Positions 1-64,000 of a stretch of 64,000 nt of DNA are shown piece by piece (within the stretch, counting starts at the first letter, position 1; each line of letters starts with the position of its first letter). This DNA comes from Acidilobaceae archaeon (GTDB lineage: Archaea > Thermoproteota > Thermoprotei_A > Sulfolobales > Acidilobaceae): assembly GCA_027014125.1 (NCBI GenBank), contig JALWEI010000029.1:1-64000 (forward strand), given 5' to 3'. Position numbers and translations under genes: made by a program. The notes under the pieces are model-generated. The model had not been told where the DNA came from, did not search any database, and saw only the letters and a list, made by a program, of their open reading frames with translations.

Positions 1-449
1 GTCCGGGGGGCCCTCTCTAGCACCCCAGCCCGGTCTAGCTGCTCCACCATCGCTATGTGCGTGTGGGGCCCATGGCCCGGGCCGGGCTGGACTACGGGTA
101 TGAACTCCCCCGGATAGCGCTCCATGAACCTGAGGGTCCTAGCTAGGGTCTCCCCGGGATCTCCGGGATGGTCGGGGGCGACCACGTAGGTGAAGAGACT
201 CCTGTTGTTATTGGCGAAGCTTGCGTAGCTTGCAGGGTCAACCCACGCCTCTCCCCTCCCCTGGTGGTAGGCCCCGGAGTCTAGCATAACCTCCCCCAGC
301 CTACCCCTCAACACCCGGAGCCTCTCTAGGGCTGATGGCTTCCACCTTAGTATCGTGTAGCTTAGCAGCACATCCACCTTGCCCAGCCTGGCTAGAGCCT
401 CTGCTTTTGAGCGCGAGAGGTCCGGCAGCACCAGGAAGACCCTGACCAT
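1..449 (-). CDS. tRNA-guanine transglycosylase-like (TGT/DpdA-type) protein, partial
   Basis: This frame has no stop from an ATG at 449 to the left edge, giving about 149 residues with the C-terminus missing. Residues 52-58 read MLDSGAY, the β-strand carrying the catalytic Asp and substrate-binding glycine in TGT-fold enzymes. Further on come a VVAPDHPGDPGET segment and an IPVVQPG strand, the alternating strand pattern of the TGT TIM barrel. TGT enzymes exchange guanine for a 7-deazaguanine in tRNA; DpdA relatives do so in DNA. The N-terminus is too short for a full archaeosine TGT, so a DpdA-like or split enzyme is more likely. It lies 11 bp downstream of the 461-988 gene on the same strand and is probably cotranscribed. 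The family call is by motif only. Confidence 0.55.
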   Translation of the reverse strand, partial: MVRVFLVLPDLSRSKAEALARLGKVDVLLSYTILRWKPSALERLRVLRGRLGEVMLDSGAYHQGRGEAWVDPASYASFANNNRSLFTYVVAPDHPGDPGETLARTLRFMERYPGEFIPVVQPGPGHGPHTHIAMVEQLDRAGVLERAPR

Positions 450-460
450 GGAACCCACCT

Positions 461-988
461 CTATAGCGTGGCCGTTGCCATCGCTAGGTCTATGAGCCCC
501 CTGCGAAGCTCCTCCAGGCTCCTCCTACTCCTGTAGCTTAGGGGGCTCATCCTTGGGGGGCCTAGCATGTGGACCTCTACTCCAGACCTGGCCGTTGCAT
601 GCTCTAGGGCAGTCCTGTAGGCCCTAACGTTGACGTACGCCGCCAGGGCCCTGTACTCTAGGGCTAGCCTCTTGAGGTCCTCTGTGACTCCCGCGATGAG
701 TAGTTCTAGCCTCCACGGCTGCCTCTTGTAGAGCTCATGCCACAGGGGCCTCACATCGCACCACCTATACCTGTGCTCCTCGCCCTGCTTCACGATGCCG
801 GGCTTGCAGCTGTCCACCGCGGCCAGGTCGAGTATGCCAGTGTCGACCAGGTCCCCCACAACCCTCATCACAATCCTCCAGTTCTGGCCTAGGGTGTAGT
901 CGCCCATCCTAACCCCGGGGTTGCATGGAAGCAGTAGTAGCAGCCTGGCGCCTCTTGCCACCCACCGGCCCCCCACAATGACGGCCAA
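461..988 (-). CDS. Small protein paired with TGT-like gene; possible DUF5591/DUF6884-type
   Basis: 175 residues from a TTG at 988; in-frame GTGs at 976 and 961 are alternatives because the TATA box near 1019 puts the transcript start at about 990. Residues 16-24 (LLLLLPCNP) form a hydrophobic strand ending in a Pro-Cys pair, and the C-terminal half is helical. Strand-plus-PC(S/N) is reminiscent of DUF5591 (in archaeosine synthase ArcS) and DUF6884, both of which accompany TGT-fold enzymes. Together with the TGT-like gene just downstream, this suggests a nucleic-acid base-modification pair. The similarity is weak; an unrelated conserved protein is possible. Confidence 0.4.
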   Translation of the reverse strand: MAVIVGGRWVARGARLLLLLPCNPGVRMGDYTLGQNWRIVMRVVGDLVDTGILDLAAVDSCKPGIVKQGEEHRYRWCDVRPLWHELYKRQPWRLELLIAGVTEDLKRLALEYRALAAYVNVRAYRTALEHATARSGVEVHMLGPPRMSPLSYRSRRSLEELRRGLIDLAMATATL

Positions 989-1013
989 CCATTATGACGA
1001 CCAGGTGCCGGGC

Positions 1014-1024
1014 AGGGTATATAG
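1014..1024 (-). promoter_or_regulatory. TATA box for the minus-strand TGT-like operon
   Basis: On the minus strand the sequence reads CTATATACCC, a good archaeal TATA element about 27 bp before the start codon at 988. It implies a leader of only a few bases. Confidence 0.5.
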
Positions 1025-1098
1025 TGGGGACAAGTCTCTGTAAGCAGAGCAGCTGGTATACCCCTATAACAGCGTGGCGGTATTACGCCCTTGATGGT

Positions 1099-1146
1099 GC
1101 ATAATGGCACGGCGGCCCGGGTTTGCGCCGGGTCCGCTAATTATGC
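1099..1146. repeat. 48-bp interrupted inverted repeat in a divergent promoter region
   Basis: GCATAAT (1099-1105) is the exact reverse complement of ATTATGC (1140-1146). Inside it, CCCGG (1116-1120) pairs with CCGGG (1128-1132) and CGG (1113-1115) with CCG (1134-1136), leaving a 7-base loop. It sits between the minus-strand promoter at 1019 and the nurA start at 1177, and its right arm overlaps the best TATA-like element for nurA. It could be a regulator site or a structured RNA. Confidence 0.45.
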
Positions 1147-1176
1147 TTAGACGTATACACAATTCCTTAGGGGTTT

Positions 1177-2724
1177 ATGGGCTTGGCGTATACCGAGCTT
1201 GGCGATGCGCCACCGGAGTGGGGAGGGCTTGCCCTAGCCCTCGCAGCCAGGGGCGTTGAGGAATCCGGAGGGGCCAGCCTGATCAGGGGCGGGTGGAGTA
1301 GGCTTAACCAGGTGGAGCCGCTCCTCGGGGTTAGGTGGGATTGCGAGTACTTCATAGATGTGGGGGCCAGGGGGTACCGGGGGACGCGTGGTGGTGTGGA
1401 GGGCTTCGTGCTCAAGGCTGCTGTGCTGGAGAGGTGTTGGGCTGGGGATAGGGTTAGGGAGCGCATTCTGTACCCCCTGATCGGTGGGGACGGCTACTCC
1501 TTCCTGCCCGTTGTGGGGAGTGAGAGGCAGAGGCAGGCTAGCCTTTACCTGGCAGAGCTTGGCATCATGCTCTCTATAGCGCTGGGCGAGCAGCCCCCCG
1601 GCTCGCCTGGTGGGCGCAGGCTCGTTGTGAGGCATGGGGCCCTGCTCCAGCAGTTCGGGACCTACTTCAACAGGGTCTTCGATATGCCTTGTAGGAGTAT
1701 GGAGGCTGTGCTCAGGTACTCAGGCCTCCCCCTGGAGGTTGTGTATAGTGTTAGGGACGAGTCTATAGTTAGGAGGAGCGGCCAGGGCGAGGCGTGTAAC
1801 CCCGGGCTTGCCGCCGTGGCGCTCCTCTCGAGGCTGGGGAGAGTTGAAGGGGCCACTATTGCAGCCGTCTCTGAGGACCTTAGCAGGAGCAGGCAGCTCT
1901 CGACGTATGTGCTCCTCGGCGTTATGGAGTCGTATCCGCGGGGGCTCCATGCCGATGCCCTGATAAAGAGGGCTATATCCAGGGCTGGGTGCACGGAGGA
2001 TCTTGTGGATGAGCCTGGTAGGGTTGCCCATGACATGGCTGCGCTGCTGGAGACCATGTTAGCCAGCCTCTTCTCCTCCTCAAGGCCTCCTTGGGAGGTG
2101 TTGGAGGAGGCTTCCAGGCTGGGCAGGGATGAACTCGTCCTGGCCATATACAGGGGCCAGGCCCTTGAGAGGCTGGGCGTGAAGAGTGATGTAGACGTTA
2201 TGATGCTGTACAGGTACCTATTCGGCCCCGAGGACCTAGCCGGGACTCCTCCCCTCAGCAAGAAGACCCTGGTCGGGCCCCCAGCGGCTGCTAGCTACAG
2301 GTCCAATAAGCTTGAGGAGGCCACTGGCGTGCCGGCTGAGAGGCGCCTCTCCGACCTCCCCGATGTCGAGTTTACATACATATTCACTGATCGTATACCC
2401 TCCTGCCGGACCCTGGCTAGGCACGCTGAGAGGATGGGCGTTTCTCCTAGGGAGCTGGCGGAGCTTGTCCAGGTTAGGCACCCCATAAGGCTAGAGTATA
2501 TCCCTGGCGGTGATAGTGAGGACCTTGCTAGGCACATATATACGCAGAGCCAGGCCACCCACTTCGGGGTACCCTCCCCCCTTATAGTTGTCGACCAGAG
2601 GAGTAGGGTTAACGAGTGGGAGGCTGCCGCCCTTGCAAGCCTCCTCGAGAGCCTGGGGAGGAGGATAGTGCCCTACTCCACCTTCATAAGAGACTTCGCC
2701 ACACGGAGGAGGTATATGACCTAG
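1177..2724 (+). CDS. nurA: NurA-like nuclease-family protein, divergent
   Basis: 515 residues from ATG 1177. NurA is a 5'-3' nuclease that works with the HerA translocase in resection of DNA ends. The call rests on position directly upstream of herA and on weak sequence cues: an LVVRHGALLQQFGTYFNR segment resembling the NurA DG-x-L region, and a C-terminal GVPSPLIVVDQRSRVNEWE segment resembling the NurA terminal block. The Asp and His residues expected in these motifs seem replaced (His where DG is expected, Asp-Gln where Ala-His is expected), so activity is uncertain. It is longer than typical NurA (about 340-450 residues). The stop precedes the likely herA start by 14 bp. Confidence 0.55.
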   Translation: MGLAYTELGDAPPEWGGLALALAARGVEESGGASLIRGGWSRLNQVEPLLGVRWDCEYFIDVGARGYRGTRGGVEGFVLKAAVLERCWAGDRVRERILYPLIGGDGYSFLPVVGSERQRQASLYLAELGIMLSIALGEQPPGSPGGRRLVVRHGALLQQFGTYFNRVFDMPCRSMEAVLRYSGLPLEVVYSVRDESIVRRSGQGEACNPGLAAVALLSRLGRVEGATIAAVSEDLSRSRQLSTYVLLGVMESYPRGLHADALIKRAISRAGCTEDLVDEPGRVAHDMAALLETMLASLFSSSRPPWEVLEEASRLGRDELVLAIYRGQALERLGVKSDVDVMMLYRYLFGPEDLAGTPPLSKKTLVGPPAAASYRSNKLEEATGVPAERRLSDLPDVEFTYIFTDRIPSCRTLARHAERMGVSPRELAELVQVRHPIRLEYIPGGDSEDLARHIYTQSQATHFGVPSPLIVVDQRSRVNEWEAAALASLLESLGRRIVPYSTFIRDFATRRRYMT

Positions 2725-2738
2725 GCTCTGCGCATGGG

Positions 2739-4895
2739 GTGGCTACAGTGGCTGAGGATAGGCTTACAGGCTTCACGACTAGCATAGAGGCTTATGGGCG
2801 CGTGCAGGGTATACTCCTTAGGCCCGCCGAGGCTGTGGTAAGGTACGGCACCCTGGTTGAGGTCGGCGACAGGACCTCGGGGGACAGGTACCTGGCCATG
2901 ATCACCGACGTGAAGGAGGAGACCCCCCATCCGGCCCTAGACGTTGAGAGGCTCAGGAGGATCTACGAGTCCATAGGAGCCACCAGGCTCGAGGACGCCG
3001 TCAGGGTCCTGGAGGAGATAATGAGCCCGGGCCAGGAGCTGGTAAGGTGGAGTAGTATAATGAAGGTTGAGTTGAACGTGCTAGGCCACGTGGTTAGGAC
3101 CAGTGGCGGGGAGAGGCTGGAGCCCTACGACAGGCCGCCCCGCCCCTTCAGCAGGATCCAGTACCCCGATCCCACGAGGCTTGAGAGCCTACTCCACCAC
3201 CGGCTAGGTGTGGACTACTCCGAGGGCGGCCTCTACCTGGGCAGGCTCAGCTACAATAGGGAGGTCAGGATCTACCTAAACCCGGCTAGGCTTACGACCC
3301 ACCTCTCGATACTAGGCCAGACCGGGAGCGGGAAGACGGAGACGGTGAAGAGGCTGGTATACGAGGTCTCCTCTAGGAGGGATAGGATAGGCTACCCCAG
3401 GGGCGGGATAATAGTATTCGACATAGCCGGGGAGTACACTGGGTACCCCTACCTCAGGGAGGACACGGTGCCCCTCCTTGATGCTGTGATGAAGCCCAGC
3501 CAGTACGGCGGAGGGAGGCAGCCTGGGCGCCTTACGATCATAGTACCCTACGAGGCCTCCCGTGCTGGCGCACAGGCCCAGAGGGAGTACCTGTGGAGCG
3601 GCCTGGCTGATATGGCCTGTAGCCTCTCCCTGCCACCCAGGCTGGGCTCTAGCATAGATGTCCTGGCCTTCTTCGACAAGGACAGGGCGATGTCTAGGGC
3701 CTCCCCAGGATGCTCCGGGCTAGAGCCCTCCAAGGCGAGGTATAATGACGCTTATAGGCTGATCAAGGATAGCAGGAGCCTAGTCATACTACTCCCCCTA
3801 CCCGGCTTCATGGACGTGGAGGAGATGATCGAGGTGAGCGGCGCCACCAGCGAGTACTTCCCCCTGATAGTCTCAGACCTAGCCTCGGCCCTGGACCTCT
3901 ACAGCGGCCAGGACGTCTATGGCGTCACCCTAATGATAGCCCTGCTGGACGCCCACCTTAACAGGAGGCTGACGGGAGGCGTATCAAGCAGGAGGGACGC
4001 GGAGTCTAGGGCTGGGAAGATCCTTGACGCCATGATACTCTGGTGCGGCGACCAGGGCAAGAGGCCGGAGGATGAGCTGGGCAGAACGCTGGCAGGCGAT
4101 GAGAGGAGTGGGAGGAAGTACTTCTTCCCACTCCTCCGCTACCTTGCCTGGCTATCCTACAGGCTCGGCTACGCCGACCCGGCTAGGGCTGGGGAGAAGC
4201 AGGCCCTGTGCAGCCTACTGGGTAGCCGGGAGGGCGTGGAGGAGGCGAGGGCGCGGCTGTCCGATGCTATCTACTACCTGAGGACTACAGAGTATAGCGA
4301 TCATATACTGAGCGGGGTTCTTAGGAGGCTCCGCAAGGTTGCCGGGATGACCAGCGACGTGGCAGACCCGCTGATATTCGATGCTGTTATGAGCAGGTTA
4401 ATGGAGGGCTTCTCCATAGTACACCTAGCACCTCCCAGCACTGGCAACGTGGACCTGCTACTCTCAACCCTGATAAGGAGACTCTTCAGCCTCCACGTCG
4501 GAGGCTATGATCCTAGGAGGCTAACCGTGCTAGTTGTGGAGGAGGCCCACAACCTCGCCCCGGCGGGGGTGGATAGGGCCAGCAAGACCTCGCTCCTAAG
4601 GATAGCCAGGGAGGGGAGGAAGTGGGGCTTGAGCATGTGGCTAGTCACCCAGAGGCCTGCCTTCGTCGACCCGGGCGTGCTAAGCCAGACTGCATCGAGC
4701 ATACTCCTCAGGACCACCAACCCCGACGACCTATCCACGATAAAGAGGGGTGTGGAGAGCGCTGCTAGCGATATAGTGGATAGGCTGCCAGACCTGGAGC
4801 CTAGCATGGGTGAGGCTCTCGTCACCGGCCTAGCGGCGCCTGAGAGGCGGGTGCCCCTCCTGGTTATGGTTGACAGGCTGAGGCCGGCCGGGTAG
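2739..4895 (+). CDS. herA: HerA DNA translocase/helicase
   Basis: A hexameric ATP-driven DNA translocase that pumps DNA to the NurA nuclease during end resection. It has the N-terminal HAS barrel (strand VRYGTLVEV), Walker A GQTGSGKT near 3320-3340, the IVFDIAGEY block, Walker B VLVVEEAH near 4530, and the HerA-type arginine-rich segment LRIAREGRKWGLSMWLVTQRP. About 718 residues from GTG 2739, longer than usual (about 500-600) because of an insertion in the central RecA domain. The frame is open back to 2616, but residues before 2739 overlap nurA. The strong GGAGGAGGT at 2705-2713 has no canonical start in this frame at normal distance, so the start is uncertain. Translationally linked to nurA. 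Confidence 0.9.
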   Translation: MATVAEDRLTGFTTSIEAYGRVQGILLRPAEAVVRYGTLVEVGDRTSGDRYLAMITDVKEETPHPALDVERLRRIYESIGATRLEDAVRVLEEIMSPGQELVRWSSIMKVELNVLGHVVRTSGGERLEPYDRPPRPFSRIQYPDPTRLESLLHHRLGVDYSEGGLYLGRLSYNREVRIYLNPARLTTHLSILGQTGSGKTETVKRLVYEVSSRRDRIGYPRGGIIVFDIAGEYTGYPYLREDTVPLLDAVMKPSQYGGGRQPGRLTIIVPYEASRAGAQAQREYLWSGLADMACSLSLPPRLGSSIDVLAFFDKDRAMSRASPGCSGLEPSKARYNDAYRLIKDSRSLVILLPLPGFMDVEEMIEVSGATSEYFPLIVSDLASALDLYSGQDVYGVTLMIALLDAHLNRRLTGGVSSRRDAESRAGKILDAMILWCGDQGKRPEDELGRTLAGDERSGRKYFFPLLRYLAWLSYRLGYADPARAGEKQALCSLLGSREGVEEARARLSDAIYYLRTTEYSDHILSGVLRRLRKVAGMTSDVADPLIFDAVMSRLMEGFSIVHLAPPSTGNVDLLLSTLIRRLFSLHVGGYDPRRLTVLVVEEAHNLAPAGVDRASKTSLLRIAREGRKWGLSMWLVTQRPAFVDPGVLSQTASSILLRTTNPDDLSTIKRGVESAASDIVDRLPDLEPSMGEALVTGLAAPERRVPLLVMVDRLRPAG

Positions 4896-4943
4896 GTGTT
4901 CCACCCCATATAACCAGGGTGGTAACCCCTATGGCTGGGGCGG

Positions 4944-5954
4944 ATGGTAGGGATGACCTGCACTGCCGACGTTGCTGGAAGGGGCGCGGTGCTGCTGGGG
5001 GAGGGCGTCGTCGCCGACTCCTTCTGGCCCAGGCCGTATCGGGTGGTAACCCACGCCCACTCTGACCATACGATGGGGCTCTCTAGGAGCGTGAGGGAGA
5101 GCCTCTTCATAATAGCCACCCCTACCACCTTCAGGTTCCTCGAGGTCCTGGGCCAGAGGGTGCCTGAGGCGAAGAGGCTGGAGCTGCCCTACGATAAGAG
5201 GGTGGCCCTGGAGGATGAGGTCCTGGAGCTTAGGGTTGCAAGGCACATAGCGGGCAGCAGCCAGGTCCTTGTCGAGTGCAGGGACGGAGTTGTGGGGTAT
5301 ACCGGCGACTTTAAGATGCCTGGAACCCCTCCCCTCCGCGGGCTCGACGTGCTCGTCATAGATGCAACCTACGGGAGCCCAAGATTACAGAGGAGGTGGG
5401 GCGAGTGGGATGCACTGGCAGCCCTGGTGAGCTTGATAGAGGAGAACATAGCCCGGGGCCCCGTGTGGATCTACGGGTATAACGGGAAGCTCCAGGAGGT
5501 GATGGTGGAGCTCAGGAGGAGGGGTGTAACCTACCCCTTCATAGCCGATGAGAGGACCGTGAAGCTAGCTAGGGTCGCGGCGGAGTTCTACGGGTACCCG
5601 CTGGGGGATGTGAGGGTCTACACCGGGAGGGAACATGAGGAGTCGGTTGTCCTCTTCATGCATGCATCAAGGTCTAGGGGCAGGAGGAGGCTCCCGGGGA
5701 CACACATCGTCTTGACGGGGTGGGAGCTGAGGGCTCCCGCCGCCAGGGTTGCTGATAACGTGTACAACGTCTCCTTCAGCGACCACGCGACTTTTAGGGA
5801 GATCGTGGAGTATGTGAGGGAGGCGTCGCCCAGGATGGTTGTGGTAGACGCTTATAGGGGGAAGGATGCATGGTTTACCGCTAGATACCTGGAGAGAGTC
5901 CTGGGTATAAGGTCCTTCGCCAGGCCGGTGGTGAGTGGTGGAGCGGGTAGATGA
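4944..5954 (+). CDS. Metallo-beta-lactamase/beta-CASP nuclease-like protein
   Basis: 336 residues. The zinc motif HAHSDH (residues 37-42) is followed by YTGDFKM (motif with metal-binding Asp), a long insert, and FSDHATF near the C-terminus, the final metal-ligand His of β-CASP enzymes. This arrangement matches the COG1236 exonuclease/mRNA 3'-processing type or the SNM1-like DNA nucleases. The substrate cannot be told from sequence; the position just after nurA-herA (48 bp gap) suggests DNA-end processing. The start ATG is preceded by a purine-rich stretch. Confidence 0.8.
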   Translation: MVGMTCTADVAGRGAVLLGEGVVADSFWPRPYRVVTHAHSDHTMGLSRSVRESLFIIATPTTFRFLEVLGQRVPEAKRLELPYDKRVALEDEVLELRVARHIAGSSQVLVECRDGVVGYTGDFKMPGTPPLRGLDVLVIDATYGSPRLQRRWGEWDALAALVSLIEENIARGPVWIYGYNGKLQEVMVELRRRGVTYPFIADERTVKLARVAAEFYGYPLGDVRVYTGREHEESVVLFMHASRSRGRRRLPGTHIVLTGWELRAPAARVADNVYNVSFSDHATFREIVEYVREASPRMVVVDAYRGKDAWFTARYLERVLGIRSFARPVVSGGAGR

Positions 5955-6444
5955 GTATAGCCTGGAGAAGACGGGTGTCGCTGGCCCCGTGCTTATGGCC
6001 TCATCCATATGGGTTGCCGTCCTCGGCTCTATGCTGCCCTGGCCCCCGGCGCAGTCGATACTGGCATCAGCCTCCGTGGGCATGGCCATGATTGGGGGCC
6101 TGCTGGAGATCTATACGATACTCCACATTAGGAGGCTAGAGGACCTGGCTAGGACAGGCAGGGTTAGGACGTTGAGGAACCTCCTTGTATCTAGTATCCT
6201 AACCGGTCTCTTCTTCACTCTAGCCGGGGTGCTTCTCATAGCGAAGGTCCTTAGGGATTCGCTGGAGTATGCGACCGGGAGGGTGTTGGAGGAGACCCGG
6301 TGCTCCCAGGTTTATAGGCCGCTACTCTTCGTGGCCACCCTCGGCATGTACCTGGCCCCATTCCAGGCTTGCGTCGCCTCCTCCATCGCCGAGTCTAGCG
6401 AAGACCTTGAATTGCTCGGCCTTGAGGGCGATGAGGGGGAGTAG
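5935..6444 (+). CDS. Four-helix membrane protein, unknown function
   Basis: 169 residues from GTG 5935, overlapping the previous gene by 20 bp. Hydrophobic segments lie at about residues 17-35, 42-64, 83-106 and 129-148, so four membrane spans are likely, with an acidic C-terminal tail. I do not recognise a family. The last 123 bp overlap antisense with the 3' end of the FdhE-like gene, which is unusual in a compact genome. The overlap involves the weakly conserved tails of both proteins. Confidence 0.6.
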   Translation: MVERVDEYSLEKTGVAGPVLMASSIWVAVLGSMLPWPPAQSILASASVGMAMIGGLLEIYTILHIRRLEDLARTGRVRTLRNLLVSSILTGLFFTLAGVLLIAKVLRDSLEYATGRVLEETRCSQVYRPLLFVATLGMYLAPFQACVASSIAESSEDLELLGLEGDEGE

Positions 6445-7083
6445 GATCCTGGGCGCCTTGATAGTCTCGTCCATTATAACCCTCCATGTAGAGTTGCATG
6501 TATGACACTTGGCCAGCATAACCCTCCTGGCCCTGTCGCCGTAGGCCCCCACCGCCACCGGGTTGGACTCCCCGCAGTAGGGACAGACCATCTTATCTGA
6601 GACCCTCCACTCGTAGCCGCAGAAGTGGCATACCATGTTAAACCACTTACCCCTCTTAACCATCGTCCTGCTCTCCAGCCCGCAGACCGGGCACCTGGCC
6701 GAGGGCTCGTAGCCCACACCCCTCTCCAGGAGCATATCAGCGTAGGCCCTGGCCACCGCCTGTATGGCTAGAAGCATGGCCCTGGCCCCGGGCTCCTCTA
6801 GCCTGCCCTCCAACGCGGCCTGGATGGCCCTACCAGCGTCACCTACCTCATCGCCTATCCTGCCACCGATCTCCTCCGCCCACCTGGCTAGGAGGCCTTT
6901 AGACGCTAGCCGCTCCACGTTCACCTCCAGGCCGACCCCTGTGTCAAGCTCCCCGCGGGCCCTCTCCGCTATAGCCTGCTGGGCCTCCTCCACGCTTATA
7001 GCCTGGGCCTTGTCTACCCTCGCGTGCTTGAAGAAGTGACCGTACTTAGCTATAGCCTTCCTGAACTCGTCCAGCCCCTCCAC
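6322..7083 (-). CDS. FdhE-like zinc-ribbon protein
   Basis: 253 residues. An N-terminal helical part is followed by four CxxC pairs: C131/C134, C152/C155, C167/C170 and C193/C196. The order CPVCG, then a CxFCGYEW block, then CPYCG is that of FdhE, the accessory protein that helps mature molybdenum or tungsten formate dehydrogenases. No formate dehydrogenase is in the window; the tungsten aldehyde oxidoreductase at 51790 is the only similar client here. The stop is 123 bp inside the convergent membrane-protein gene. It follows the decarboxylase gene with a 3-bp gap and is probably cotranscribed with it. Confidence 0.75.
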   Translation of the reverse strand: MEGLDEFRKAIAKYGHFFKHARVDKAQAISVEEAQQAIAERARGELDTGVGLEVNVERLASKGLLARWAEEIGGRIGDEVGDAGRAIQAALEGRLEEPGARAMLLAIQAVARAYADMLLERGVGYEPSARCPVCGLESRTMVKRGKWFNMVCHFCGYEWRVSDKMVCPYCGESNPVAVGAYGDRARRVMLAKCHTCNSTWRVIMDETIKAPRILLPLIALKAEQFKVFARLGDGGGDASLEWGQVHAEGGHEE

Positions 7084-7086
7084 AGG

Positions 7087-8175
7087 CTATCCCCCAGCAG
7101 CACTTGCTAGTATACCTGCGACCCTGCCCAGCTCTGGTAGCAGGTGTGGCATCACCGCCATCCTAACTCCCCTGCCCTCCAGGCACCTGTAGGCTTTATA
7201 GCCCATCTCCCCTAGCCTCTCGAACACCTTGTCGTGGCGGGGGTGTATAAGGCATAGTATAGGGGTTTCCACACTGTGCGGTGTCCTGTAGCCGTGGGGT
7301 CCTAGCCTCGACACTAGCTCCAGGGCCGCGTCCATGAGCTCGGTTGCCAGCCTCTCCACGCCGTACTCGACTAGCTTTGAGAGGGCGTAGGCCGCTGCTA
7401 TAACAGGGCCCCCGTTCCTGGTCCCCAGCACCCCGAACTGGCGGCCTGAGGGTATGTAGGGCGCCTTGTGGTATAGGAGATCTATAATGTCCTTGTCGCT
7501 GGCTAGTAGCAGGCCCACTCCCGCGGGCGCCTCGGGGACCTTGTGCATATCCATAACTATACTTGTAACTGCTCCTCCCAGGCTCCTTGGCGCCTTGCCC
7601 TCGCCTAGGTACCGCATTATGGGTCCTGTGAAGGCCGCGTCGACGTGGACAACAGCGCCCCGGGCCCCGGCGAGCTCCGCTATCTCAACCACCGGGTCAA
7701 TATACCCGGTCTCGGTGGTGCCTACCGTAGCAACAACTATATCACCCTCCCCTAGCCTAGACCTCAGCTCGCCTAGGAGCGGCTCATAGCCCCCTGCTAC
7801 GGGGAGCGGCTCAGCCCTCATACCAAGTATCCTAGCCGACTTCGGTATGGAGTAGTGAGCCGACTGGAAGTAGAGGACCCTACGATACCCCATCTCCCGG
7901 AGCGCATAAAGAGCCAGCAGATTCCCCTCGCTCGCCCCGCTAGTCACCCAGCCAGGGTACTCCCTGCCAAACACTACTAGGCTTGCAGTCGACACTATGT
8001 AGCTAGCCGCCTCCCTCGAGGCCGTGTAAGACTCGGGGTCACCCATATTCTGCCAGGAGTAAAGACGGCAAACCTCCAACACATCCGGCGGCGGCCTAGG
8101 AGTCATACCCCCCAGAACCCTATCGCCCCTCGCCCTGACCGCCAGCCTATCCAGCAGCTCTCTAGGCCTCAACAC
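7087..8175 (-). CDS. mfnA: PLP-dependent tyrosine/aspartate decarboxylase (MfnA family)
   Basis: 362 residues. Residues 150-182 (TVGTTETGYIDPV, then HVDAAF) and the MDMHK motif with the PLP-binding Lys212 are those of group II decarboxylases. In archaea MfnA either makes tyramine for methanofuran or β-alanine from aspartate for coenzyme A. A crenarchaeon needs no methanofuran, so aspartate 1-decarboxylase is the likelier role (inference). The start overlaps no other gene and has a TATA-like element and an operator-like repeat upstream (8238-8264). Confidence 0.85.
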   Translation of the reverse strand: MLRPRELLDRLAVRARGDRVLGGMTPRPPPDVLEVCRLYSWQNMGDPESYTASREAASYIVSTASLVVFGREYPGWVTSGASEGNLLALYALREMGYRRVLYFQSAHYSIPKSARILGMRAEPLPVAGGYEPLLGELRSRLGEGDIVVATVGTTETGYIDPVVEIAELAGARGAVVHVDAAFTGPIMRYLGEGKAPRSLGGAVTSIVMDMHKVPEAPAGVGLLLASDKDIIDLLYHKAPYIPSGRQFGVLGTRNGGPVIAAAYALSKLVEYGVERLATELMDAALELVSRLGPHGYRTPHSVETPILCLIHPRHDKVFERLGEMGYKAYRCLEGRGVRMAVMPHLLPELGRVAGILASAAGG

Positions 8176-8237
8176 AAGCCCCCAATCACTACCAGCAGGT
8201 ATAGGGGCTATAGTGGTAAGACATGTATGGAATGTAC

Positions 8238-8264
8238 AGCTAATACAACATTAGCTTAAAAACT
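8238..8264 (-). promoter_or_regulatory. mfnA promoter with perfect inverted repeat
   Basis: AGCTAAT (8238-8244) and ATTAGCT (8250-8256) are perfect inverted repeats with a 5-bp spacer. On the minus strand the TATA-like AGTTTTTAAGCT lies at 8253-8264, so the repeat sits just after the TATA box and before the expected start, a classic repressor position. The rest of 8176-8315 holds no gene that I can see. Confidence 0.5.
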
Positions 8265-8315
8265 ATAGGCGTGACAATGTAAGGCTTGCTAAGATACCCT
8301 CGATTTAGCATATCC

Positions 8316-8858
8316 TCAACAATCCAGAAGCCACTTCAAGCTTTGGATGTATGCTTGGAAATCATGCTCCTCTATGAGCCTTGAGAACGTAAATCCTCGC
8401 ATTTTCGGTATCTTCTCAAGTAATCTCTTCTCGTACCTAACTCCCAGTGTGGTCTCTATAAATCTGATAGCGCCCTTTCCAGACCTACATATGGCCCTGT
8501 GGCCCCCAAGACCTAGGCAAACCCACGCTTCGTGGAGTGGTTCTACGACAGCAACGCGAAAGTGTTCCTTAACTCTTTTTTGGATGTGAGATAATACGTC
8601 CTGCCTGGAAGCCTCCTCTGGCGCTCTACCTTCAGAATCGATTACAACTAATATCTTCCAGTTATTAGGTGCTTTAGCCAAAGCTATGCCGACAAGCTTT
8701 CTATAGAGAGCCTGATTACACTTTTTAGCTGGCATCCTCCTGATCCTAGGACGGCTATTACATAAGATACCCGTATCTATAAGCCACGATATAAGCTCGT
8801 CGTGGAATCTAACACCATACGTATCCTCCACAGCAACTATACGCAGACTGTAACTCAA
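8316..8858 (-). CDS. TOPRIM-like partner of AAA/ABC ATPase (RloB/DUF4276-like)
   Basis: 180 residues from ATG 8858, overlapping the ATPase stop by 4 bp (ATGA). It has an early Glu in AVEDTYG (E11), an acidic pair in VVIDSEG (D74, E76) and EPLHEAW (E110). This E...DxE...E-AW pattern is that of the small TOPRIM-like partners (RloB, DUF4276, DUF3226) encoded after OLD-type or RloA-type ATPases. In known systems such as PARIS and OLD/Gabija-like modules the ATPase senses a phage trigger and the TOPRIM protein cuts nucleic acid. The DNA is AT-rich compared with its flanks. Exact family is inference. Confidence 0.6.
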   Translation of the reverse strand: MSYSLRIVAVEDTYGVRFHDELISWLIDTGILCNSRPRIRRMPAKKCNQALYRKLVGIALAKAPNNWKILVVIDSEGRAPEEASRQDVLSHIQKRVKEHFRVAVVEPLHEAWVCLGLGGHRAICRSGKGAIRFIETTLGVRYEKRLLEKIPKMRGFTFSRLIEEHDFQAYIQSLKWLLDC

Positions 8859-10402
8859 TCTTTACCTGTCACCCCATAAATATAGTCACTAAAAGTAATA
8901 CCGTGCTCTGCTAAAGATTTTCTAAGTCTCGCCGGATCTTTTATCCTCTCAACCACTGCTCCGTCTCTTTCAGGCAAGACTACAATAGTCCTTTCGGGCC
9001 CGACAATATCAACGGGAATAGGACTGTGTGTAGCTGCTATAACGGGAACTGGTAACTGATTCAATTCGTCGATAATGATTTCCAGTAGACTAGCATGCAG
9101 GCTGTTCTCTATCTCATCTATAAGTAATAAACTAGGGCCTAACTCAATAGCTGCTCCTATTGCCAGTGTTTTTATTAGGCCATCTGGAAGGTTTGGAGGA
9201 GGCATCTCTATACCTCTCCATTCTGACATCAATACAACGCGCCCAAACTTTGAGTCTACCCAAACCCTGAATTCCGGAAACGCCTTTGAGATGAGTTCTT
9301 CGAGCCTCTCTGGCATACGACCGAGCCTGCCATGAAGGGTTAAGAGAACCTCTGCGAGATTCTGAGCCCTTGGATTCAATCTATTGCTTCCAGTAAATGG
9401 TCTAGGCTCGCGAAGAGCACCCGCATCGGGATGCCGCAAAAATACAATTTTTCGGATAGCATCAAATAGTAATAATATAGCAAGTGAGGGATCGAGGTAA
9501 TCTACCCTACCAAGTAAAAAGTTTAACAACATATTGTCCCGTGAAACAGGTATTCCCTTGGCTTCTTCTAAGCACCCAGTAAAGGGTTTCAACACGACGG
9601 GTATTTTAACATCCAAGAGGGGAAACCTTAATAAGCTAACTATATAAGATGATTTGTTGTCGTCTTTCTTCTTAATTGAATGGTCGACAACACGAAAATC
9701 TGATTCATATACGGATGTTATAACCCCTGGATGAAGAAAAACAGATGTTGTTCTTTTTTGCTCTATATTATATGTAAGTATAACTTTATTTGATTTTTCA
9801 ATTATTGATGATGCACTATTAAGGCCAGGCTTGCCAGATGCCTCCCAGAATTCTTTATTAATCATAATTTCAACAAAATTAATATTTATTTTTAAAGATA
9901 AATAATTACTTATTAGAAAATTATACTCGATTGGTAAAACCGTATCCCGCTGTGTATCATATCCAAATACCACAGATCCTTCTATTGTCTCGTGACACCA
10001 TTTATCATCTTCACTATTAGATGAGAAATATACGTTTAATGTTATACCTATTTCTATGTTTTTACTTGGGTCTTTATCATGTATAAGATCTAATCCACTC
10101 CAATATTCAGGAACATGAGGCCGATAAGGAGTCTTTTCGGCAGCATCTATTAACGCCTTATACAGGAAATACATTGCTTCTAGAATACTAGTTTTTCCAC
10201 TTGCATTAGGACCTACTAAAATATTTACACCAGGCAATAGAGTAATGTTTGTTTCTTTTATATTTTTAAAATTTTTTATTTTTATTTTTGAAATCATATA
10301 TAATGGCCTTGTTTTCCTTCTCTTTGAGACTCCATGCCTGGCCTTAGTCTTTCGCATAGCTAACCCCGTATCTATAATACCCACACGAAGCGTTAAGGGC
10401 AT
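8855..10402 (-). CDS. ABC-type AAA ATPase (AAA_15/AAA_21, OLD/RloA-like)
   Basis: 515 residues from ATG 10402; an internal ATG at 10297 (residue 36, MISKIKIKNF) matches the usual start of this family and would give 480. Walker A GPNASGKT is at residues 64-71, a signature-like LPDGLIKTL, Walker B LLLIDEIENS and ATHSP H-loop come near the C-terminus, with a variable, Lys/Ile/Asn-rich middle. These are SMC/OLD-like ATPases. Codon use is AT-rich, unlike neighbours, which suggests recent transfer. It forms a two-gene unit with the TOPRIM-like gene by 4-bp overlap; a defence role is inferred. The 35 leading residues are arginine/lysine-rich and may or may not be translated. Confidence 0.8.
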   Translation of the reverse strand: MPLTLRVGIIDTGLAMRKTKARHGVSKRRKTRPLYMISKIKIKNFKNIKETNITLLPGVNILVGPNASGKTSILEAMYFLYKALIDAAEKTPYRPHVPEYWSGLDLIHDKDPSKNIEIGITLNVYFSSNSEDDKWCHETIEGSVVFGYDTQRDTVLPIEYNFLISNYLSLKININFVEIMINKEFWEASGKPGLNSASSIIEKSNKVILTYNIEQKRTTSVFLHPGVITSVYESDFRVVDHSIKKKDDNKSSYIVSLLRFPLLDVKIPVVLKPFTGCLEEAKGIPVSRDNMLLNFLLGRVDYLDPSLAILLLFDAIRKIVFLRHPDAGALREPRPFTGSNRLNPRAQNLAEVLLTLHGRLGRMPERLEELISKAFPEFRVWVDSKFGRVVLMSEWRGIEMPPPNLPDGLIKTLAIGAAIELGPSLLLIDEIENSLHASLLEIIIDELNQLPVPVIAATHSPIPVDIVGPERTIVVLPERDGAVVERIKDPARLRKSLAEHGITFSDYIYGVTGKD

Positions 10403-10507
10403 TAATGGCTGCTAGACAGCCTGATATCTAGTCTTTATCCACATGTTAGCGTCACAACCAGAATTTTTATTATTATTTATAATTTAATTATAAAAATTAA
10501 GGTTTAG
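10403..10507 (-). promoter_or_regulatory. AT-rich promoter region of the ATPase-TOPRIM pair
   Basis: Positions 10466-10502 are almost pure A/T and on the minus strand include TTATAATTAAATTATAAAT, several overlapping TATA-like elements about 60-70 bp before the ATG at 10402. This AT stretch also follows the stop of the nuo operon and may terminate it through a T-run on the minus strand. Confidence 0.45.
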
Positions 10508-11929
10508 TTATATTAGGCTTAGGAGGGCTGGGGCTAGGAGTCCTAGTGCCATTGTTAGGAGTGACGCTAGTATGATTGCTGCCTTTAGCTCGTCGCTTAT
10601 GATCTTCTCTTCCCCGCTGCCCGTGAGGACCTCTCTGAGGATCCTGATGTAGTATGCCGAACTTATGCCGCTATTCACTAGGGCTATTAGTACGAGTAGC
10701 ATGCTGTAGCTTGCTGCTGCTATGAATATGTAGAGCTTGCCCCAGAAGCCTAGCAGTGGTGGTAGGCCTAGGAGGCTTAGTAGTAGTACTGCTACCCCTA
10801 TCCCGGCGGCTTTGCTGCTTCCTGCTAGCCCCCTCCAATCGTCTAGGTCCTGGCCCGCCTCGGGGGCTAGGCTGAATAGGGGTGCCTTTGATAGGCCGTA
10901 TGCTAGTGATTGTATTGCTATTCCTGCCAGTGCTAGGCCTGCTAGGCTTGGGTTCACCGTGTTTAGGTATGCCAGGGCTGCTAGGCCTGCTAGTATGTAG
11001 CCCACGTGTGCTATGCTGCTGTAGGCTAGTATTGCTTGCACGCTCTTGGGGGTGAGTGCTGCTATGTTGCCGTAGGTCATTGTTGCTATGCTAGCTACAG
11101 CCAGGGTTCCTGCTAGTAGTGTGCCGCCTGCTAGCGTCTCGAAGCCGAAGGGCTGCTGTGAGGCCTGGTATATTATCCTTGTTAGGAGTGCTATGAATCC
11201 TATCTTAATGGGGCCTGCCACCAGTGCAACCGCCCTGCCGTGGGCCTTGGAGTAGACGCTTGGTAGCCACCAGTGGAAGGGGACTAGGCCTAGCTTGAAG
11301 CCTAGGGCTGCTAGTATGAGGCTCACTGCCAGGCCTGATGCTGTGCCTTTCATGGCTGGGGCTATGTCTAGGGGTTGTATTCCTAGGTCCGCCGCTGATA
11401 CTGCCTGGCTTGCCACCCAGAGGCCTAGGAGTAGTGTCGCCACTGCGCCCATGTATATGTACCTGACCGCTGCCTTGCTGCTCTCTTTATCGTCTGGGAG
11501 TGCTATGATGACGTAGCTTATCACCGATACTAGTAGCCAGGCTGCTAGGACTACCAGTGCGTCCATTGCTCCTGCTAGGAAGAAGACGCCGAAGAGTGAT
11601 AGGGGTAGGAGGCTATAGTATGCTGGGTGCGTGGTCCACAGGGCTGGCTCGCGGGCTGCCGCTAGCAGCGTCACCACCGCTACTACGCCGGAGCTGAGGA
11701 CCATCATGGCCGAGAAGCTGTCGTGGACGACCAGCCCGTCGTAGTACTCCACTAGGGTGCCCCGGGCCTCGGCTACCAGTAGGAGCGCTCCTGCAAGGTA
11801 CGCAGCTACCCCTGCTAGGGAGATTGCTATCGCGGGCCGTGCCCCTACCTCCTCCCTCGAGGCTATGAGTGGCACTAGGAGGGAGGAGGCGAGGGTCGCA
11901 TACATTAGGTATAGTACTGCCTCCACCAT
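10508..11929 (-). CDS. nuoN: Complex I proton-pumping subunit NuoN
   Basis: 473 residues, about 14 hydrophobic helices, the antiporter-like fold. FHWWLPSVYSKAHG holds the Lys/His-containing channel segment of NuoN/M/L proteins. The size and position at the end of the operon fit NuoN (ND2) rather than NuoM or NuoL. It pumps protons (or sodium) across the cell membrane as part of the eleven-subunit complex. It follows nuoL by 3 bp. Confidence 0.85.
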   Translation of the reverse strand: MVEAVLYLMYATLASSLLVPLIASREEVGARPAIAISLAGVAAYLAGALLLVAEARGTLVEYYDGLVVHDSFSAMMVLSSGVVAVVTLLAAAREPALWTTHPAYYSLLPLSLFGVFFLAGAMDALVVLAAWLLVSVISYVIIALPDDKESSKAAVRYIYMGAVATLLLGLWVASQAVSAADLGIQPLDIAPAMKGTASGLAVSLILAALGFKLGLVPFHWWLPSVYSKAHGRAVALVAGPIKIGFIALLTRIIYQASQQPFGFETLAGGTLLAGTLAVASIATMTYGNIAALTPKSVQAILAYSSIAHVGYILAGLAALAYLNTVNPSLAGLALAGIAIQSLAYGLSKAPLFSLAPEAGQDLDDWRGLAGSSKAAGIGVAVLLLSLLGLPPLLGFWGKLYIFIAAASYSMLLVLIALVNSGISSAYYIRILREVLTGSGEEKIISDELKAAIILASLLTMALGLLAPALLSLI

Positions 11930-11932
11930 TGA

Positions 11933-13993
11933 TCACCTCCAGTATAGGTAGATGAGTAGTAGGGCTAGGGATGCGAAGTAGATGTAGAGTGTTAGGTAGT
12001 AGTCTGTCCTGCCCCTGTGTAGCGTTCTCAGGGCTGCCGCGCCTAGTACTGCTAGTAGCGGGATCGCCGTGTGGTAGAGCATGTCTATCAGGTTGTCGAC
12101 CAGGTGTAGGCTTAGTGATATGTAGGTGAAGCCCCCGACGAATATTATGTAGTAGATCGAGTTTATGTACCACCTGTCGTATAGGAAGTCGTGGATTAGC
12201 CTGGCGGCTGTGCTCCTCCTGACTATGGCCATGAAGTCCACCCTTGCAACCATGTATAGGAAGCCTACCACCGCCATTGACACGAGTACTAGGCCGGTTA
12301 CCATGTAGGTGAGGCCAGCGAACTTTACCTGGAGGCTAACAGCCTCGCCTATAGCTGCTGTCAGCTGGGCGGCCTTTGAGAGTAGTCCTGATACCTGGCC
12401 CCAGGCTAGACCGAGTATTATTGATGCCAGCGCTAGTACTAGGTAGGGGCCTAGCATTATCGGGTGGGCCTCGTGTGGCTCGTGGCCGTGGTCCTCCTCC
12501 TTTGGAGGGAGGTGTAGTATCCTTAGGATCATTCTAAGGGTGTACGCGGCGGTTAGGCCTGCCGTCATCACTGCCAGCCATAGTACCGGGCCTACCCCGG
12601 CCTCCTCTGTGTAGTGTATTATTAGCTCCTTGCTGAAGAACCCGCTGAAGGGCGGTAGCCCGGCTAGGCTGAGGCCCGCTAGCCATAGGGAGAGTGCTGT
12701 GAGCTTCATGTACTTGGCGTAGTTGCCCATCGTGTCTATGAACCTGTTGTGCGCTACGTGTATAAGCCACCCGGCTATGAGGAAGAGGCTGGCCTTGAAG
12801 ACTGCGTGGCTGACTAGGTGGCTTAGCCCGGCCATGACGCTGGATAGCGCTGCCTCCAGCTCCCCGTGGTATGCTATTATCCCGGCCGCGGCGCCTGCTA
12901 TGAACATGTAGCCTAGCTGGCTGGCTGTCGAGTACGCCAGTATGAGCTTCAGCTCGTTTGACACTAGGGCCATCGTAGCCATCATGAAAGCAGTCACTGC
13001 GCCCAGCCCGGCTAGTATGGTGAAGTAGTCTAGGGCCTGAGCCTTCGCTGCCTCGCCCGCTGCTAGGGCCCCGACTATTATTATGGGGGCGAACCTTAGT
13101 ATGAAGTACACGCCAGCCTTTACCATGGTGGCTGCGTGTATCAGTGCCGATACTGGCGTGGGGCCGGTCATCGCCGTCACGAGCCACTCGTGGAATGGGA
13201 ACTGGGCGCTCTTACCCAGTGCCCCCAGTGTGAATATGAGTAGGAGTGATGGTAGTATGCCCTTCGCGGCTAGTGCTCCTATCCAGGCCGCCGCGTTCTG
13301 GGCCAGCTCTGGTATGGTTATGGTGCCTACTGTTAGGTAGATTACCGCGGTGCCTACTAGTAGTCCTATGTCTCCTATCCTGGTGAAGAGTATTGCCCTG
13401 ACTGCGCTGTGGCTTGGCTCGAAGTACATGGGCTGGCCTAGGGCCTTCCTGCCCGGGACGCCGACCCAGTACTCCTCCTCGTCGGTGTACCAGTGGCCTA
13501 TTAGGGCGTAGCTGGCTATGCCGGTTCCCTCCCATCCTATGAATAGTAGTAGGAGGTTGTCCGCTAGGACTACCAGCTGCATGCTGCCTACGAAGAATGT
13601 TATGAAGAAGAAGTACCTGTGTAGGCCCCAGTCTCCCTCCATATACTTCACGCTGTAGAGTGCTATCAGGAAGCTGAGCCAGGACACCACCAGCGCCATC
13701 ACGGCTGAGAGCCCGTCTATGTAGGTGCCTAGCGTGACCTTGATCCAGGGGAACCAGTAGCCGCTGGCCTTGGCGTAGATCGGCTCCCCTCCAAGCACCC
13801 TAGCCGCCGCCATTGTTGAGATTATGGCTGATGCTAGTATCGAGGCTAGGCTTACTCCCCAGTATAGCTTGTCGTTCCTGGAGCCCGCTATGTAGGCTAG
13901 TGCCAGGATGAAGGCCCCTATGTACGGGGCCAGCCAGGCTAGGCTCCAGGGGAGGAATCCCTCGACCACGTAACTAGGCTCCATCATCGTCAC
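11933..13993 (-). CDS. nuoL: Complex I proton-pumping subunit NuoL
   Basis: 686 residues. The core motif FIGWEGTGIASYALIGHWYT and the channel segment GKSAQFPFHEWL...GPTPVSALIHAATMVKAGVY are diagnostic for NuoL (ND5). The C-terminal extension of about 150 residues with more hydrophobic segments corresponds to the lateral arm helix of NuoL. Start ATG overlaps the nuoM stop by 4 bp (13990-13993), so the two are translationally coupled. Confidence 0.92.
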   Translation of the reverse strand: MTMMEPSYVVEGFLPWSLAWLAPYIGAFILALAYIAGSRNDKLYWGVSLASILASAIISTMAAARVLGGEPIYAKASGYWFPWIKVTLGTYIDGLSAVMALVVSWLSFLIALYSVKYMEGDWGLHRYFFFITFFVGSMQLVVLADNLLLLFIGWEGTGIASYALIGHWYTDEEEYWVGVPGRKALGQPMYFEPSHSAVRAILFTRIGDIGLLVGTAVIYLTVGTITIPELAQNAAAWIGALAAKGILPSLLLIFTLGALGKSAQFPFHEWLVTAMTGPTPVSALIHAATMVKAGVYFILRFAPIIIVGALAAGEAAKAQALDYFTILAGLGAVTAFMMATMALVSNELKLILAYSTASQLGYMFIAGAAAGIIAYHGELEAALSSVMAGLSHLVSHAVFKASLFLIAGWLIHVAHNRFIDTMGNYAKYMKLTALSLWLAGLSLAGLPPFSGFFSKELIIHYTEEAGVGPVLWLAVMTAGLTAAYTLRMILRILHLPPKEEDHGHEPHEAHPIMLGPYLVLALASIILGLAWGQVSGLLSKAAQLTAAIGEAVSLQVKFAGLTYMVTGLVLVSMAVVGFLYMVARVDFMAIVRRSTAARLIHDFLYDRWYINSIYYIIFVGGFTYISLSLHLVDNLIDMLYHTAIPLLAVLGAAALRTLHRGRTDYYLTLYIYFASLALLLIYLYWR

Positions 13994-15540
13994 CCCCCTA
14001 TTACTCCTGCTAGGAGCTCTGAGGCGACCCTTAGGGGCTCTGAGAGGGTTCCTATCGCTACGAAGAAGAACACGCCTAGGGCGCCTACTAGTACTATCGT
14101 GGCTTTGAAGTCGTCCATGTACTCGCTAGCCTCGATCCTGGGCTGCCCGAAGAAGATCTTCCTCATCATTATGAAGCTGTAGGCCGCTGTTACCATGAAT
14201 GCTAGGATTAGGACCAGGGTGATCCCCCATAACATGGCCTGGCTGGCTACCGTGATCCCGTCGAAGAGGCCATAGACTATGAGGACCTCGCTCCACATGC
14301 CCAGGGCTGGGGGTATGCCGACTAGGTGCATGAACCCTAGTAGCGTTGCCGCCGCCATTATCGGGTAGCGCCTGGCCAGGCCCCCCATCCTTGTTATGTC
14401 CCTTGTGCCTAGCTCTGTTATGAAGACACCGGCTACCATGAAGAGTATGGCCTTTCCTATGGCGTGGCTTAGGTAGTGTAGCATTGCCCCTCCTATGCCC
14501 ATGCTCGTTAGGGTTGCTAGCCCTAGGAGCATGTATCCCATCTGGCTGACGCTGGAGTAGGCTAGGAACCTCTTGAAATCGACCTGGCGTATGGCTACTA
14601 GGCCACCGTAGACTATCGTGAGTATTGCTAGGCTGAGTAGGAGCGTCTTGCTGGCCTCTATGATGCCGGGGAAGAGGGGGTATACGAACCTTGCTAGTGC
14701 ATAGCCCGCTATTCCTATGAGGTTTGGTGATAGGAGCGCTGATACCGGTGTTGGTGCCTCTGCGTGGGCGTATGGGAGCCACATGTGGACGCCGAAGACC
14801 GCCATCTTGACGAAGAGGCCTAGTATTATGGCTGCCACCGCTAGGTTTAGGTATTGGTAGCTGGGCGAGGGCGATATATAACCGATGGAGCCGCCTAGCT
14901 CTACTACAACGTCGAAGGTGCCCCTGTTCAGCCCGTAGTACAGGACGCCCGCCAGGAACAGGGCCCCGGCTATGTGGGTCCAGATGAAGTATAGGAGGCT
15001 TATCCTCCCCCTGTCACCGTAGCCGTAGTACGCTATCAGCGCGAATGATGTTAGCAGGCTGAGCTCGAGGAAGATGAAGAAGAGTATTAGGTTTGAGGCG
15101 TAGGCCATGCCCAGCATTGACGCGGCGAAGCCAGCGTAGAGGGCGTAGTAGACGTTGAAGCCCGGGACCTTCTCGCCGTGTTCCTCCATCTCCCTTATCC
15201 TATGGGTCATGTAGCGTATGCTGTATATCGAGACTAGGGCGGTCACCACTGATATGCCCAGGACCACGGGGGATGATAGGCCGTCTAGGACTAGCATCAT
15301 CCTCCCGATCCTGTAGTCTGATAGGTCTATCGCGACCGGGTCTATGACCCCGGCTACCAGCGTGCCGGTGTATGAGTAGTATAGCACTAGCACTGCGGGT
15401 ACGAGTAGCAGGAGCGCACCGGTATATGCTAAAAGCCTATAAGTCTTCCCACTATTATCCCTCAATAGTAGCCCTGCGACTGCAAGGGCTACAGGGGCGA
15501 GGACCGTAACCCACAGTATAGGAGCCCCTAGGTACGCCAT
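13990..15540 (-). CDS. nuoM: Complex I proton-pumping subunit NuoM
   Basis: 516 residues, about 14 membrane helices. FIFLELSLLTSFALI with the conserved membrane Glu and MAVFGVHMWLPYAHAEAPTPVSALLSP are the NuoM (ND4) channel motifs; RFLAYSSVSQMGYM follows. It lies before nuoL, the reverse of the bacterial nuoL-nuoM order. The gap to nuoK is 1 bp. Confidence 0.9.
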   Translation of the reverse strand: MAYLGAPILWVTVLAPVALAVAGLLLRDNSGKTYRLLAYTGALLLLVPAVLVLYYSYTGTLVAGVIDPVAIDLSDYRIGRMMLVLDGLSSPVVLGISVVTALVSIYSIRYMTHRIREMEEHGEKVPGFNVYYALYAGFAASMLGMAYASNLILFFIFLELSLLTSFALIAYYGYGDRGRISLLYFIWTHIAGALFLAGVLYYGLNRGTFDVVVELGGSIGYISPSPSYQYLNLAVAAIILGLFVKMAVFGVHMWLPYAHAEAPTPVSALLSPNLIGIAGYALARFVYPLFPGIIEASKTLLLSLAILTIVYGGLVAIRQVDFKRFLAYSSVSQMGYMLLGLATLTSMGIGGAMLHYLSHAIGKAILFMVAGVFITELGTRDITRMGGLARRYPIMAAATLLGFMHLVGIPPALGMWSEVLIVYGLFDGITVASQAMLWGITLVLILAFMVTAAYSFIMMRKIFFGQPRIEASEYMDDFKATIVLVGALGVFFFVAIGTLSEPLRVASELLAGVIGG

Positions 15541-15541
15541 C

Positions 15542-15862
15542 TTACACCCCCTCCTCCTCTAGCACGAGTGACTCCAGGCTTCTGGTCCTGCGGAAGAGGC
15601 TCACGACCACGGCTACGATCACTATAACCTCTCCCGAGACAACTGCGGTTAGGGTAACCGCGAAGAGCGTAGCGTTCACCGGGTTGAATGAAAAGAGTAT
15701 GATAACTAGTATGAGGACCGCGTTGAAGAGCACCTCTATTGACAGTAGTTGGCGTATTAGGTTTTGCGATGATGTTAGGCCGTAGACCGCTATGGATGCC
15801 ATTAGAGCGGCTGACACCGCCGCTATCCCGCCTAGCGCCGTGTCGACCGGCACCTCCATCAC
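15542..15862 (-). CDS. nuoK: Complex I membrane subunit NuoK
   Basis: 106 residues with three membrane helices. The second helix carries Glu in SIEVLFNAVLIL, the conserved membrane Glu of NuoK (ND4L) that forms part of the proton path. The start overlaps the nuoJ stop by 4 bp (15859-15862). Confidence 0.88.
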   Translation of the reverse strand: MMEVPVDTALGGIAAVSAALMASIAVYGLTSSQNLIRQLLSIEVLFNAVLILVIILFSFNPVNATLFAVTLTAVVSGEVIVIVAVVVSLFRRTRSLESLVLEEEGV

Positions 15863-16341
15863 CTCTTCCTAGCTATTGCTACGGCCTCGATGAGCGTGGC
15901 TGCTAGGGCCACGAATATGACGCCTAGGACCGGCAGGTACCTGCCTACTAGTATGCCTGAGACGCTCCTCAGGCTTATGCTCCCGGGCTGCGTGTATGCT
16001 GTGTACAGCGATGACGCCAGTAATATGATTAGGAGGACCGTGAGGGCTGAGGCCGCTGCGAATGCGCCCTTCTCCGGCTGCCACTTCTCGGGGCCTCCGC
16101 CCCCAAGCATTGATACTGCGACTATTATGAACATGACCGCTGCTCCTACATATACCACCACTAGGAAGACTGCTACTATACCGTAGCCTAGTAGGGCTAG
16201 CAGGGCGGCGTTTAGGACCCCCAGTACTGCTAGGGAGCCGCTGGCGTAGACTAGGTCCTTGCTCCTGACTACTAGGTACGATGTTAGGACCATGAAGGCG
16301 GCGAGGAGGCCTGCCATTAGGGGCTTGTATGCCTCGATCAC
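15859..16341 (-). CDS. nuoJ: Complex I membrane subunit NuoJ
   Basis: 160 residues from GTG 16341, which overlaps the nuoI stop as GTGA. The frame is open much further upstream but that part is a shadow of nuoI. Five hydrophobic segments are visible, with the NuoJ (ND6) helix GIVAVFLVVVYVGAAVMFIIVAV carrying the conserved VVYVGA π-bulge motif. It anchors the membrane arm of complex I. Confidence 0.88.
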   Translation of the reverse strand: MIEAYKPLMAGLLAAFMVLTSYLVVRSKDLVYASGSLAVLGVLNAALLALLGYGIVAVFLVVVYVGAAVMFIIVAVSMLGGGGPEKWQPEKGAFAAASALTVLLIILLASSLYTAYTQPGSISLRSVSGILVGRYLPVLGVIFVALAATLIEAVAIARKR

Positions 16342-16889
16342 TTCTCCTCGACCTCCTCCGCCCGTACCTTGACTAGGCCCTTCTCCTCGTCCACGATGTA
16401 CTTGACTGGGATTCCCTCCTTGGCTGTCGGGTGCTCTGGCGGTTTGACGAACGTCTCGAGGCTCCAGTCCATCTCCGCCATGTTCTCGTACACTATATCG
16501 TGGTATGGGACCGTGTAGAGGGCCTCTGTTGGGCACACGTCTACGCAGTAGCCGCAGAATATGCACCTCTGGTAGTTTATTACTGGCCATAGCTTCATCT
16601 TCGGCTTCCCGGTCTTGGGGTCCTCCTCCATCCTCTTTATCATCCTCATGGCGGCGGCGGGGCAGATCCTGGCGCAGGAGGAGCAGTGGATGCACTTCTT
16701 AGGGTCAAGTACTATGAAGCCCCTATACCCGGGGTCTAGCTTTATGTACTCGTTCGGGTATATTAGTGTGAACCTCTTCGGGTCTACTAGGTACTTTAGC
16801 CCTATAGTTATGGCGTCGACGTTGCCCTTGAAGCCTGCGAATAGGCCCCTACGGGCCGGGAGCCTCTTTACCACTGGCTTTGCGGGCAC
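16338..16889 (-). CDS. nuoI: Complex I iron-sulfur subunit NuoI
   Basis: 183 residues. Two ferredoxin motifs, CIHCSSCARICP and CIFCGYCVDVCP, bind the two 4Fe-4S clusters (N6a and N6b) that carry electrons to NuoB. The N-terminal part has an amphipathic stretch that would lie on NuoH. In a complex with no NuoEFG this subunit is the likely entry point for electrons from reduced ferredoxin (inference). Confidence 0.92.
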   Translation of the reverse strand: MPAKPVVKRLPARRGLFAGFKGNVDAITIGLKYLVDPKRFTLIYPNEYIKLDPGYRGFIVLDPKKCIHCSSCARICPAAAMRMIKRMEEDPKTGKPKMKLWPVINYQRCIFCGYCVDVCPTEALYTVPYHDIVYENMAEMDWSLETFVKPPEHPTAKEGIPVKYIVDEEKGLVKVRAEEVEEK

Positions 16890-16890
16890 T

Positions 16891-17916
16891 CTACATCACC
16901 CCCAGGTAAGCCTCGAGTAGGGCAAGGCCGAAGCCCAGGACGGCCATGGGGAAGACGAGCCTCCAGGCCCCCTCCAGGGCCTGGTCTAGCCTAAACCTTC
17001 CGTATATTGACCTTGTTAGGCTGAATATCATCATGAGTACGGTGGCCTTCGCGACCACTATCAGGGAGGGTATTAGGTAGCCCGATAGTATGCCCTCGCC
17101 CGGCGTGTAGGGAGACCAGCCGCCCAGGAATACTAGGGCCATTAGTATTGAGAAGGCGAATCTCTTCATGTAGGCTGCACCCATGTTTAGCCCGTATAGC
17201 AGGCCACTGTACTCTGTGAAGGGACCTGCCACAACCTCGTTCTCCGACTCCGGTATTTCGAAGGGGAAGCCCGAGGTTGCCATGAGTACCGCTAGGAATG
17301 CTGCTAGGAATGCGATGGGGTTCAGTAGTATGTACCATACCCTCTGGGCCTCTACTATTTCCACTAGGTTGAATGATAGTACTGCTGCGGATGCGGATAG
17401 TATGCTCATTATTGCTATCAGCTCATACGCGGTTATGACGAAGGCCTCCCTGACGCCTCCTATTATGGAGAACTTATTGTTGCTGGCCCAGCCCGCGACT
17501 ATTAGGAATATTGGCGAGACCGTGGTTAGGGCTAGTGCCACTAGCATGCTATAGTCCATGGGTATTGGCCAGTAGGCTGGGTTTGAGGTTAGCGGGACCA
17601 CTGCTATTGGGAGTATTGATAGTACTGTAGCCACTATGGGGGCGAGCACGAACAGCTCCTTGTCCACGGTCTTCGGTATTATGACCTCCTGGAAGGCGTA
17701 CCTTATCAGGTCTGCCACGAGCTGCGGCAGTCCTGCTAGGCGTGGCGATATGTGATAGGGCCCCAGCCTTCTCTGCACCCTGGCAGTTGCCTTCCTCTCG
17801 AACCATATGATGAATATCACGACTACTAGGGCCCCTGTGAGGCCCACGAGTACGAGCTGGTATATGGGGGGATAGAATATTATGGATAGTATGAGGTCTA
17901 TTATGCCCGCCATCAC
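16891..17916 (-). CDS. nuoH: Complex I membrane subunit NuoH
   Basis: 341 residues, about eight membrane helices. The IWFERKATARVQRRLGP segment and the loop GFPFEIPESENEVVAGPFTEYSG are the best-conserved parts of NuoH (ND1), which forms the quinone chamber. The EIPE...E acid cluster is present. Start overlaps the nuoD stop by 4 bp (17913-17916). Confidence 0.93.
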   Translation of the reverse strand: MMAGIIDLILSIIFYPPIYQLVLVGLTGALVVVIFIIWFERKATARVQRRLGPYHISPRLAGLPQLVADLIRYAFQEVIIPKTVDKELFVLAPIVATVLSILPIAVVPLTSNPAYWPIPMDYSMLVALALTTVSPIFLIVAGWASNNKFSIIGGVREAFVITAYELIAIMSILSASAAVLSFNLVEIVEAQRVWYILLNPIAFLAAFLAVLMATSGFPFEIPESENEVVAGPFTEYSGLLYGLNMGAAYMKRFAFSILMALVFLGGWSPYTPGEGILSGYLIPSLIVVAKATVLMMIFSLTRSIYGRFRLDQALEGAWRLVFPMAVLGFGLALLEAYLGVM

Positions 17917-19154
17917 CTATCAGCCTCCGGAGGGAAATAATCTATACTACCATATATCGTTGGTAGATCCATAACCTTATATCCCGGTGCAATATACTTA
18001 AATACTATCGCGTTTCTCGCCGATGGTGAGACTATCCTGACCCTGTATGGCGTTGTCTTCCCATCACTCTCGACGTAGTAGACTATCTCGCCACGGGCCG
18101 TCTCGCTCCTAGCCATGGCCCTTCCTGGGGGCAGCTTCAGGTTTGCCATGAGTGGTAGTAGCTTGACCCTGCCTTCCGCCTCGAAGACCTTCTTCCACAG
18201 CGGCGGGGCTTTGGCCCAGAACCTCTCGTGTATAGGCGCTTCTCTTGGGTGCTTCTCTAGCCAGTCTACTGCTTGCTCTATTATCCTCAGGCTCTGCTTT
18301 ATCTCCTCGAACTTGACCCATGCCCTCGCCAGGGCGTCCCCCTCCTCATATACTGGCACCTCGAACTCTACCTCGTCGTAGGCGTCGTAGGGCTCTGCTA
18401 GCCTGGCGTCGTACTTGATCCCGCTAGCCCTGGCTACGGGGCCGACGACTCCTAGCTCTGCCGCTATCTTCTTCGGTATTATCCCCACGCCCTCTAGCCT
18501 CTTCCTCGTCACAGGGTTGTCTAGGAATATCTTCCTGTACTCGTCTAGCCTCCTCCTGAAGTATCTTACCGCCTTCCTGGCTGCTTGGGGGAAGTCTTGG
18601 GGCATGTCTCTCCTGGCCCCTCCGGGTATGGGGTAGGAGTGCGTGAGCCTAGCCCCGGTTAGCTTCTCTGCGAGCTCTACCATCACCTCTCGGTCTGCGA
18701 AGCTCCACATGTACATGGTTGAGTGTCCTATGAAGACACCGAATATGCCGAAGCCGTAGAGGTGGGCTGCTATCCTGTTTATCTCGCATAGGAGAGTCCT
18801 TAGGTATTTCGCCCTTGGGGGCGGCTCTATTCCTAGGATCCTCTCGAGTGCCATAACGTATGAGACAGTGACGTTGCATGCGTCGTGGATGGCCATCCTC
18901 TCGAAGAGGGGCACGTTCTTTATCCACTCCCTTCCCTCGGATAGCTTCTCCATTGTCCTGTGGACGTAGCCCATGTCGGGGTCTGCCTCTACTATTATGT
19001 CTCCATCTATCCTTACGATTATCCTCATGTGGCCCGATCCGGGGTGCTGGGGGCCTATGAAGACCTCATATAGGTCCTCCTCAAGCTTCCTGGTTATCGT
19101 GCCCTCGAGGCCCAGCTCGGACTTCTGCTCCCCGTAAACCCATACGCTCACCAT
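17913..19154 (-). CDS. nuoD: Complex I 49-kDa subunit NuoD
   Basis: 413 residues. GPQHPGSGHMR with its quinone-binding His, GYVHRTMEKL and YPIPGGARRDMP are NuoD motifs. The CxxC pairs that hold nickel-iron in the related hydrogenase large subunits are absent at both ends, so this is a respiratory quinone-reducing type, not a group 4 hydrogenase. A 3-bp gap separates it from nuoC. Confidence 0.93.
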   Translation of the reverse strand: MVSVWVYGEQKSELGLEGTITRKLEEDLYEVFIGPQHPGSGHMRIIVRIDGDIIVEADPDMGYVHRTMEKLSEGREWIKNVPLFERMAIHDACNVTVSYVMALERILGIEPPPRAKYLRTLLCEINRIAAHLYGFGIFGVFIGHSTMYMWSFADREVMVELAEKLTGARLTHSYPIPGGARRDMPQDFPQAARKAVRYFRRRLDEYRKIFLDNPVTRKRLEGVGIIPKKIAAELGVVGPVARASGIKYDARLAEPYDAYDEVEFEVPVYEEGDALARAWVKFEEIKQSLRIIEQAVDWLEKHPREAPIHERFWAKAPPLWKKVFEAEGRVKLLPLMANLKLPPGRAMARSETARGEIVYYVESDGKTTPYRVRIVSPSARNAIVFKYIAPGYKVMDLPTIYGSIDYFPPEADR

Positions 19155-19157
19155 TCA

Positions 19158-19649
19158 TCACCCCGTGGGTGGCTTTGTCCTTATGATTGGCTCCTCCTTC
19201 ACTATGAAGTCCTTCCTTAGCGGCTTCTTCTCGGCAACCTGCGGTGCTAGTAGTAGGAGCCTGAGGTCTGGGTGGTCCTCGAACTCTATGCCGAAGAACT
19301 CGAACACCTCTCTTTCCTGGAACTCGACGCTCCTCCACACGTAGACTAGTGTGGGCACCTTTGGGTTGCTCCTGGGCACCTCTGTTCCTATACCCACTAT
19401 GACCTTTGCAAGGTCCTCGTTGAGGTAGCTGGATGCGTGGTATACTATCTTGAACTTGTCCTCTGCCTTGTAGTCGACTACCGTGAGGCTCTTCACGTGG
19501 TCGAACCCGGCCTTCTTTAGCCGGGACGCGGCCTCTACCAGGTTCTCCTTGGCGACTATGAACTCTATGAATCCCTTCCCCTCGTCGACACGGTACTCTA
19601 TGCCGCTTAGCGCCTCCTCCACTATCCTCCTAGCCTGGTCTAGGCTCAC
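19158..19649 (-). CDS. nuoC: Complex I 30-kDa subunit NuoC
   Basis: 163 residues from GTG 19649. The VVDYKAEDKFKIVYH strand and the signature VEFQEREVFEFFGIEFEDHPDLRLLL mark NuoC. It packs against NuoD and NuoB in the peripheral arm. It is an independent gene and not fused to nuoD as in some bacteria. Confidence 0.92.
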   Translation of the reverse strand: MSLDQARRIVEEALSGIEYRVDEGKGFIEFIVAKENLVEAASRLKKAGFDHVKSLTVVDYKAEDKFKIVYHASSYLNEDLAKVIVGIGTEVPRSNPKVPTLVYVWRSVEFQEREVFEFFGIEFEDHPDLRLLLLAPQVAEKKPLRKDFIVKEEPIIRTKPPTG

Positions 19650-19653
19650 TCTT

Positions 19654-20268
19654 CTATCCCCTCCACCATGAGCATGGGTCTTCCTTCGGCTTCACGTACT
19701 CCCTGTCCGGCCTCCAGCCCTCCTCTATCCACTTGCTAGCTACCCTCTGCTTCCTGATCTTCCTCTGTAGCTCTATGATTGCCCTGGCCACCGCTTCTGG
19801 CCTTGGCGGGCATCCGGGAATGTAGACGTCGACGGGGATGATCTCCCAGGGCCTGACTATGTTGTAGCTATTGTAGAATATGCCACCGTCTATGGCGCAG
19901 GCACCCATGGCTATGGCGAATTTGGGCGAGGGCATCTGCTCCCAGGTGACCCTGACTGCGCATGCCATCTTCTTCGTGACCGTCCCCTCTATTAGGATCA
20001 TGTTGGTCTGCCTAGCCCCGACCCATGGCAGGGCTCCGTGCTGCTCGGCGTCGAACCTGGGGCTCCAGGTTGCGGCGAACTCGCACCCACAGCAGCTGGT
20101 GGTCAGGTGTACTGGCCATAGGCTGAAGGCTGTTGCCCAGTCGACGGCCTTACCCATCCTTAGCTTGCCCATGACCAGCTGCTTGGCCCTCTTGGCCGAC
20201 TTGTCCAGGTTGCCCACGTAGACCCTCCCGCCATTGCCTCCGTTGCCCTCCATCACATCCACCCCCAT
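19654..20268 (-). CDS. nuoB: Complex I iron-sulfur subunit NuoB
   Basis: 204 residues. The N2 cluster ligands are present: the adjacent pair in SCCGCEF, one Cys in MGACAIDGG and one in YIPGCPPRPEA. N2 hands electrons to quinone. The N-terminal part is rich in Gly and Asn; the ATG six codons in (20253) is an alternative start. Followed closely by nuoC. Confidence 0.93.
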   Translation of the reverse strand: MGVDVMEGNGGNGGRVYVGNLDKSAKRAKQLVMGKLRMGKAVDWATAFSLWPVHLTTSCCGCEFAATWSPRFDAEQHGALPWVGARQTNMILIEGTVTKKMACAVRVTWEQMPSPKFAIAMGACAIDGGIFYNSYNIVRPWEIIPVDVYIPGCPPRPEAVARAIIELQRKIRKQRVASKWIEEGWRPDREYVKPKEDPCSWWRG

Positions 20269-20269
20269 G

Positions 20270-20677
20270 CTATGTGAGGGTCCAGGCCTCGACGCGCCTG
20301 GCCTCCCTCAACGCGTATACCAGTAGTGGGGTGTAAACGGCTATGAATACGGCGTATAGATATAGTAGGCTGTCTATCATGCTCCTGGGTGCTGCTAGGG
20401 CTAGGGCTACTAGGATTACTGCGGGCTCTACTGCCAGGAATATTATGAGGTATCCCAGGTACTGCATTGAAACCTTCTTCCTAGCTTCTCCCTTTGGAGG
20501 GTTGCCGGCCTCGAACCTCTCGTACTTGTACTTCTCCGTCTCCTCTACCTCCCTGGATTGTAGTGTTAGTATCCGTAGGAAGTAGATGACGCCTGCTAGG
20601 ACTAGTGTTAGTATGAGGGGTAGTATCATCAGCGTGAGGGCTGACTTCACCAGGGGGTCGCCTGGGTCTATCGGCAA
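20270..20677 (-). CDS. nuoA: Complex I membrane subunit NuoA
   Basis: 135 residues from TTG 20677, with three membrane helices. The KYERFEAGNPP loop is the conserved acidic loop of NuoA (ND3). First gene of the eleven-gene operon; the TATA box at 20711-20718 puts the transcript start near 20689, leaving a leader of about 12 bases that fits the TTG start. No ATG or GTG lies in frame upstream. Confidence 0.9.
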   Translation of the reverse strand: MPIDPGDPLVKSALTLMILPLILTLVLAGVIYFLRILTLQSREVEETEKYKYERFEAGNPPKGEARKKVSMQYLGYLIIFLAVEPAVILVALALAAPRSMIDSLLYLYAVFIAVYTPLLVYALREARRVEAWTLT

Positions 20678-20690
20678 GCCTTACACCGGA

Positions 20691-20718
20691 CTGTATATAC
20701 AGTTAGTTTGGTATAAAT
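20691..20718 (-). promoter_or_regulatory. nuo operon promoter with perfect palindrome
   Basis: TTTATACC-type TATA box at 20711-20718 on the minus strand. The 12-bp perfect palindrome CTGTATATACAG (20691-20702) lies between TATA and the expected transcript start near 20689, where a bound repressor would block the polymerase. The rest of 20678-20810 has no gene that I see. Confidence 0.6.
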
Positions 20719-20810
20719 GATGCCATGAGAAGATTGTACAGACTGGCTGGGTGGACAGGATTAATAGAGGGGTGTGATGTGTGTTACCATAACAACACTG
20801 TTTGGGCTGG

Positions 20811-23024
20811 CTAGGGGCCTATCAGGTCGTTCAGCTTCGGCGGCGATGGCGGGAGTCCCTTCCTCTCCCTTATCTTCCTGATTAGCTCGTCTAGCATTGA
20901 GTCCGGTACTGGCGCCCACCTGCTGAACTCTACGCCCCAGAAGGCTCTGCCTGCTGTAGCTCCTCTCAGCTCCGCTGCTAGGTCGAAGCTCTCGCTTACG
21001 GGGACCTCTGCTATGACCCTAGCGGCGGGGCCCTGGCTTAGGACTTCTAGTATCCTGCCCCTCTTCCTGGATAGTAGTGCTGCTATGTTGCTCACGTACT
21101 CCATGGGCGTCCTTATGTCTAGCTTCTGTAGTGGCTCTAGTAGGGTTGGCCTCGCTGTTATTATCCCCGCCCATATGGCGTTCCTCACCGCGGGGTATAT
21201 CTGTCCTGGGCCCCTGTGTACTGGGTCCTCGTGTATCACTGCGTCGTGCAGGACTACCTTGACTCCCCTGACCGGCTCCGCTGCTAGTGGGCCCTCCTTC
21301 ATGGCTAGCCTGAACGCTGCTAGTATCGTGTCCTTCACCTCCCTGAGGTGCTGTACACCCGTGGTCTTGTCTACGAACACGTTTATGTTCTCGTCGATGC
21401 TCCATATCCTCCTGGCCTCGTCGTAGTCCCAGCCTGCCTGGTCTCTGAGTATCTTTGCCCTGTCCCTTGGGTGCTGGTTCTCATTTACTACTCCCTTCGC
21501 TATCAGCTCTATGGTCTCCTCGTTGAGTGGGGCTACGCTTATGTAGAACTTGTTGTGCTTGTTGGGGCTCTTGCCCTCGTACACCTGGCTCTCCGATCTG
21601 ACGGTCTCACGGTAGACTACTATAGGCGGGCTGGCCTTCACCTCTATTCCGAACCTCTCCTTGAGTAGTGTTAGGGCGATCTCTAGGTGGAGCGGCCCCA
21701 TGCCGCTTATCAGGTACTCTCCGGTCTCCTCGTTTATCTTGACGACCAGGTTGGGGTCCTCTATTGTCAGCTTCCTCAGGGCCTCGATCATCTTCGGGAG
21801 GTCCTGTATCTTCTTCGGCTCCACTGCTATAGTCACGACTGGCTCGCTCACGTAGCGTAGCTGCTCGAAGGGGGCGCCCTGGTCCTGGTGTGCTACATCA
21901 ACCAGCGTCTCTCCCGCCCTCACGTCCTCGAGGCCCATGATTGCTCCTATGTTGCCTGCTGGTATCGCCTTTGTTACCTCCCTGAAGGGGCCCATGTAGA
22001 GGCTTACCTGTAGTATCCTCCCCTTCTTGCCGGCTGTGACTAGGTATACCTCCGTGCCGGGCTTTAGGGTTCCTGAGAATACCCTGCCGGTGGCGACTAG
22101 GCCGGTCTTCTCAACCTTTATGTCGTTCACGTAGAATACCAGGGGCCCGTTGGGGTCTGCCTCGATCATCGCCCTACCTATCTCACTGTCTAGGTCTCCT
22201 TTCCAGATCTTGGGTATCCTGTATCTCTGCGCCTCCTTTGGGTTGGGCACGAACTTGACTACCATGTCTAGTAGGGTCTCGTGTAGGGGCATCTTCTTGG
22301 CCAGCTGCGCTATCTGGCTCTTGTCCCCGGTCTCGTAGGCCTTTATTATCTCCTGGAAGGTTATCCCCTTCTTCTTCACCATTGGTATGCTTATGCCCCA
22401 CTTGTCCTTGGCGCTGCCGAAGGCTACTGTCCCGTCTGAGGGGTTTAGCTTCCACTTCTTCCTGAATTCTGGCTCTGCGTAGAGGTCAATCAGGTTGTTT
22501 ACCTCCCTGATTATCTCCACGAACCTCTCCTGTATCTTCTCTGGGGGTAGCTTAAGCTCCTTTATCAGCCTGTCCACCTTGTTTATGAAGAGTAGGGGCC
22601 TTACCCTCTCCTCTAGCGACTGTCTTATTACCGTCTCTGTCTGGGTCATGACGCCCTCGACGGCGTCCACCACGACTATGGCGCCGTCTAGCACCCTGAG
22701 GCTCCGGGTAACCTTGCCCGAGAAGTCCACGTGCCCCGGCGTGTCTATCAGGTTGATCACATATGGCTTGCCCTCGTACTCGTGGTAGAGGCTTATGTTG
22801 GCGCTCTTGACTGTTATACCCCTCTGCTTCTCCACGCTGAGGTAGTCCAGGACGAGCGCCTCACCAGCTATCCTCTCCGATATTATCCCGGCCGCAGCTA
22901 GCAGCGAGTCGCTGGTCGTGGTCTTGCCGTGGTCTACGTGGGCGATGATTCCTATGTTCCTTATCTGCTCTATGTTGCTCATGATCTTCTCGATCTCTGC
23001 CACAACCTTAACCCTTGCACCCAT
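20811..23024 (-). CDS. fusA: Translation elongation factor aEF-2
   Basis: 737 residues from ATG 23024. The GTPase domain starts with AHVDHGKTT (G1), then [16 protein letters not shown] (G3) and NKVDR (G4). Near the C-terminus PVHRGPGQ holds the His that becomes diphthamide in archaea and eukaryotes. It drives ribosome translocation. The frame is open to TTG 23057 but the ATG has a GGGGTG ribosome-binding site at normal distance and gives the usual crenarchaeal start. It has its own promoter. Confidence 0.96.
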
Positions 23025-23082
23025 CCAGGTACACCCCTTTTCCCGGGAATACTCCAAGTACCCTTCCGGGGGCTCGTGTGGG

Positions 23083-23093
23083 GGTTATAAAGC
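23083..23093 (-). promoter_or_regulatory. TATA box for aEF-2
   Basis: GCTTTATAACC on the minus strand, about 59-69 bp before the ATG at 23024, giving a leader of roughly 40 bases. Confidence 0.55.
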
Positions 23094-23112
23094 GATGGCG
23101 ATCCCCGCCCCG

Positions 23113-23808
23113 TTACTCCCGGCCTGTGTACTCGTCCAGTGTCCCCTGGTTCCTCTTCCTGCCGCTCTTGTAGGGTGTTATGAGTATCCTCCTAATGTTC
23201 TCAGCCTTCTTCTCTCCTAGGCCCGGCACTGTGGAGAGCTCCGCCATGGTGGCTCGGCAGAACCTCTCTACTGTCCCGAACCGTTCTAGGATCCTCTCCG
23301 CTGTCTTGGGGCCGACTTGGGGGAAGGATTGGAGCACGTATAATTGCCACGACTCTATATCGTCTATCCTCGGCTTCTTGTGTATAACCACCTTGCCGCC
23401 TCCGCCTCCCTGGATTCTCCTTGCTATCGCTGCTATCAGCTCCGCGCTGCCCTGGGGCCCGTTGCTTATGAGTATCCTCGCGTCGTAGTCTATTGTCAGT
23501 GTTGCCATTGCGGAGTAGAGTTGCTTGTGTAGTCCTGCGAACCTCCTTATCCTGCCCGGGTCTCCCTCTACTATGTAGACTATGACCGGGTAGGCCTCGC
23601 TCATCCTCCTGGCCTGCTCGAATAGCCTGCCGTCGAAGAGGCTCTTGGCGAAGTCGTATGCGCTCTTCCTCTCTATGGCTACCTGGTCCGATACTATGTA
23701 GTCCCCTACGGGGAGCTGCCTCCTTATCACCATTAGGCCTGATGCCTCTAGTATTGATGGTATCCCACTCTTCTCCTCCCTAACGTCTGCGTAGACCCTG
23801 ACCGTCAC
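23113..23808 (-). CDS. xpf: XPF-type (ERCC4) structure-specific endonuclease
   Basis: 231 residues, the short helicase-less crenarchaeal form. The nuclease motif is ERKSAYD (residues 46-52). Two helix-hairpin-helix repeats follow, PQVGPKTAERI and VPGLGEKKAENI, which bind DNA junctions. The last residues QGTLDEYT fit a PCNA-binding PIP box (Q-x-x-L-x-x-Y), expected since crenarchaeal XPF needs PCNA. It cuts flaps and forks in repair. GTG start overlaps the DHH stop by 4 bp. Confidence 0.93.
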   Translation of the reverse strand: MTVRVYADVREEKSGIPSILEASGLMVIRRQLPVGDYIVSDQVAIERKSAYDFAKSLFDGRLFEQARRMSEAYPVIVYIVEGDPGRIRRFAGLHKQLYSAMATLTIDYDARILISNGPQGSAELIAAIARRIQGGGGGKVVIHKKPRIDDIESWQLYVLQSFPQVGPKTAERILERFGTVERFCRATMAELSTVPGLGEKKAENIRRILITPYKSGRKRNQGTLDEYTGRE

Positions 23809-24818
23809 CTGCTCCTACCCCCGGTGCACATCCTGGCCACTTTACCGGGTAGGCTCTTTGCTACCAGATCTGTAGCCTCCTCCACGCTGGGCGCTATAAA
23901 GGGGAGCTGGGCCATCGCCGCCCCGGGGTGGCCTCCCCCCTGGCCCCCGTACTTCTCTGCCAGGTACCTAGCGACGGCGTCGGCCCTGATCCCGTGCTCC
24001 TCCGCGAGCTTCGAGGTCCTTACCGAGGCCCTGTATCCATCCCTCCTCTCGGTTAGCACCACCGCCACGTCTGCTCCTAGCTCTACTAGGCTCCTGGCCA
24101 CTGACGACTCGTAGCTGCCTATGTGGGTGACGGCAACTAGTATATCCTTGCATGCCCTTCCTAGCCTGAGCCTTGAGACTGCTTTCAGCCTTGCCATCCT
24201 CTCCGGCATGGGTGCGGGGCCTTGGCTTGATAGTAGTGATAACGCCCTTGGATAGTCTCCCCCCTGGCTGGCTAGCCAGTATGCGGCCCGGAATGTTTTG
24301 GGTGTTGCCAGTAGGAACCTCTTAGTATCATATATTATGCCTGCTAGGCCCAGCGTGGCCTCGCTAGCCCCTAGCCTGCACCCGGCCTCCTCTAGCAGGT
24401 TCGCGGTCAGCTCGGTGGCTGAGGCGGCTGGCTCCACTATGCTGTATAGCGCCTTCTCCGCTAGGATGCCGGGTGCGTGGTGGTCGATTAGGATTAGGGG
24501 CTTCTCTAGGAGGTCTTGTAAGCCGCCTAGCTGGGCTGGGTTTGCCGTGTCCACAACAACCACTAGATCCGGGTCTCCCTTGCATTCGCCTAGCTCCAGG
24601 TTAAGGCCCTCTAGGAGTTTCTTTGATTGATGTGATAGGCCTTCTGGTAGTAGTATGCACGGCTCGCCGCCTAGGCATTCCACTAGCTTCGATGCTAGGA
24701 GTGCTGATGCCACCGCGTCTGGGTCAGCGTTCTTGTGGGCTAGTACTGCTACCCTTCGACCCTCGACTAGGCTTCCTATATCCTCTAAGCCGTTTTTCGA
24801 ACTCTCTTGCTGCTTCAC
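23805..24818 (-). CDS. DHH-family phosphoesterase (RecJ-like/nanoRNase-like)
   Basis: 337 residues from GTG 24818. NADPD (residues 30-34) at the first metal site, DTANPAQ, the DHH motif in LILIDHHAPG and the GGGHPGAAMAQ motif of the DHHA1 domain are all in order. Archaeal relatives degrade short oligonucleotides or act as RecJ-like exonucleases; which one cannot be told here. The first 95 bp overlap the 3' end of the DUF3194 gene in another frame, and no later in-frame start precedes the catalytic motif, so the overlap looks real. Confidence 0.85.
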   Translation of the reverse strand: MKQQESSKNGLEDIGSLVEGRRVAVLAHKNADPDAVASALLASKLVECLGGEPCILLPEGLSHQSKKLLEGLNLELGECKGDPDLVVVVDTANPAQLGGLQDLLEKPLILIDHHAPGILAEKALYSIVEPAASATELTANLLEEAGCRLGASEATLGLAGIIYDTKRFLLATPKTFRAAYWLASQGGDYPRALSLLSSQGPAPMPERMARLKAVSRLRLGRACKDILVAVTHIGSYESSVARSLVELGADVAVVLTERRDGYRASVRTSKLAEEHGIRADAVARYLAEKYGGQGGGHPGAAMAQLPFIAPSVEEATDLVAKSLPGKVARMCTGGRSR

Positions 24819-25035
24819 GGGTTGCCTCCTCCACTACCTCCCTTATCCACCTTGCCCTGGGCCTTGAGGCCTCTATCTCTATGCCCAGCTTATAGCCTCC
24901 TCTGGGATCTTCTTCTAGCCTGAGTAGTATGGTGTATGTGGAGGATCTGTCGCCGAGTAGCCTCTCTAGTACCTCTCTTGCCTTCTCCTCGGCAGCCGCT
25001 AGGGCCTCCTCGAGGGGGTCATCCTCCCGCTGCAC
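24724..25035 (-). CDS. DUF3194-like small protein
   Basis: 103 residues from GTG 25035. Helix, then three strands (YTILLRLEED, GYKLGIEIEAS), then a long helix; the tail is Ser/Lys-rich and overlaps the DHH gene. DUF3194 proteins sit beside prefoldin beta in many archaea, which supports the name; function unknown. The start overlaps the prefoldin stop by 17 bp. Confidence 0.6.
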   Translation of the reverse strand: MQREDDPLEEALAAAEEKAREVLERLLGDRSSTYTILLRLEEDPRGGYKLGIEIEASRPRARWIREVVEEATREAAREFEKRLRGYRKPSRGSKGSSTSPQER

Positions 25036-25393
25036 CGGGTTGGCCCCCGCCGCCTCCGAGGAGCCTCTTGAGCTCCTCCGCTAGGCGGTCTAGCTCCTTC
25101 TTGATCGAGTCTTCCTGGCTCTTGATTGCCTTGAGCCTGATTTCTAGGTCCTCTTTCCTGTCCTCTAGCTCCTTTAGGATCGCGTCTTTCCTTGTCTTGA
25201 CTAGGACGTTTCCTATCATCTTGTATAGCTCAACGTCATCTTCGAGTTCCTTTATCTTCTCTATCATCGAGTCGATCTCGGCGAGGGTCCCCTCTAGCAT
25301 GATCCTCTCCTGGCTGAGCGCCGCCTGGGTCTCCTTCAGCTGGATGTACTTGTTGTACTTCGCCTCCACGTCCGCGGGTACCTTCTCCACCAT
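25019..25393 (-). CDS. pfdB: Prefoldin beta subunit
   Basis: 124 residues from ATG 25393. Two long heptad-patterned helices flank a short β-hairpin region (DDVELYKMIGNVLVK), the prefoldin fold; the Gly-rich tail is unstructured. Prefoldin is a hexamer of two alpha and four beta subunits that holds unfolded protein and delivers it to the thermosome. It has a promoter of its own at 25443-25452. Confidence 0.92.
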   Translation of the reverse strand: MVEKVPADVEAKYNKYIQLKETQAALSQERIMLEGTLAEIDSMIEKIKELEDDVELYKMIGNVLVKTRKDAILKELEDRKEDLEIRLKAIKSQEDSIKKELDRLAEELKRLLGGGGGQPGAAGG

Positions 25394-25442
25394 CCTAGTG
25401 CACCCTCCCTAGCCCACAGGCTAGGGCATGAGCCCTGCTGGG

Positions 25443-25452
25443 GATTTTAAAC
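25443..25452 (-). promoter_or_regulatory. TATA box for prefoldin beta
   Basis: GTTTAAAATC on the minus strand, overlapping the end of pcc1 and 50-60 bp before the prefoldin ATG. A GGAGGGTG ribosome-binding site lies just before the start. It lets pfdB be transcribed apart from the upstream exosome genes. Confidence 0.5.
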
Positions 25453-25697
25453 TAGCCTGGTCCCCTATCAGCGGCCTCTAGGCTACTGTAGGCTGCGTGG
25501 GCTAGGTATAGGAAGGAGTTGCTTAGGGCCCTGAGGCCGTTTAGGGTTGGCGACTCTATCTCTATAACCAGGCACCCGTCCTCCACCCTGAGGGTTACCC
25601 TTCCCTTCTGGGGTGCCGGCTGGCTTAGCTCCGCTCTTAGGGCTTTCTCCACCTCTTCTGCGTGGGGTATGCATATCTTGTATGTGGCCTTGTTCAC
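25452..25697 (-). CDS. pcc1: KEOPS subunit Pcc1
   Basis: 81 residues from GTG 25697, which overlaps the Brix gene stop as GTGA and follows a near-perfect GGAGGATGATC at 25704-25714; an ATG at 25715 is less well placed. The fold is strand, helix, two strands (GRVTLRVEDGCLVIEIES) and a long helix with NSFLYLAHAAY, as in Pcc1. KEOPS makes the t6A modification of tRNA and Pcc1 is its dimerising subunit. Confidence 0.8.
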   Translation of the reverse strand: MNKATYKICIPHAEEVEKALRAELSQPAPQKGRVTLRVEDGCLVIEIESPTLNGLRALSNSFLYLAHAAYSSLEAADRGPG

Positions 25698-26251
25698 TGC
25701 TTGATCATCCTCCACGGTATTCCTATTCTGAGTGTCGGCCCTACCTGCGAGCCATTGCTTGTGAATGTTAGTAGCACCTCCTTGTCTCCCCTGGATTCTA
25801 GCTTGGCCACCACGCTAGGGCCCCGTGTGGGGGTTAGCTTGGCGTGTAGCCCCCTGACTAGTGCTTCCGCCACCTCCATTGCATCTTCTCCCCCGTCGTG
25901 CTCTACTCTGAGGATCCTGGCTTTTGCCCTGTTTGGCACCCCGGCTTCCCTGGCCAGTTTTACCCCCTTGATTATGAGTGTGACGATATTGTTCAGGCCC
26001 TCGGGTGGCTTTGGCTCGTATATCCTCATTATGCTTGGATTACCCCTCTTCTCCCCTATTATGACTACCCTGTCCGCTCCTAGGGTTGCAGCCTCTATGG
26101 AGAGCTCCTGGTATGTTAGGTGCCCCCTGGTTAGCCTGACTGCTCCTGGTACTACGCCTGCAAGGTCCTTTACCAGGGACCTGGTTCTGGGTGATGGCCT
26201 CCTGCTTGTGGTTATGATTATGCGGGTAGGAGGTGTGGGGGGTTGGGGCAT
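25694..26251 (-). CDS. Brix-domain rRNA-processing protein
   Basis: 185 residues from ATG 26251; the frame is open to 26410 but those residues overlap eL43. The opening RIIITTSRRPSPRTRSLVKDLAGVVPGAVRLTRG is the Brix/Imp4 signature strand-helix, and GADRVVIIGEKRGNPSIMRIYE follows. Brix proteins bind rRNA in ribosome assembly. Position between eL43 and pcc1 is as in other archaea; rpoP, often found here, is absent. Confidence 0.85.
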   Translation of the reverse strand: MPQPPTPPTRIIITTSRRPSPRTRSLVKDLAGVVPGAVRLTRGHLTYQELSIEAATLGADRVVIIGEKRGNPSIMRIYEPKPPEGLNNIVTLIIKGVKLAREAGVPNRAKARILRVEHDGGEDAMEVAEALVRGLHAKLTPTRGPSVVAKLESRGDKEVLLTFTSNGSQVGPTLRIGIPWRMIKQ

Positions 26252-26256
26252 CCCCG

Positions 26257-26520
26257 TTACTCCCTTACCACGTATCCCTTCCTGAAGTAGGGTGCTATCT
26301 CTGAGCGTGGCGTGTATGCCGCCCCTGCCCATTTGACTCCGCACTTCTTGCATGCCCATATGCCTACCGAGATCCTGTATACTGTTCCTGTGGAGCCGCA
26401 GAATGGGCACTCGTGCTTCTGTTGCTTCCTGAGTAGTATGTCTCTTACCCTCTTCCTTACGCTTACACCGTACCTTGGCCCGTACCTACCTGCTGGCCCT
26501 ACTATCTTGGTCCTGCCCAT
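26257..26520 (-). CDS. rpl37ae: Ribosomal protein eL43 (L37Ae)
   Basis: 87 residues. The zinc ribbon is CPFCGSTGTVYRISVGIWACKKC, with two CxxC pairs, preceded by the basic YGPRYGVSVRKRVRDI rRNA-binding stretch. Typical length and place in the exosome superoperon. Confidence 0.96.
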   Translation of the reverse strand: MGRTKIVGPAGRYGPRYGVSVRKRVRDILLRKQQKHECPFCGSTGTVYRISVGIWACKKCGVKWAGAAYTPRSEIAPYFRKGYVVRE

Positions 26521-26535
26521 GGCCCAGCTCCTCCT

Positions 26536-27372
26536 CTACCCCTTGCGGGCTAGCGCCTCTTCTAGGGATTTAAAGTATACCTTGGCTGCTCCTTGTGATA
26601 TGTTGAATACCTTCTGTATCTCCTCTCTGGTGTACCCGGCCTCCCCGGTCTTCTGTAGCCCTGCTATCCTGCCCTGCTCGTCTATGGCTACCACCATCCT
26701 CGAGTCCGCTATTGTCTCCTCGTCTAGGGTCGGGTCGACTATTATGTAGTCACCCACCTTGGCGGTTGTTACTGTTACTACCGTGTGGTTTATCTTGAGG
26801 GGGCCTTGGCTCTTGTCCTTGAGGACCTCTATCTCCCCCGTCTCGTACTCCTCGTAGTCTGGCAGCTTCGCCGTCCTTAGGGCGGCCATTGCTGCTAGCA
26901 TGCTTGCGTCGAATAGGTTGCCGTCGTGGTCGATCACGTAGAGGTCCACCCATACTATCCATACCTTCTCGCCCTCCCTTATCACTAGTGACTCCAGGTC
27001 TACTGCGCCCACCTCTCTTAGGCTCCTGTCTATGACCCTGGCTAGCTCTATTGCATTCTCATCCGGCGGCCCGGGCTCGAAGACTGGCGAGGCTAGGGGT
27101 ACGAATTCTGCGTGTACAGTTAGTACTCCCTGGTTTGGCGTGTCCTTGAAGGGTGTGCCAACCTCTATCTTGACCCCGGCTAGGACCTTTGTGTTGCCCA
27201 GCTTGACTAGCGCCGAGCCCTCTGCCTTCTCTATGACTCCAGTCTCGATCTCTATCTTCCTCGGCGTGAATAGGTCCCTATCGTCTATCCTCATCCCCTT
27301 GCGGTAGAGGCTTATGAAGGCCTCCTTCTTGAGTGTGGGAACCACTGGAACCCTGAATGGCGTCATGCTCAT
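26536..27372 (-). CDS. rrp42: Exosome subunit Rrp42
   Basis: 278 residues from ATG 27372. RNase PH fold: RIDDRDLFTPRKIEIETGVIEKAEGSALVKLGNTKVLAGVKIEVG at the start. It lacks the catalytic Asp and phosphate-binding pattern of Rrp41, as usual for Rrp42, but is needed for the Rrp41-Rrp42 hexameric ring that degrades RNA 3'-5'. Gap of 5 bp to rrp41. Confidence 0.95.
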   Translation of the reverse strand: MSMTPFRVPVVPTLKKEAFISLYRKGMRIDDRDLFTPRKIEIETGVIEKAEGSALVKLGNTKVLAGVKIEVGTPFKDTPNQGVLTVHAEFVPLASPVFEPGPPDENAIELARVIDRSLREVGAVDLESLVIREGEKVWIVWVDLYVIDHDGNLFDASMLAAMAALRTAKLPDYEEYETGEIEVLKDKSQGPLKINHTVVTVTTAKVGDYIIVDPTLDEETIADSRMVVAIDEQGRIAGLQKTGEAGYTREEIQKVFNISQGAAKVYFKSLEEALARKG

Positions 27373-27377
27373 CTCTC

Positions 27378-28106
27378 CTACACCTCCACCTTCATGTACT
27401 TAGACTTGAGTACCTCCTTCTCCATCTCTACTATCCTGTTTATAGCCTCGAGCGCCATGTCTAGCCCCTTCATCACCTCCTCCCTCGTCATCACACCGTT
27501 TATCTGGAAGAGGGTGATGAGTCCTATATCAGGCGCAGCCCCCACGGGCATATCCGCCTCTGCATAGTTATCCTCGACCTCGTCTATATCGAGGACGAGC
27601 CTACCCTGGATCTTGCCCACAGCAACACCGCCAACCAGAGCCCTCATCGGTATACCAGCGTCGGCCAGAGCCAGTGAGGCTGCCGTGAGCCCGGTGGTCC
27701 TCGTACCCCCATCCGCCTGTAGCACCTCTATGAATATGTCTATAGCTGTCCTGGGGAACTGGTCAGTTAGCACCACAGGCTCCAGGGCCTCCCTTATCAC
27801 CTTGGAGAGCTCCACCTCTCTCCTGGAGGGTGCTGGGCTCTTCCTCTCCGAGGTGGAGAATGGGGCCATGTGGTACCTTACCCTTAGCACAGCCTTGTCG
27901 GGGATGACTATGTACTTCTGCACAGGCTCCCTGGGGCCGTATACGGCTGCTAGTACCTTTGTCCTGCCGAACTCGACTAGCGCCGACCCGTCGGCGTTAT
28001 CGAGAACCCCGACCTCCATCTTGATGGGGCGCATCTCATCGGGCCTGCGCCCGTCTAGCCTGGTGCCGTCCTCCCTGAAGAGGGTTACATCGTCCTTCCT
28101 TGCCAT
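27378..28106 (-). CDS. rrp41: Exosome catalytic subunit Rrp41
   Basis: 242 residues. [34 protein letters not shown], then the substrate pocket [25 protein letters not shown] and [19 protein letters not shown] with catalytic acidic residues. This is the phosphorolytic subunit of the archaeal exosome ring. Confidence 0.96.
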
Positions 28107-28111
28107 CCCTC

Positions 28112-28801
28112 TTAGACACCCCTCACCTTCTTCTCCTCCTCTATAAGCTTCTTTACTCTCTCTGTTAAGCCTACCGTATGCGTCTCCCTCTCGATCTTCT
28201 TTATCGCCAGTATGGCTATGGCCTCGCTATCCTCGTTGGGGCACTTGAGGTGGATTCTCCCGTTCACGGCTGCGTATATCTCGCACCCGGTCTCCTCGGA
28301 TATCATGTTGATCATGCTATGCTTCTTCCCTATTATCCTGGGTATCCTGCTAGGGAGCACCTCCACTATCTTCCCCTCTACTATCCTGCCCAGGCCCTCG
28401 CCTTGGACCGTTAGGGTGGGGTTCCTGGTCCTGTCGAACGCCTGGATCTGGGCCTTAACGTAGTCCCCGACCCTGAGTAGCTTCGACATATCATCAGTCA
28501 TGGGGTTGAATGGCCTGCCCAGGAAGTCCTGCACGGTTAGTATCGCCTGGTAGGGGGAGTTTATGTCCACGAACCAGTTGACTATACCCTGGCCCGTTAT
28601 GAGGCCTATCACGATATCCCCCTTCCTCGGCATGTACACGCCCTGGAGCGGGATGAAGACGTGCTTGCCGTCTCTCTCGTCTAGTATACCCAGGGTTGCT
28701 GGGGACTTCCAGCCTCCGTGGTCTACTAGGTACTCCTCTGGCCCCGTAGTGTCTGGGGGTAGCTGCTCCCCTGGGGCTACTATTCTCCTTCCCTTCGCCA
28801 A
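28112..28801 (-). CDS. rrp4: Exosome cap subunit Rrp4
   Basis: 229 residues. N-terminal domain, then an S1 domain (strands around [12 protein letters not shown]...[11 protein letters not shown]) and a KH domain with [24 protein letters not shown]. Rrp4 forms the RNA-binding cap that feeds poly(A)-like substrates to the Rrp41-Rrp42 ring. Confidence 0.95.
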
Positions 28802-28803
28802 TG

Positions 28804-29505
28804 TTAGCCCACCGATTTCACTGTAACCTGGGCCTGGCCCCTGGCTATATTTTGGATCCTGCTGGTTACATCTACCTGGGCCCCGGCTGGTATCTCTAGC
28901 TCTACCCTGAGGCTCCCGTCGGGCAGCCAGTCTGCCCTCTTCACCTCCCCGATCCTCTGTAGCTCGCCGTAGGCCCTCCCGCTGTAGGGTGGGGGTATCC
29001 TGGCCTCTATCACCGCCTTCGCTAGCTTTATCCTCATTATCCTTGCCAGCCTCCTAACTATCTCAACCGCCTGGGACTCTGCGTCCTTGTAGAGGTCTAT
29101 GCCGACCCTGGCCTCCTCCATTGCGGCCTCTATCCTAGATGCTGGTATCGGCTTCTTCGTGACCGGGTCTATCGCGTTCTTCGCTATGTAGTTGATTATC
29201 TTCCTCCTCTTCGCCTCCAGCATCTTCCTCCTCTGCTCCTCCGTTAGCTGTATCTCGCCCTCCCGTAGTATCCTCTCAGCTATCCTCCTGATGTCGGTGG
29301 TGCCGAAAGCCTTCTTGAGGGACTCGGGACTGGCCTTGAGCCCCTTCCTGCTGTCCTTGTAGACGGTGTCGGTCCACAGCACGTCGTCCAGGTCGACCTT
29401 CTCCCCCTCCTTATACCTGAAGGCGTACTCCGGCCTAACCAGTATCTCGAACCTCTGCCCCTTGACCTCCATCCACGCTACCACATAGTCGTGCTTCCTA
29501 GTCAT
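28804..29505 (-). CDS. sbds: SBDS/Sdo1 ribosome maturation factor
   Basis: 233 residues. The N-terminal FYSH domain contains RFEILVRPEYAFRYKEGEKVDLDDVLWTDTVYKD and KAFGTTD, followed by the helical domain and a ferredoxin-like C-terminal domain ending in QARVTVKSVG-like strands. SBDS works with aEF-2-type GTPases in late 50S maturation. First gene of the minus-strand superoperon, 2 bp before rrp4. Confidence 0.95.
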   Translation of the reverse strand: MTRKHDYVVAWMEVKGQRFEILVRPEYAFRYKEGEKVDLDDVLWTDTVYKDSRKGLKASPESLKKAFGTTDIRRIAERILREGEIQLTEEQRRKMLEAKRRKIINYIAKNAIDPVTKKPIPASRIEAAMEEARVGIDLYKDAESQAVEIVRRLARIMRIKLAKAVIEARIPPPYSGRAYGELQRIGEVKRADWLPDGSLRVELEIPAGAQVDVTSRIQNIARGQAQVTVKSVG

Positions 29506-29703
29506 TGATCCCTACCACTCTAGAATATGTGCCCCCGTGCCGGGTTTATTTCTATGCAGGGGCCTCGGCTGAGAGAAGATTGCTTCATCCCCTAGCAGGA
29601 TCCCTGGTCGGTCTCCTCGTCACCGGCCCGTTAGGGGGATGTAGTGTATGGTACATGCTTTAAATCCTGCCAGGCAACACACCTGGCTTGGCGGTGTAGA
29701 GGT
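29506..29703. promoter_or_regulatory. Divergent promoter region between SBDS and psmA
   Basis: For SBDS the minus strand reads AGAAATAAACCC at 29541-29552, a TATA-like element about 40 bp before the ATG, with GGGATCA before the start. For psmA the TTTAAA at 29659-29664 is a good TATA, about 40 bp before ATG 29704. Between them (29555-29640) I see no gene; short C/D-box-like words there do not line up as a guide RNA. Confidence 0.5.
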
Positions 29704-30474
29704 ATGGCATTAGGCGTGCCCCCGACAGCGTATGACAGGGCTGCGATCATATTCTCCCCAGAGGGGGACCTCTACCAGGTCAGGTATGCCTTTGAGGCCG
29801 TCAAGAAGGGCTGGACCAGCATAGGAGTACGCGGCAAGGACGCCGTGGTTCTGGCCGCCGAGAAGAGGAGGCTATCCCCGCTCCTAGACCTTGACAGCAT
29901 AGATAAGATCTATAAGGTTGACGACCATGTTGGCGTGGTCTTCGCTGGGATGGGCAGCGATGGCAGGGTTCTAATAGACTACGCCAGGCTCGTGGCTGTG
30001 AGGCACAGGCTACTCTACGGGGAGCCAGCCACCGTGGATTACCTGGCCAAGCAGATAGCCGACCTAAAGCAGGTCTACACCCAGCACGGCGGGGTGAGGC
30101 CCTTCGGCGTCGCCCTGATATTCGGGGGCATAAACCCCGATGGGACGCCGAGGCTCATACGCACAGACCCGGGAGGCCAGTACTTCAGCTACTACGCGGT
30201 GGCCATAGGCATGGGAGATGCCCACGTTAACGAGTTCTTCGAGAAGGAGTACAGGAAGGACCTCAGCCTAGACGACATGGTAAAGCTTGTGCTAACCGCC
30301 ATTGTCAGGAGTAGGGCCAAGGGAGGCGACGAGAAGCCAGAAGAACTCGTCAAGGACCTACACAACCTAGTAGAGATAGGCTACATAACCGTGGAGGAGA
30401 GAACCTTCAAGATGATGGAGCCAAGCAAGGTCAAGGAGTACGTCGAGGAGATAAAGGATAAGCTACTAGAGTAG
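29704..30474 (+). CDS. psmA: Proteasome alpha subunit
   Basis: 256 residues from ATG 29704; in-frame residues back to GTG 29644 would include the TATA box and are not coding. The alpha signature YDRAAIIFSPEGDLYQVRYAFEAVKKG is intact, forming the N-terminal gate helix. It makes the outer rings of the 20S proteasome. The catalytic beta subunit genes are not in the window. Confidence 0.96.
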   Translation: MALGVPPTAYDRAAIIFSPEGDLYQVRYAFEAVKKGWTSIGVRGKDAVVLAAEKRRLSPLLDLDSIDKIYKVDDHVGVVFAGMGSDGRVLIDYARLVAVRHRLLYGEPATVDYLAKQIADLKQVYTQHGGVRPFGVALIFGGINPDGTPRLIRTDPGGQYFSYYAVAIGMGDAHVNEFFEKEYRKDLSLDDMVKLVLTAIVRSRAKGGDEKPEELVKDLHNLVEIGYITVEERTFKMMEPSKVKEYVEEIKDKLLE

Positions 30475-30499
30475 CCCACGGGAGGGTAGACGCCCCGGA

Positions 30500-30976
30500 A
30501 TGGCAGACTGGCTGACCATACTCCTCAGCATAATACTCTCAACCATAGCATCGCTCACGGTAGCCTACAACCTCCAGGAGAGAAGGTGGAGGAGACGGTT
30601 CCAGGCCCTCCTCTCAACCCTAAGGACCTACAGGGACGTAAACCGCGCCGCTAGGAAGCTGGGTAGGAGGCCCAGGAGGAGGTATATAGTGGTGGAGATC
30701 CTCTCCGAGGAGCCCTTACCAATGGATGAGGTGGAGAGGGCTATTAAGTCGGTGGTGCGAGAGTACCTTGGAGTGGCGGGGCTAGCCTCCTCGGGGGTCT
30801 CCCTAGTCTACTATGACGAGGGCCGGGGACGGGGCGTTGTGAGGGTCAGCCAGGAGTACAGGTACCAGGTCCTGGGCCTGCTAGGCCTTCTACGCCGCGT
30901 GGGCGACTCTAGGGTCCTTGTCATCCCCCTGGCGGTGACTGGGTCTATAAAGAGGGCTAAACGCTTCCTAGGCTAG
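30500..30976 (+). CDS. rnp2: RNase P protein Pop5 (Rnp2) with N-terminal membrane helix
   Basis: 158 residues, longer than the usual 110-130. The part from about residue 58 (RRRYIVVEILSEEPLPMDEVERAIKSVVREYLG, then VVRVSQEYRYQVLGLLGLLRRVG) matches Pop5, the RRM-like protein of archaeal RNase P. Residues 4-25 are a strongly hydrophobic stretch (WLTILLSIILSTIASLTVAY) followed by an Arg-rich linker, which predicts a single membrane anchor with the RNA-binding part in the cytosol. The gene follows psmA by 25 bp, its usual neighbour. Anchor function is unknown. Confidence 0.8.
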   Translation: MADWLTILLSIILSTIASLTVAYNLQERRWRRRFQALLSTLRTYRDVNRAARKLGRRPRRRYIVVEILSEEPLPMDEVERAIKSVVREYLGVAGLASSGVSLVYYDEGRGRGVVRVSQEYRYQVLGLLGLLRRVGDSRVLVIPLAVTGSIKRAKRFLG

Positions 30977-30981
30977 CCCCT

Positions 30982-32205
30982 CTACCTTGCCGAGACTATC
31001 TTGATCACATCTCCCGGCTTCAGCTGGTACGACTCCCCTATCCTTTGCCCGCTCTTGGCGTCTATTGCGTATAGGAACCCCTTCCCGAGGTCAGTGTGGA
31101 TCTTGTAGGCCAGGTCCCGTGGGGTCGAGCCCCGTGGTAGGAGGATCACGTCTGGCAGGATCCTGCCCTCCTTATCCGTGTATTTGCCCGGGTCATCCAC
31201 CGGGTATACGGGTATTAGGCCTAGGACCTCGAAGACCGCCTTGTCTATGGCCCTCTGGACGCCGGTGCTTCCTAGCCTCGAGAGGACGAGGTCCCTCACG
31301 CCCTCCAGTAGCCTCCTGGTCTTCTGGTCTAGCTTCGACTCGTCTAGGACCTGGAAGCTGGGGTCGCCTGGGATGTACTTGACTATGCCCTTCTTTGCTA
31401 GCCTCTTCAGTAGTAGCTCCGCCAGGGCGCTGGCTGGCACCACTATGTCGCCGAACCTCTCCCTGAGCCTCTTGACGCCCTCCTCGGCTGCCGGTATGTC
31501 GGCCTTGTTTGCCACTATTATTATCGGCTTGGCCCTGCTCCTCAGCTCTACAATGAACCTCTTGAGGTCGTCGCTGCTCCATGTGGATAGCTTCCTGTCC
31601 ATGAGGCCCGTTGCCTCTAGGGCCTCTATCACGTGGCTCTTCCTTATGCTCAGGCCGGATAGCCTCTGGGCCAATGCGCCGGGTACATCTATAACCCCGC
31701 CAGTGTCTATCTGCTTGGCGAACTTGCCCCAGTCCCTACTTATGATCTTGTACATCCACTCGTCGATCTCCCTGATCATCGACTCCGCCTCCTCGACCGG
31801 GTCGTACGTGCCAGGCTTCCCCGGGACCCCCTCGGGGCTCGTGGAGCCGCTGGCATCAACCACTAGCAGGAGCACGTCGGCCCTCCTTAGGTGGTCTAGG
31901 AACTGGTTCCCCAGCCCCCTCCCCTCGTGCGCACCCGGTACTAGGCCGGCTACATCCATCATCCTGACCGGTATCATCCTCCACCCTTCAATGCACAGGC
32001 TGTTCCTTGCATCGCATTTGGGGAGGCCGAGCTCCACGTGGGGGCACCTGCTCCTGGCGTATGCTACGCCCACGTTAGGCTCTATGGTCACGAAGGGCCT
32101 GTTGTCGATCTCCACCGGCACCTCGGTGGCTGCCGAGAAGAAGGTAGACTTGCCTACGTTGGTCTTCCCAACGACCCCTACAAGTATGTTGGACGCCTCA
32201 ACCAT
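30982..32205 (-). CDS. ychF: YchF/Obg-family GTPase (ATPase) with TGS domain
   Basis: 407 residues. P-loop GKTNVGKS, switch FVTIEPNVGVAYAR, DVAGLVPGAHEGRGLGNQFLDHLRRAD (G3 and switch II), NKADI (G4) and a C-terminal TGS domain (RGSTPRDLAYKIHTDLGKGFLYAID...LKPGDVIKIV). Family members bind ribosomes. The stop is 5 bp from the end of pop5 on the other strand. Confidence 0.93.
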   Translation of the reverse strand: MVEASNILVGVVGKTNVGKSTFFSAATEVPVEIDNRPFVTIEPNVGVAYARSRCPHVELGLPKCDARNSLCIEGWRMIPVRMMDVAGLVPGAHEGRGLGNQFLDHLRRADVLLLVVDASGSTSPEGVPGKPGTYDPVEEAESMIREIDEWMYKIISRDWGKFAKQIDTGGVIDVPGALAQRLSGLSIRKSHVIEALEATGLMDRKLSTWSSDDLKRFIVELRSRAKPIIIVANKADIPAAEEGVKRLRERFGDIVVPASALAELLLKRLAKKGIVKYIPGDPSFQVLDESKLDQKTRRLLEGVRDLVLSRLGSTGVQRAIDKAVFEVLGLIPVYPVDDPGKYTDKEGRILPDVILLPRGSTPRDLAYKIHTDLGKGFLYAIDAKSGQRIGESYQLKPGDVIKIVSAR

Positions 32206-32311
32206 GCCCCGCTGCCCCGTCCCCTTACCATGCCTGCCCGGTCACGTTTATTAGCCTCTATAAGCCCAGGGTAGCCGCTGGACTCAGGTATGGGCTAGAG
32301 GGTGCCACGGC
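32206..32311. promoter_or_regulatory. Divergent promoters of YchF and eL15
   Basis: Minus strand TAATAAACG at 32246-32254 is the likely TATA for ychF; plus strand CTCTATAAGC at 32256-32265 is the likely TATA for eL15. The two elements almost touch, so the factors probably compete. Confidence 0.5.
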
Positions 32312-32977
32312 ATGGCTCAGTCGATGTACCACTATATAGCGCAGGCCTGGAGGAGGCCCTACGACGGTGAGCACGGCCTAGTTATGAAGCAGAGGCTCAT
32401 AGCTTGGAGGAGGCAGCCAGCGATAGTCAGGGTGGAGAAGCCGACTAGGCTGGACAGAGCCAGGGCGCTTGGGTACAAGGCCAAGCAAGGCGTGATAGTG
32501 GTCCGGGTTAGGGTTAGGAAGGGTGGGAGGAGAAAGCCGAGGCCGAATAAGGGTAGGAGGCCCAAGAGGATGGGCGTCTACGGCTTCGCACCCGCCAAGA
32601 GTATAAGGCTGATAGCTGAGGAGAGGGCGCAGAGGAAGTACCCGAACCTGGTCGTCCTTAACAGCTACTACGTGGGCGAGGATGGAAAGTATAAGTGGTA
32701 CGAGGTTATACTCGTGGATCCCCACCACCCAGCCATAAGGAGCGACCCAGAGCTGGCGTGGGTTGCGTCTGGCAAGCACAAGGGGAGGCCGTTCAGGGGC
32801 CTAACCAGCGCTGGGAAGAAGATGAGGGGCCTCAGGAAGAGCAGGGGCCTGAAGGGCACCCACAAGTACAAGTGGAAGAAGAAGGCCAAGGAGAGGAGGC
32901 TCAAGAAGAGGCATGAGGCCAGCGGCAGGGCTAGGCTCATCGAGCCCGACGATATAAGGGTTAAGGAGAAGCCCTAG
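32312..32977 (+). CDS. rpl15e: Ribosomal protein eL15 (L15e)
   Basis: 221 residues. Starts [14 protein letters not shown]-like after four residues, then [33 protein letters not shown] and [28 protein letters not shown], the eL15 core, and a Lys/Arg tail. Typical large-subunit protein; monocistronic as far as the sequence shows. Confidence 0.96.
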
Positions 32978-33068
32978 CCCCCACACCCTAATCCTACATA
33001 GTTATAGAACAAGTTAGTTTGAATATTCAATATTTACCTCTATACTATACGCCTTGGACCTAACCATA

Positions 33069-33078
33069 AGTATAAAGT
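33069..33078 (+). promoter_or_regulatory. TATA box for the membrane protease
   Basis: AGTATAAAGT, about 30 bp before GTG 33106, giving a nearly leaderless transcript. Confidence 0.5.
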
Positions 33079-33105
33079 ACCTAATCAATGCCCGAGTAGT
33101 GTAGG

Positions 33106-33984
33106 GTGGGTATAGTGGCGAATGCCGCGGGTATAGACATCGTGAGCCTACTATTCTGGCTCCTATTCCTATACATGATTATGCACCCCCAGCTACAGCT
33201 TAAGGGGCTACAGTCGGCCAGGCTGAAGCTGATCAGGATGATCGAGGAGAAGTATAAGTGGCGTGTAGTCACGATGATACACAGGCAGGAGAGGATAGGG
33301 TTCCTAGGCGTCCCCGTCTACAGGTTTATAGACATCGAGGACTCGGAGGCGGTGATAAGGGCCATAAGGACGACCCCCAAGGAGCAGACTATAGCGCTCA
33401 TCCTCCACACGCCCGGGGGTCTCGTGCTTGCGGCGTCGCAGATAGCCCGCGCTCTGAAGAAGCATGAGGGCAAGAAGATCGTGATCGTCCCGCACTACGC
33501 GATGAGCGGGGGCACCCTGATAGCGCTGGCGGCGGATGAGATACGTATGGACCCAGCAGCGGTCCTCGGCCCGCTGGACCCCCAGCTACAGACTCCGAAG
33601 GGCTCCTTCCCGGCCCCTAGCCTGGTGAAGGTGGCTAGGGAGAAGGGTGACAAGGCCAGCGATGATACTCTGATCTACGCTGATGTGGCGGAGAAGGCCC
33701 TGAGGGAGATGCAGGAGCTCATAGTAGAGCTGCTCCGCGACAAGATGGGGGAGGAGAAGGCTAGGCTAGTTGCCGATAGGCTTACCAGCGGCTACTACAC
33801 CCACGACTATCCTATAACCGTGGAGGAGGCTAAGAAGCTCGGTCTCCCCGTTAGCACTGAGGTGCCTCCGGAGGTGTACCAGCTCATGGAGCTGTACCCC
33901 CAGGCCCTCCAGCAGAGGCCTGGCGTGGAGTTCATACCAAGGCCTCAGGTGCCCTACTATCATACATCCAACAATAAGCACTAG
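33106..33984 (+). CDS. Membrane-anchored ClpP/SppA-class serine protease (SDH family)
   Basis: 292 residues from GTG 33106 (GTG 33115 is an alternative). One membrane helix at residues 10-28, then a ClpP/crotonase fold: ALILHTPGGLVLAASQIARAL, and PHYAMSGGTLIALAADEI with nucleophile Ser134. This is the SDH_sah family related to signal-peptide peptidase A; archaeal members degrade membrane or signal peptides. A Lys would serve as general base (family knowledge). Ends 4 bp inside the convergent MFS gene. Confidence 0.85.
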   Translation: MGIVANAAGIDIVSLLFWLLFLYMIMHPQLQLKGLQSARLKLIRMIEEKYKWRVVTMIHRQERIGFLGVPVYRFIDIEDSEAVIRAIRTTPKEQTIALILHTPGGLVLAASQIARALKKHEGKKIVIVPHYAMSGGTLIALAADEIRMDPAAVLGPLDPQLQTPKGSFPAPSLVKVAREKGDKASDDTLIYADVAEKALREMQELIVELLRDKMGEEKARLVADRLTSGYYTHDYPITVEEAKKLGLPVSTEVPPEVYQLMELYPQALQQRPGVEFIPRPQVPYYHTSNNKH

Positions 33985-35126
33985 CCCCTAGCCTCTAGCC
34001 TGGTGGCTGCTAGGGCTGATGCACCTGCTATCAGGGTTCCGGGTATCGATATTTTTATCCATGCCTCCGGCCCGTAGGCGTCCATTACGGGCCCTGCTAT
34101 GGTTGTGCCTAGTATCCAGCCTAGGTTGAAGGCGAATGTGAAGAGGCTTGACGCCGTGTACCTCAGCTCGCTTGGGCTCCTACTTATTATGTAGATGTTC
34201 CCCGCTACGGAGGCTACGCCGAATAGTAGGCCTAGGAGTGCCTGGGCGGTGTATATCCCTGTGGGGGTGGTGGAGTGGAGGTAGAGGGCGAAGACTATGC
34301 TGGTCGCTGCCAGACCTGTGGAGTAGGCTAGGATCTCCCTGCCTGCGACTATCCTGGGCGCTGTTATGCCTGCTATCATCTGCATTACCGGGTTTAGTGC
34401 TAGCGCCACCCCGGTGGCTGTCGTGGTGAGCCCTATCTTTTTTGTAAAGAATATTGTTAGTATGGAGAATACCCCGGAGGCGAATATGTTCCTGGCCGCT
34501 AGCGCTCCCGCCGCCAGTATTACGGGGGCTGGGAGCCTCTTGATCCCCCTTAGCGCCCCGGCTCCCTGTGGGGGCTTCTCGATTCTCCACCTCAGGGCTA
34601 GTAGGGCTGATAGTAGGCTCAGTAGGGCGGCGCTGTGGAATAGGCCCTCGTAGCCTAGCTCCTCGACTAGCACGCCGCCTGCTAGGGATCCTGTGGCCAT
34701 GCCGAGCCCTTGCATGACAACGGTTACGCCGACTCCCCTCGCTATGCCGTGGGTGAGGGATAGGCTTCCTAGGGCCATTGGGAGGCTTGTCGCTAGGCCT
34801 ATGCCTTGGATTGCCCTGAGGGCCATGAGTACCTCTGGCTCCCTTGTATATGGCATCGCGGCCGTTGCCACTGCGTTTAGTGTCATGCCTGTTGCTAGTA
34901 TTGTTGCTGGCCTGCCGGTTGCGTCTGCTAGGATTCCCGAGAGTATGTTGCTCGGGGTTATTGTTATGAAGTATACTGTTGCTAGTAGTGTTATGAGCGT
35001 GTAGCTCCATCCCAGGTCTTTGGCGTATAGTGGGAGCCAGAAGCCTACGCTGCCTACCGTGTAGAAGTAGGTGTAGGCTGGTAGTCCTAGTATAAGTGTC
35101 TCTGCCAGGGCGCCCCTTCTCTCCAC
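33981..35126 (-). CDS. Major facilitator superfamily transporter
   Basis: 381 residues from GTG 35126, about 11-12 hydrophobic helices. The loop GILADATGRPATI after helix 2 matches the G-x-x-x-D-R-x-G-R-R/K-type MFS motif. Helix-rich halves and a basic central loop (RWRIEKPPQGAGALRGIKR) confirm the two six-helix bundles. The substrate is unknown; it resembles drug/sugar efflux types. Confidence 0.85.
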   Translation of the reverse strand: MERRGALAETLILGLPAYTYFYTVGSVGFWLPLYAKDLGWSYTLITLLATVYFITITPSNILSGILADATGRPATILATGMTLNAVATAAMPYTREPEVLMALRAIQGIGLATSLPMALGSLSLTHGIARGVGVTVVMQGLGMATGSLAGGVLVEELGYEGLFHSAALLSLLSALLALRWRIEKPPQGAGALRGIKRLPAPVILAAGALAARNIFASGVFSILTIFFTKKIGLTTTATGVALALNPVMQMIAGITAPRIVAGREILAYSTGLAATSIVFALYLHSTTPTGIYTAQALLGLLFGVASVAGNIYIISRSPSELRYTASSLFTFAFNLGWILGTTIAGPVMDAYGPEAWIKISIPGTLIAGASALAATRLEARG

Positions 35127-35158
35127 CCTTGCCTTCCTAGGGCGCCCTTGTGCATAGC

Positions 35159-35173
35159 GGGTTTATATATAGG
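35159..35173 (-). promoter_or_regulatory. TATA box for the MFS gene
   Basis: CCTATATATAAACCC on the minus strand, about 33-47 bp before GTG 35126; predicts a short leader of about 10 bases. Confidence 0.6.
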
Positions 35174-35191
35174 TTTCCGATATTAGCCGGG

Positions 35192-35302
35192 TTAGCTGCC
35201 TAGGCCCGCCTGCTGGGCCAGGTACCACTCGTACTCTACCCTGTCCTGGAGGGTCTCCCTGAAGTGGAGCCTGCCTCCACTGAGTTGTATTACCTTCTCC
35301 AT
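35192..35302 (-). CDS. Predicted 36-residue small protein
   Basis: An ATG at 35302 opens a frame of 36 codons ending with TAA at 35192. It starts MEKVIQLSGGRLHFRET and ends EYEWYLAQQAGLGS: soluble, mixed charge, no membrane segment, no cysteine. Support for translation is good for so short a frame: a GGGGGTGAG ribosome-binding site at 35308-35316 and an AATATATAT TATA element at 35339-35349 on the same strand, correctly spaced. It lies between reverse gyrase and the MFS gene. I do not recognise a family. Confidence 0.5.
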   Translation of the reverse strand: MEKVIQLSGGRLHFRETLQDRVEYEWYLAQQAGLGS

Positions 35303-35338
35303 CCCGCTCACCCCCTCTATACTTATACTAGTGACGAG

Positions 35339-35349
35339 CATATATATTG
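35339..35349 (-). promoter_or_regulatory. TATA box for the 36-residue gene
   Basis: AATATATATGC on the minus strand, about 37-47 bp before ATG 35302; places the transcript start near 35318. Confidence 0.5.
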
Positions 35350-35430
35350 CTTTGCCAGGCCCGTGTTAGACTATAGACGTAGTGACCTGGCGGGTGGCTA
35401 GGAAATATAACCCGGCCCATATGTAAGATA

Positions 35431-35441
35431 GTAATAAATAG
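35431..35441 (+). promoter_or_regulatory. TATA box for reverse gyrase
   Basis: GTAATAAATAG, about 50-60 bp before ATG 35490, followed by a GAGGAG ribosome-binding site at 35478-35483. Confidence 0.45.
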
Positions 35442-35489
35442 GCGCCGACACGTGCCTCGCCTGCCGGGCCGCGTTGTGAGGAGACGAAT

Positions 35490-38400
35490 ATGCCCGCACC
35501 ACTAGGTAGGGGGATCTATAGGCACTCATGCCCTAACTGTGGGGGGCCCACCAGCGAGGCTAGGCTAGTCAGCCTAGGGGTCTGCGAGAGGTGTATACCC
35601 CCGGGCATGGAGCCTGGCGACGGCGTAGACAACGTCTATAGGGCGCTCAGGAAGCTCGGCAAGCTCAAGGGGTACGAGGAGCTGTACAGGCTAGAGTATG
35701 GCGCGAGGGAGCTGATCGGGTTCTTCGCTAAGCTCCTAGGCTCGCCACCCTGGGGGGCGCAGAGGACGTGGATCAGGAGGCTCGTCAGGGGCGACAGCTT
35801 CTCCATCATATCCCCTACAGGCACTGGGAAGACCACCTTCGGCGCCGTCTCCGCGATATACCTAGCCTGTAGGGGCGAGAAGAGCTACATAATACTGCCC
35901 ACCACCACCTTGGTCCTCCAGGTCCTGTCAAAGCTGGAGAAGCTGTCCCAGGACGCCCCATGCACGCCGAGGATACTCGGGTTCCACAGTAAGATGCCCC
36001 GCAGGGCCAGGGAGGAGGCGCTGAAGGCACTATACTCCGGCGACTTCCATATACTCGTCACTACCGCCGCCTTCGCCCGGAAGAACCTGGATATCGTGGC
36101 CAGGCACCGCTACAGGCTAGTCTTCGTGGACGACGTTGACGCTGTGCTGAGGAGCAGTAGGAGCGTGGACACGATACTCACGATAACAGGCTTCACCACG
36201 GAGGACCTGGAGGCAGGCATGAAGATGCTACGCCTCCAGAGGGAGGCAGCCGCGCTGGCTAGGAGGATCCAGGTGGCCAGGCAGGCTGGGAAGGGGCATG
36301 AGGGCCTTAGAGAGAGGCTGAGGAGAGTCGAAGAGGAGATCAATAGGATCAAGGCTAGGCTGGAGGAGGCTAGGGCCAGGGCTGCCAGCCTGATCGTTAG
36401 TAGCGCTACCGGGAGGCCCCGGGGGCAGAGGGTGCGCCTCTTCAGAGTCCTCCTCGGCTTCGAGGCCGGGGGGAGGAGCGATATAGGGCTGAGGAGGGTC
36501 ATAGACTCTTACACGATCCCCCGTGGCAGTGTTGAGGAGGAGGTTATAGGCCTCGTCAAGAGGCTGGGGGACGGGGTTCTCGTATTCGTCCCCATAGACT
36601 GGGGCGTGGAGGGCGCAGAGAGGCTGGCAGGCCTCCTCAGGGATGCGGGGGTTAGGGCGGAGGCGTACCACTCCAAGAAGCCAGTGAAGATCCTGGAGGC
36701 GTTTCTAGGCGGGGACCTGGATGCGCTTGTTGGGGTAGCCAACTACTATGGCACCCTGGTTAGGGGGCTAGATTATCCTGAGAGGATCAAGTACGCCGTG
36801 TTCGCCGGGCCCCCCAGGCACAAGTTCCCAGCCGACGTGGGGGAGCCCCACCCCACGAGGCTCATAAGGCTACTCTCAGTCCTGGCTGAGACGAGCCTGG
36901 ACATAGCTGAGGAGGCGAGGAGGCACCTATCAGCCGTGAGGAAGCTCACCAGGAGGCTGTCCCCAGCCGCCCTCCACTATATAGCGGAGAGGGTGATGGA
37001 GGGCGATGTTGAGGGGCCCGGAAGCCCGACCAGGATCGTGGCCGAGGCCTACAACTTCCTACGCCAGGCCCTGAGCGATGACGAGGTGTGGGAGCACCTA
37101 GCGGCTAGGAGGGATATAGGGATCGTCACCGAGGACGGGAAGAGGTACATGCTTATCGCAGACCCAGCCACCTATATACAGGCCAGCGGGAGGACCAGCA
37201 GGCTCTACGCTGGAGGCATAACGCTAGGCTTAAGCGTGGTGGTAGTCGACGACGAGAGAGTCTTCAACGGCCTGGTAAGGAGGACCAGGCTCATGGCCGA
37301 CACCGAGTGGAGGAGGCTCGAGGATCTAGACCTCGACAAGGTTAAGATGGAGATAGAGGAGGACCGGAGGAGGGTTAGGAGGATACTCAGAGAGGGAGGC
37401 CCCGGCCTGGGAGACCTGGTAAAGACGGCTCTACTGGTAGTGGAGTCTCCCAACAAGGCAAGGACCATAGCCAGCTTCTTCGGCCAGCCAAGCATAAGGC
37501 TCCTCCCCAGCGGTGTTAGGGCCTACGAGGTTGCTACTGGAGGCTATATACTGACAATAACCGCCAGCGGTGGACACATCTACGACCTGGCACCCAGCCA
37601 CGGGGATGAGGATATACCGCCCCAGGCCTCTGGCCGGGTCGAGGCAGGCGTTTTCGGGGTCATGCTCCTCAACGATGGAGACGGCAGGGAGTACCTGCCC
37701 GTGTACACTAGCATCAAGAGGTGCATGGACTGCGGCCACCAGTTCACAGCCGACCGTGATACCTGCCCCGTGTGCGGGAGCAGGAGGATCAGGGATAGCA
37801 GGAGCATCGTGGAGGACCTGAGGAGGCTGGCCTGGGAGGTAGACATGGTGCTGGTCGGCACCGACCCTGATACTGAGGGTGAGAAGATAGGGTGGGACAC
37901 CGCTGTGCTCCTCAAGCCCTACAGCAGGTCCCTAGCCAGGCTGGAGTTCCACGAGGTCACGAGAAAGGCGATACTGGCTGCCCTCTCAAGCCTAAGGGAC
38001 TTCGACCAGAGGCTGGTAGACGCACAGATAGTGAGGAGGGTCGAGGACCGCTGGATAGGCTTCTCCCTATCCCCCCTACTATGGTGCCACTTCTGGCCAA
38101 GCTACTACTGCCCAACACTGGCCATATCCCGCGACGAGTCCGGGGGTAGGTTCATAAAACACGAGCTAGAGAGGTGCAAAACAAGGAAATACTACTACAA
38201 CCTCAGCGCCGGGAGGGTACAAACCCCCACCCTCGGCTGGATAGTGGAGAGGACTAGGCAGGCGAAGGAGAGGATAAACGCCTACAGGCTAGAAGTCAAC
38301 GGGCTCCGGATATACTTCAGGGAAGACCAGATCGACCCAGACCAGGCACAGGAGCTGGCTATGATATTCAAGGGCAAGAAGCGGGTCACCTTACACGTGG

Positions 38401-39563
38401 ACCTAGAGAAGGTGGAGGAGCGCGAGGAGGAGGTCAAGCCGCCCCCACCCTACTCGACAGACGCTCTCATAGCAGATGCGAGCAGGTACCTCAGGCTAGG
38501 AGCCCCCGAGACAATGAGGCTAGCCCAGGACCTCTTCGAGTGGGGACTAATCACCTACCACAGGACCGACTCGACTAGGGTAAGCGAGAGGGGGATACAG
38601 GTAGCCAGGCAGTGGCTAGAGGACAAGTACAAGGACCTTGCTGGGAGCCTATTCAAACCCAGAACCTGGGGCGAGGGAGGGGCCCACGAGGCTATAAGGC
38701 CCGTGAGGCCTGTCGACGCTGAGACACTGAGGATACTTGTAGAGGAGGGCGCCCTGGAGCTTGCTGGGGACCTCACGGCCAGGCACCTGAGGCTATACGA
38801 CCTGATATTCAGGAGGTTCATAGCCAGCCAGATGAGGGAAGCCCTGGTCACTAGGGTAAAGTACAGGGTGACTATAATAGAGGCCTCCACCTCGGTGGAG
38901 GTTGAGGCCATCGCCAGGATAGGCAGGGAGGGAGACCCCGCGTCCAGGGGCTTCGCACTGGTATGGCCCTACCTTAGGGAGCAGAGGGTAGCTGGCGAGG
39001 CTAGGGACGTGGAGGTCCCTGTGGAGAGGCTGAGGATATCCAAGGTGCAGCCCTACACCCAGGGAGAGGTTATACAGGTTATGAAGGAGAGGGGTATAGG
39101 GAGGCCTAGTACTTACGCGAAGATCGTGGATACTCTGCTGAAGAGGAGGTACATAGTAAGGCCCCCCAGGGCTCGGGAGGACTATGTTGTCTCCACTATC
39201 AGGGGCGAGCACGTCTACCAGTACCTCACAACCCATATCGCCATGATGGGAGACGAGCTCTCCAGGTGGATAGACCCTAGGTACCTCGAGGGCATACCCA
39301 GGCTTGTCTCAGAGGAGAGGACCCGGAGGCTGGAGGAGTATATGAGGGAGATCGAGGAGGGCAAGCGGGCTAGGAGGAGCGTGCTGGATGATATCTACAA
39401 CGAGATCCGGGGGCTAGCACAGCCTATAAATGACGCTATCCACAAGGCAATGAGGGGGGCGGATACTTCCCCGATCTCAGCCTGCATCCGCAGAGCCTAT
39501 GTGATAGTAGGGACGGGTGGAGAGGTTGAGCCTGAAGATAGCAGTGATGCACTCCAAGGTTAA
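35490..39563 (+). CDS. rgy: Reverse gyrase
   Basis: 1357 residues in one chain, the hallmark enzyme of hyperthermophiles; it introduces positive supercoils. Order: N-terminal zinc finger (C14, C17, C32, C35), helicase Walker A PTGTGKT near residue 110, DDVD box near 213, a charged coiled-coil insert (about 250-295), then the topoisomerase IA part from about 648 with VVESPNKA, a second zinc finger CMDCG...CPVCG near 744-766, GTDPDTEGEKIGWD, and the active-site Tyr in GLITYHRTDSTR near 1022. Longer than the common 1050-1250 because of loops and a tail; no intein motifs seen. Its end overlaps the next gene by 47 bp. Confidence 0.97.
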   Translation: MPAPLGRGIYRHSCPNCGGPTSEARLVSLGVCERCIPPGMEPGDGVDNVYRALRKLGKLKGYEELYRLEYGARELIGFFAKLLGSPPWGAQRTWIRRLVRGDSFSIISPTGTGKTTFGAVSAIYLACRGEKSYIILPTTTLVLQVLSKLEKLSQDAPCTPRILGFHSKMPRRAREEALKALYSGDFHILVTTAAFARKNLDIVARHRYRLVFVDDVDAVLRSSRSVDTILTITGFTTEDLEAGMKMLRLQREAAALARRIQVARQAGKGHEGLRERLRRVEEEINRIKARLEEARARAASLIVSSATGRPRGQRVRLFRVLLGFEAGGRSDIGLRRVIDSYTIPRGSVEEEVIGLVKRLGDGVLVFVPIDWGVEGAERLAGLLRDAGVRAEAYHSKKPVKILEAFLGGDLDALVGVANYYGTLVRGLDYPERIKYAVFAGPPRHKFPADVGEPHPTRLIRLLSVLAETSLDIAEEARRHLSAVRKLTRRLSPAALHYIAERVMEGDVEGPGSPTRIVAEAYNFLRQALSDDEVWEHLAARRDIGIVTEDGKRYMLIADPATYIQASGRTSRLYAGGITLGLSVVVVDDERVFNGLVRRTRLMADTEWRRLEDLDLDKVKMEIEEDRRRVRRILREGGPGLGDLVKTALLVVESPNKARTIASFFGQPSIRLLPSGVRAYEVATGGYILTITASGGHIYDLAPSHGDEDIPPQASGRVEAGVFGVMLLNDGDGREYLPVYTSIKRCMDCGHQFTADRDTCPVCGSRRIRDSRSIVEDLRRLAWEVDMVLVGTDPDTEGEKIGWDTAVLLKPYSRSLARLEFHEVTRKAILAALSSLRDFDQRLVDAQIVRRVEDRWIGFSLSPLLWCHFWPSYYCPTLAISRDESGGRFIKHELERCKTRKYYYNLSAGRVQTPTLGWIVERTRQAKERINAYRLEVNGLRIYFREDQIDPDQAQELAMIFKGKKRVTLHVDLEKVEEREEEVKPPPPYSTDALIADASRYLRLGAPETMRLAQDLFEWGLITYHRTDSTRVSERGIQVARQWLEDKYKDLAGSLFKPRTWGEGGAHEAIRPVRPVDAETLRILVEEGALELAGDLTARHLRLYDLIFRRFIASQMREALVTRVKYRVTIIEASTSVEVEAIARIGREGDPASRGFALVWPYLREQRVAGEARDVEVPVERLRISKVQPYTQGEVIQVMKERGIGRPSTYAKIVDTLLKRRYIVRPPRAREDYVVSTIRGEHVYQYLTTHIAMMGDELSRWIDPRYLEGIPRLVSEERTRRLEEYMREIEEGKRARRSVLDDIYNEIRGLAQPINDAIHKAMRGADTSPISACIRRAYVIVGTGGEVEPEDSSDALQG

Positions 39564-40449
39564 GATCGGGGCGAAGAGGGGCAACCTGAGGAGGCTAGGC
39601 CTGGAGCTAGGTAACATAATGGATAATTGGAGCGACATAGACTTGGTAGTCCTGCCAGCTTATCCGATAACCGGCCCCTTGATAGGCTACTACCCGCCCA
39701 ACAGGGCTAAGCAGGCCATGAAGAACATGGCGGAGAGGATCAGCAGCAAGGGCACGGCGCTTGGGCAGAGTATAGTCACGATATCAAAGTGGAGTGAGGA
39801 TTACGGGATCAACATTATAGCTGGCCCGATACTCGAGAGGGCCGGACCCAAGCTCTACTCCACCGTCCTCCACATAGCTCCGGACGGCTCCATAGAGGGG
39901 AAGTATAGGAAGATCACGCTGACCCGCAAGGAGGTCGAGGCCGGCCTCAGCCCGGGGCGCAGCGTGGAGGTATTCAATATCAGGGGCAAGGGGCAGGTTG
40001 GGGTGTATGTGGACGAGGACCTGACGCACCCGGAGATATTTAGGGTGATGCAGATCCGCGGCTCGAATATCATTATAGGGTTCATGCTGCCCTACGAGTC
40101 CGACTACTTCAGGATGACTAACTACCATGATGGAAGGATACTGACGATGGAGCTGGACCCAGTGATCGAGTTCCTCTCGGTTAGGAGCAGGGAGACTGGG
40201 TTGCCTGTTATACTCGTGGGCGGCGGCGTTGAGGGTGTCGGTCATAATAACCACAATAACGTGGCCTTCATGCCCACCATACCCTCAGACCCAGATGTGG
40301 GGGTCGCCAAGAATAGGATCCTTGACTATGACAGGCTTGACTCGGATCCTATGATTATCGAGTTGGATACGAGGTATAGTAGGCCTAGGAGTATCAACGC
40401 GATAGTGGCGAAGAGCATAGTGAAGGAGTTGTGTATGAGTAGGGGTTAA
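39517..40449 (+). CDS. Nitrilase-fold protein lacking catalytic Glu and Cys
   Basis: 310 residues from GTG 39517. The carbon-nitrogen hydrolase fold is clear: DLVVLPAYPITG, GKYRKITLTRKEVEAGLSPG and GVYVDEDLTHPEIFR match the three catalytic blocks. Of the Glu-Lys-Cys triad, only Lys131 remains; the Glu position reads Ala48 and the Cys position reads Asp165. So it cannot use the normal thioester chemistry and is probably a binding or regulatory protein. The start lies inside the reverse gyrase 3' end; the next gene is a PhoU-type regulator. Confidence 0.75.
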   Translation: MERLSLKIAVMHSKVKIGAKRGNLRRLGLELGNIMDNWSDIDLVVLPAYPITGPLIGYYPPNRAKQAMKNMAERISSKGTALGQSIVTISKWSEDYGINIIAGPILERAGPKLYSTVLHIAPDGSIEGKYRKITLTRKEVEAGLSPGRSVEVFNIRGKGQVGVYVDEDLTHPEIFRVMQIRGSNIIIGFMLPYESDYFRMTNYHDGRILTMELDPVIEFLSVRSRETGLPVILVGGGVEGVGHNNHNNVAFMPTIPSDPDVGVAKNRILDYDRLDSDPMIIELDTRYSRPRSINAIVAKSIVKELCMSRG

Positions 40450-40463
40450 CAGGTAAACCGGGT

Positions 40464-40490
40464 TCTTTAACGCTGTTAAAGATATATAAT
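40464..40490 (+). promoter_or_regulatory. Promoter and perfect operator-like repeat for the PhoU-type gene
   Basis: TCTTTAAC (40464-40471) and GTTAAAGA (40475-40482) are perfect inverted repeats with a 3-bp spacer. The TATA box ATATATAAT (40482-40490) begins at its last base. A regulator bound here would cover the site where TBP and TFB assemble. Transcript start expected near 40515, 15 bp before TTG 40529. Confidence 0.65.
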
Positions 40491-40528
40491 CTGCTAGTGT
40501 AAAATATAGAGCGTGGGGGCAGGCAAGG

Positions 40529-41479
40529 TTGAGCCTGGCAATATCCAAGAGGAGAATACAGAAGCTCGGGGGCTCCAGCCTAATAATAACGATACCAAAG
40601 AGCTGGGCAAGGAAGATCGGACTCACCGTAGGAGACACAGTGATAATAGTAGACGAGGGAGACCACCTGAAGATAATGCCCCCAGACACCAGGGTCACCG
40701 ACAAGGTCGGGATAGCCCGGGTAAAGCTATCCGGCTTCCTGAGGGAGGTCAGCATAGGCAAGATCATAGACTGCTCCTACCAGAACGGCCACAGCAAGAT
40801 AGAGATACAGATACCATCAAACGGCAACACGAGCCCAGAGGAGCTGGCCAGGGAGGCCGGGGAGCACCCCAAGGTCAAGGCAGCCCAGGTACTAGACCCC
40901 TCAACCCTGCTGATAGAACTCGAGACGACCAACGGGGACGAGGTGACCACGCTACTCAAGAAGTTCAACACGAAGCTACAAGAGATCATAGACCTAGGAG
41001 AGGCCGCCATAACAGGGTCAATCCCCCTAGATGATGCGATAAAGGGGATAGAGAGGAGCGCCGACAACGCCTACAACATAGTGGACTCCATAACGAGGCT
41101 CTCATTCAAGCAGGGAATAGTAATGTGCGAGTCCAAGGGTGTAGACCCCACAATACTCATAGCACTCAAGATACTCGCAAGGCTGCTAGAGAGGGCGATG
41201 AAGAACCTAGTCAACTTCAGCGAGCGGGAGCTAAGCCTCAAGGCGGTAGGCAAGATCAGGATCATAATGAGCGAGGCCATAGGGGGCATAGCCAGCGGTA
41301 GCGGCAGGAGGATAGCCAACGCCCTCAACGAGATAGCAGGCCTAAGAGAGATTGTAGCCGAGATGAGGAGCCTCTCAACCCCGGAGGCGGAGAAGGTGGC
41401 GACCTGCGTGGAGAGCATGAACATAGCAGTGGAAACCCTAGCATCAAAGGGGATATGCTCGGTCCTAGCATCTCCCTAG
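40529..41479 (+). CDS. phoU: AbrB-PhoU phosphate-uptake regulator-like protein
   Basis: 316 residues from TTG 40529. Residues 1-50 form a SpoVT/AbrB DNA-binding β-swap domain (RRIQKLGGSSLIITIPKSWARKIGLTVGDTVIIVDEGDHLKI). From about 140 two PhoU helical bundles follow, with D-N-A-Y-N-I-V and E-R-A-M-K-N-L type repeats. AbrB-PhoU proteins are common in archaea and control phosphate transport genes. Its own perfect operator suggests autoregulation; no Pst transporter is nearby. Confidence 0.85.
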   Translation: MSLAISKRRIQKLGGSSLIITIPKSWARKIGLTVGDTVIIVDEGDHLKIMPPDTRVTDKVGIARVKLSGFLREVSIGKIIDCSYQNGHSKIEIQIPSNGNTSPEELAREAGEHPKVKAAQVLDPSTLLIELETTNGDEVTTLLKKFNTKLQEIIDLGEAAITGSIPLDDAIKGIERSADNAYNIVDSITRLSFKQGIVMCESKGVDPTILIALKILARLLERAMKNLVNFSERELSLKAVGKIRIIMSEAIGGIASGSGRRIANALNEIAGLREIVAEMRSLSTPEAEKVATCVESMNIAVETLASKGICSVLASP

Positions 41480-41522
41480 ACTCTTAAACCCCACCACAAC
41501 TAGATGCCCTCGGAGACCCAGC

Positions 41523-42047
41523 TTGGACGGGTGCTGCACAGAGCTATCCGGTTGCGTGCTCAGGAACACTAGGATAGAGCTAGAGAGGCTCATACGCAGG
41601 GTTAGGCTGGAGAACCTGCTAGGCGATATCAGGGAGAACACGTACAAGGCCCACTCGTGGCAGCTACTGAAGAGGACAATGGCCACACCCATAGCCAGGT
41701 GCATTAGAAGCCTAGCCGGGCCATGCGGGATCCCATGCCTAGACTCGATATACTTCTCCGACCTCACGGGCGGGGAGCACAGCTACATAGAGGGGCACGG
41801 GGGCAAGGACCTAGACCTTATACTATACACTCCCTGCGAGCTGGACCGGGAGAAGGTGGAGGAGAGCCTGGAGTCCTGTATAGAGAGCGCCGTCACACTC
41901 CTACTATCAGAGATGCTCACCGACGACCCCAAGAAGATACTGGGGATACCTAACATTATAGAGGTCCACATAGTCAGGGATAGAAGGGACCTCCCCTACT
42001 ACAACATGGTCAAGTACAGGAGTAGAACGCTAACCAGGCTACTCTAG
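41523..42047 (+). CDS. Orphan protein, possible nucleotidyltransferase-like
   Basis: 174 residues from TTG 41523; GTG 41556 is an alternative. Not recognised. GHGGKDLDLILYTP resembles the Gly-Gly/Ser then Asp-x-Asp core of nucleotidyltransferases, but the spacing is shorter than normal. Seven cysteines are scattered, with no metal-binding pattern. Ends 4 bp inside the convergent PHP gene. Confidence 0.5.
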   Translation: MDGCCTELSGCVLRNTRIELERLIRRVRLENLLGDIRENTYKAHSWQLLKRTMATPIARCIRSLAGPCGIPCLDSIYFSDLTGGEHSYIEGHGGKDLDLILYTPCELDREKVEESLESCIESAVTLLLSEMLTDDPKKILGIPNIIEVHIVRDRRDLPYYNMVKYRSRTLTRLL

Positions 42048-42709
42048 GCAAGCCTCTTCCTAGCACCCCACACTGCCGCCTCTATGATAGCCCTAGGCCC
42101 AGGGATTCCATATGTCGGCCTAACCCTCCCCCTCATCACGGCCTCAACCACGTCCACAGGCCTCCTAGGCTCATCCCAAAGCCTAACCGGGGCCACGCCC
42201 AGCTCACCCAGCACATGGGCATCACTACCACTAGTCCCAGCTATACCCATCCTCCTGGCCCTATACAGCGCTGGCAGGTTGAATAGCAAGATGCCCCTCG
42301 GGTTCCACACCTCTACAGTGTGGAAGACACTGCTATCCCAAGCCCTACCACCCACGCTATGCCTCCCCAAATGGTACGGGTGAGCCGCGATCAAGGCGCA
42401 GTTATACCCGTCCCCGGCCTCCCTTAACTCCCACGGATCCATGCCCTTCCAGGGCCTCTCCGGCATGGGCTCCGGGCACAGGACCAGGACGTCCCCCCAA
42501 AGGGTTCTAACCTCATTCCCATAGACTATAACCGGGGCCCCCTCGAGGCCCCTGGCTTCCCTAGCCGCCATGATAGACCCTGCGAAGGTGTTGTGGTCGG
42601 TGACCGCGATAGCATGGAGGCCAATGCTCCTGCCCTTCGCAACCAGCTCCCTTGGGGTGGGCCTACCGTCGCTGGCATTGGTGTGACAGTGGATCTCTGC
42701 TACGTACAA
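42044..42709 (-). CDS. PHP-family metal-dependent hydrolase
   Basis: 221 residues from ATG 42709. All PHP metal motifs are present: HCHTNASDG, AVTDHNTFAGS, an acidic GNEV, AHPYHL and GTSGSDAH. Such proteins are three-metal phosphoesterases acting on nucleotides, phosphosugars or DNA ends; the substrate is unknown. Confidence 0.85.
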   Translation of the reverse strand: MYVAEIHCHTNASDGRPTPRELVAKGRSIGLHAIAVTDHNTFAGSIMAAREARGLEGAPVIVYGNEVRTLWGDVLVLCPEPMPERPWKGMDPWELREAGDGYNCALIAAHPYHLGRHSVGGRAWDSSVFHTVEVWNPRGILLFNLPALYRARRMGIAGTSGSDAHVLGELGVAPVRLWDEPRRPVDVVEAVMRGRVRPTYGIPGPRAIIEAAVWGARKRLA

Positions 42710-42940
42710 AGGCTGACACCCCTACTATAGCGCCCGCGGGGCTACCGGGTTGGGGTACACCTATAAGGCATCTCCATGCATCAAGTCCAACCGGCCATAT
42801 ACAATACGTACCATATTATGGAGACTCCGGTATACTACTAATCATTAATATAGGATTTTTAATACTAAATTTTAAAATACAACGCCTCGTATATTGTACC
42901 ATAATATGATACTATACCGGGCTCCGTGCTGGTGGCTTGT
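42710..42940. promoter_or_regulatory. AT-rich intergenic promoter region
   Basis: 231 bp without a gene. 42838-42912 is strongly AT-rich with TATA-like TTTTAAAAT (42872-42880) and ATAATATGATACTATA (42900-42915). The motif TACCATA followed by TTAT/ATAT occurs twice (near 42810 and 42897) and CCGGTATA near 42830 is inverted as TATACCGG near 42913; both could be protein sites for the surface-protein gene. Confidence 0.4.
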
Positions 42941-44467
42941 ATGGAACCCAGTGGCAAGGAGAAGAGGAGTATAATAGCTGCAATTGGACTGGCTACCCTA
43001 GCGGTTTTACTGGTGGCAATGCAACTCAATCATAGCCTAGGGTATGTTAAGTTTAAGCTGGTACTCTACGATGATGAAGGTAGGCCTATAACAAATGCTC
43101 TGGGTATGCCTACTGTGCCTGAGGGTATTAGGTTATATGCCCAGGTCTATGCTATTGCACCGCCGGGCCACGACGAGGTTATGGTCGAAATATACAAAGG
43201 CTGGGTTAGTGGACTTACATTGACGCTGGAGGCTAGGGACACGCTTAGATGGATAGCAGGTGAGTGGGCCCGCCTGGAGACGGGTAGGGGTATAGAGCCC
43301 GGGTACACCGCTACGAGCCTCGAACTAAACCTGTGGGTGGTGCATGAGGAGACTGGTAGTGTAATCCAGAGAGTCAGCTACTTCTACCCATACGATCCAC
43401 ACAGGCTCCTGGAGGGGGAGAGCTGGGAGTACACGGTTAAAGTAATGCTTCCCCCCGTAGAGAATAGTGCGCCAGGACCGCGGAGTTCACAGATAGAGCC
43501 CCGGCCGGGTTGCATCATGTACTATACGTGGAGGATTAACTCCACGACTACCCCCGAGGCCGGCTCCACGACGTTCAGCACCGATACAAGGAGATTCGAT
43601 AATATATTATATATCAAGACTCCTATACTATTGGTCTATAACAAGCTACCTATATCGGGTAGGATAGGCTCGGCCATAGGTCTAGGCATGGGTGGAGTGA
43701 CCGAGTTCAAGGCATCAGTGGGCATTGGGCCGGGTATCTATGTGAAGCTTAGGAGCGGCGATGCGACGGGCGGTTTGAGTGGGAAGGTGTATCTAGGTGG
43801 CGTATCTAGGAGCCTGTCTGTGAGCTCCTTCTGGAGCCCGGGTTCTGTAGAGGGTGGTGAGTGGGCTTACGTGTGGATATGGACAAGGCCCGTTATGGTA
43901 TTCTACAACGAGTATCTTACCCTCGACTGTGAGGGGGACGTTGTAGAGAGTTATACTGGCGTGGATAAGGTTGTGTTCTTCGTGCAGGATGCTATGACCC
44001 TCTATAAGGGTGTAGCGGACGGGAGGAAGTTGTATAGCCTCCTTGGCGGGGAGTCCCGTGGCGGGCCTCCTTGGCATGTTAGGTGGTTGTTTGACGATAA
44101 TCTATCTAGCTATAGGTATGTGATCGGCCTTAAGCCTGGCGTGGGTCATAGCTTTGGACTAATCCTATCTATGGTTGATGAGTGCAAGGCTGACTTTGAG
44201 GTGCCTCTCGGGCTGGCCGCTGCATCCCTCCTATCAACGGTTGGTATGCATGAGTTTGCCCGGCTTGCGGTTTTGATGCCTCCCTCTATGTCGTATGGGA
44301 GCTCAGCGGCTGTGTACGTTGATGGTGGAGTGCAGAATAAGGGGCCTGTATACGAGTACCTGTACCTTAGGGTCTCTAATATGCTATATTCAAAGGATCC
44401 GCCGTGGTGGCCCTCGGATACTTGCTACTACCAGGTACCTGTGGCTATGTATATAGAGTCTAGGTAG
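42941..44467 (+). CDS. Membrane-anchored extracellular protein, unknown
   Basis: About 508 residues from ATG 42941; a GTG at 42926 is also in frame. Residues 9-30 (KRSIIAAIGLATLAVLLVAMQ) form a membrane anchor or signal helix with basic residues before it; the rest is β-rich, full of Tyr, Trp, Gly, Ser and Thr, as expected of an archaeal surface protein. No family recognised. Base composition is more A+T than the neighbourhood. A second orphan gene follows in the same direction 51 bp later. Confidence 0.6.
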   Translation: MEPSGKEKRSIIAAIGLATLAVLLVAMQLNHSLGYVKFKLVLYDDEGRPITNALGMPTVPEGIRLYAQVYAIAPPGHDEVMVEIYKGWVSGLTLTLEARDTLRWIAGEWARLETGRGIEPGYTATSLELNLWVVHEETGSVIQRVSYFYPYDPHRLLEGESWEYTVKVMLPPVENSAPGPRSSQIEPRPGCIMYYTWRINSTTTPEAGSTTFSTDTRRFDNILYIKTPILLVYNKLPISGRIGSAIGLGMGGVTEFKASVGIGPGIYVKLRSGDATGGLSGKVYLGGVSRSLSVSSFWSPGSVEGGEWAYVWIWTRPVMVFYNEYLTLDCEGDVVESYTGVDKVVFFVQDAMTLYKGVADGRKLYSLLGGESRGGPPWHVRWLFDDNLSSYRYVIGLKPGVGHSFGLILSMVDECKADFEVPLGLAAASLLSTVGMHEFARLAVLMPPSMSYGSSAAVYVDGGVQNKGPVYEYLYLRVSNMLYSKDPPWWPSDTCYYQVPVAMYIESR

Positions 44468-44518
44468 CTGGAACGCTTATCACTAGCCCCAGCAATTACC
44501 GCTGGTAGGAGGGTGTAT

Positions 44519-45037
44519 ATGCAGGAGCCCACTCCGGTCTATGGCCAGGGCTTTTTCATCGTGGATCCCGGGAGTATAGCCTACATTATAGTATTCGATT
44601 ATCATGATCCAGACGGATATTATATGGGTCTGGCCGAGTCGGGGAGGGTCGAGGACGAGGAGAGGGTGCTAGCTGATAACATGCAGGCTCTGATGGATGA
44701 GGAGAGGGTTATTATTAATGGCGAGGATGTCAGGCCCCATGTCCTGTGGGCTAAGATAGAGGTTAGGGGCACGGTTGATAGGGCTTCTATAACGTTCTTC
44801 ACCTTGATGAGGTACAAGCCCCGGCTTGGTGTTAACGTTTACGAGAACATATATGAGGAGACGGTGGCGGAGTACGACTATACGGTATACTGGATACCGG
44901 GTAAGTGCACTAGTATAACAGGCGTTGACTCGCCCGGCTACGTGGAGCTTCAGGACGGGCTAGCGGTGGTCAGGGTTCTAAAGGGTACTAGGATCCCAGG
45001 GTACGAGAGCGTATCATTCACCCACACGTGCCTCTAG
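44519..45037 (+). CDS. Orphan protein downstream of the surface protein
   Basis: 172 residues from ATG 44519, chosen because GGAGGG at 44506-44511 is at the proper distance; GTG 44513 is too close. Acidic, rich in Asp, Glu, Tyr and Val, two cysteines in the last 40 residues; no clear membrane helix. Function unknown. Likely cotranscribed with the previous gene. Ends 4 bp inside the convergent next gene. Confidence 0.55.
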   Translation: MQEPTPVYGQGFFIVDPGSIAYIIVFDYHDPDGYYMGLAESGRVEDEERVLADNMQALMDEERVIINGEDVRPHVLWAKIEVRGTVDRASITFFTLMRYKPRLGVNVYENIYEETVAEYDYTVYWIPGKCTSITGVDSPGYVELQDGLAVVRVLKGTRIPGYESVSFTHTCL

Positions 45038-45336
45038 GCGGTTGCCCCTACTTGGCCCCACCCGCTCCAGCCGAACCATGTATAGTCCCTAGATGACGCC
45101 ATGTCCCTGGCGTACCTCACGTATTTCCCTATAACACCTGAGGGGAGCCCGTGGAGCTTGAATAGCCTCTCCAGGCTCTGGAGCCTTACAACCACGTCCT
45201 TTGGCATGCCTCCCCTTAGCGCGTAGTCCGCGAAGTCCCTTAGGGCCTGGTAGCCTAGGAAGAGTAGGGCCGCCTTGTGGGGGCTCCTCATTGACCTGCT
45301 CATCCTTCTAAGCTTTTCCGCATCTTCTTCGGCCAT
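45034..45336 (-). CDS. Small helical protein, unknown
   Basis: 100 residues from ATG 45336; the frame is open to ATG 45363. Arg-rich helices (LRRMSRSMRSPHKAALLFLGYQALRDFADYALR) then a Trp/Gly-rich tail (YTWFGWSGWGQ). No family recognised. Confidence 0.5.
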   Translation of the reverse strand: MAEEDAEKLRRMSRSMRSPHKAALLFLGYQALRDFADYALRGGMPKDVVVRLQSLERLFKLHGLPSGVIGKYVRYARDMASSRDYTWFGWSGWGQVGATA

Positions 45337-45545
45337 GATCCAGAGGGAGGGACTCCTCCTCACAGGCCAACACCGTTACACCTCTTACCCCATCCACGTG
45401 ATATGGCGTGGCAGGTGCCATAATTCCGGGGTACTATACTGGGCTATACCGGGGTGTTACGGCCCCGCTAGGGGTCCCCGTCTAGCTTGCTCCTCATCCC
45501 CAGGCTTGGGGTCGGGGCCGGTGATCTCGGTCACCCCCAGCCAGT
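45337..45545. other. Intergenic region with a weak hairpin
   Basis: 209 bp between two minus-strand genes. GGTGA (45521-45525) and TCACC (45532-45536) form a short hairpin just after the nicotinamidase stop, possibly a terminator. I find no tRNA or open frame with a convincing start. Confidence 0.3.
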
Positions 45546-46145
45546 CTAGGTGAAGCTTACCCCATCCACGCTCCTCACTATAACACCCTTGTAGAGGAAG
45601 TCGATTTGCCTCAGGGCGGCGTGCATGTCGAACTCGGTGAGGGCGCTTATCCCGTCTATTGGGACGTAGACCTTGTACCAGCGTAGCGCGGCGCTGGCTA
45701 CGGTATGTAGTACGCATATGTTTGCGACTGTACCCACTATTACAAGGTTCTTTATGCCGTAGATGCGTAGCAGGTCGTCAAGCGGGGTGCCGTAGAAGCC
45801 GTCGTACCTAGTCTTCATTACTACTATGTCCCCCTCCTTGGGGGCGAGCTCGTCCACGATGCGCCATCCCCAGGTGCCGTGTCTAGCGTGCTCCCCCCAG
45901 ATCCTGTACTCCGGGTCATCGTCGTAGTGCGTGTCCTGCGTGTAGAAGACCCTTGCCCCGGCGCTCCTAGCCTTCTCGAGCAGCCTAGCTATAGGCGCTA
46001 TAGTATCCCTGGAGGCTGGGACGAATAGCGCCCCGTTGGGATGCACGAAGTCGTTCTGCATATCCACCACTATAACGGCGGTCTCCCTGGCGGGTAGGCT
46101 CACGTTATCCACGACCCTATACTCTGGAACCTCCACGCTGGCCAT
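45546..46145 (-). CDS. pncA: Nicotinamidase/isochorismatase-family amidase
   Basis: 199 residues from ATG 46145; upstream open frame is a shadow of the divergent gene. Catalytic triad visible: Asp28 in VVDMQNDF, Lys111 in MKTRYDGF, Cys144 in TVANICVLHT. Metal ligands QDTHYDDDPEY follow the usual D-x-H pattern. Most likely nicotinamidase, which recycles nicotinamide to nicotinate for NAD synthesis. It is divergent from the NAD(P)HX repair gene, which supports an NAD theme. Confidence 0.82.
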   Translation of the reverse strand: MASVEVPEYRVVDNVSLPARETAVIVVDMQNDFVHPNGALFVPASRDTIAPIARLLEKARSAGARVFYTQDTHYDDDPEYRIWGEHARHGTWGWRIVDELAPKEGDIVVMKTRYDGFYGTPLDDLLRIYGIKNLVIVGTVANICVLHTVASAALRWYKVYVPIDGISALTEFDMHAALRQIDFLYKGVIVRSVDGVSFT

Positions 46146-46218
46146 GCCATACACCCCCGATAGATCTAGGATCGTAGACGATATCTGTATTACTCCATAG
46201 GCCCACCCCTCCCGGCAG

Positions 46219-47781
46219 GTGGCGGGATTGGCGGAGTGCCCCGGCCTTAGGGAGGCTAGTGCTGCTGGTTCTATTAGTGTCGAGGACATGAGGGCCGCCG
46301 AGATCAACTCGGTTTGGCTGGGCCTAGACCTAGACCTGCTCATGGAGAACGCTGGCAGGGCGGTGGCTGACGCCATAGAATGCGTCCTAGGAGGCCTTGA
46401 GGGTGTAAGCGTTACCATACTCGCCGGGAAGGGTGGTAATGGGGGCGACGGTATAACCGCGGCTAGGCACCTAGCCGAGAGGGGGGCCAAGGTTGAGGTA
46501 CACCTATCCCACCCCCCAGAGCTGATAACCCATGGAAGCACCCGGAGGAACCTGAAGGTCCTCCTGGCTAGCGGCTATGCCAAGCTCGTCAAGCCATGGA
46601 GTAGGGGATGGGGGGACACCAGCGGGGCTGATGTGGTTGTGGACGCGCTACTAGGTATAGGCGTTAGGGGCAGCCTCAGGGAGCCCATACTCAGCCTGGC
46701 TAGAGCCTTCACAAGCCACCAAGGCCTCAGGGTCTCGATAGACACGCCAACCGGCGTGGACCCTGATACAGGTTATGTAGCCGAGGGTGCTGTGGTCGCT
46801 GATGTCACGGTTACGCTATACAAGGTGAAGAAGGGCCTCCTCCAGGGAAAGGCCCCCATGCACACTGGCAGGCTACTTGTAGCCCCAATAGGGATCCCAC
46901 GCCAGGCCTCGGAGCTAGCCGGGCCGGGTGACGCCTACGCTAGGATACCCGTTAGGCCCAGGGATGCCCACAAGGGTATGGGTGGTAGGGTGCTAGTTAT
47001 CGGCGGTAGCAGGGACTTCGTTGGAGCCCCAATTCTAGCCGCCCTGGGAGCCGCTGCGGGGGGCGCAGACCTGGTATACCTGGCCAGTACTGGCATGATA
47101 CCCTACTGGGGCGCCCAGAGGAGCTCAACTATAATACCCGTGCCGCTGGATGGCGACTACCTGAACCCCAGCCATGTTGACAAGCTACTCAGGCACTCGG
47201 AGAGGGTTCACGCCGTCGTCGTGGGCCCGGGCCTTGGTAGCAGGGACGAGACCCTTGAGGCAGCTAGGATCCTAGTCGAGAGGCTAGCCGAGTCTGGCAG
47301 GGTTACAGTCGTGGATGCAGACGCGCTTAGGGCGGTGGCTGGTCTCGAGGGTCTTGGCCCCCATATTGTCCTGACCCCGCACCGGGGCGAGGCTTCCCGG
47401 CTCCTGGGCGACGAGGCCGTGGAGCCCAGGCTGGCCGCTTCTAGGATATCCAGGCTCACCGGGGCTACTGTGCTCTTGAAGGGGCCCAGGGACTATATCT
47501 GTACTGAGGACACTTGCAGGGTCAACGTCACCGGGGCCCCGTCCATGAGCGTGGGCGGTACGGGTGATGTGCTGGCTGGAGTAGTAGCTGGATTCGCTGC
47601 TAGGAGAGTAGCCCTGGGTAGGGGGCATGGGATGCCGCATACCGCTGCCGCCGCGGCTTACATAGTTGGCAGGGCCGGGGAGCTTGCCGCCTCGGCTGTG
47701 GGCGAGAATATTTCCGCTCAGGATGTGGTTGAGAATATAGGTAGGGCCCTGGCCGAGGCTAGAAGCCTTGCAGAGGGCTAG
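46219..47781 (+). CDS. nnr: Bifunctional NAD(P)HX epimerase/dehydratase (Nnr)
   Basis: 520 residues from GTG 46219. N-terminal YjeF epimerase domain: MRAAEINSVWLGLDLDLLMENAGRAVA, GKGGNGGDGITAARHL. C-terminal ADP-dependent dehydratase domain from about 255: GRVLVIGGSRDFVGAPILAALGAAAGGADLVY, VVGPGLGSRDETL, VDADAL and GTGDVLAGVVAGF. It repairs hydrated NADH/NADPH, which form fast at high temperature. Confidence 0.95.
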   Translation: MAGLAECPGLREASAAGSISVEDMRAAEINSVWLGLDLDLLMENAGRAVADAIECVLGGLEGVSVTILAGKGGNGGDGITAARHLAERGAKVEVHLSHPPELITHGSTRRNLKVLLASGYAKLVKPWSRGWGDTSGADVVVDALLGIGVRGSLREPILSLARAFTSHQGLRVSIDTPTGVDPDTGYVAEGAVVADVTVTLYKVKKGLLQGKAPMHTGRLLVAPIGIPRQASELAGPGDAYARIPVRPRDAHKGMGGRVLVIGGSRDFVGAPILAALGAAAGGADLVYLASTGMIPYWGAQRSSTIIPVPLDGDYLNPSHVDKLLRHSERVHAVVVGPGLGSRDETLEAARILVERLAESGRVTVVDADALRAVAGLEGLGPHIVLTPHRGEASRLLGDEAVEPRLAASRISRLTGATVLLKGPRDYICTEDTCRVNVTGAPSMSVGGTGDVLAGVVAGFAARRVALGRGHGMPHTAAAAAYIVGRAGELAASAVGENISAQDVVENIGRALAEARSLAEG

Positions 47782-48274
47782 GATCGCGTATATCCCCTAC
47801 CAGGTCTATAGGGTCGGCGAGAGGCTTGTCGCCTGCGACTCCCATTTCTGGAGCCATGTCTCCGATGACGTGCTTAGGGTCCTCCTTATCAGGGGTCTGG
47901 GTAGCCTGCGGGAGGCGCCTGGGAGGGATGGGGTGGCCTTAGAGCCTCTAACCCCGATTGGCGGCCATAGGCGGTGGCTCGAGTGGGCCCAGGCGCTAAG
48001 GGTTCGCCCCCTACCCTTGAGCCCTGAGGACCTTGCATCCTATAGCCTTGGAGTATCGTGGGGTGGTGGCCTAGATGCCTCTAGGGAGGCGTTGAAGGGG
48101 CTTGCTAAGCTGCTGGTTGGTAGGGGGCCTGTGAGGCCTCTGGGCAGGTTTGCGTGGCTTCGCCTGGCCTCGGATGGGTGTAGCGTTGGTGATGCTAGGT
48201 ATAGGGTCTTGGCTAGCCTTGACCCTGGCGTGGGGCTTAGGATTAAGGAGGCGGTGTGTACGGCTACTGGGTAA
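47768..48274 (+). CDS. Hypothetical protein
   Basis: 168 residues from TTG 47768, overlapping nnr by 14 bp. Starts RIAYIPYQVYRVGERLVACDSHFWSHVSDDVLRVLL; the rest is Leu/Arg-rich. No motif recognised. Reads on into the methyltransferase gene 6 bp later and so is probably in one operon with it. Confidence 0.55.
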   Translation: MQRARIAYIPYQVYRVGERLVACDSHFWSHVSDDVLRVLLIRGLGSLREAPGRDGVALEPLTPIGGHRRWLEWAQALRVRPLPLSPEDLASYSLGVSWGGGLDASREALKGLAKLLVGRGPVRPLGRFAWLRLASDGCSVGDARYRVLASLDPGVGLRIKEAVCTATG

Positions 48275-48280
48275 GCGGGT

Positions 48281-48823
48281 ATGGGTATGGGTAAGGGCAG
48301 GGTGATCAGGGAGAGGTATGAGGCCACTTATACTGGGTACGACGAGTTGTATAGGATGGAGCAGTATGAGAAGTACTTGGAGGCCCTTGGGAGGGTTGAG
48401 CCCCGGGGCCTTGTGCTTGATGCTGGTTGTGGAACTGGGCTTCTTGTCGAGTATATGGCTATGAATAGGATGCTTGATAGGGTTAGTGGCGTCGTGTGCC
48501 TTGACTATAGCTGGGGTATGCTCTCTGTAGCCAAGTGGCGCCTGGGTAGGCTCTGTGGGGGCAGGTGTGGGGTTGTGCTTGGGAATGTTGAGCGGCTCCC
48601 CTTTGGGGACCGTGTGTTCGATGTTGTGTACTCCTTTACTGTGCTGGATCTTGTTGACGATGTTATTGGGGCTTTCAGGGAGCTTGTTAGGGTTTCCCGC
48701 GGCCCGGTTGTGGTTAGCATGCTTAAGAGGCTCCCGTATAAGGACCTTCTCCTGGCTAGTGGTGTGAGGCTCCTGGGAGTTACTAGTAAGGATGTTATCC
48801 TCGTGTGGGATCCTGGAAATTAA
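48281..48823 (+). CDS. Class I SAM-dependent methyltransferase
   Basis: 180 residues from ATG 48281. SAM-binding loop VLDAGCGTGLL, acidic end of strand 2 (VVCLDYSWGML), LGNVERLPFGDRVFDVVYSFTVLDLVDD and FRELVRVSRGPVVVSMLKR are motifs I-III of Methyltransf_11 type. It is short, with little after strand 5. The substrate is unknown. Confidence 0.82.
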   Translation: MGMGKGRVIRERYEATYTGYDELYRMEQYEKYLEALGRVEPRGLVLDAGCGTGLLVEYMAMNRMLDRVSGVVCLDYSWGMLSVAKWRLGRLCGGRCGVVLGNVERLPFGDRVFDVVYSFTVLDLVDDVIGAFRELVRVSRGPVVVSMLKRLPYKDLLLASGVRLLGVTSKDVILVWDPGN

Positions 48824-48861
48824 ACCCTCCACTGGCACGGCTACGCTGGTAGGGTGGAACG

Positions 48862-49443
48862 GTGTTGAAGCTGGATGTAGAGGTTGAAGAGGAAGTTTTG
48901 AGGGAGCTGGAGAGGGTTGCTGGTGCGCTCGGTATTGATGCTGGGAGGCTGCTCTCTATACTGGCTGAGGTTGCCTCGTCCTACGCTGAGGATCTTATAG
49001 GTATGGCTGGGGTGCTCAGGGTTAGGAGGGAGAATAAGCCCTATAGTGTTATCGAGGAGATCTTCTACTATGGTGTGGAGGCTTGGAGGGGCGTCGTGGA
49101 CAAGGTCCTGGTAAGGCTCAAGGCAAGGGGCAGGTACGAGCTAGAGGAGCTGGACCTCGACCCGGATGATCCAAGCATCGAGATGGAGCTGGTCGCCCTT
49201 GAGGGCAGCGACTTGAAGGCGGATAGGATTAGGGTTAACTGGAGCCCACACGGCGTCATAGTTGAGGCCTACTACTATATAGGAGAGTACTATGAGAGGG
49301 TCCCAGCCAGGCTACGCGGCTTCGACGTGTCCTACCTCCCCGACGAGGAGGCGCTGCTAGTATCCTATACCAGCGACTCCCTATCCAAGGTCCCCCCTAT
49401 ACACGTCTTCGACGAGGTCGCATCGAGCGTGGCTCCAGTATAG
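48862..49443 (+). CDS. Hypothetical protein of the LplA-like operon
   Basis: 193 residues from GTG 48862. Residues 1-45 (VEVEEEVLRELERVAGALGIDAGRLLSILAEVASSYAEDL) are helical, resembling a ribbon-helix-helix or dimerisation segment; then a β-rich part with paired aromatic residues (EAYYYIGEYYERVP). No family recognised. Same direction as and 14 bp before the LplA-like gene. Confidence 0.5.
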   Translation: MLKLDVEVEEEVLRELERVAGALGIDAGRLLSILAEVASSYAEDLIGMAGVLRVRRENKPYSVIEEIFYYGVEAWRGVVDKVLVRLKARGRYELEELDLDPDDPSIEMELVALEGSDLKADRIRVNWSPHGVIVEAYYYIGEYYERVPARLRGFDVSYLPDEEALLVSYTSDSLSKVPPIHVFDEVASSVAPV

Positions 49444-49457
49444 GGGGTGCCACGGGC

Positions 49458-50294
49458 TTGAGGGTGAAGCTATGGACTATGGAGGCGGATCCTGTCAGGA
49501 CCCTATCATCGCCCGATATCTTCATATTGAGAGGCCGGAGGGCCGCGATGGGTAGCCTGGACGTTGTCTACTCAAGGTGGAGGGGGCCCAGGCTTACAGT
49601 GTACGGCTCCTACCAGAGGCCAGCCGGGGACAGGTTCTTGCGTAGGATAACCGGGGGGCCGGAGGCCCTGATGGGGCCCGGGTCGGCCTATCTGGCCGCT
49701 GTGAGGGAGTACAGGTGGAGCCTTGCAACTATGCTAAAGGAGGATTCAAAACTGGTTGAGTGCCTATCCGGCGCCAGCCCCCGGGGTGGTAGGGCAGGCG
49801 GGATGGTTATAGGGGTAACCAAGGTTGCTGGCCATGGGGTTACTGAGGTCCTTATGCCCAGTGACCCTGGGCTAGAGAGGGTGCGGGAGTGCTTATCCAG
49901 GGTATACGGCAGGGTATCGGGCGAGGAGGAGCTGGATCCCGACCTCGCGCCGGATATGGCTGTGAAGAGGAATAGTAGCCCGGAGTGGCTTAGGCCTGGG
50001 AGGAGCTATAATGTGGAGTCCTCCTCGTCTAGGGACGGCTACTATATAAGGTTCATGGCTTGGGCTGAGGACGGGCTCATCCACTGGATCGACTTGGATG
50101 GGGTGTTCTACGCCTCTCCACCCAGCCAGGTTTACGCGCTGGTGGAGACCGTCTCCCAGGCGATGCCTAGCCCCGGCCTGGTTTACGAGTTCACCGCCGC
50201 TTGGTCTACCTTCGTTGATACTGCTGGTATCAGCGTCGATGAGGTGGAGGAGGCGTTCAGGGGCCTGGTTGAGAAGGTTGAGGGCGCCGAGTGA
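49458..50294 (+). CDS. Divergent LplA/BPL-fold protein, paralog 1
   Basis: 278 residues from TTG 49458. GPRLTVYGSYQR...FLRRITGGPEALMGPGSAY matches the RRxTGG loop of lipoate/biotin protein ligases, and GVTKVAGHGVTEVLMP aligns with the next β-hairpin. The ligase Lys two residues before that Gly (K-x-x-G in LplA) reads Met, so ligase activity is doubtful. It shares RRITGGP, GVTK and FYASPP motifs with the gene at 54312-55175. A lipoyl target protein is not seen in the window. Confidence 0.5.
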   Translation: MRVKLWTMEADPVRTLSSPDIFILRGRRAAMGSLDVVYSRWRGPRLTVYGSYQRPAGDRFLRRITGGPEALMGPGSAYLAAVREYRWSLATMLKEDSKLVECLSGASPRGGRAGGMVIGVTKVAGHGVTEVLMPSDPGLERVRECLSRVYGRVSGEEELDPDLAPDMAVKRNSSPEWLRPGRSYNVESSSSRDGYYIRFMAWAEDGLIHWIDLDGVFYASPPSQVYALVETVSQAMPSPGLVYEFTAAWSTFVDTAGISVDEVEEAFRGLVEKVEGAE

Positions 50295-50971
50295 TGGAGG
50301 TGGCCTATGGGGAGCGTAGGTGGCGGATTCTCAGGGAGAAGAGGGGCAAGGCGGTTAGGGTTATGAGTAGCCTCCGGGCCCGGGGCTTGGAGTCCATAGT
50401 CCATGGCAGCATAGCCCGGGGCGACGTCGATGAGGATAGTGATGTGGATATAGTTATACCGAGGCCGGTGGCCCCCAGCATAGTGGTCTACACGCTGGAG
50501 CATGCAGGCTTCAAGCCCTACCACATAGAGATAGTGCAGGCAACACCATCATACACGCCCAAGGTCTACATATACCTAGACCCAGACGAGGAGGTCGTGG
50601 TGAGCTTCCCCCTCGCGGAGCTGGGCAAGAGGGAGAGGGAGTTCTACAGGTGGGGAGGCGAGCTAGGCCTGGGCGGGCTACTCGAGGGTAGACGGGTCCC
50701 CGGGGTTACTAAGGACCTCAAACTCGTTATACCAACCAGAACGGGGCACGTGGAGGAGGATGTTGTAGGGAACGAGGCCAGGGTTGCTAGGCTACTGGGT
50801 ATCAGCCTTGAGACGGTTATGGAGAGGGTGAGAGTCCTATCCAGGAGGCGGGCCCACGGCAGGACCGGGGTCTTCCTCAAGGAGCCGGTGGATCCTTCAA
50901 TGCCGATAGAGGAGGCGATAGACAATATAGCTAGGAGGGTACCAGCCTTCCGGCGCAAGGTGATGGGGTGA
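50294..50971 (+). CDS. Nucleotidyltransferase-domain protein
   Basis: 225 residues from ATG 50294, whose first base is the last base of the previous stop. GSIARGDVDEDSDVDIVI is the classical pol-beta nucleotidyltransferase core, G-S then D-x-D. The remainder (VTKDLKLVIPTRTGHVEEDVVGNEARVARLLGIS) is shared by an archaeal conserved group of unknown substrate. Coupled to the small membrane protein downstream (GTGA). Confidence 0.75.
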   Translation: MEVAYGERRWRILREKRGKAVRVMSSLRARGLESIVHGSIARGDVDEDSDVDIVIPRPVAPSIVVYTLEHAGFKPYHIEIVQATPSYTPKVYIYLDPDEEVVVSFPLAELGKREREFYRWGGELGLGGLLEGRRVPGVTKDLKLVIPTRTGHVEEDVVGNEARVARLLGISLETVMERVRVLSRRRAHGRTGVFLKEPVDPSMPIEEAIDNIARRVPAFRRKVMG

Positions 50972-51213
50972 CCCTGGGGGTGGATCCCGTCCAGGCACTG
51001 GGCATCGTGGGCATGCTACTGGTCTTCGCCTCCTTCATAGTCAAGAAGTGGACCTGGCTGTATGGTTTCAATATGAGTGGGGCCATCCTTTTAACAGTCT
51101 ACGCATACCTCCGCGGTGACCCCGTTTTCACGGTGGTTGAGGCCGGGATCGTCGCTTTCCTGGCGTATAGGTTGTATAGGGAGTTGAGGAGTGAGCCTGT
51201 AAAAAGGTGTTGA
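50968..51213 (+). CDS. Small membrane protein, CBU_0592-like
   Basis: 81 residues from GTG 50968 with three hydrophobic stretches: residues 10-24, 31-47 and 53-69. The pattern of Gly-Met-Leu-x-x-Phe-Ala-Ser-Phe, then Asn-x-x-Gly and a last helix with Glu resembles the CBU_0592 membrane family. Function unknown. Start overlaps the previous stop by 4 bp. Confidence 0.5.
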   Translation: MTLGVDPVQALGIVGMLLVFASFIVKKWTWLYGFNMSGAILLTVYAYLRGDPVFTVVEAGIVAFLAYRLYRELRSEPVKRC

Positions 51214-51243
51214 CCCTCCAGCCCCCAGAGGGCATAGGGGTGT

Positions 51244-51570
51244 CTAGGATACGGGGTCCGCTGTGACCCCGAACTTCTGCTTCCACTCCTCGAAGGCCTT
51301 CTGCTCCTCTGGAGTTAGCTCCTTGCCTATCCTGTACCATCCTGGCTTGGCCTTTAGCTCGTCTGGGGCCTCGTCCACCTTGTAGATACAGTCTACTGGG
51401 CAGCTTGCTACGCATGCAAAGTCGTCCTGGCACTTCTCCCATATGAGCCTGGCCTTCATGTTCTCGTCGAACTCTAGGGCATCGTATGGACAGACCTCTA
51501 TGCACGCTCCACAGCTGATACAAGTGTCCTGGTCGATGGCTACCCTCACGAAGTTCGCCAGGTTGCTCAT
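51244..51570 (-). CDS. fdx: Dicluster ferredoxin with Asp in second motif
   Basis: 108 residues from ATG 51570 (in-frame ATG 51582 is too near the promoter). First motif C17xxC20xxC23xxxC27P binds a 4Fe-4S cluster. The second reads C47-x2-D50-x2-C53-x3-C57P: Asp replaces the second Cys, as in Pyrococcus ferredoxin, giving a cluster that can be 3Fe or Asp-ligated 4Fe. It is the likely electron carrier for the neighbouring tungsten aldehyde oxidoreductase and KorAB, and so perhaps complex I. Confidence 0.88.
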   Translation of the reverse strand: MSNLANFVRVAIDQDTCISCGACIEVCPYDALEFDENMKARLIWEKCQDDFACVASCPVDCIYKVDEAPDELKAKPGWYRIGKELTPEEQKAFEEWKQKFGVTADPVS

Positions 51571-51616
51571 CCCACGCCACACCTCGGCTGGTTCGATTGT
51601 ATAGTATCCTATCCTC

Positions 51617-51626
51617 TTATTAAAAA
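51617..51626 (-). promoter_or_regulatory. TATA box for ferredoxin
   Basis: TTTTTAATAA on the minus strand, about 47-56 bp before ATG 51570. Confidence 0.5.
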
Positions 51627-51722
51627 GGGTTTACCCCGTGATCGTATTAGCGCGGCAATATTGTCAGTATGTGCATATACCCCGGCATCCCAGTTCTACT
51701 ATAAACACACATACTAAACTTA

Positions 51723-51728
51723 TTTATA
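51723..51728 (+). promoter_or_regulatory. TATA box for aldehyde ferredoxin oxidoreductase
   Basis: TTTATA inside ACTTATTTATACC; the expected transcript start is near 51750, which argues against the TTG at 51748 as start codon. Confidence 0.5.
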
Positions 51729-51789
51729 CCAGTCAGGCTAGACTCTATTGAATACAGTAATAGAAAACCGGGTCCTAGAGGTGGCTACT

Positions 51790-53661
51790 GTGGAGTTCAA
51801 GCTAGCCAGGATAAACCTGAGTACCCAGAAGGTTACAGAGGAGAAGATAGACGAGAAGACGCTCAGAAGATTCATAGGGGGCAGGGGGCTAGGCGCTTAC
51901 CTTGCCCTAAAGGAGATACCCAAGGGGATAGACCCCTTCAGCCCCGAGAATAAGGTATACATACTAACCGGGCCCATAGTAGGCACCGCCGCCATAGAGA
52001 GCGGCAGGTACCACGTTGTCGCCAAGAGCCCGCTAACCGGCATACTGGGCGACGCTAACAGCGGAGGCCAGTTCGGCCCCTGGCTCAGGTTCGCTGGGTA
52101 CGACGGCCTAGTACTGGAGGGAGCCAGCGAGGAGCCCGTGTGGATTAGCATAGTGAATGGGGAGATCAAGTTCCACGACGCAAAGCACCTCTGGGGTAAG
52201 GGTGTGATACACACCGAGAAGGTCATAAGGGAGACCATGGGCGTCACCAAGGAGTCGCTCGGCAGCGTCCTCTCAGTCGGCCCGGCGGCGGAGAACAGGT
52301 CCAGGATAGCCGCTGTAATGAACGACAGGTACAGGGCCGCGGGGAGGTCTGGACTAGCCTCCGTGATAGCCTCTAAGGGCGTTAAGGCCATATGGGCCTA
52401 CGGGAATAGGAAGGTCCTCGACGAGCTCTACGATAAGAGGAAGTACATGGAGGAGGCTAAGAAGCTAATAAAGAAGATACTGGAGCACCCGATCAGCAAG
52501 AGCCTCAACGAGTTCGGCACAGCAGTGCTAGTCAACGTGATCAACGCCCACGGCGCGCTGCCGACAAAGAACTGGACCCGTGGCACCTTCGAGAAGGCCT
52601 TCAACATAAGCGGGGAGAGACTGGCCGAGGTCTACCTAAAGGCCAGGAAGGGGTGCTGGGGCTGTGCCATCCAGTGCTCCAGGGTCTCCGAGGTGGAGTC
52701 AGGCCCCTTCAAGACCCCGATCTCCGAGGGCCCAGAGTATGAGACGATATGGGCTAACGGCGCCGACACCATGATCGGGGACCTCGACGCCCTGATCAAG
52801 GCCAACTACCTCCTAAACGACATGGGCTTCGACACTATCAGCTTCGGCTCAACAGTGGCAACCCTCATGGAGATCTATGAGAGGGCCAAGAAGGGTGAGC
52901 TGCCGGAGGAGAAGGCCAAGGAGCTATTCGAGCTCCTAGGAGACGTGAACCCGGAGTGGGGCAACCCACACGCCCTCATACAGCTCATCTGGATGGCAGC
53001 CTACAGGAACAGGATAGGAGACCTGGTAGCCGAGGGAGCCAAGAGGCTTGCAGAGTACTTCGGTGTACCGGAGGCGGCTATACACGTTAGGGGCATGGAG
53101 ATGCCCGCCTATGATCCGAGGGGTATAAACAGCATGGCGCTGTCCTACGCCACAAGCAACAGGGGAGGCTGCCACCTGAGGGCTTACTCCGTGAGCTTCG
53201 ACGTGCTAGGTGTGCCGAAGAAGTTCGACCCGCTAGGCATAGACATGGAGAAGGTGCAGCTAGTCAAGATGCAGCAGGACTACTTCTCATTCATAGACTC
53301 GGTGATAGTCTGCAAGTTCAACACATTCGCCTCCGGCCCGGAGGACTATGTGGAGCTGATGAAGGCAGCAATGGGATGGGAGGACTTCACCGTGGAGGAG
53401 CTGCTGGAGACCGGCGAGAGGATCTACAACACGGAGAGGCTCTTCGCAGTGAGAGAGGGCATCAACTACAGGGACACCCTGCCGAAGAGGCTACTAGAGG
53501 AGCCGCTACCAGACGGACCGGCTAAGGGTAGAACCGCCAAGGAGGCCCTGGAGAAGTACCTGCCAGAGTACTACAAGCTGAGGGGCTGGGAGGACGGCAA
53601 GCCCCTGCCTGAGACGCTGAAGAGGCTGGGGCTGGAGGAGTTCCTCTACATAGTATCCTAG
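51790..53661 (+). CDS. aor: Tungsten aldehyde ferredoxin oxidoreductase (AOR family)
   Basis: 623 residues from GTG 51790, chosen for GAGGTGG at 51777-51783; TTG 51748 and GTG 51781 are also in frame. 4Fe-4S ligands: C289, C292 and C296 in KGCWGCAIQC plus C508 in VIVCKFNT. Tungsten-pterin loops include GGRGLGAYLAL and SGRYHVVAKSPLTG. These enzymes oxidise aldehydes to acids and reduce ferredoxin. A MoaD gene for pterin synthesis overlaps its end by 4 bp. Confidence 0.93.
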   Translation: MEFKLARINLSTQKVTEEKIDEKTLRRFIGGRGLGAYLALKEIPKGIDPFSPENKVYILTGPIVGTAAIESGRYHVVAKSPLTGILGDANSGGQFGPWLRFAGYDGLVLEGASEEPVWISIVNGEIKFHDAKHLWGKGVIHTEKVIRETMGVTKESLGSVLSVGPAAENRSRIAAVMNDRYRAAGRSGLASVIASKGVKAIWAYGNRKVLDELYDKRKYMEEAKKLIKKILEHPISKSLNEFGTAVLVNVINAHGALPTKNWTRGTFEKAFNISGERLAEVYLKARKGCWGCAIQCSRVSEVESGPFKTPISEGPEYETIWANGADTMIGDLDALIKANYLLNDMGFDTISFGSTVATLMEIYERAKKGELPEEKAKELFELLGDVNPEWGNPHALIQLIWMAAYRNRIGDLVAEGAKRLAEYFGVPEAAIHVRGMEMPAYDPRGINSMALSYATSNRGGCHLRAYSVSFDVLGVPKKFDPLGIDMEKVQLVKMQQDYFSFIDSVIVCKFNTFASGPEDYVELMKAAMGWEDFTVEELLETGERIYNTERLFAVREGINYRDTLPKRLLEEPLPDGPAKGRTAKEALEKYLPEYYKLRGWEDGKPLPETLKRLGLEEFLYIVS

Positions 53662-53942
53662 CCGCCGCCGACGGGTGGTATAATCACTATCTCGTCCCCG
53701 TTATTTACCCTCGTCTTCTCCCCCTCCAGGTACGCGACTTCCCTACCGTTTAGGAGTATCCTGTAGTCGCTGCTGAACCTCCCATCTTCCTCGAAGATCT
53801 CCTCTTTGAGGCCCTTGTACTTTGAGGCGAGCTCCTCCACTACCTCTCCCACCGTGGCTCCGTCCCTTACCTCTAGCTCGTGCTCTATGGATCCGGTTAT
53901 CCTATAGAGGATGCCTAGGGTCTTCACCTTCACCCTGGCCAT
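53658..53942 (-). CDS. moaD: MoaD/ThiS-family sulfur carrier
   Basis: 94 residues. β-grasp fold ending in the reactive Gly-Gly (IIPPVGGG), to be thiocarboxylated by a MoeB-like enzyme. It supplies sulfur for the pterin dithiolene of tungsten or molybdenum cofactor. Position beside the tungsten enzyme supports this. Confidence 0.85.
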   Translation of the reverse strand: MARVKVKTLGILYRITGSIEHELEVRDGATVGEVVEELASKYKGLKEEIFEEDGRFSSDYRILLNGREVAYLEGEKTRVNNGDEIVIIPPVGGG

Positions 53943-53975
53943 CCCGGGGTCCTCCAGAGCCCTCGTGGGTTTTGC

Positions 53976-54269
53976 TTAGAGTACGAAGAGGGCTCTGGGT
54001 GAGAAGAGTACCTGGTCGCCCTCATTAAGCTTAGTATGTAGGCCGTCTAGGAAGTCTATCCTCCTCCCGTTCACTGCTATCTCAACCGGGTACTTGAGCT
54101 TGTCGCCTTCGAGCACCATGTCCTTGAAGCCCTTGTGGACCTCCCTGTCTATGTACTCTATCGCATCCATTACCGTCGATCCCTCTGGCAGCTCAGCCTC
54201 GATCTGGAACTTGCCTATGGTCTTATAGAACTCCTGTATGAATACTAGCTTCACCCTCAATATTCTCAC
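53976..54269 (-). CDS. MoaD-like β-grasp protein without terminal Gly-Gly
   Basis: 97 residues from GTG 54269. β-grasp pattern like the downstream gene: strand, GSTVMDAIEYIDREVHKGF helix, KYPVEIAVNGRRIDFLDGLHTKLNEGDQVLFSP. The end reads PRALFVL instead of GG, so it cannot be activated as a sulfur carrier. Perhaps a structural or regulatory partner of the tungsten-cofactor pathway. Upstream of moaD by 33 bp. Confidence 0.7.
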   Translation of the reverse strand: MRILRVKLVFIQEFYKTIGKFQIEAELPEGSTVMDAIEYIDREVHKGFKDMVLEGDKLKYPVEIAVNGRRIDFLDGLHTKLNEGDQVLFSPRALFVL

Positions 54270-54311
54270 CTACGGTTATATACTCCTGACCTGGGAGGGG
54301 GTTAAAGCCGC

Positions 54312-58037
<3,726 letters not shown>

Positions 58038-58183
58038 CCCGTGGGATTGTGATATATCCTAGCCTATAGGACTGGCTGGACTCTATTTAATCAGTACATA
58101 TATATTGGGTAGTCTATATTATGTGAATATTTATTACCAACATATTACTCCAGGGCCCGCCACATATGCCATAGGTGGCAGTG
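58038..58183. promoter_or_regulatory. Divergent promoters of korA and peroxiredoxin
   Basis: Minus strand GATTAAATAG at 58083-58092 fits korA (start 58037). Plus strand GAATATTTATTA at 58125-58135 fits the peroxiredoxin (ATG 58184), with GGTGG at 58174-58178 as ribosome-binding site. Confidence 0.5.
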
Positions 58184-58660
58184 ATGGCCCTGAAGCCCGG
58201 CGATAAGGCCCCCGACTTCGAGCTCCCAGACCAAGACTTCAACAAAGTCAGCCTATCAAGCCTACTGGCCAAGGGGAAGCCTGTTGTACTCGTCTTCTTC
58301 CCCGCCGCCTTCAGCCCTGTGTGTACAACTGAGCTATGCACATTCAGGGATAAGATGGCCCAGCTGGAGAAGGCCAACGCTACCGTGGTCGGGATAAGCG
58401 TGGATAGCCCATGGTGCCTTAAGGAGTTTAAGGAGAGGAATAGGCTACAGTTCCCCCTGCTTAGCGACTATAATAGGGAGGTGATCAAGCTCTACGACAT
58501 AGTGCTACCCGAGGTGCTGGGGCTTAGGAACCTCGCGAAGAGGGCTGTTTACATAGTTAAGCCAGACGGAACCATCGGATGGGTATGGTACAGCGACGAT
58601 CCCAGGGTCGAGCCCGACTACGATGAGGTAATCAGGAAGGCCGCGGAGCTGGCCTCCTGA
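58184..58660 (+). CDS. Peroxiredoxin (Bcp/PRX family)
   Basis: 158 residues from ATG 58184. Thioredoxin fold with peroxidatic Cys47 in FSPVCTTE; Cys52 and Cys78 (SPWCLKEF) could resolve the sulfenic acid. It reduces hydroperoxides. The last 29 bp overlap the 3' end of the convergent IPK gene. Confidence 0.9.
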   Translation: MALKPGDKAPDFELPDQDFNKVSLSSLLAKGKPVVLVFFPAAFSPVCTTELCTFRDKMAQLEKANATVVGISVDSPWCLKEFKERNRLQFPLLSDYNREVIKLYDIVLPEVLGLRNLAKRAVYIVKPDGTIGWVWYSDDPRVEPDYDEVIRKAAELAS

Positions 58661-59378
58661 CAAGGGTACCCACGGGCTCCCCCCGCAACGCGGGGCCAAG
58701 GCCCTCGAGCCCCACTATCCTGACGGTGTCAACGCTCCCCGCTGCATGTAGTGCCGCTTCAAGCTTCTTCCTCATTCCACCGGTCACATCTATACCCTCG
58801 CTACCCCCTACAGGGTCCGCGAGGCCCTCCACCATGCTGAGTACCTTACCTCCGGGCCCAAGCACGCCGGGTACCCTGGTGACGTAGATGAGGCAGTCCG
58901 CACTGGCCCTAGTAGCAAGCCACGATGCCAGGTCGTCCCCGCTGACTATGACTGTCTTCCCGTGGATGGGGAGGGCGTCTCCATAGGTTACCGGTGCCAG
59001 GCCTTGGTTTAGATCCCTTAGCATCGGCTCCATGCCGCAGGGGAGGCTCATGCACATGGTGTGGGGCGGGTGCATTGTGGCAGGGATCCCGTGTCTCCTG
59101 AGTGTAGCAACCACCATTATGCCTAGCTTGAGCATGGCCTCCTGTATCTCGGGCGCATCAAGTGCCAGTAGCTTGCCTCCCCTCCTCTCCATGGCCTTCT
59201 TCGCTGCTGTGTGGCCGAAGCTACCCCCACCGTGGACCACTGCCAGCTTTCCTCCGGAGCTGTGGAATACCGCCAGTTCCGCTACCGCCCTCTCAAGGGC
59301 ATCCATGTTGATGGTGTATGGCTCCTCCTTCACCGTGATTAGGCTACCTCCCAGCTTGACAACCGCAGCCCTACACTT
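58632..59378 (-). CDS. ipk: Isopentenyl phosphate kinase, no canonical start codon
   Basis: GGGSFGH with catalytic His, VSGDDLASWLA, YVTRVPGVLGPGG and DVTGGMRKKLEAAL are IPK/amino-acid-kinase motifs; it makes isopentenyl diphosphate in the archaeal mevalonate route. The earliest usable canonical start, GTG 59333, would cut off the essential KLGGS motif, which is read in frame at 59357-59343. The frame opens at 59387 and has no ATG, GTG or TTG before KLGGS. A perfect GGAGGTGATC lies at 59395-59386; the codon at ideal distance is AAG 59378. Start shown is therefore a guess. Start overlaps the GHMP gene by 8 bp. Confidence 0.75.
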   Translation of the reverse strand, partial: KCRAAVVKLGGSLITVKEEPYTINMDALERAVAELAVFHSSGGKLAVVHGGGSFGHTAAKKAMERRGGKLLALDAPEIQEAMLKLGIMVVATLRRHGIPATMHPPHTMCMSLPCGMEPMLRDLNQGLAPVTYGDALPIHGKTVIVSGDDLASWLATRASADCLIYVTRVPGVLGPGGKVLSMVEGLADPVGGSEGIDVTGGMRKKLEAALHAAGSVDTVRIVGLEGLGPALRGEPVGTLVRRPAPRPS

Positions 59379-60147
59379 CGATGCAGATCACCTCCACGCT
59401 ACGTGGCATGCTCGGGGATGATATGCACCCGCTGGACTGGCCTGTGCCCCATACTGCTAGCATTATCCCCTCGTGTACTGGTGCTAGGTCCTCGAGGACC
59501 TTCACTAGGCTGGCTCCCTCGTTTAGCCTTAGTGAAGCCTCGAGGACGGTGACCCCCATCGTGTGTATTATCGCGCTGTAGACGTCTGGGCCTAGGCTCT
59601 CCTTCGCAACCCTGGGCTCCCCTAGGCTAGTGGCTCTCTGGACCTTTATCCCCACCTCGAGGCCCCTGGATATTGTGTAGTGCTCCTCGTCGTTCCTATA
59701 GACGACTAGGCCCCCCTCTGCTGCCGAGTACCTTAGGGCGTCTAGCACGTAGCCCCACTCGCCGATGTAGTGGGGGTCGCCGTACCTGGCTAGCTCGACT
59801 AGCTCCATTGAGGATAGTGATTCGCCGTAGTGCTTTGAGAGTGAGTGGAGTAGTGCGATGCTGGCGGAGGCGTATATCCCGGCCCTTGTTGCTACCCCCC
59901 TAGTGCCTTCTAGCTTGATGGAGGCGCATGCGCCTAGGCCCATACCTTGGAGTGTGGTCCTCCATAGCTCCCTTAGGCTCTCGTGGAGTGGGATCCCCTC
60001 CACGCTTATCTCCTGCCCCTCGCAGTCCTCTATGGATATGTGGTACGTGGCCGAGCCTGTCGGCGCGGCTAGGTATGGGTTCTCGCTGCCTGGTATGGGT
60101 ACCCCCAGTAGTATTGCTGGTGTTTTTACTGTGATCCTCCTCTCCAA
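59371..60147 (-). CDS. GHMP-kinase-like protein of the mevalonate cluster
   Basis: 258 residues. SATYHISIED, then GVATRAGIYASASIALLHSLSKHYG stands where GHMP kinases have the P-loop-like PxxxGLGSSAA; the Gly-Ser pattern is degenerate (GIYASAS). The place between MEMO and IPK is that of mevalonate kinase in many archaea, so it may be a diverged mevalonate or phosphomevalonate enzyme. Confidence in fold moderate, in substrate low. Confidence 0.6.
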   Translation of the reverse strand: MERRITVKTPAILLGVPIPGSENPYLAAPTGSATYHISIEDCEGQEISVEGIPLHESLRELWRTTLQGMGLGACASIKLEGTRGVATRAGIYASASIALLHSLSKHYGESLSSMELVELARYGDPHYIGEWGYVLDALRYSAAEGGLVVYRNDEEHYTISRGLEVGIKVQRATSLGEPRVAKESLGPDVYSAIIHTMGVTVLEASLRLNEGASLVKVLEDLAPVHEGIMLAVWGTGQSSGCISSPSMPRSVEVICIEV

Positions 60148-60150
60148 GGC

Positions 60151-61020
60151 TCATCTCCTGGGGAACTCTATTGCCGCGTATCCTACTACCCAGGATTTCT
60201 CTCCTGTGACGTCGCCCGAGGTAGCGTGCTTGAGTAGCCTGGGCCTCGCCCCGCCTAGCTTGGAGGCGAGCTCTGCTAGTGCAGCCGCTGGGCCCGGGCC
60301 GCACATGGTTATGTGCCTCTCCTCTATAACCCGGAATAGGCCCTCTGGGTCTAGGTTTAGGAGCCTCTCTATGGCTGCCATGTCCTTCTCCACCGTGATA
60401 TCGTGGGGCTCGTAGTGGTTGAAGTCGGTGCTGGCTAGGAATACTAGGTCCACCCCGTTCTCGGTGATGACCCTGTATAGGGCGTTGGCGAGGTCTCGTG
60501 AGGTGTCTGGGTTCTGGAGTCCTATCACTATGGGGACTATCCTGAGGTCCTCGCCGTAGAGGTACTGTAGGAATGGTACCTGGACCTCTACAGAGTGCTC
60601 GTATAGGTGTGCATCCTCGTCGAAGCCGAACATCCTAGTATACGATACCACTAGCTTGGCGACCTCGGAGTCCACCTCAACCTCGCCCAGGGGGGTCTCC
60701 CATACCCCCTCCTTATACACTGAGGCCATAAGGCCTAGCCCCGTATGGTTGGGCCCAGCTATGACCACAACCTCGGGCCTGCCCTCCCTAGACAGCCTGT
60801 AATATGAGTGGGCCGCCACTGGCCCGCTATACATGTAGCCAGCGTGGGGGACCACGTAGCCAACGCTAGCCCTGCCTTCCCCCACGCCCTCCGGGAGCCT
60901 CCCCGGGCCCAGGGGGTGGGTGAAGCTGTCCTCTATCGCCTTCACGAGCTCCCTCCTTGTTGCGGGGTAGAATGTGCCTGCATGGGCGGGCCTCCTACGC
61001 TTCAACCCCTCCACCCACAT
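60151..61020 (-). CDS. MEMO-family protein (AmmeMemoRadiSam protein B)
   Basis: 289 residues from ATG 61020. HAGTFYPA, VVPHAGYMYSGPVAAHSYY, AGPNHTGLG and STDFNHYEP with metal-binding His residues, plus HEERHITMCGPGPAAALAEL-like end, define MEMO. It resembles extradiol dioxygenases and keeps iron-binding His. Its gene lies beside mvk-ipk in many archaea. Role unknown. TATA box GGTATTTAGACG at 61039-61050 predicts a nearly leaderless transcript. Confidence 0.9.
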   Translation of the reverse strand: MWVEGLKRRRPAHAGTFYPATRRELVKAIEDSFTHPLGPGRLPEGVGEGRASVGYVVPHAGYMYSGPVAAHSYYRLSREGRPEVVVIAGPNHTGLGLMASVYKEGVWETPLGEVEVDSEVAKLVVSYTRMFGFDEDAHLYEHSVEVQVPFLQYLYGEDLRIVPIVIGLQNPDTSRDLANALYRVITENGVDLVFLASTDFNHYEPHDITVEKDMAAIERLLNLDPEGLFRVIEERHITMCGPGPAAALAELASKLGGARPRLLKHATSGDVTGEKSWVVGYAAIEFPRR

Positions 61021-61038
61021 ATATATGAGCCCGGGGCC

Positions 61039-61050
61039 CGTCTAAATACC
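61039..61050 (-). promoter_or_regulatory. TATA box for MEMO-GHMP-IPK operon
   Basis: GGTATTTAGACG on the minus strand, about 25 bp before the ATG at 61020. Confidence 0.4.
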
Positions 61051-61053
61051 CGT

Positions 61054-62550
61054 CTAGCGCTCCCTGCTGGGCTTGGCTAGAGACTCTATAATGGATAGTG
61101 CATCCCCTACCATATCCGCGAGTTCATCCCTATTGATTACGCCAGACTTGATCTCCACGTCCACGTCACCTTCACTAACCACAACCTGGGCCTCGTCATC
61201 CTTGCTCAGCCTACCGTGCATGAGCCTATTGCGGAGTTGCCTGATCCTCTCGAAACCGCCCAGCCTCTCGGGGTCTAGGCCTAGCTCCCTGCAATCCTCG
61301 TCGCTAACACTGCTGTCATGCCTCTTGCCTGCACACTCCCGGAGTATCTTGTCAGCCTGCATCCACGCCGTGTCTCCAACCTTGTAGGCTCCTTCGCCCG
61401 TGCTCGCTGCTAATACCCCTACTACTGCCAGCTCTCTCGCTGGCCCTAGAGCCCTATCCGGCATCCCGCTGCTGGCAAGCTTCCTTAGAGCCGCTATCAT
61501 TACATCCATATTCCTGGTTGCGTGCAGCTCCTGTATAATCCTGCTGGTTAGTGTTAATGCAGCGTCTGCTAGGGGGATCCACGCTGCATTTTCCCTGATA
61601 GCGTCTTCATCCCTTATCATCTCCTCGAAAGACGGCTGGGCTCTGGCCAGTGTTTTCCTGAGGGTGTAGATCTCGTGTGGCACCAGGGGTACTTGGCCAC
61701 TCCTCAGGGTCCAGAGGAGGTTTCCGGAGCCGTCTATGGCCTTCTTTAGATGCCCATATGTCCCCCTGTACCTTGGCCCTAGGCTCCTGCCTAGCCTTGC
61801 TATATCCTCTATGGGTAGGAGCCTCTCGTCTATCAGCTTCCACGCATTTATTCCCGATGCTATGGTGTTTACTAGCGAGGATGCCTCCGTCATGTCTATG
61901 AACTCGACTATAGTGTCCTGCGAGGGCCTCCCCATGACAGGGGCCATATAGATCCTGATGGGGATCTCGTAGACCGAGGCTATCATGGTGCTGGCTAGGA
62001 GCGACCCTGACACTAGCGGGTTTGTGCCGTGGGTTAGGTCTACGATAATACTATAATCCTCTATGGCTAACCGCCTCATTGCCAGGTATATCTTATTCAC
62101 GAGCGAGTTGAACGTACCCCTACTCTCCCTGCTCTCCCCATACTCTACAAGGACCTTGCCCTCCCCCCTGTCTAGGCGTAGCGGGCCCGCAACCCCAGGG
62201 TGAGGCGTGGTGATGCACTCTATCCCTTGCTCTAGGAGCTCGTGCACAGAGCTGTCTACTATTGTAATATCCCTCTCTCCACGAGGAGTCCTCTTGACGA
62301 GCCTGAGGCCCCTATATCCGGATTTAGCCTCCACTAGCAGCTTATAGTTCCCGCAGTGACCATCCTCGAACAGCGTCTCCGGTACTACAGCAATTAGCTT
62401 GTCGATATCCCCATTGTATAGGATTCTGAGCGCCGCTGCTCCTAGGAAGCTTGTGCTCTTAGCTTCGCCTAGCCTGTACGTGACTAGTTCGTAGCCAGAT
62501 ACATCCCCACCCAACCATATTAGGGCCTTCTTCCTAGGCATTCCGGCCAC
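61054..62550 (-). CDS. csx1: Csx1-family CARF-HEPN ribonuclease
   Basis: 498 residues. CARF domain: IIVDLTHGTNPLVSGSLLAS is the D-x-T-H-G-x-N ring-nucleotide-binding loop of Csx1/Csm6. HEPN domain at the end: RQLRNRLMHG with R440 and H445 (R-x4-H), the RNase active site. In type III CRISPR systems the CARF part binds cyclic oligoadenylate and the HEPN part then cuts RNA. No Cas10, repeats or cas genes are in the window, so it acts in trans or independently. 41 bp after the 62591-63058 gene. Confidence 0.85.
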   Translation of the reverse strand: MAGMPRKKALIWLGGDVSGYELVTYRLGEAKSTSFLGAAALRILYNGDIDKLIAVVPETLFEDGHCGNYKLLVEAKSGYRGLRLVKRTPRGERDITIVDSSVHELLEQGIECITTPHPGVAGPLRLDRGEGKVLVEYGESRESRGTFNSLVNKIYLAMRRLAIEDYSIIVDLTHGTNPLVSGSLLASTMIASVYEIPIRIYMAPVMGRPSQDTIVEFIDMTEASSLVNTIASGINAWKLIDERLLPIEDIARLGRSLGPRYRGTYGHLKKAIDGSGNLLWTLRSGQVPLVPHEIYTLRKTLARAQPSFEEMIRDEDAIRENAAWIPLADAALTLTSRIIQELHATRNMDVMIAALRKLASSGMPDRALGPARELAVVGVLAASTGEGAYKVGDTAWMQADKILRECAGKRHDSSVSDEDCRELGLDPERLGGFERIRQLRNRLMHGRLSKDDEAQVVVSEGDVDVEIKSGVINRDELADMVGDALSIIESLAKPSRER

Positions 62551-62590
62551 ATCGTTGTTAGGCGATTATCACCATTCTCGTATTAAGGCA

Positions 62591-63058
62591 TTAGCCTGGC
62601 TGGGGGGCCCGGGCGAAGACTCTGGAGAGTATATAGTCTACGACCCTGGCATCTATCTTATTCGCTGTGGCCCATTCTAGGTACTCCTCCTGGCTCATGC
62701 CTCTGGAGTGTATCATATCTAGGCTACTGTGGAGGTCTACCAGCACCACTGCGTCTTCGCCGTAGAGGCACTTGACCACGGATTTTAGGATCTCGGGGCT
62801 GCGCCCCCGCCGGGCCCGGTTCAGCCCCCAGTCGTGGCGTAGCGCCTGGGAGTACCTTAGGCCTGCTAGTACGGTCTCTGCCATGGTTCTTACTCTTTGA
62901 TCGCTGCATCCCGCTAGCTTCGATATCAGTCCTCGGGGCAGCGCTTGTGGGTTGTCTATTATCCTGTCTATCATGGGTATGATCGTTGGGTCTATGCTTA
63001 GCCCTAGAAGCCTTGCTAGAGTGTAGGAGTGCCTGGCGTGTGTCCTCCTGTCTGGCAA
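62591..63058 (-). CDS. His-rich conserved archaeal protein upstream of csx1
   Basis: 155 residues from TTG 63058. Starts DRRTHARHSYTLARLLGLSIDPTIIPMIDRIIDNPQ, then LRHDWG and VLVDLHSSLDMI; these His motifs recur in an archaeal conserved family of unknown function that I recall only loosely. His and Asp residues could bind metal, e.g. as an HD-like enzyme. Likely cotranscribed with csx1, so it could belong to its signalling pathway (inference). TATA CCTATAAACC at 63096-63105. Confidence 0.55.
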   Translation of the reverse strand: MPDRRTHARHSYTLARLLGLSIDPTIIPMIDRIIDNPQALPRGLISKLAGCSDQRVRTMAETVLAGLRYSQALRHDWGLNRARRGRSPEILKSVVKCLYGEDAVVLVDLHSSLDMIHSRGMSQEEYLEWATANKIDARVVDYILSRVFARAPQPG

Positions 63059-63095
63059 CTGCGCCCCCTACCCGGGTGGGCCATGTATACCGGGG

Positions 63096-63105
63096 GGTTT
63101 ATAGG
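63096..63105 (-). promoter_or_regulatory. TATA box for the csx1 operon
   Basis: CCTATAAACC on the minus strand, about 38-47 bp before TTG 63058. Confidence 0.5.
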
Positions 63106-63150
63106 GGGTCCGCCCGGGCCCTCCTCTAGGGGTCGGGGGGAGCGTGCTGC

Positions 63151-63200
63151 CTACATATTATAATATATGTATATGTATCAAAAGTGTCTAGCATAAATAG
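63151..63200 (+). promoter_or_regulatory. AT-rich promoter before the GltD-like gene
   Basis: 63151-63180 is almost pure A/T; GCATAAATAG (63191-63200) is the best-placed TATA, giving a leader of about 27 bases to TTG 63249. Confidence 0.45.
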
Positions 63201-63248
63201 CAGGCCCCGTAGTCCCAGACCGTGAAGGGCAGGCTGGGGTGCTAGGGG

Positions 63249-64000
63249 TTGAAGTTCCTACGGTGCAAGGAGATCCCCGAGAGCACAGGGTTCAGCGTGG
63301 GGATAATAGGTGCTGGCCCGGCCGGTCTTGGGGCCGCAGGCTTCCTGAAGTGCAGGGGCCATGACGTGGTGGTCTACGACATGCTCCCCGAGGCCGGGGG
63401 GATGATGTTCTTCGGCATACCCGAGGGGAGGATCAAGAAGGACAAGATAAGGCAGAGTGTGAGGGAGCTGATGGATGCGGGGGTTAAGTTCCTATTCAAC
63501 ACGAAGGTGGGCAGGGACATAAGCCTGGAGGACGTGATCAAGAGCCACGACGCGGTGCTGATAGCCACTGGCACCTGGAAGACCTCGGACATGGGCGTGG
63601 AGGGGGAGAACCTACCCTGGGTCCTGCCAGCGGCTGAGTGGCTTGTAGACGTGCACCTAGCACTATACGGCTACAAGCCCTGGAGCGAGGTCACCATGAT
63701 AGGGGGCCGCATCCTAGTCATAGGCGGGGGGCTCACAGCTGCCGACGCGGTCACTGTACCCCTAACCTACTCCCAGTTCAAGGACAGGGTCAAGGAGCTG
63801 GTCCTCAGCTATAGGAGGACTAGGAAGTACGCCCCGATGAGGGAGAACGAGATGAACAGGCTCGAGCAGCTAGGGGCGAAGATATGGGAGCTAACACAGC
63901 CCATAGAATTCAGAGAGGAGGATGGGAGGCATATCGTCAAGTTCATAAGGCTAGAGCTCAAGGAGGCGGGGGAGGGCAAGAGGCCCAGGCCCGTCCCCAT
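63249..64000 (+). CDS. GltD/NfnB-like NAD(P)H flavoprotein, partial
   Basis: Open from TTG 63249 to the window end, 250 residues, C-terminus missing. SVGIIGAGPAGLGAAGFL binds FAD ADP; DMLPEAGGMMFFGIPEGRIKKD is the second FAD motif; ILVIGGGLTAADAV binds NAD(P). This is the glutamate-synthase small-subunit type of oxidoreductase. The N-terminal iron-sulfur Cys domain of bacterial GltD is missing; only about 15 residues precede the FAD loop. In anaerobes such proteins transfer electrons between NAD(P)H and ferredoxin-linked partners. Confidence 0.88.
   Translation, partial: MKFLRCKEIPESTGFSVGIIGAGPAGLGAAGFLKCRGHDVVVYDMLPEAGGMMFFGIPEGRIKKDKIRQSVRELMDAGVKFLFNTKVGRDISLEDVIKSHDAVLIATGTWKTSDMGVEGENLPWVLPAAEWLVDVHLALYGYKPWSEVTMIGGRILVIGGGLTAADAVTVPLTYSQFKDRVKELVLSYRRTRKYAPMRENEMNRLEQLGAKIWELTQPIEFREEDGRHIVKFIRLELKEAGEGKRPRPVP

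What the first reader, a model, noticed from the sequence alone, without database searches (positions are those of the whole stretch)
8316..10402. AT-rich two-gene ATPase-TOPRIM island, candidate defence system
An SMC/OLD-like ATPase and a small TOPRIM-like protein overlap by ATGA and lie in a patch that is far richer in A+T than its neighbours, between a metabolic gene and the nuo operon. The layout resembles PARIS/RloAB/OLD-type systems. The small partner keeps E11, D74/E76 and E110.
Basis: partly seen in the sequence, partly recalled or inferred. Interest (0 to 1): 0.65.

Follow-up and report, generated by a model that had tools for sequence, protein, structure and literature searches.

The report
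Mobile archaeal ATPase–TOPRIM nuclease pair
A heat-loving archaeon carries a compact, horizontally exchanged two-gene cassette (a sensor-type ATPase plus a probable TOPRIM nuclease) that looks like an antiviral "suicide switch" related to known bacterial systems, but no experiment has yet shown what it does.

Summary
Window 8263-10465 is an A+T-rich insert (minimum 29.8% GC; window mean 56.8%) holding an OLD/SMC-type ABC ATPase and a 180-aa protein; the overlap is TTGA, not ATGA. Both are under purifying selection (dN/dS 0.13 and 0.07). The site is variable: one congener keeps the pair, a nearer one (flanks 93-98% identical) carries an unrelated ORF, and eleven relatives have the flanking genes 70-220 bp apart. 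The pair is patchy in Thermoproteota (33/214 genomes of the order), the ATPase lies directly upstream in 45 of 47 loci, and its tree ignores taxonomy: a horizontally moving two-gene module. A 38-sequence profile of the small protein keeps E11, D74xE76, E110 and adds YxK (Y142, K144), the residue order of two-metal TOPRIM nucleases. It is related to RloB/DUF4276/HEC-01B/MAD4 proteins, not to PARIS AriB (DUF4435). A fold could not be modelled with the sequences allowed (pLDDT 36), so TOPRIM rests on profiles and motifs. Best reading: an archaeal branch of the ATPase-plus-RloB/DUF4276 abortive-infection systems, with the ATPase as sensor and the small protein as nuclease effector. Defence itself is inferred.

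The parts
8263..10465 (.). Variable insert (cargo) between the nuoN-like and PLP-decarboxylase genes
   Evidence: G000 vs G001 DNA identity is 93-98% on both sides and unrelated between about 10466 and 8263; GC 0.400
8855..10402 (-). ABC/OLD-type ATPase, 481-500 aa (ORF 515 aa; likely start about 10357 or 10300); proposed sensor
   Evidence: AAA_21 2.4e-20, AAA_15 2.1e-19; AriA 3.6e-23, HEC-01A 2.3e-21, mad3 7e-18; Walker A, DxExE Walker B region, THSP switch kept; dN/dS 0.13
8316..8858 (-). 180-aa TOPRIM-like protein, TTG start, proposed nuclease effector; E11, D74, E76, E110, Y142, K144
   Evidence: mad4 in 22/38 members, HEC-01B 13/38, RloB 10/38 (best 2e-8), DUF4276 5/38; hhalign to a DUF4276-like protein, prob. 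97, E 5e-11 over 158 columns; dN/dS 0.07
8855..8858 (-). TTGA overlap of the two genes
   Evidence: sequence; same arrangement in G002
10403..10507 (-). A+T-rich intergenic stretch upstream of the ATPase, plausible promoter (TATA-like TTTATAATTAAATTATAAAT)
   Evidence: sequence only
7087..8175 (-). Left flank: PLP-dependent decarboxylase-like gene, next to nuoN in relatives without the insert
   Evidence: PF00282 9.5e-10
10508..11929 (-). Right flank: nuoN-like gene
   Evidence: PF00361 3.3e-30

Best explanation
A horizontally exchanged two-gene immune cassette of hyperthermophilic archaea. Shown: strict pairing, mobility, purifying selection, conserved ATPase motifs and a conserved acidic constellation. 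Inferred: the ATPase forms the sensor scaffold and holds the small TOPRIM-like protein inactive; a viral or plasmid cue that alters the ATPase cycle activates or releases it; the small protein then uses E11, D74, E76 and E110, with K144 as the basic residue, to bind two metal ions and nick nucleic acid, stopping growth and so replication of the invader. RNA (tRNA) is as likely a substrate as DNA. It works like PARIS or AbiL, but belongs to the RloB/DUF4276/HEC-01/MAD3-4 branch.
For: ATPase directly upstream in 45 of 47 loci, the two exceptions being weak matches in unrelated ORFs. Patchy: 33/214 genomes of the order (21/118 high-quality), 27/398 of a phylum sample. Site: pair in G000 and G002, unrelated ORF in G001, empty in eleven relatives. 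ATPase tree scatters families, and one 100%-supported clade mixes four of them. Small protein related to MAD4, HEC-01B, AbiLii, RloB, DUF4276; ATPase to AriA, HEC-01A, AbiLi, mad3. Residue order E..DxE..E..K matches E377, D431/D433, E480, R487 of TsOLD and E400, D455/D457, E508, K562 of BpOLD (PMC7049728). dN/dS 0.07 and 0.13. Decayed copies fit a costly, dispensable module. PIN, PaREP1, MazE, HEPN, integrase, resolvase and CARF/Csm6 genes lie beside some copies.
Against: No functional data. The only archaeal OLD ATPase-nuclease reported, Cran1, is a cell-cycle protein with no detectable antiviral effect (PMC12796447). The window copy is not in a defence island; its neighbours are metabolic. 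The window protein alone gives only weak family hits (HEC-01B 7.6e-4, RloB 0.09). No structural model (pLDDT 36). Neighbour enrichment was not tested against a control set.
Confidence: 0.6

Rival explanations
1. A selfish toxin-antitoxin (addiction) module: the small protein is a constitutively toxic nuclease neutralised by the ATPase, kept because loss is costly rather than because it stops viruses.
For: Two-gene overlapping operon, mobility, and TA-type genes (PIN, MazE, PaREP1) beside some copies. In G050 the ATPase is intact and the small gene carries a stop, as expected of toxin loss.
Against: In G082 the ATPase is broken while the small gene is open, which a strict toxin-antitoxin pair should not survive. 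In PARIS, deletion of either gene was non-toxic (PMC9122126). ATPase motifs and the acidic residues are both conserved.
Confidence: 0.18
2. A housekeeping DNA-maintenance or cell-cycle ATPase-nuclease, like Cran1 of Saccharolobus, that happens to be split.
For: Cran1 (OLD class 5) in the same order is essential and not antiviral (PMC12796447). Low dN/dS here.
Against: Cran1 is one fused gene inherited with the species tree; this pair is absent from most genomes, differs between close relatives at one site, and its tree contradicts taxonomy.
Confidence: 0.07
3. Cargo or remnant of a mobile element with a role in that element's own maintenance or competition, not host defence.
For: A+T-rich insert; an integrase or resolvase lies near two other copies.
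Against: No tRNA target and no direct or inverted repeats at the window borders; no relative of the small protein in IMG/VR, phage or plasmid collections; purifying selection on both genes at a fixed site.
Confidence: 0.1

Closest known systems
HEC-01 (Hma-embedded candidate 01; PADLOC HEC-01A/HEC-01B)
   Same: Two genes, OLD-type ATPase plus small RloB/DUF4276-like protein; HEC-01A models match all 30 ATPases tested and HEC-01B 13 of 38 small proteins.
   Different: Small-protein matches are weak (best 9e-7; window 7.6e-4); the archaeal clade has its own motifs (VEDxYG, CN, HEAWxC, YxK).
MAD3-MAD4 of the methylation-associated defence system
   Same: mad4 is the commonest hit of the small proteins (22/38, best 1.5e-8); mad3 hits 28/30 ATPases.
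   Different: Far under the NCBIfam MAD4 cut-off (15 vs 160 bits for the window protein); no other MADS genes beside the window pair.
AbiL and RloA-RloB
   Same: ATPase plus RloB-like protein; AbiLii hits 4/38, Pfam RloB 10/38.
   Different: Window protein under the RloB cut-off (13.4 vs 31.5 bits); no RloB match at all in 147 genomes of the class; no type I restriction locus here.
PARIS (AriA-AriB; class 4 OLD)
   Same: Separate OLD-ABC ATPase and TOPRIM nuclease genes side by side; AriA is the window ATPase's best PADLOC hit. Useful model for mechanism.
   Different: AriB is DUF4435; no DUF4435 match in 38 homologues. Classes 3 and 4 were reported as bacterial only (PMC12796447).
Class 1/2 OLD nucleases, GajA, Cran1
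   Same: ABC ATPase with TOPRIM nuclease and the same order of catalytic residues (PMC7049728).
   Different: One fused polypeptide; hhalign of the small-protein profile to archaeal OLD TOPRIM domains is not significant (template of only 3 sequences).

Membership tests
PARIS | ATPase with AAA_15/AAA_21 over threshold (32/27 bits; rule in PMC9122126) | tested here: met
   AAA_21 74.3 bits, AAA_15 70.8 bits
PARIS | adjacent DUF4435 (PF14491) protein, 27 bits | tested here: not met
   no DUF4435 match at E 0.1 in any of 38 homologues
PARIS | triggered by anti-restriction proteins; tRNA cleavage | not testable with these tools
   needs experiment
HEC-01 | HEC-01A-type ATPase next to HEC-01B-type small protein | tested here: inconclusive
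   HEC-01A strong (2.3e-21); HEC-01B weak for the window (7.6e-4), 13/38 members; PADLOC's own cut-offs not available here
MADS | MAD4 over the NCBIfam cut-off (160 bits) | tested here: not met
   15 bits
MADS | complete multi-gene locus with methyltransferase and further MAD genes | tested here: not met
   flanks are metabolic and respiratory genes
RloAB / AbiL | RloB-like (PF13707) partner over gathering score 31.5 | tested here: not met
   13.4 bits for the window protein; 0 of 147 genomes of the class; divergent homologues reach 2e-8
TOPRIM superfamily | conserved Glu, DxD/E, and later acidic residue in collinear order | tested here: met
   E11, D74xE76, E110 in 38 sequences, order as in OLD nucleases
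TOPRIM superfamily | TOPRIM fold | tested here: inconclusive
   AlphaFold2 with 2 sequences, pLDDT 36; supported only through profile relation to RloB/DUF4276, which I recall as Toprim-like families
Class 1/2 OLD nuclease | ATPase and TOPRIM in one polypeptide | tested here: not met
   two ORFs in all loci
Mobile defence cassette | patchy presence, variable content at one site, tree conflicting with taxonomy | tested here: met
Mobile defence cassette | protects against a virus or plasmid | not testable with these tools
   experiment needed

The most novel reading that the evidence does not exclude
A Thermoproteota-wide clade of split ATPase-TOPRIM abortive-infection systems, under the cut-offs of the Pfam and NCBIfam models tried, whose small nuclease cleaves host tRNA (as AriB does) at high temperature: the first PARIS-like immune logic in hyperthermophilic archaea.
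Probability: 0.25. Interest if true: 0.65.

Novelty: new variant of a known kind. Interest (0 to 1): 0.45.

Why it matters
A 2026 survey finds Thermoproteota poor in known defences other than CRISPR, restriction-modification and argonautes (PMC12988326). A compact, mobile pair present in about 15% of genomes of one order, and scored under cut-off by the Pfam and NCBIfam models, suggests that part of that gap is a detection gap. It also bears on the statement that split-gene OLD systems are restricted to bacteria (PMC12796447); the only archaeal OLD protein studied so far has a cell-cycle role, so this pair is a better candidate for an archaeal OLD-type immune system. Several copies lie in closed, single-contig genomes, so a relative in a cultured strain may be available for tests.

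Tried and rejected
PARIS membership: rejected, no DUF4435. OLD TOPRIM by profile comparison: not significant, shallow template. Target-site duplication or inverted repeats at the insert borders: none above chance. tRNA or Rfam element in the window: none. Viral, phage and plasmid relatives of the small protein: none; ATPase-only matches in IMG/VR lack the small partner. PHROGs: only weak unknowns. PDB by sequence: no meaningful match for the small protein. The G001 alternative cargo has no Pfam or PADLOC match. Literature on HEC-01 itself: not in the library. Selenocysteine or other recoding of the in-frame stops: considered, not supported by anything seen.

Full report
What was checked. The window is bases 1-64000 of a 94-kb contig of a 1.82-Mb archaeal genome (99.8% complete). 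A congener's record is titled 'Desulfurococcales archaeon'. The two ORFs exist as described. The overlap is TTGA rather than ATGA. The ATPase's listed ATG at 10402 is probably too early: in the congener G002 a stop codon lies directly before the position that matches 10357, and most homologues begin near there. The A+T-rich patch is the strongest compositional outlier of the window: 500-bp minimum 0.298 against 0.568 +/- 0.046, with GC3 0.29 (ATPase) and 0.46 (small gene) against 0.59-0.77 in neighbours.

It is an insert at a variable site. In eleven genomes of the family the nuoN-like and decarboxylase-like genes are direct neighbours, 70-220 bp apart between matched ends, including G003 of the same genus (70 bp). 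G002, with flanking synonymous distances of about 0.6, carries the same pair at the same place with synonymous distances of 0.43-0.59, so the pair was probably there in their common ancestor. G001 is nearer still (synonymous distance 0.08-0.17 in the flanks; DNA identity 93-98% on both sides) but has an unrelated 1.2-kb, 43.6%-GC segment instead, and identity collapses abruptly at about 10466 and 8263. The G001 segment carries a 279-codon ORF with an ExK pattern like PD-(D/E)xK nucleases. Its only relative found in the order, in G032, is 342 aa, and its first part resembles an EVE/PUA-like reader by eye; both readings are from sequence inspection, and Pfam and PADLOC give nothing. No repeats or tRNA mark the borders, so the route of insertion is unknown; homologous exchange through the flanks would suffice.

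The pair is a unit. With the small protein alone, 12 of 98 relatives match; with a profile, 33 of 214 genomes of the order and 27 of 398 genomes sampled across the phylum. Of 47 loci inspected, 45 have the ATPase gene immediately upstream, often overlapping; the other two are weak matches in unrelated ORFs. More distant DUF4276-like proteins in two other families of the phylum also have the ATPase next door. Contexts differ from genome to genome (metabolic operons, transporters, PIN/MazE pairs, HEPN, integrase or resolvase, one CARF/Csm6 gene). Neighbour enrichment was not tested against a control set. In the ATPase tree the window's nearest relative after its congener belongs to another family (f7), family f9 falls in three places, and one clade at 100% support mixes f2, f9, f31 and f35: horizontal transfer.

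The genes are under selection, yet dispensable. dN/dS between G000 and G002 is 0.07 (small) and 0.13 (ATPase), in the range of the genes beside them (0.04-0.15). Elsewhere copies decay: in-frame stops in the small gene of G050, G038 and G264, and a broken ATPase in G082. Some breaks in draft genomes could be sequencing or assembly errors, but G082 and G264 are single-contig genomes.

What the proteins are. The ATPase is an OLD/SMC-type ABC ATPase: Walker A, DxExE(N)xxH around Walker B and the THSP switch are kept in nearly all of 30 homologues. Its PADLOC hits (AriA, HEC-01A, AbiLi, mad3, PtuA, GajA) are too promiscuous to place it. The small protein decides membership. Singly it hits HEC-01B at 7.6e-4 and RloB at 0.09. 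Scanning 38 homologues, mad4 matches 22 (best 1.5e-8), HEC-01B 13, RloB 10 (best 2e-8), DUF4276 five (best 1.4e-7), AbiLii four; DUF4435 (AriB) none. A profile alignment to a DUF4276-like archaeal protein is full-length and collinear (probability 97, E 5e-11, 158 columns) and puts E11, D74 and E110 on its acidic positions; three unrelated controls gave probability under 1. Across 38 sequences E11 (E/D), D74 (all), E76 (E/D in 37), E110 (37), Y142 (all) and K144 (37) are kept. This order, Glu - DxD/E - Glu - basic, is that of OLD nucleases, where these residues bind metals A and B and stabilise the transition state (PMC7049728). AlphaFold2 with the two sequences its stated rule clearly allows gave pLDDT 36 and tells nothing. 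The TOPRIM assignment is therefore by profile and motif; that RloB and DUF4276 are Toprim-like families is from my memory.

How it probably works. Shown: a two-component, mobile, selected ATPase plus acidic-motif protein. Inferred from PARIS, in which AriA senses a phage trigger and releases the AriB TOPRIM dimer to cut host tRNA with a two-metal site like that of RNase M5 (PMC12409363): the ATPase holds the small protein, senses an invader-linked cue, and unleashes it. DNA or RNA as substrate cannot be told from sequence. Deletion of either PARIS gene is non-toxic (PMC9122126), and G082 here keeps an open small gene with a broken ATPase, which argues against a strict toxin-antitoxin pair. The main caution is Cran1, the one archaeal OLD protein tested, which is essential and not antiviral (PMC12796447); but Cran1 is fused, conserved in Sulfolobales and follows the species tree, whereas this pair does none of these.

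Verdict. A real, horizontally exchanged archaeal ATPase-TOPRIM-like pair, most likely a defence module and a divergent archaeal branch of the RloB/DUF4276/HEC-01/MAD3-4 kind rather than PARIS. Interesting because such split systems have been described as bacterial and because current models under-call it, but of a known general kind and without functional proof.

Noticed in passing
L042:9518-9520 (G050), L122 about 1076-1078 (G038), L163 about 1684-1686 (G264): All three single in-frame stops seen in small-gene copies fall in the same motif HEAWLC (TGA at W, TGA at C, TAG at W); only about 5% of single-step nonsense changes of the window gene would land there. Pseudogenes most likely; the coincidence is unexplained.
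   Followed up: partly
L115:1817-3120 (G001): Alternative cargo in the same slot: a 43.6%-GC segment with a 279-codon PD-(D/E)xK-looking ORF, apparently frameshifted at its start; a 342-aa relative in G032 (L214) begins with an EVE/PUA-like stretch. Possible single-gene restriction-type enzyme.
   Followed up: partly
L212:1486-3133 (G422) and L211 (G273): DUF4276-like small proteins with the same kind of ATPase upstream in other families of the phylum, linking this clade to a wider group.
   Followed up: partly
L123:2836-4772 (G043): In another genus of the family the pair also lies close to the nuoN gene, separated by a zinc-ribbon gene; the ATPase is split there. Repeated use of the same neighbourhood or chance.
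   Followed up: no
window 42751-43250: The only other stretch of the window with GC under 0.45 (0.444), marginal.
   Followed up: no
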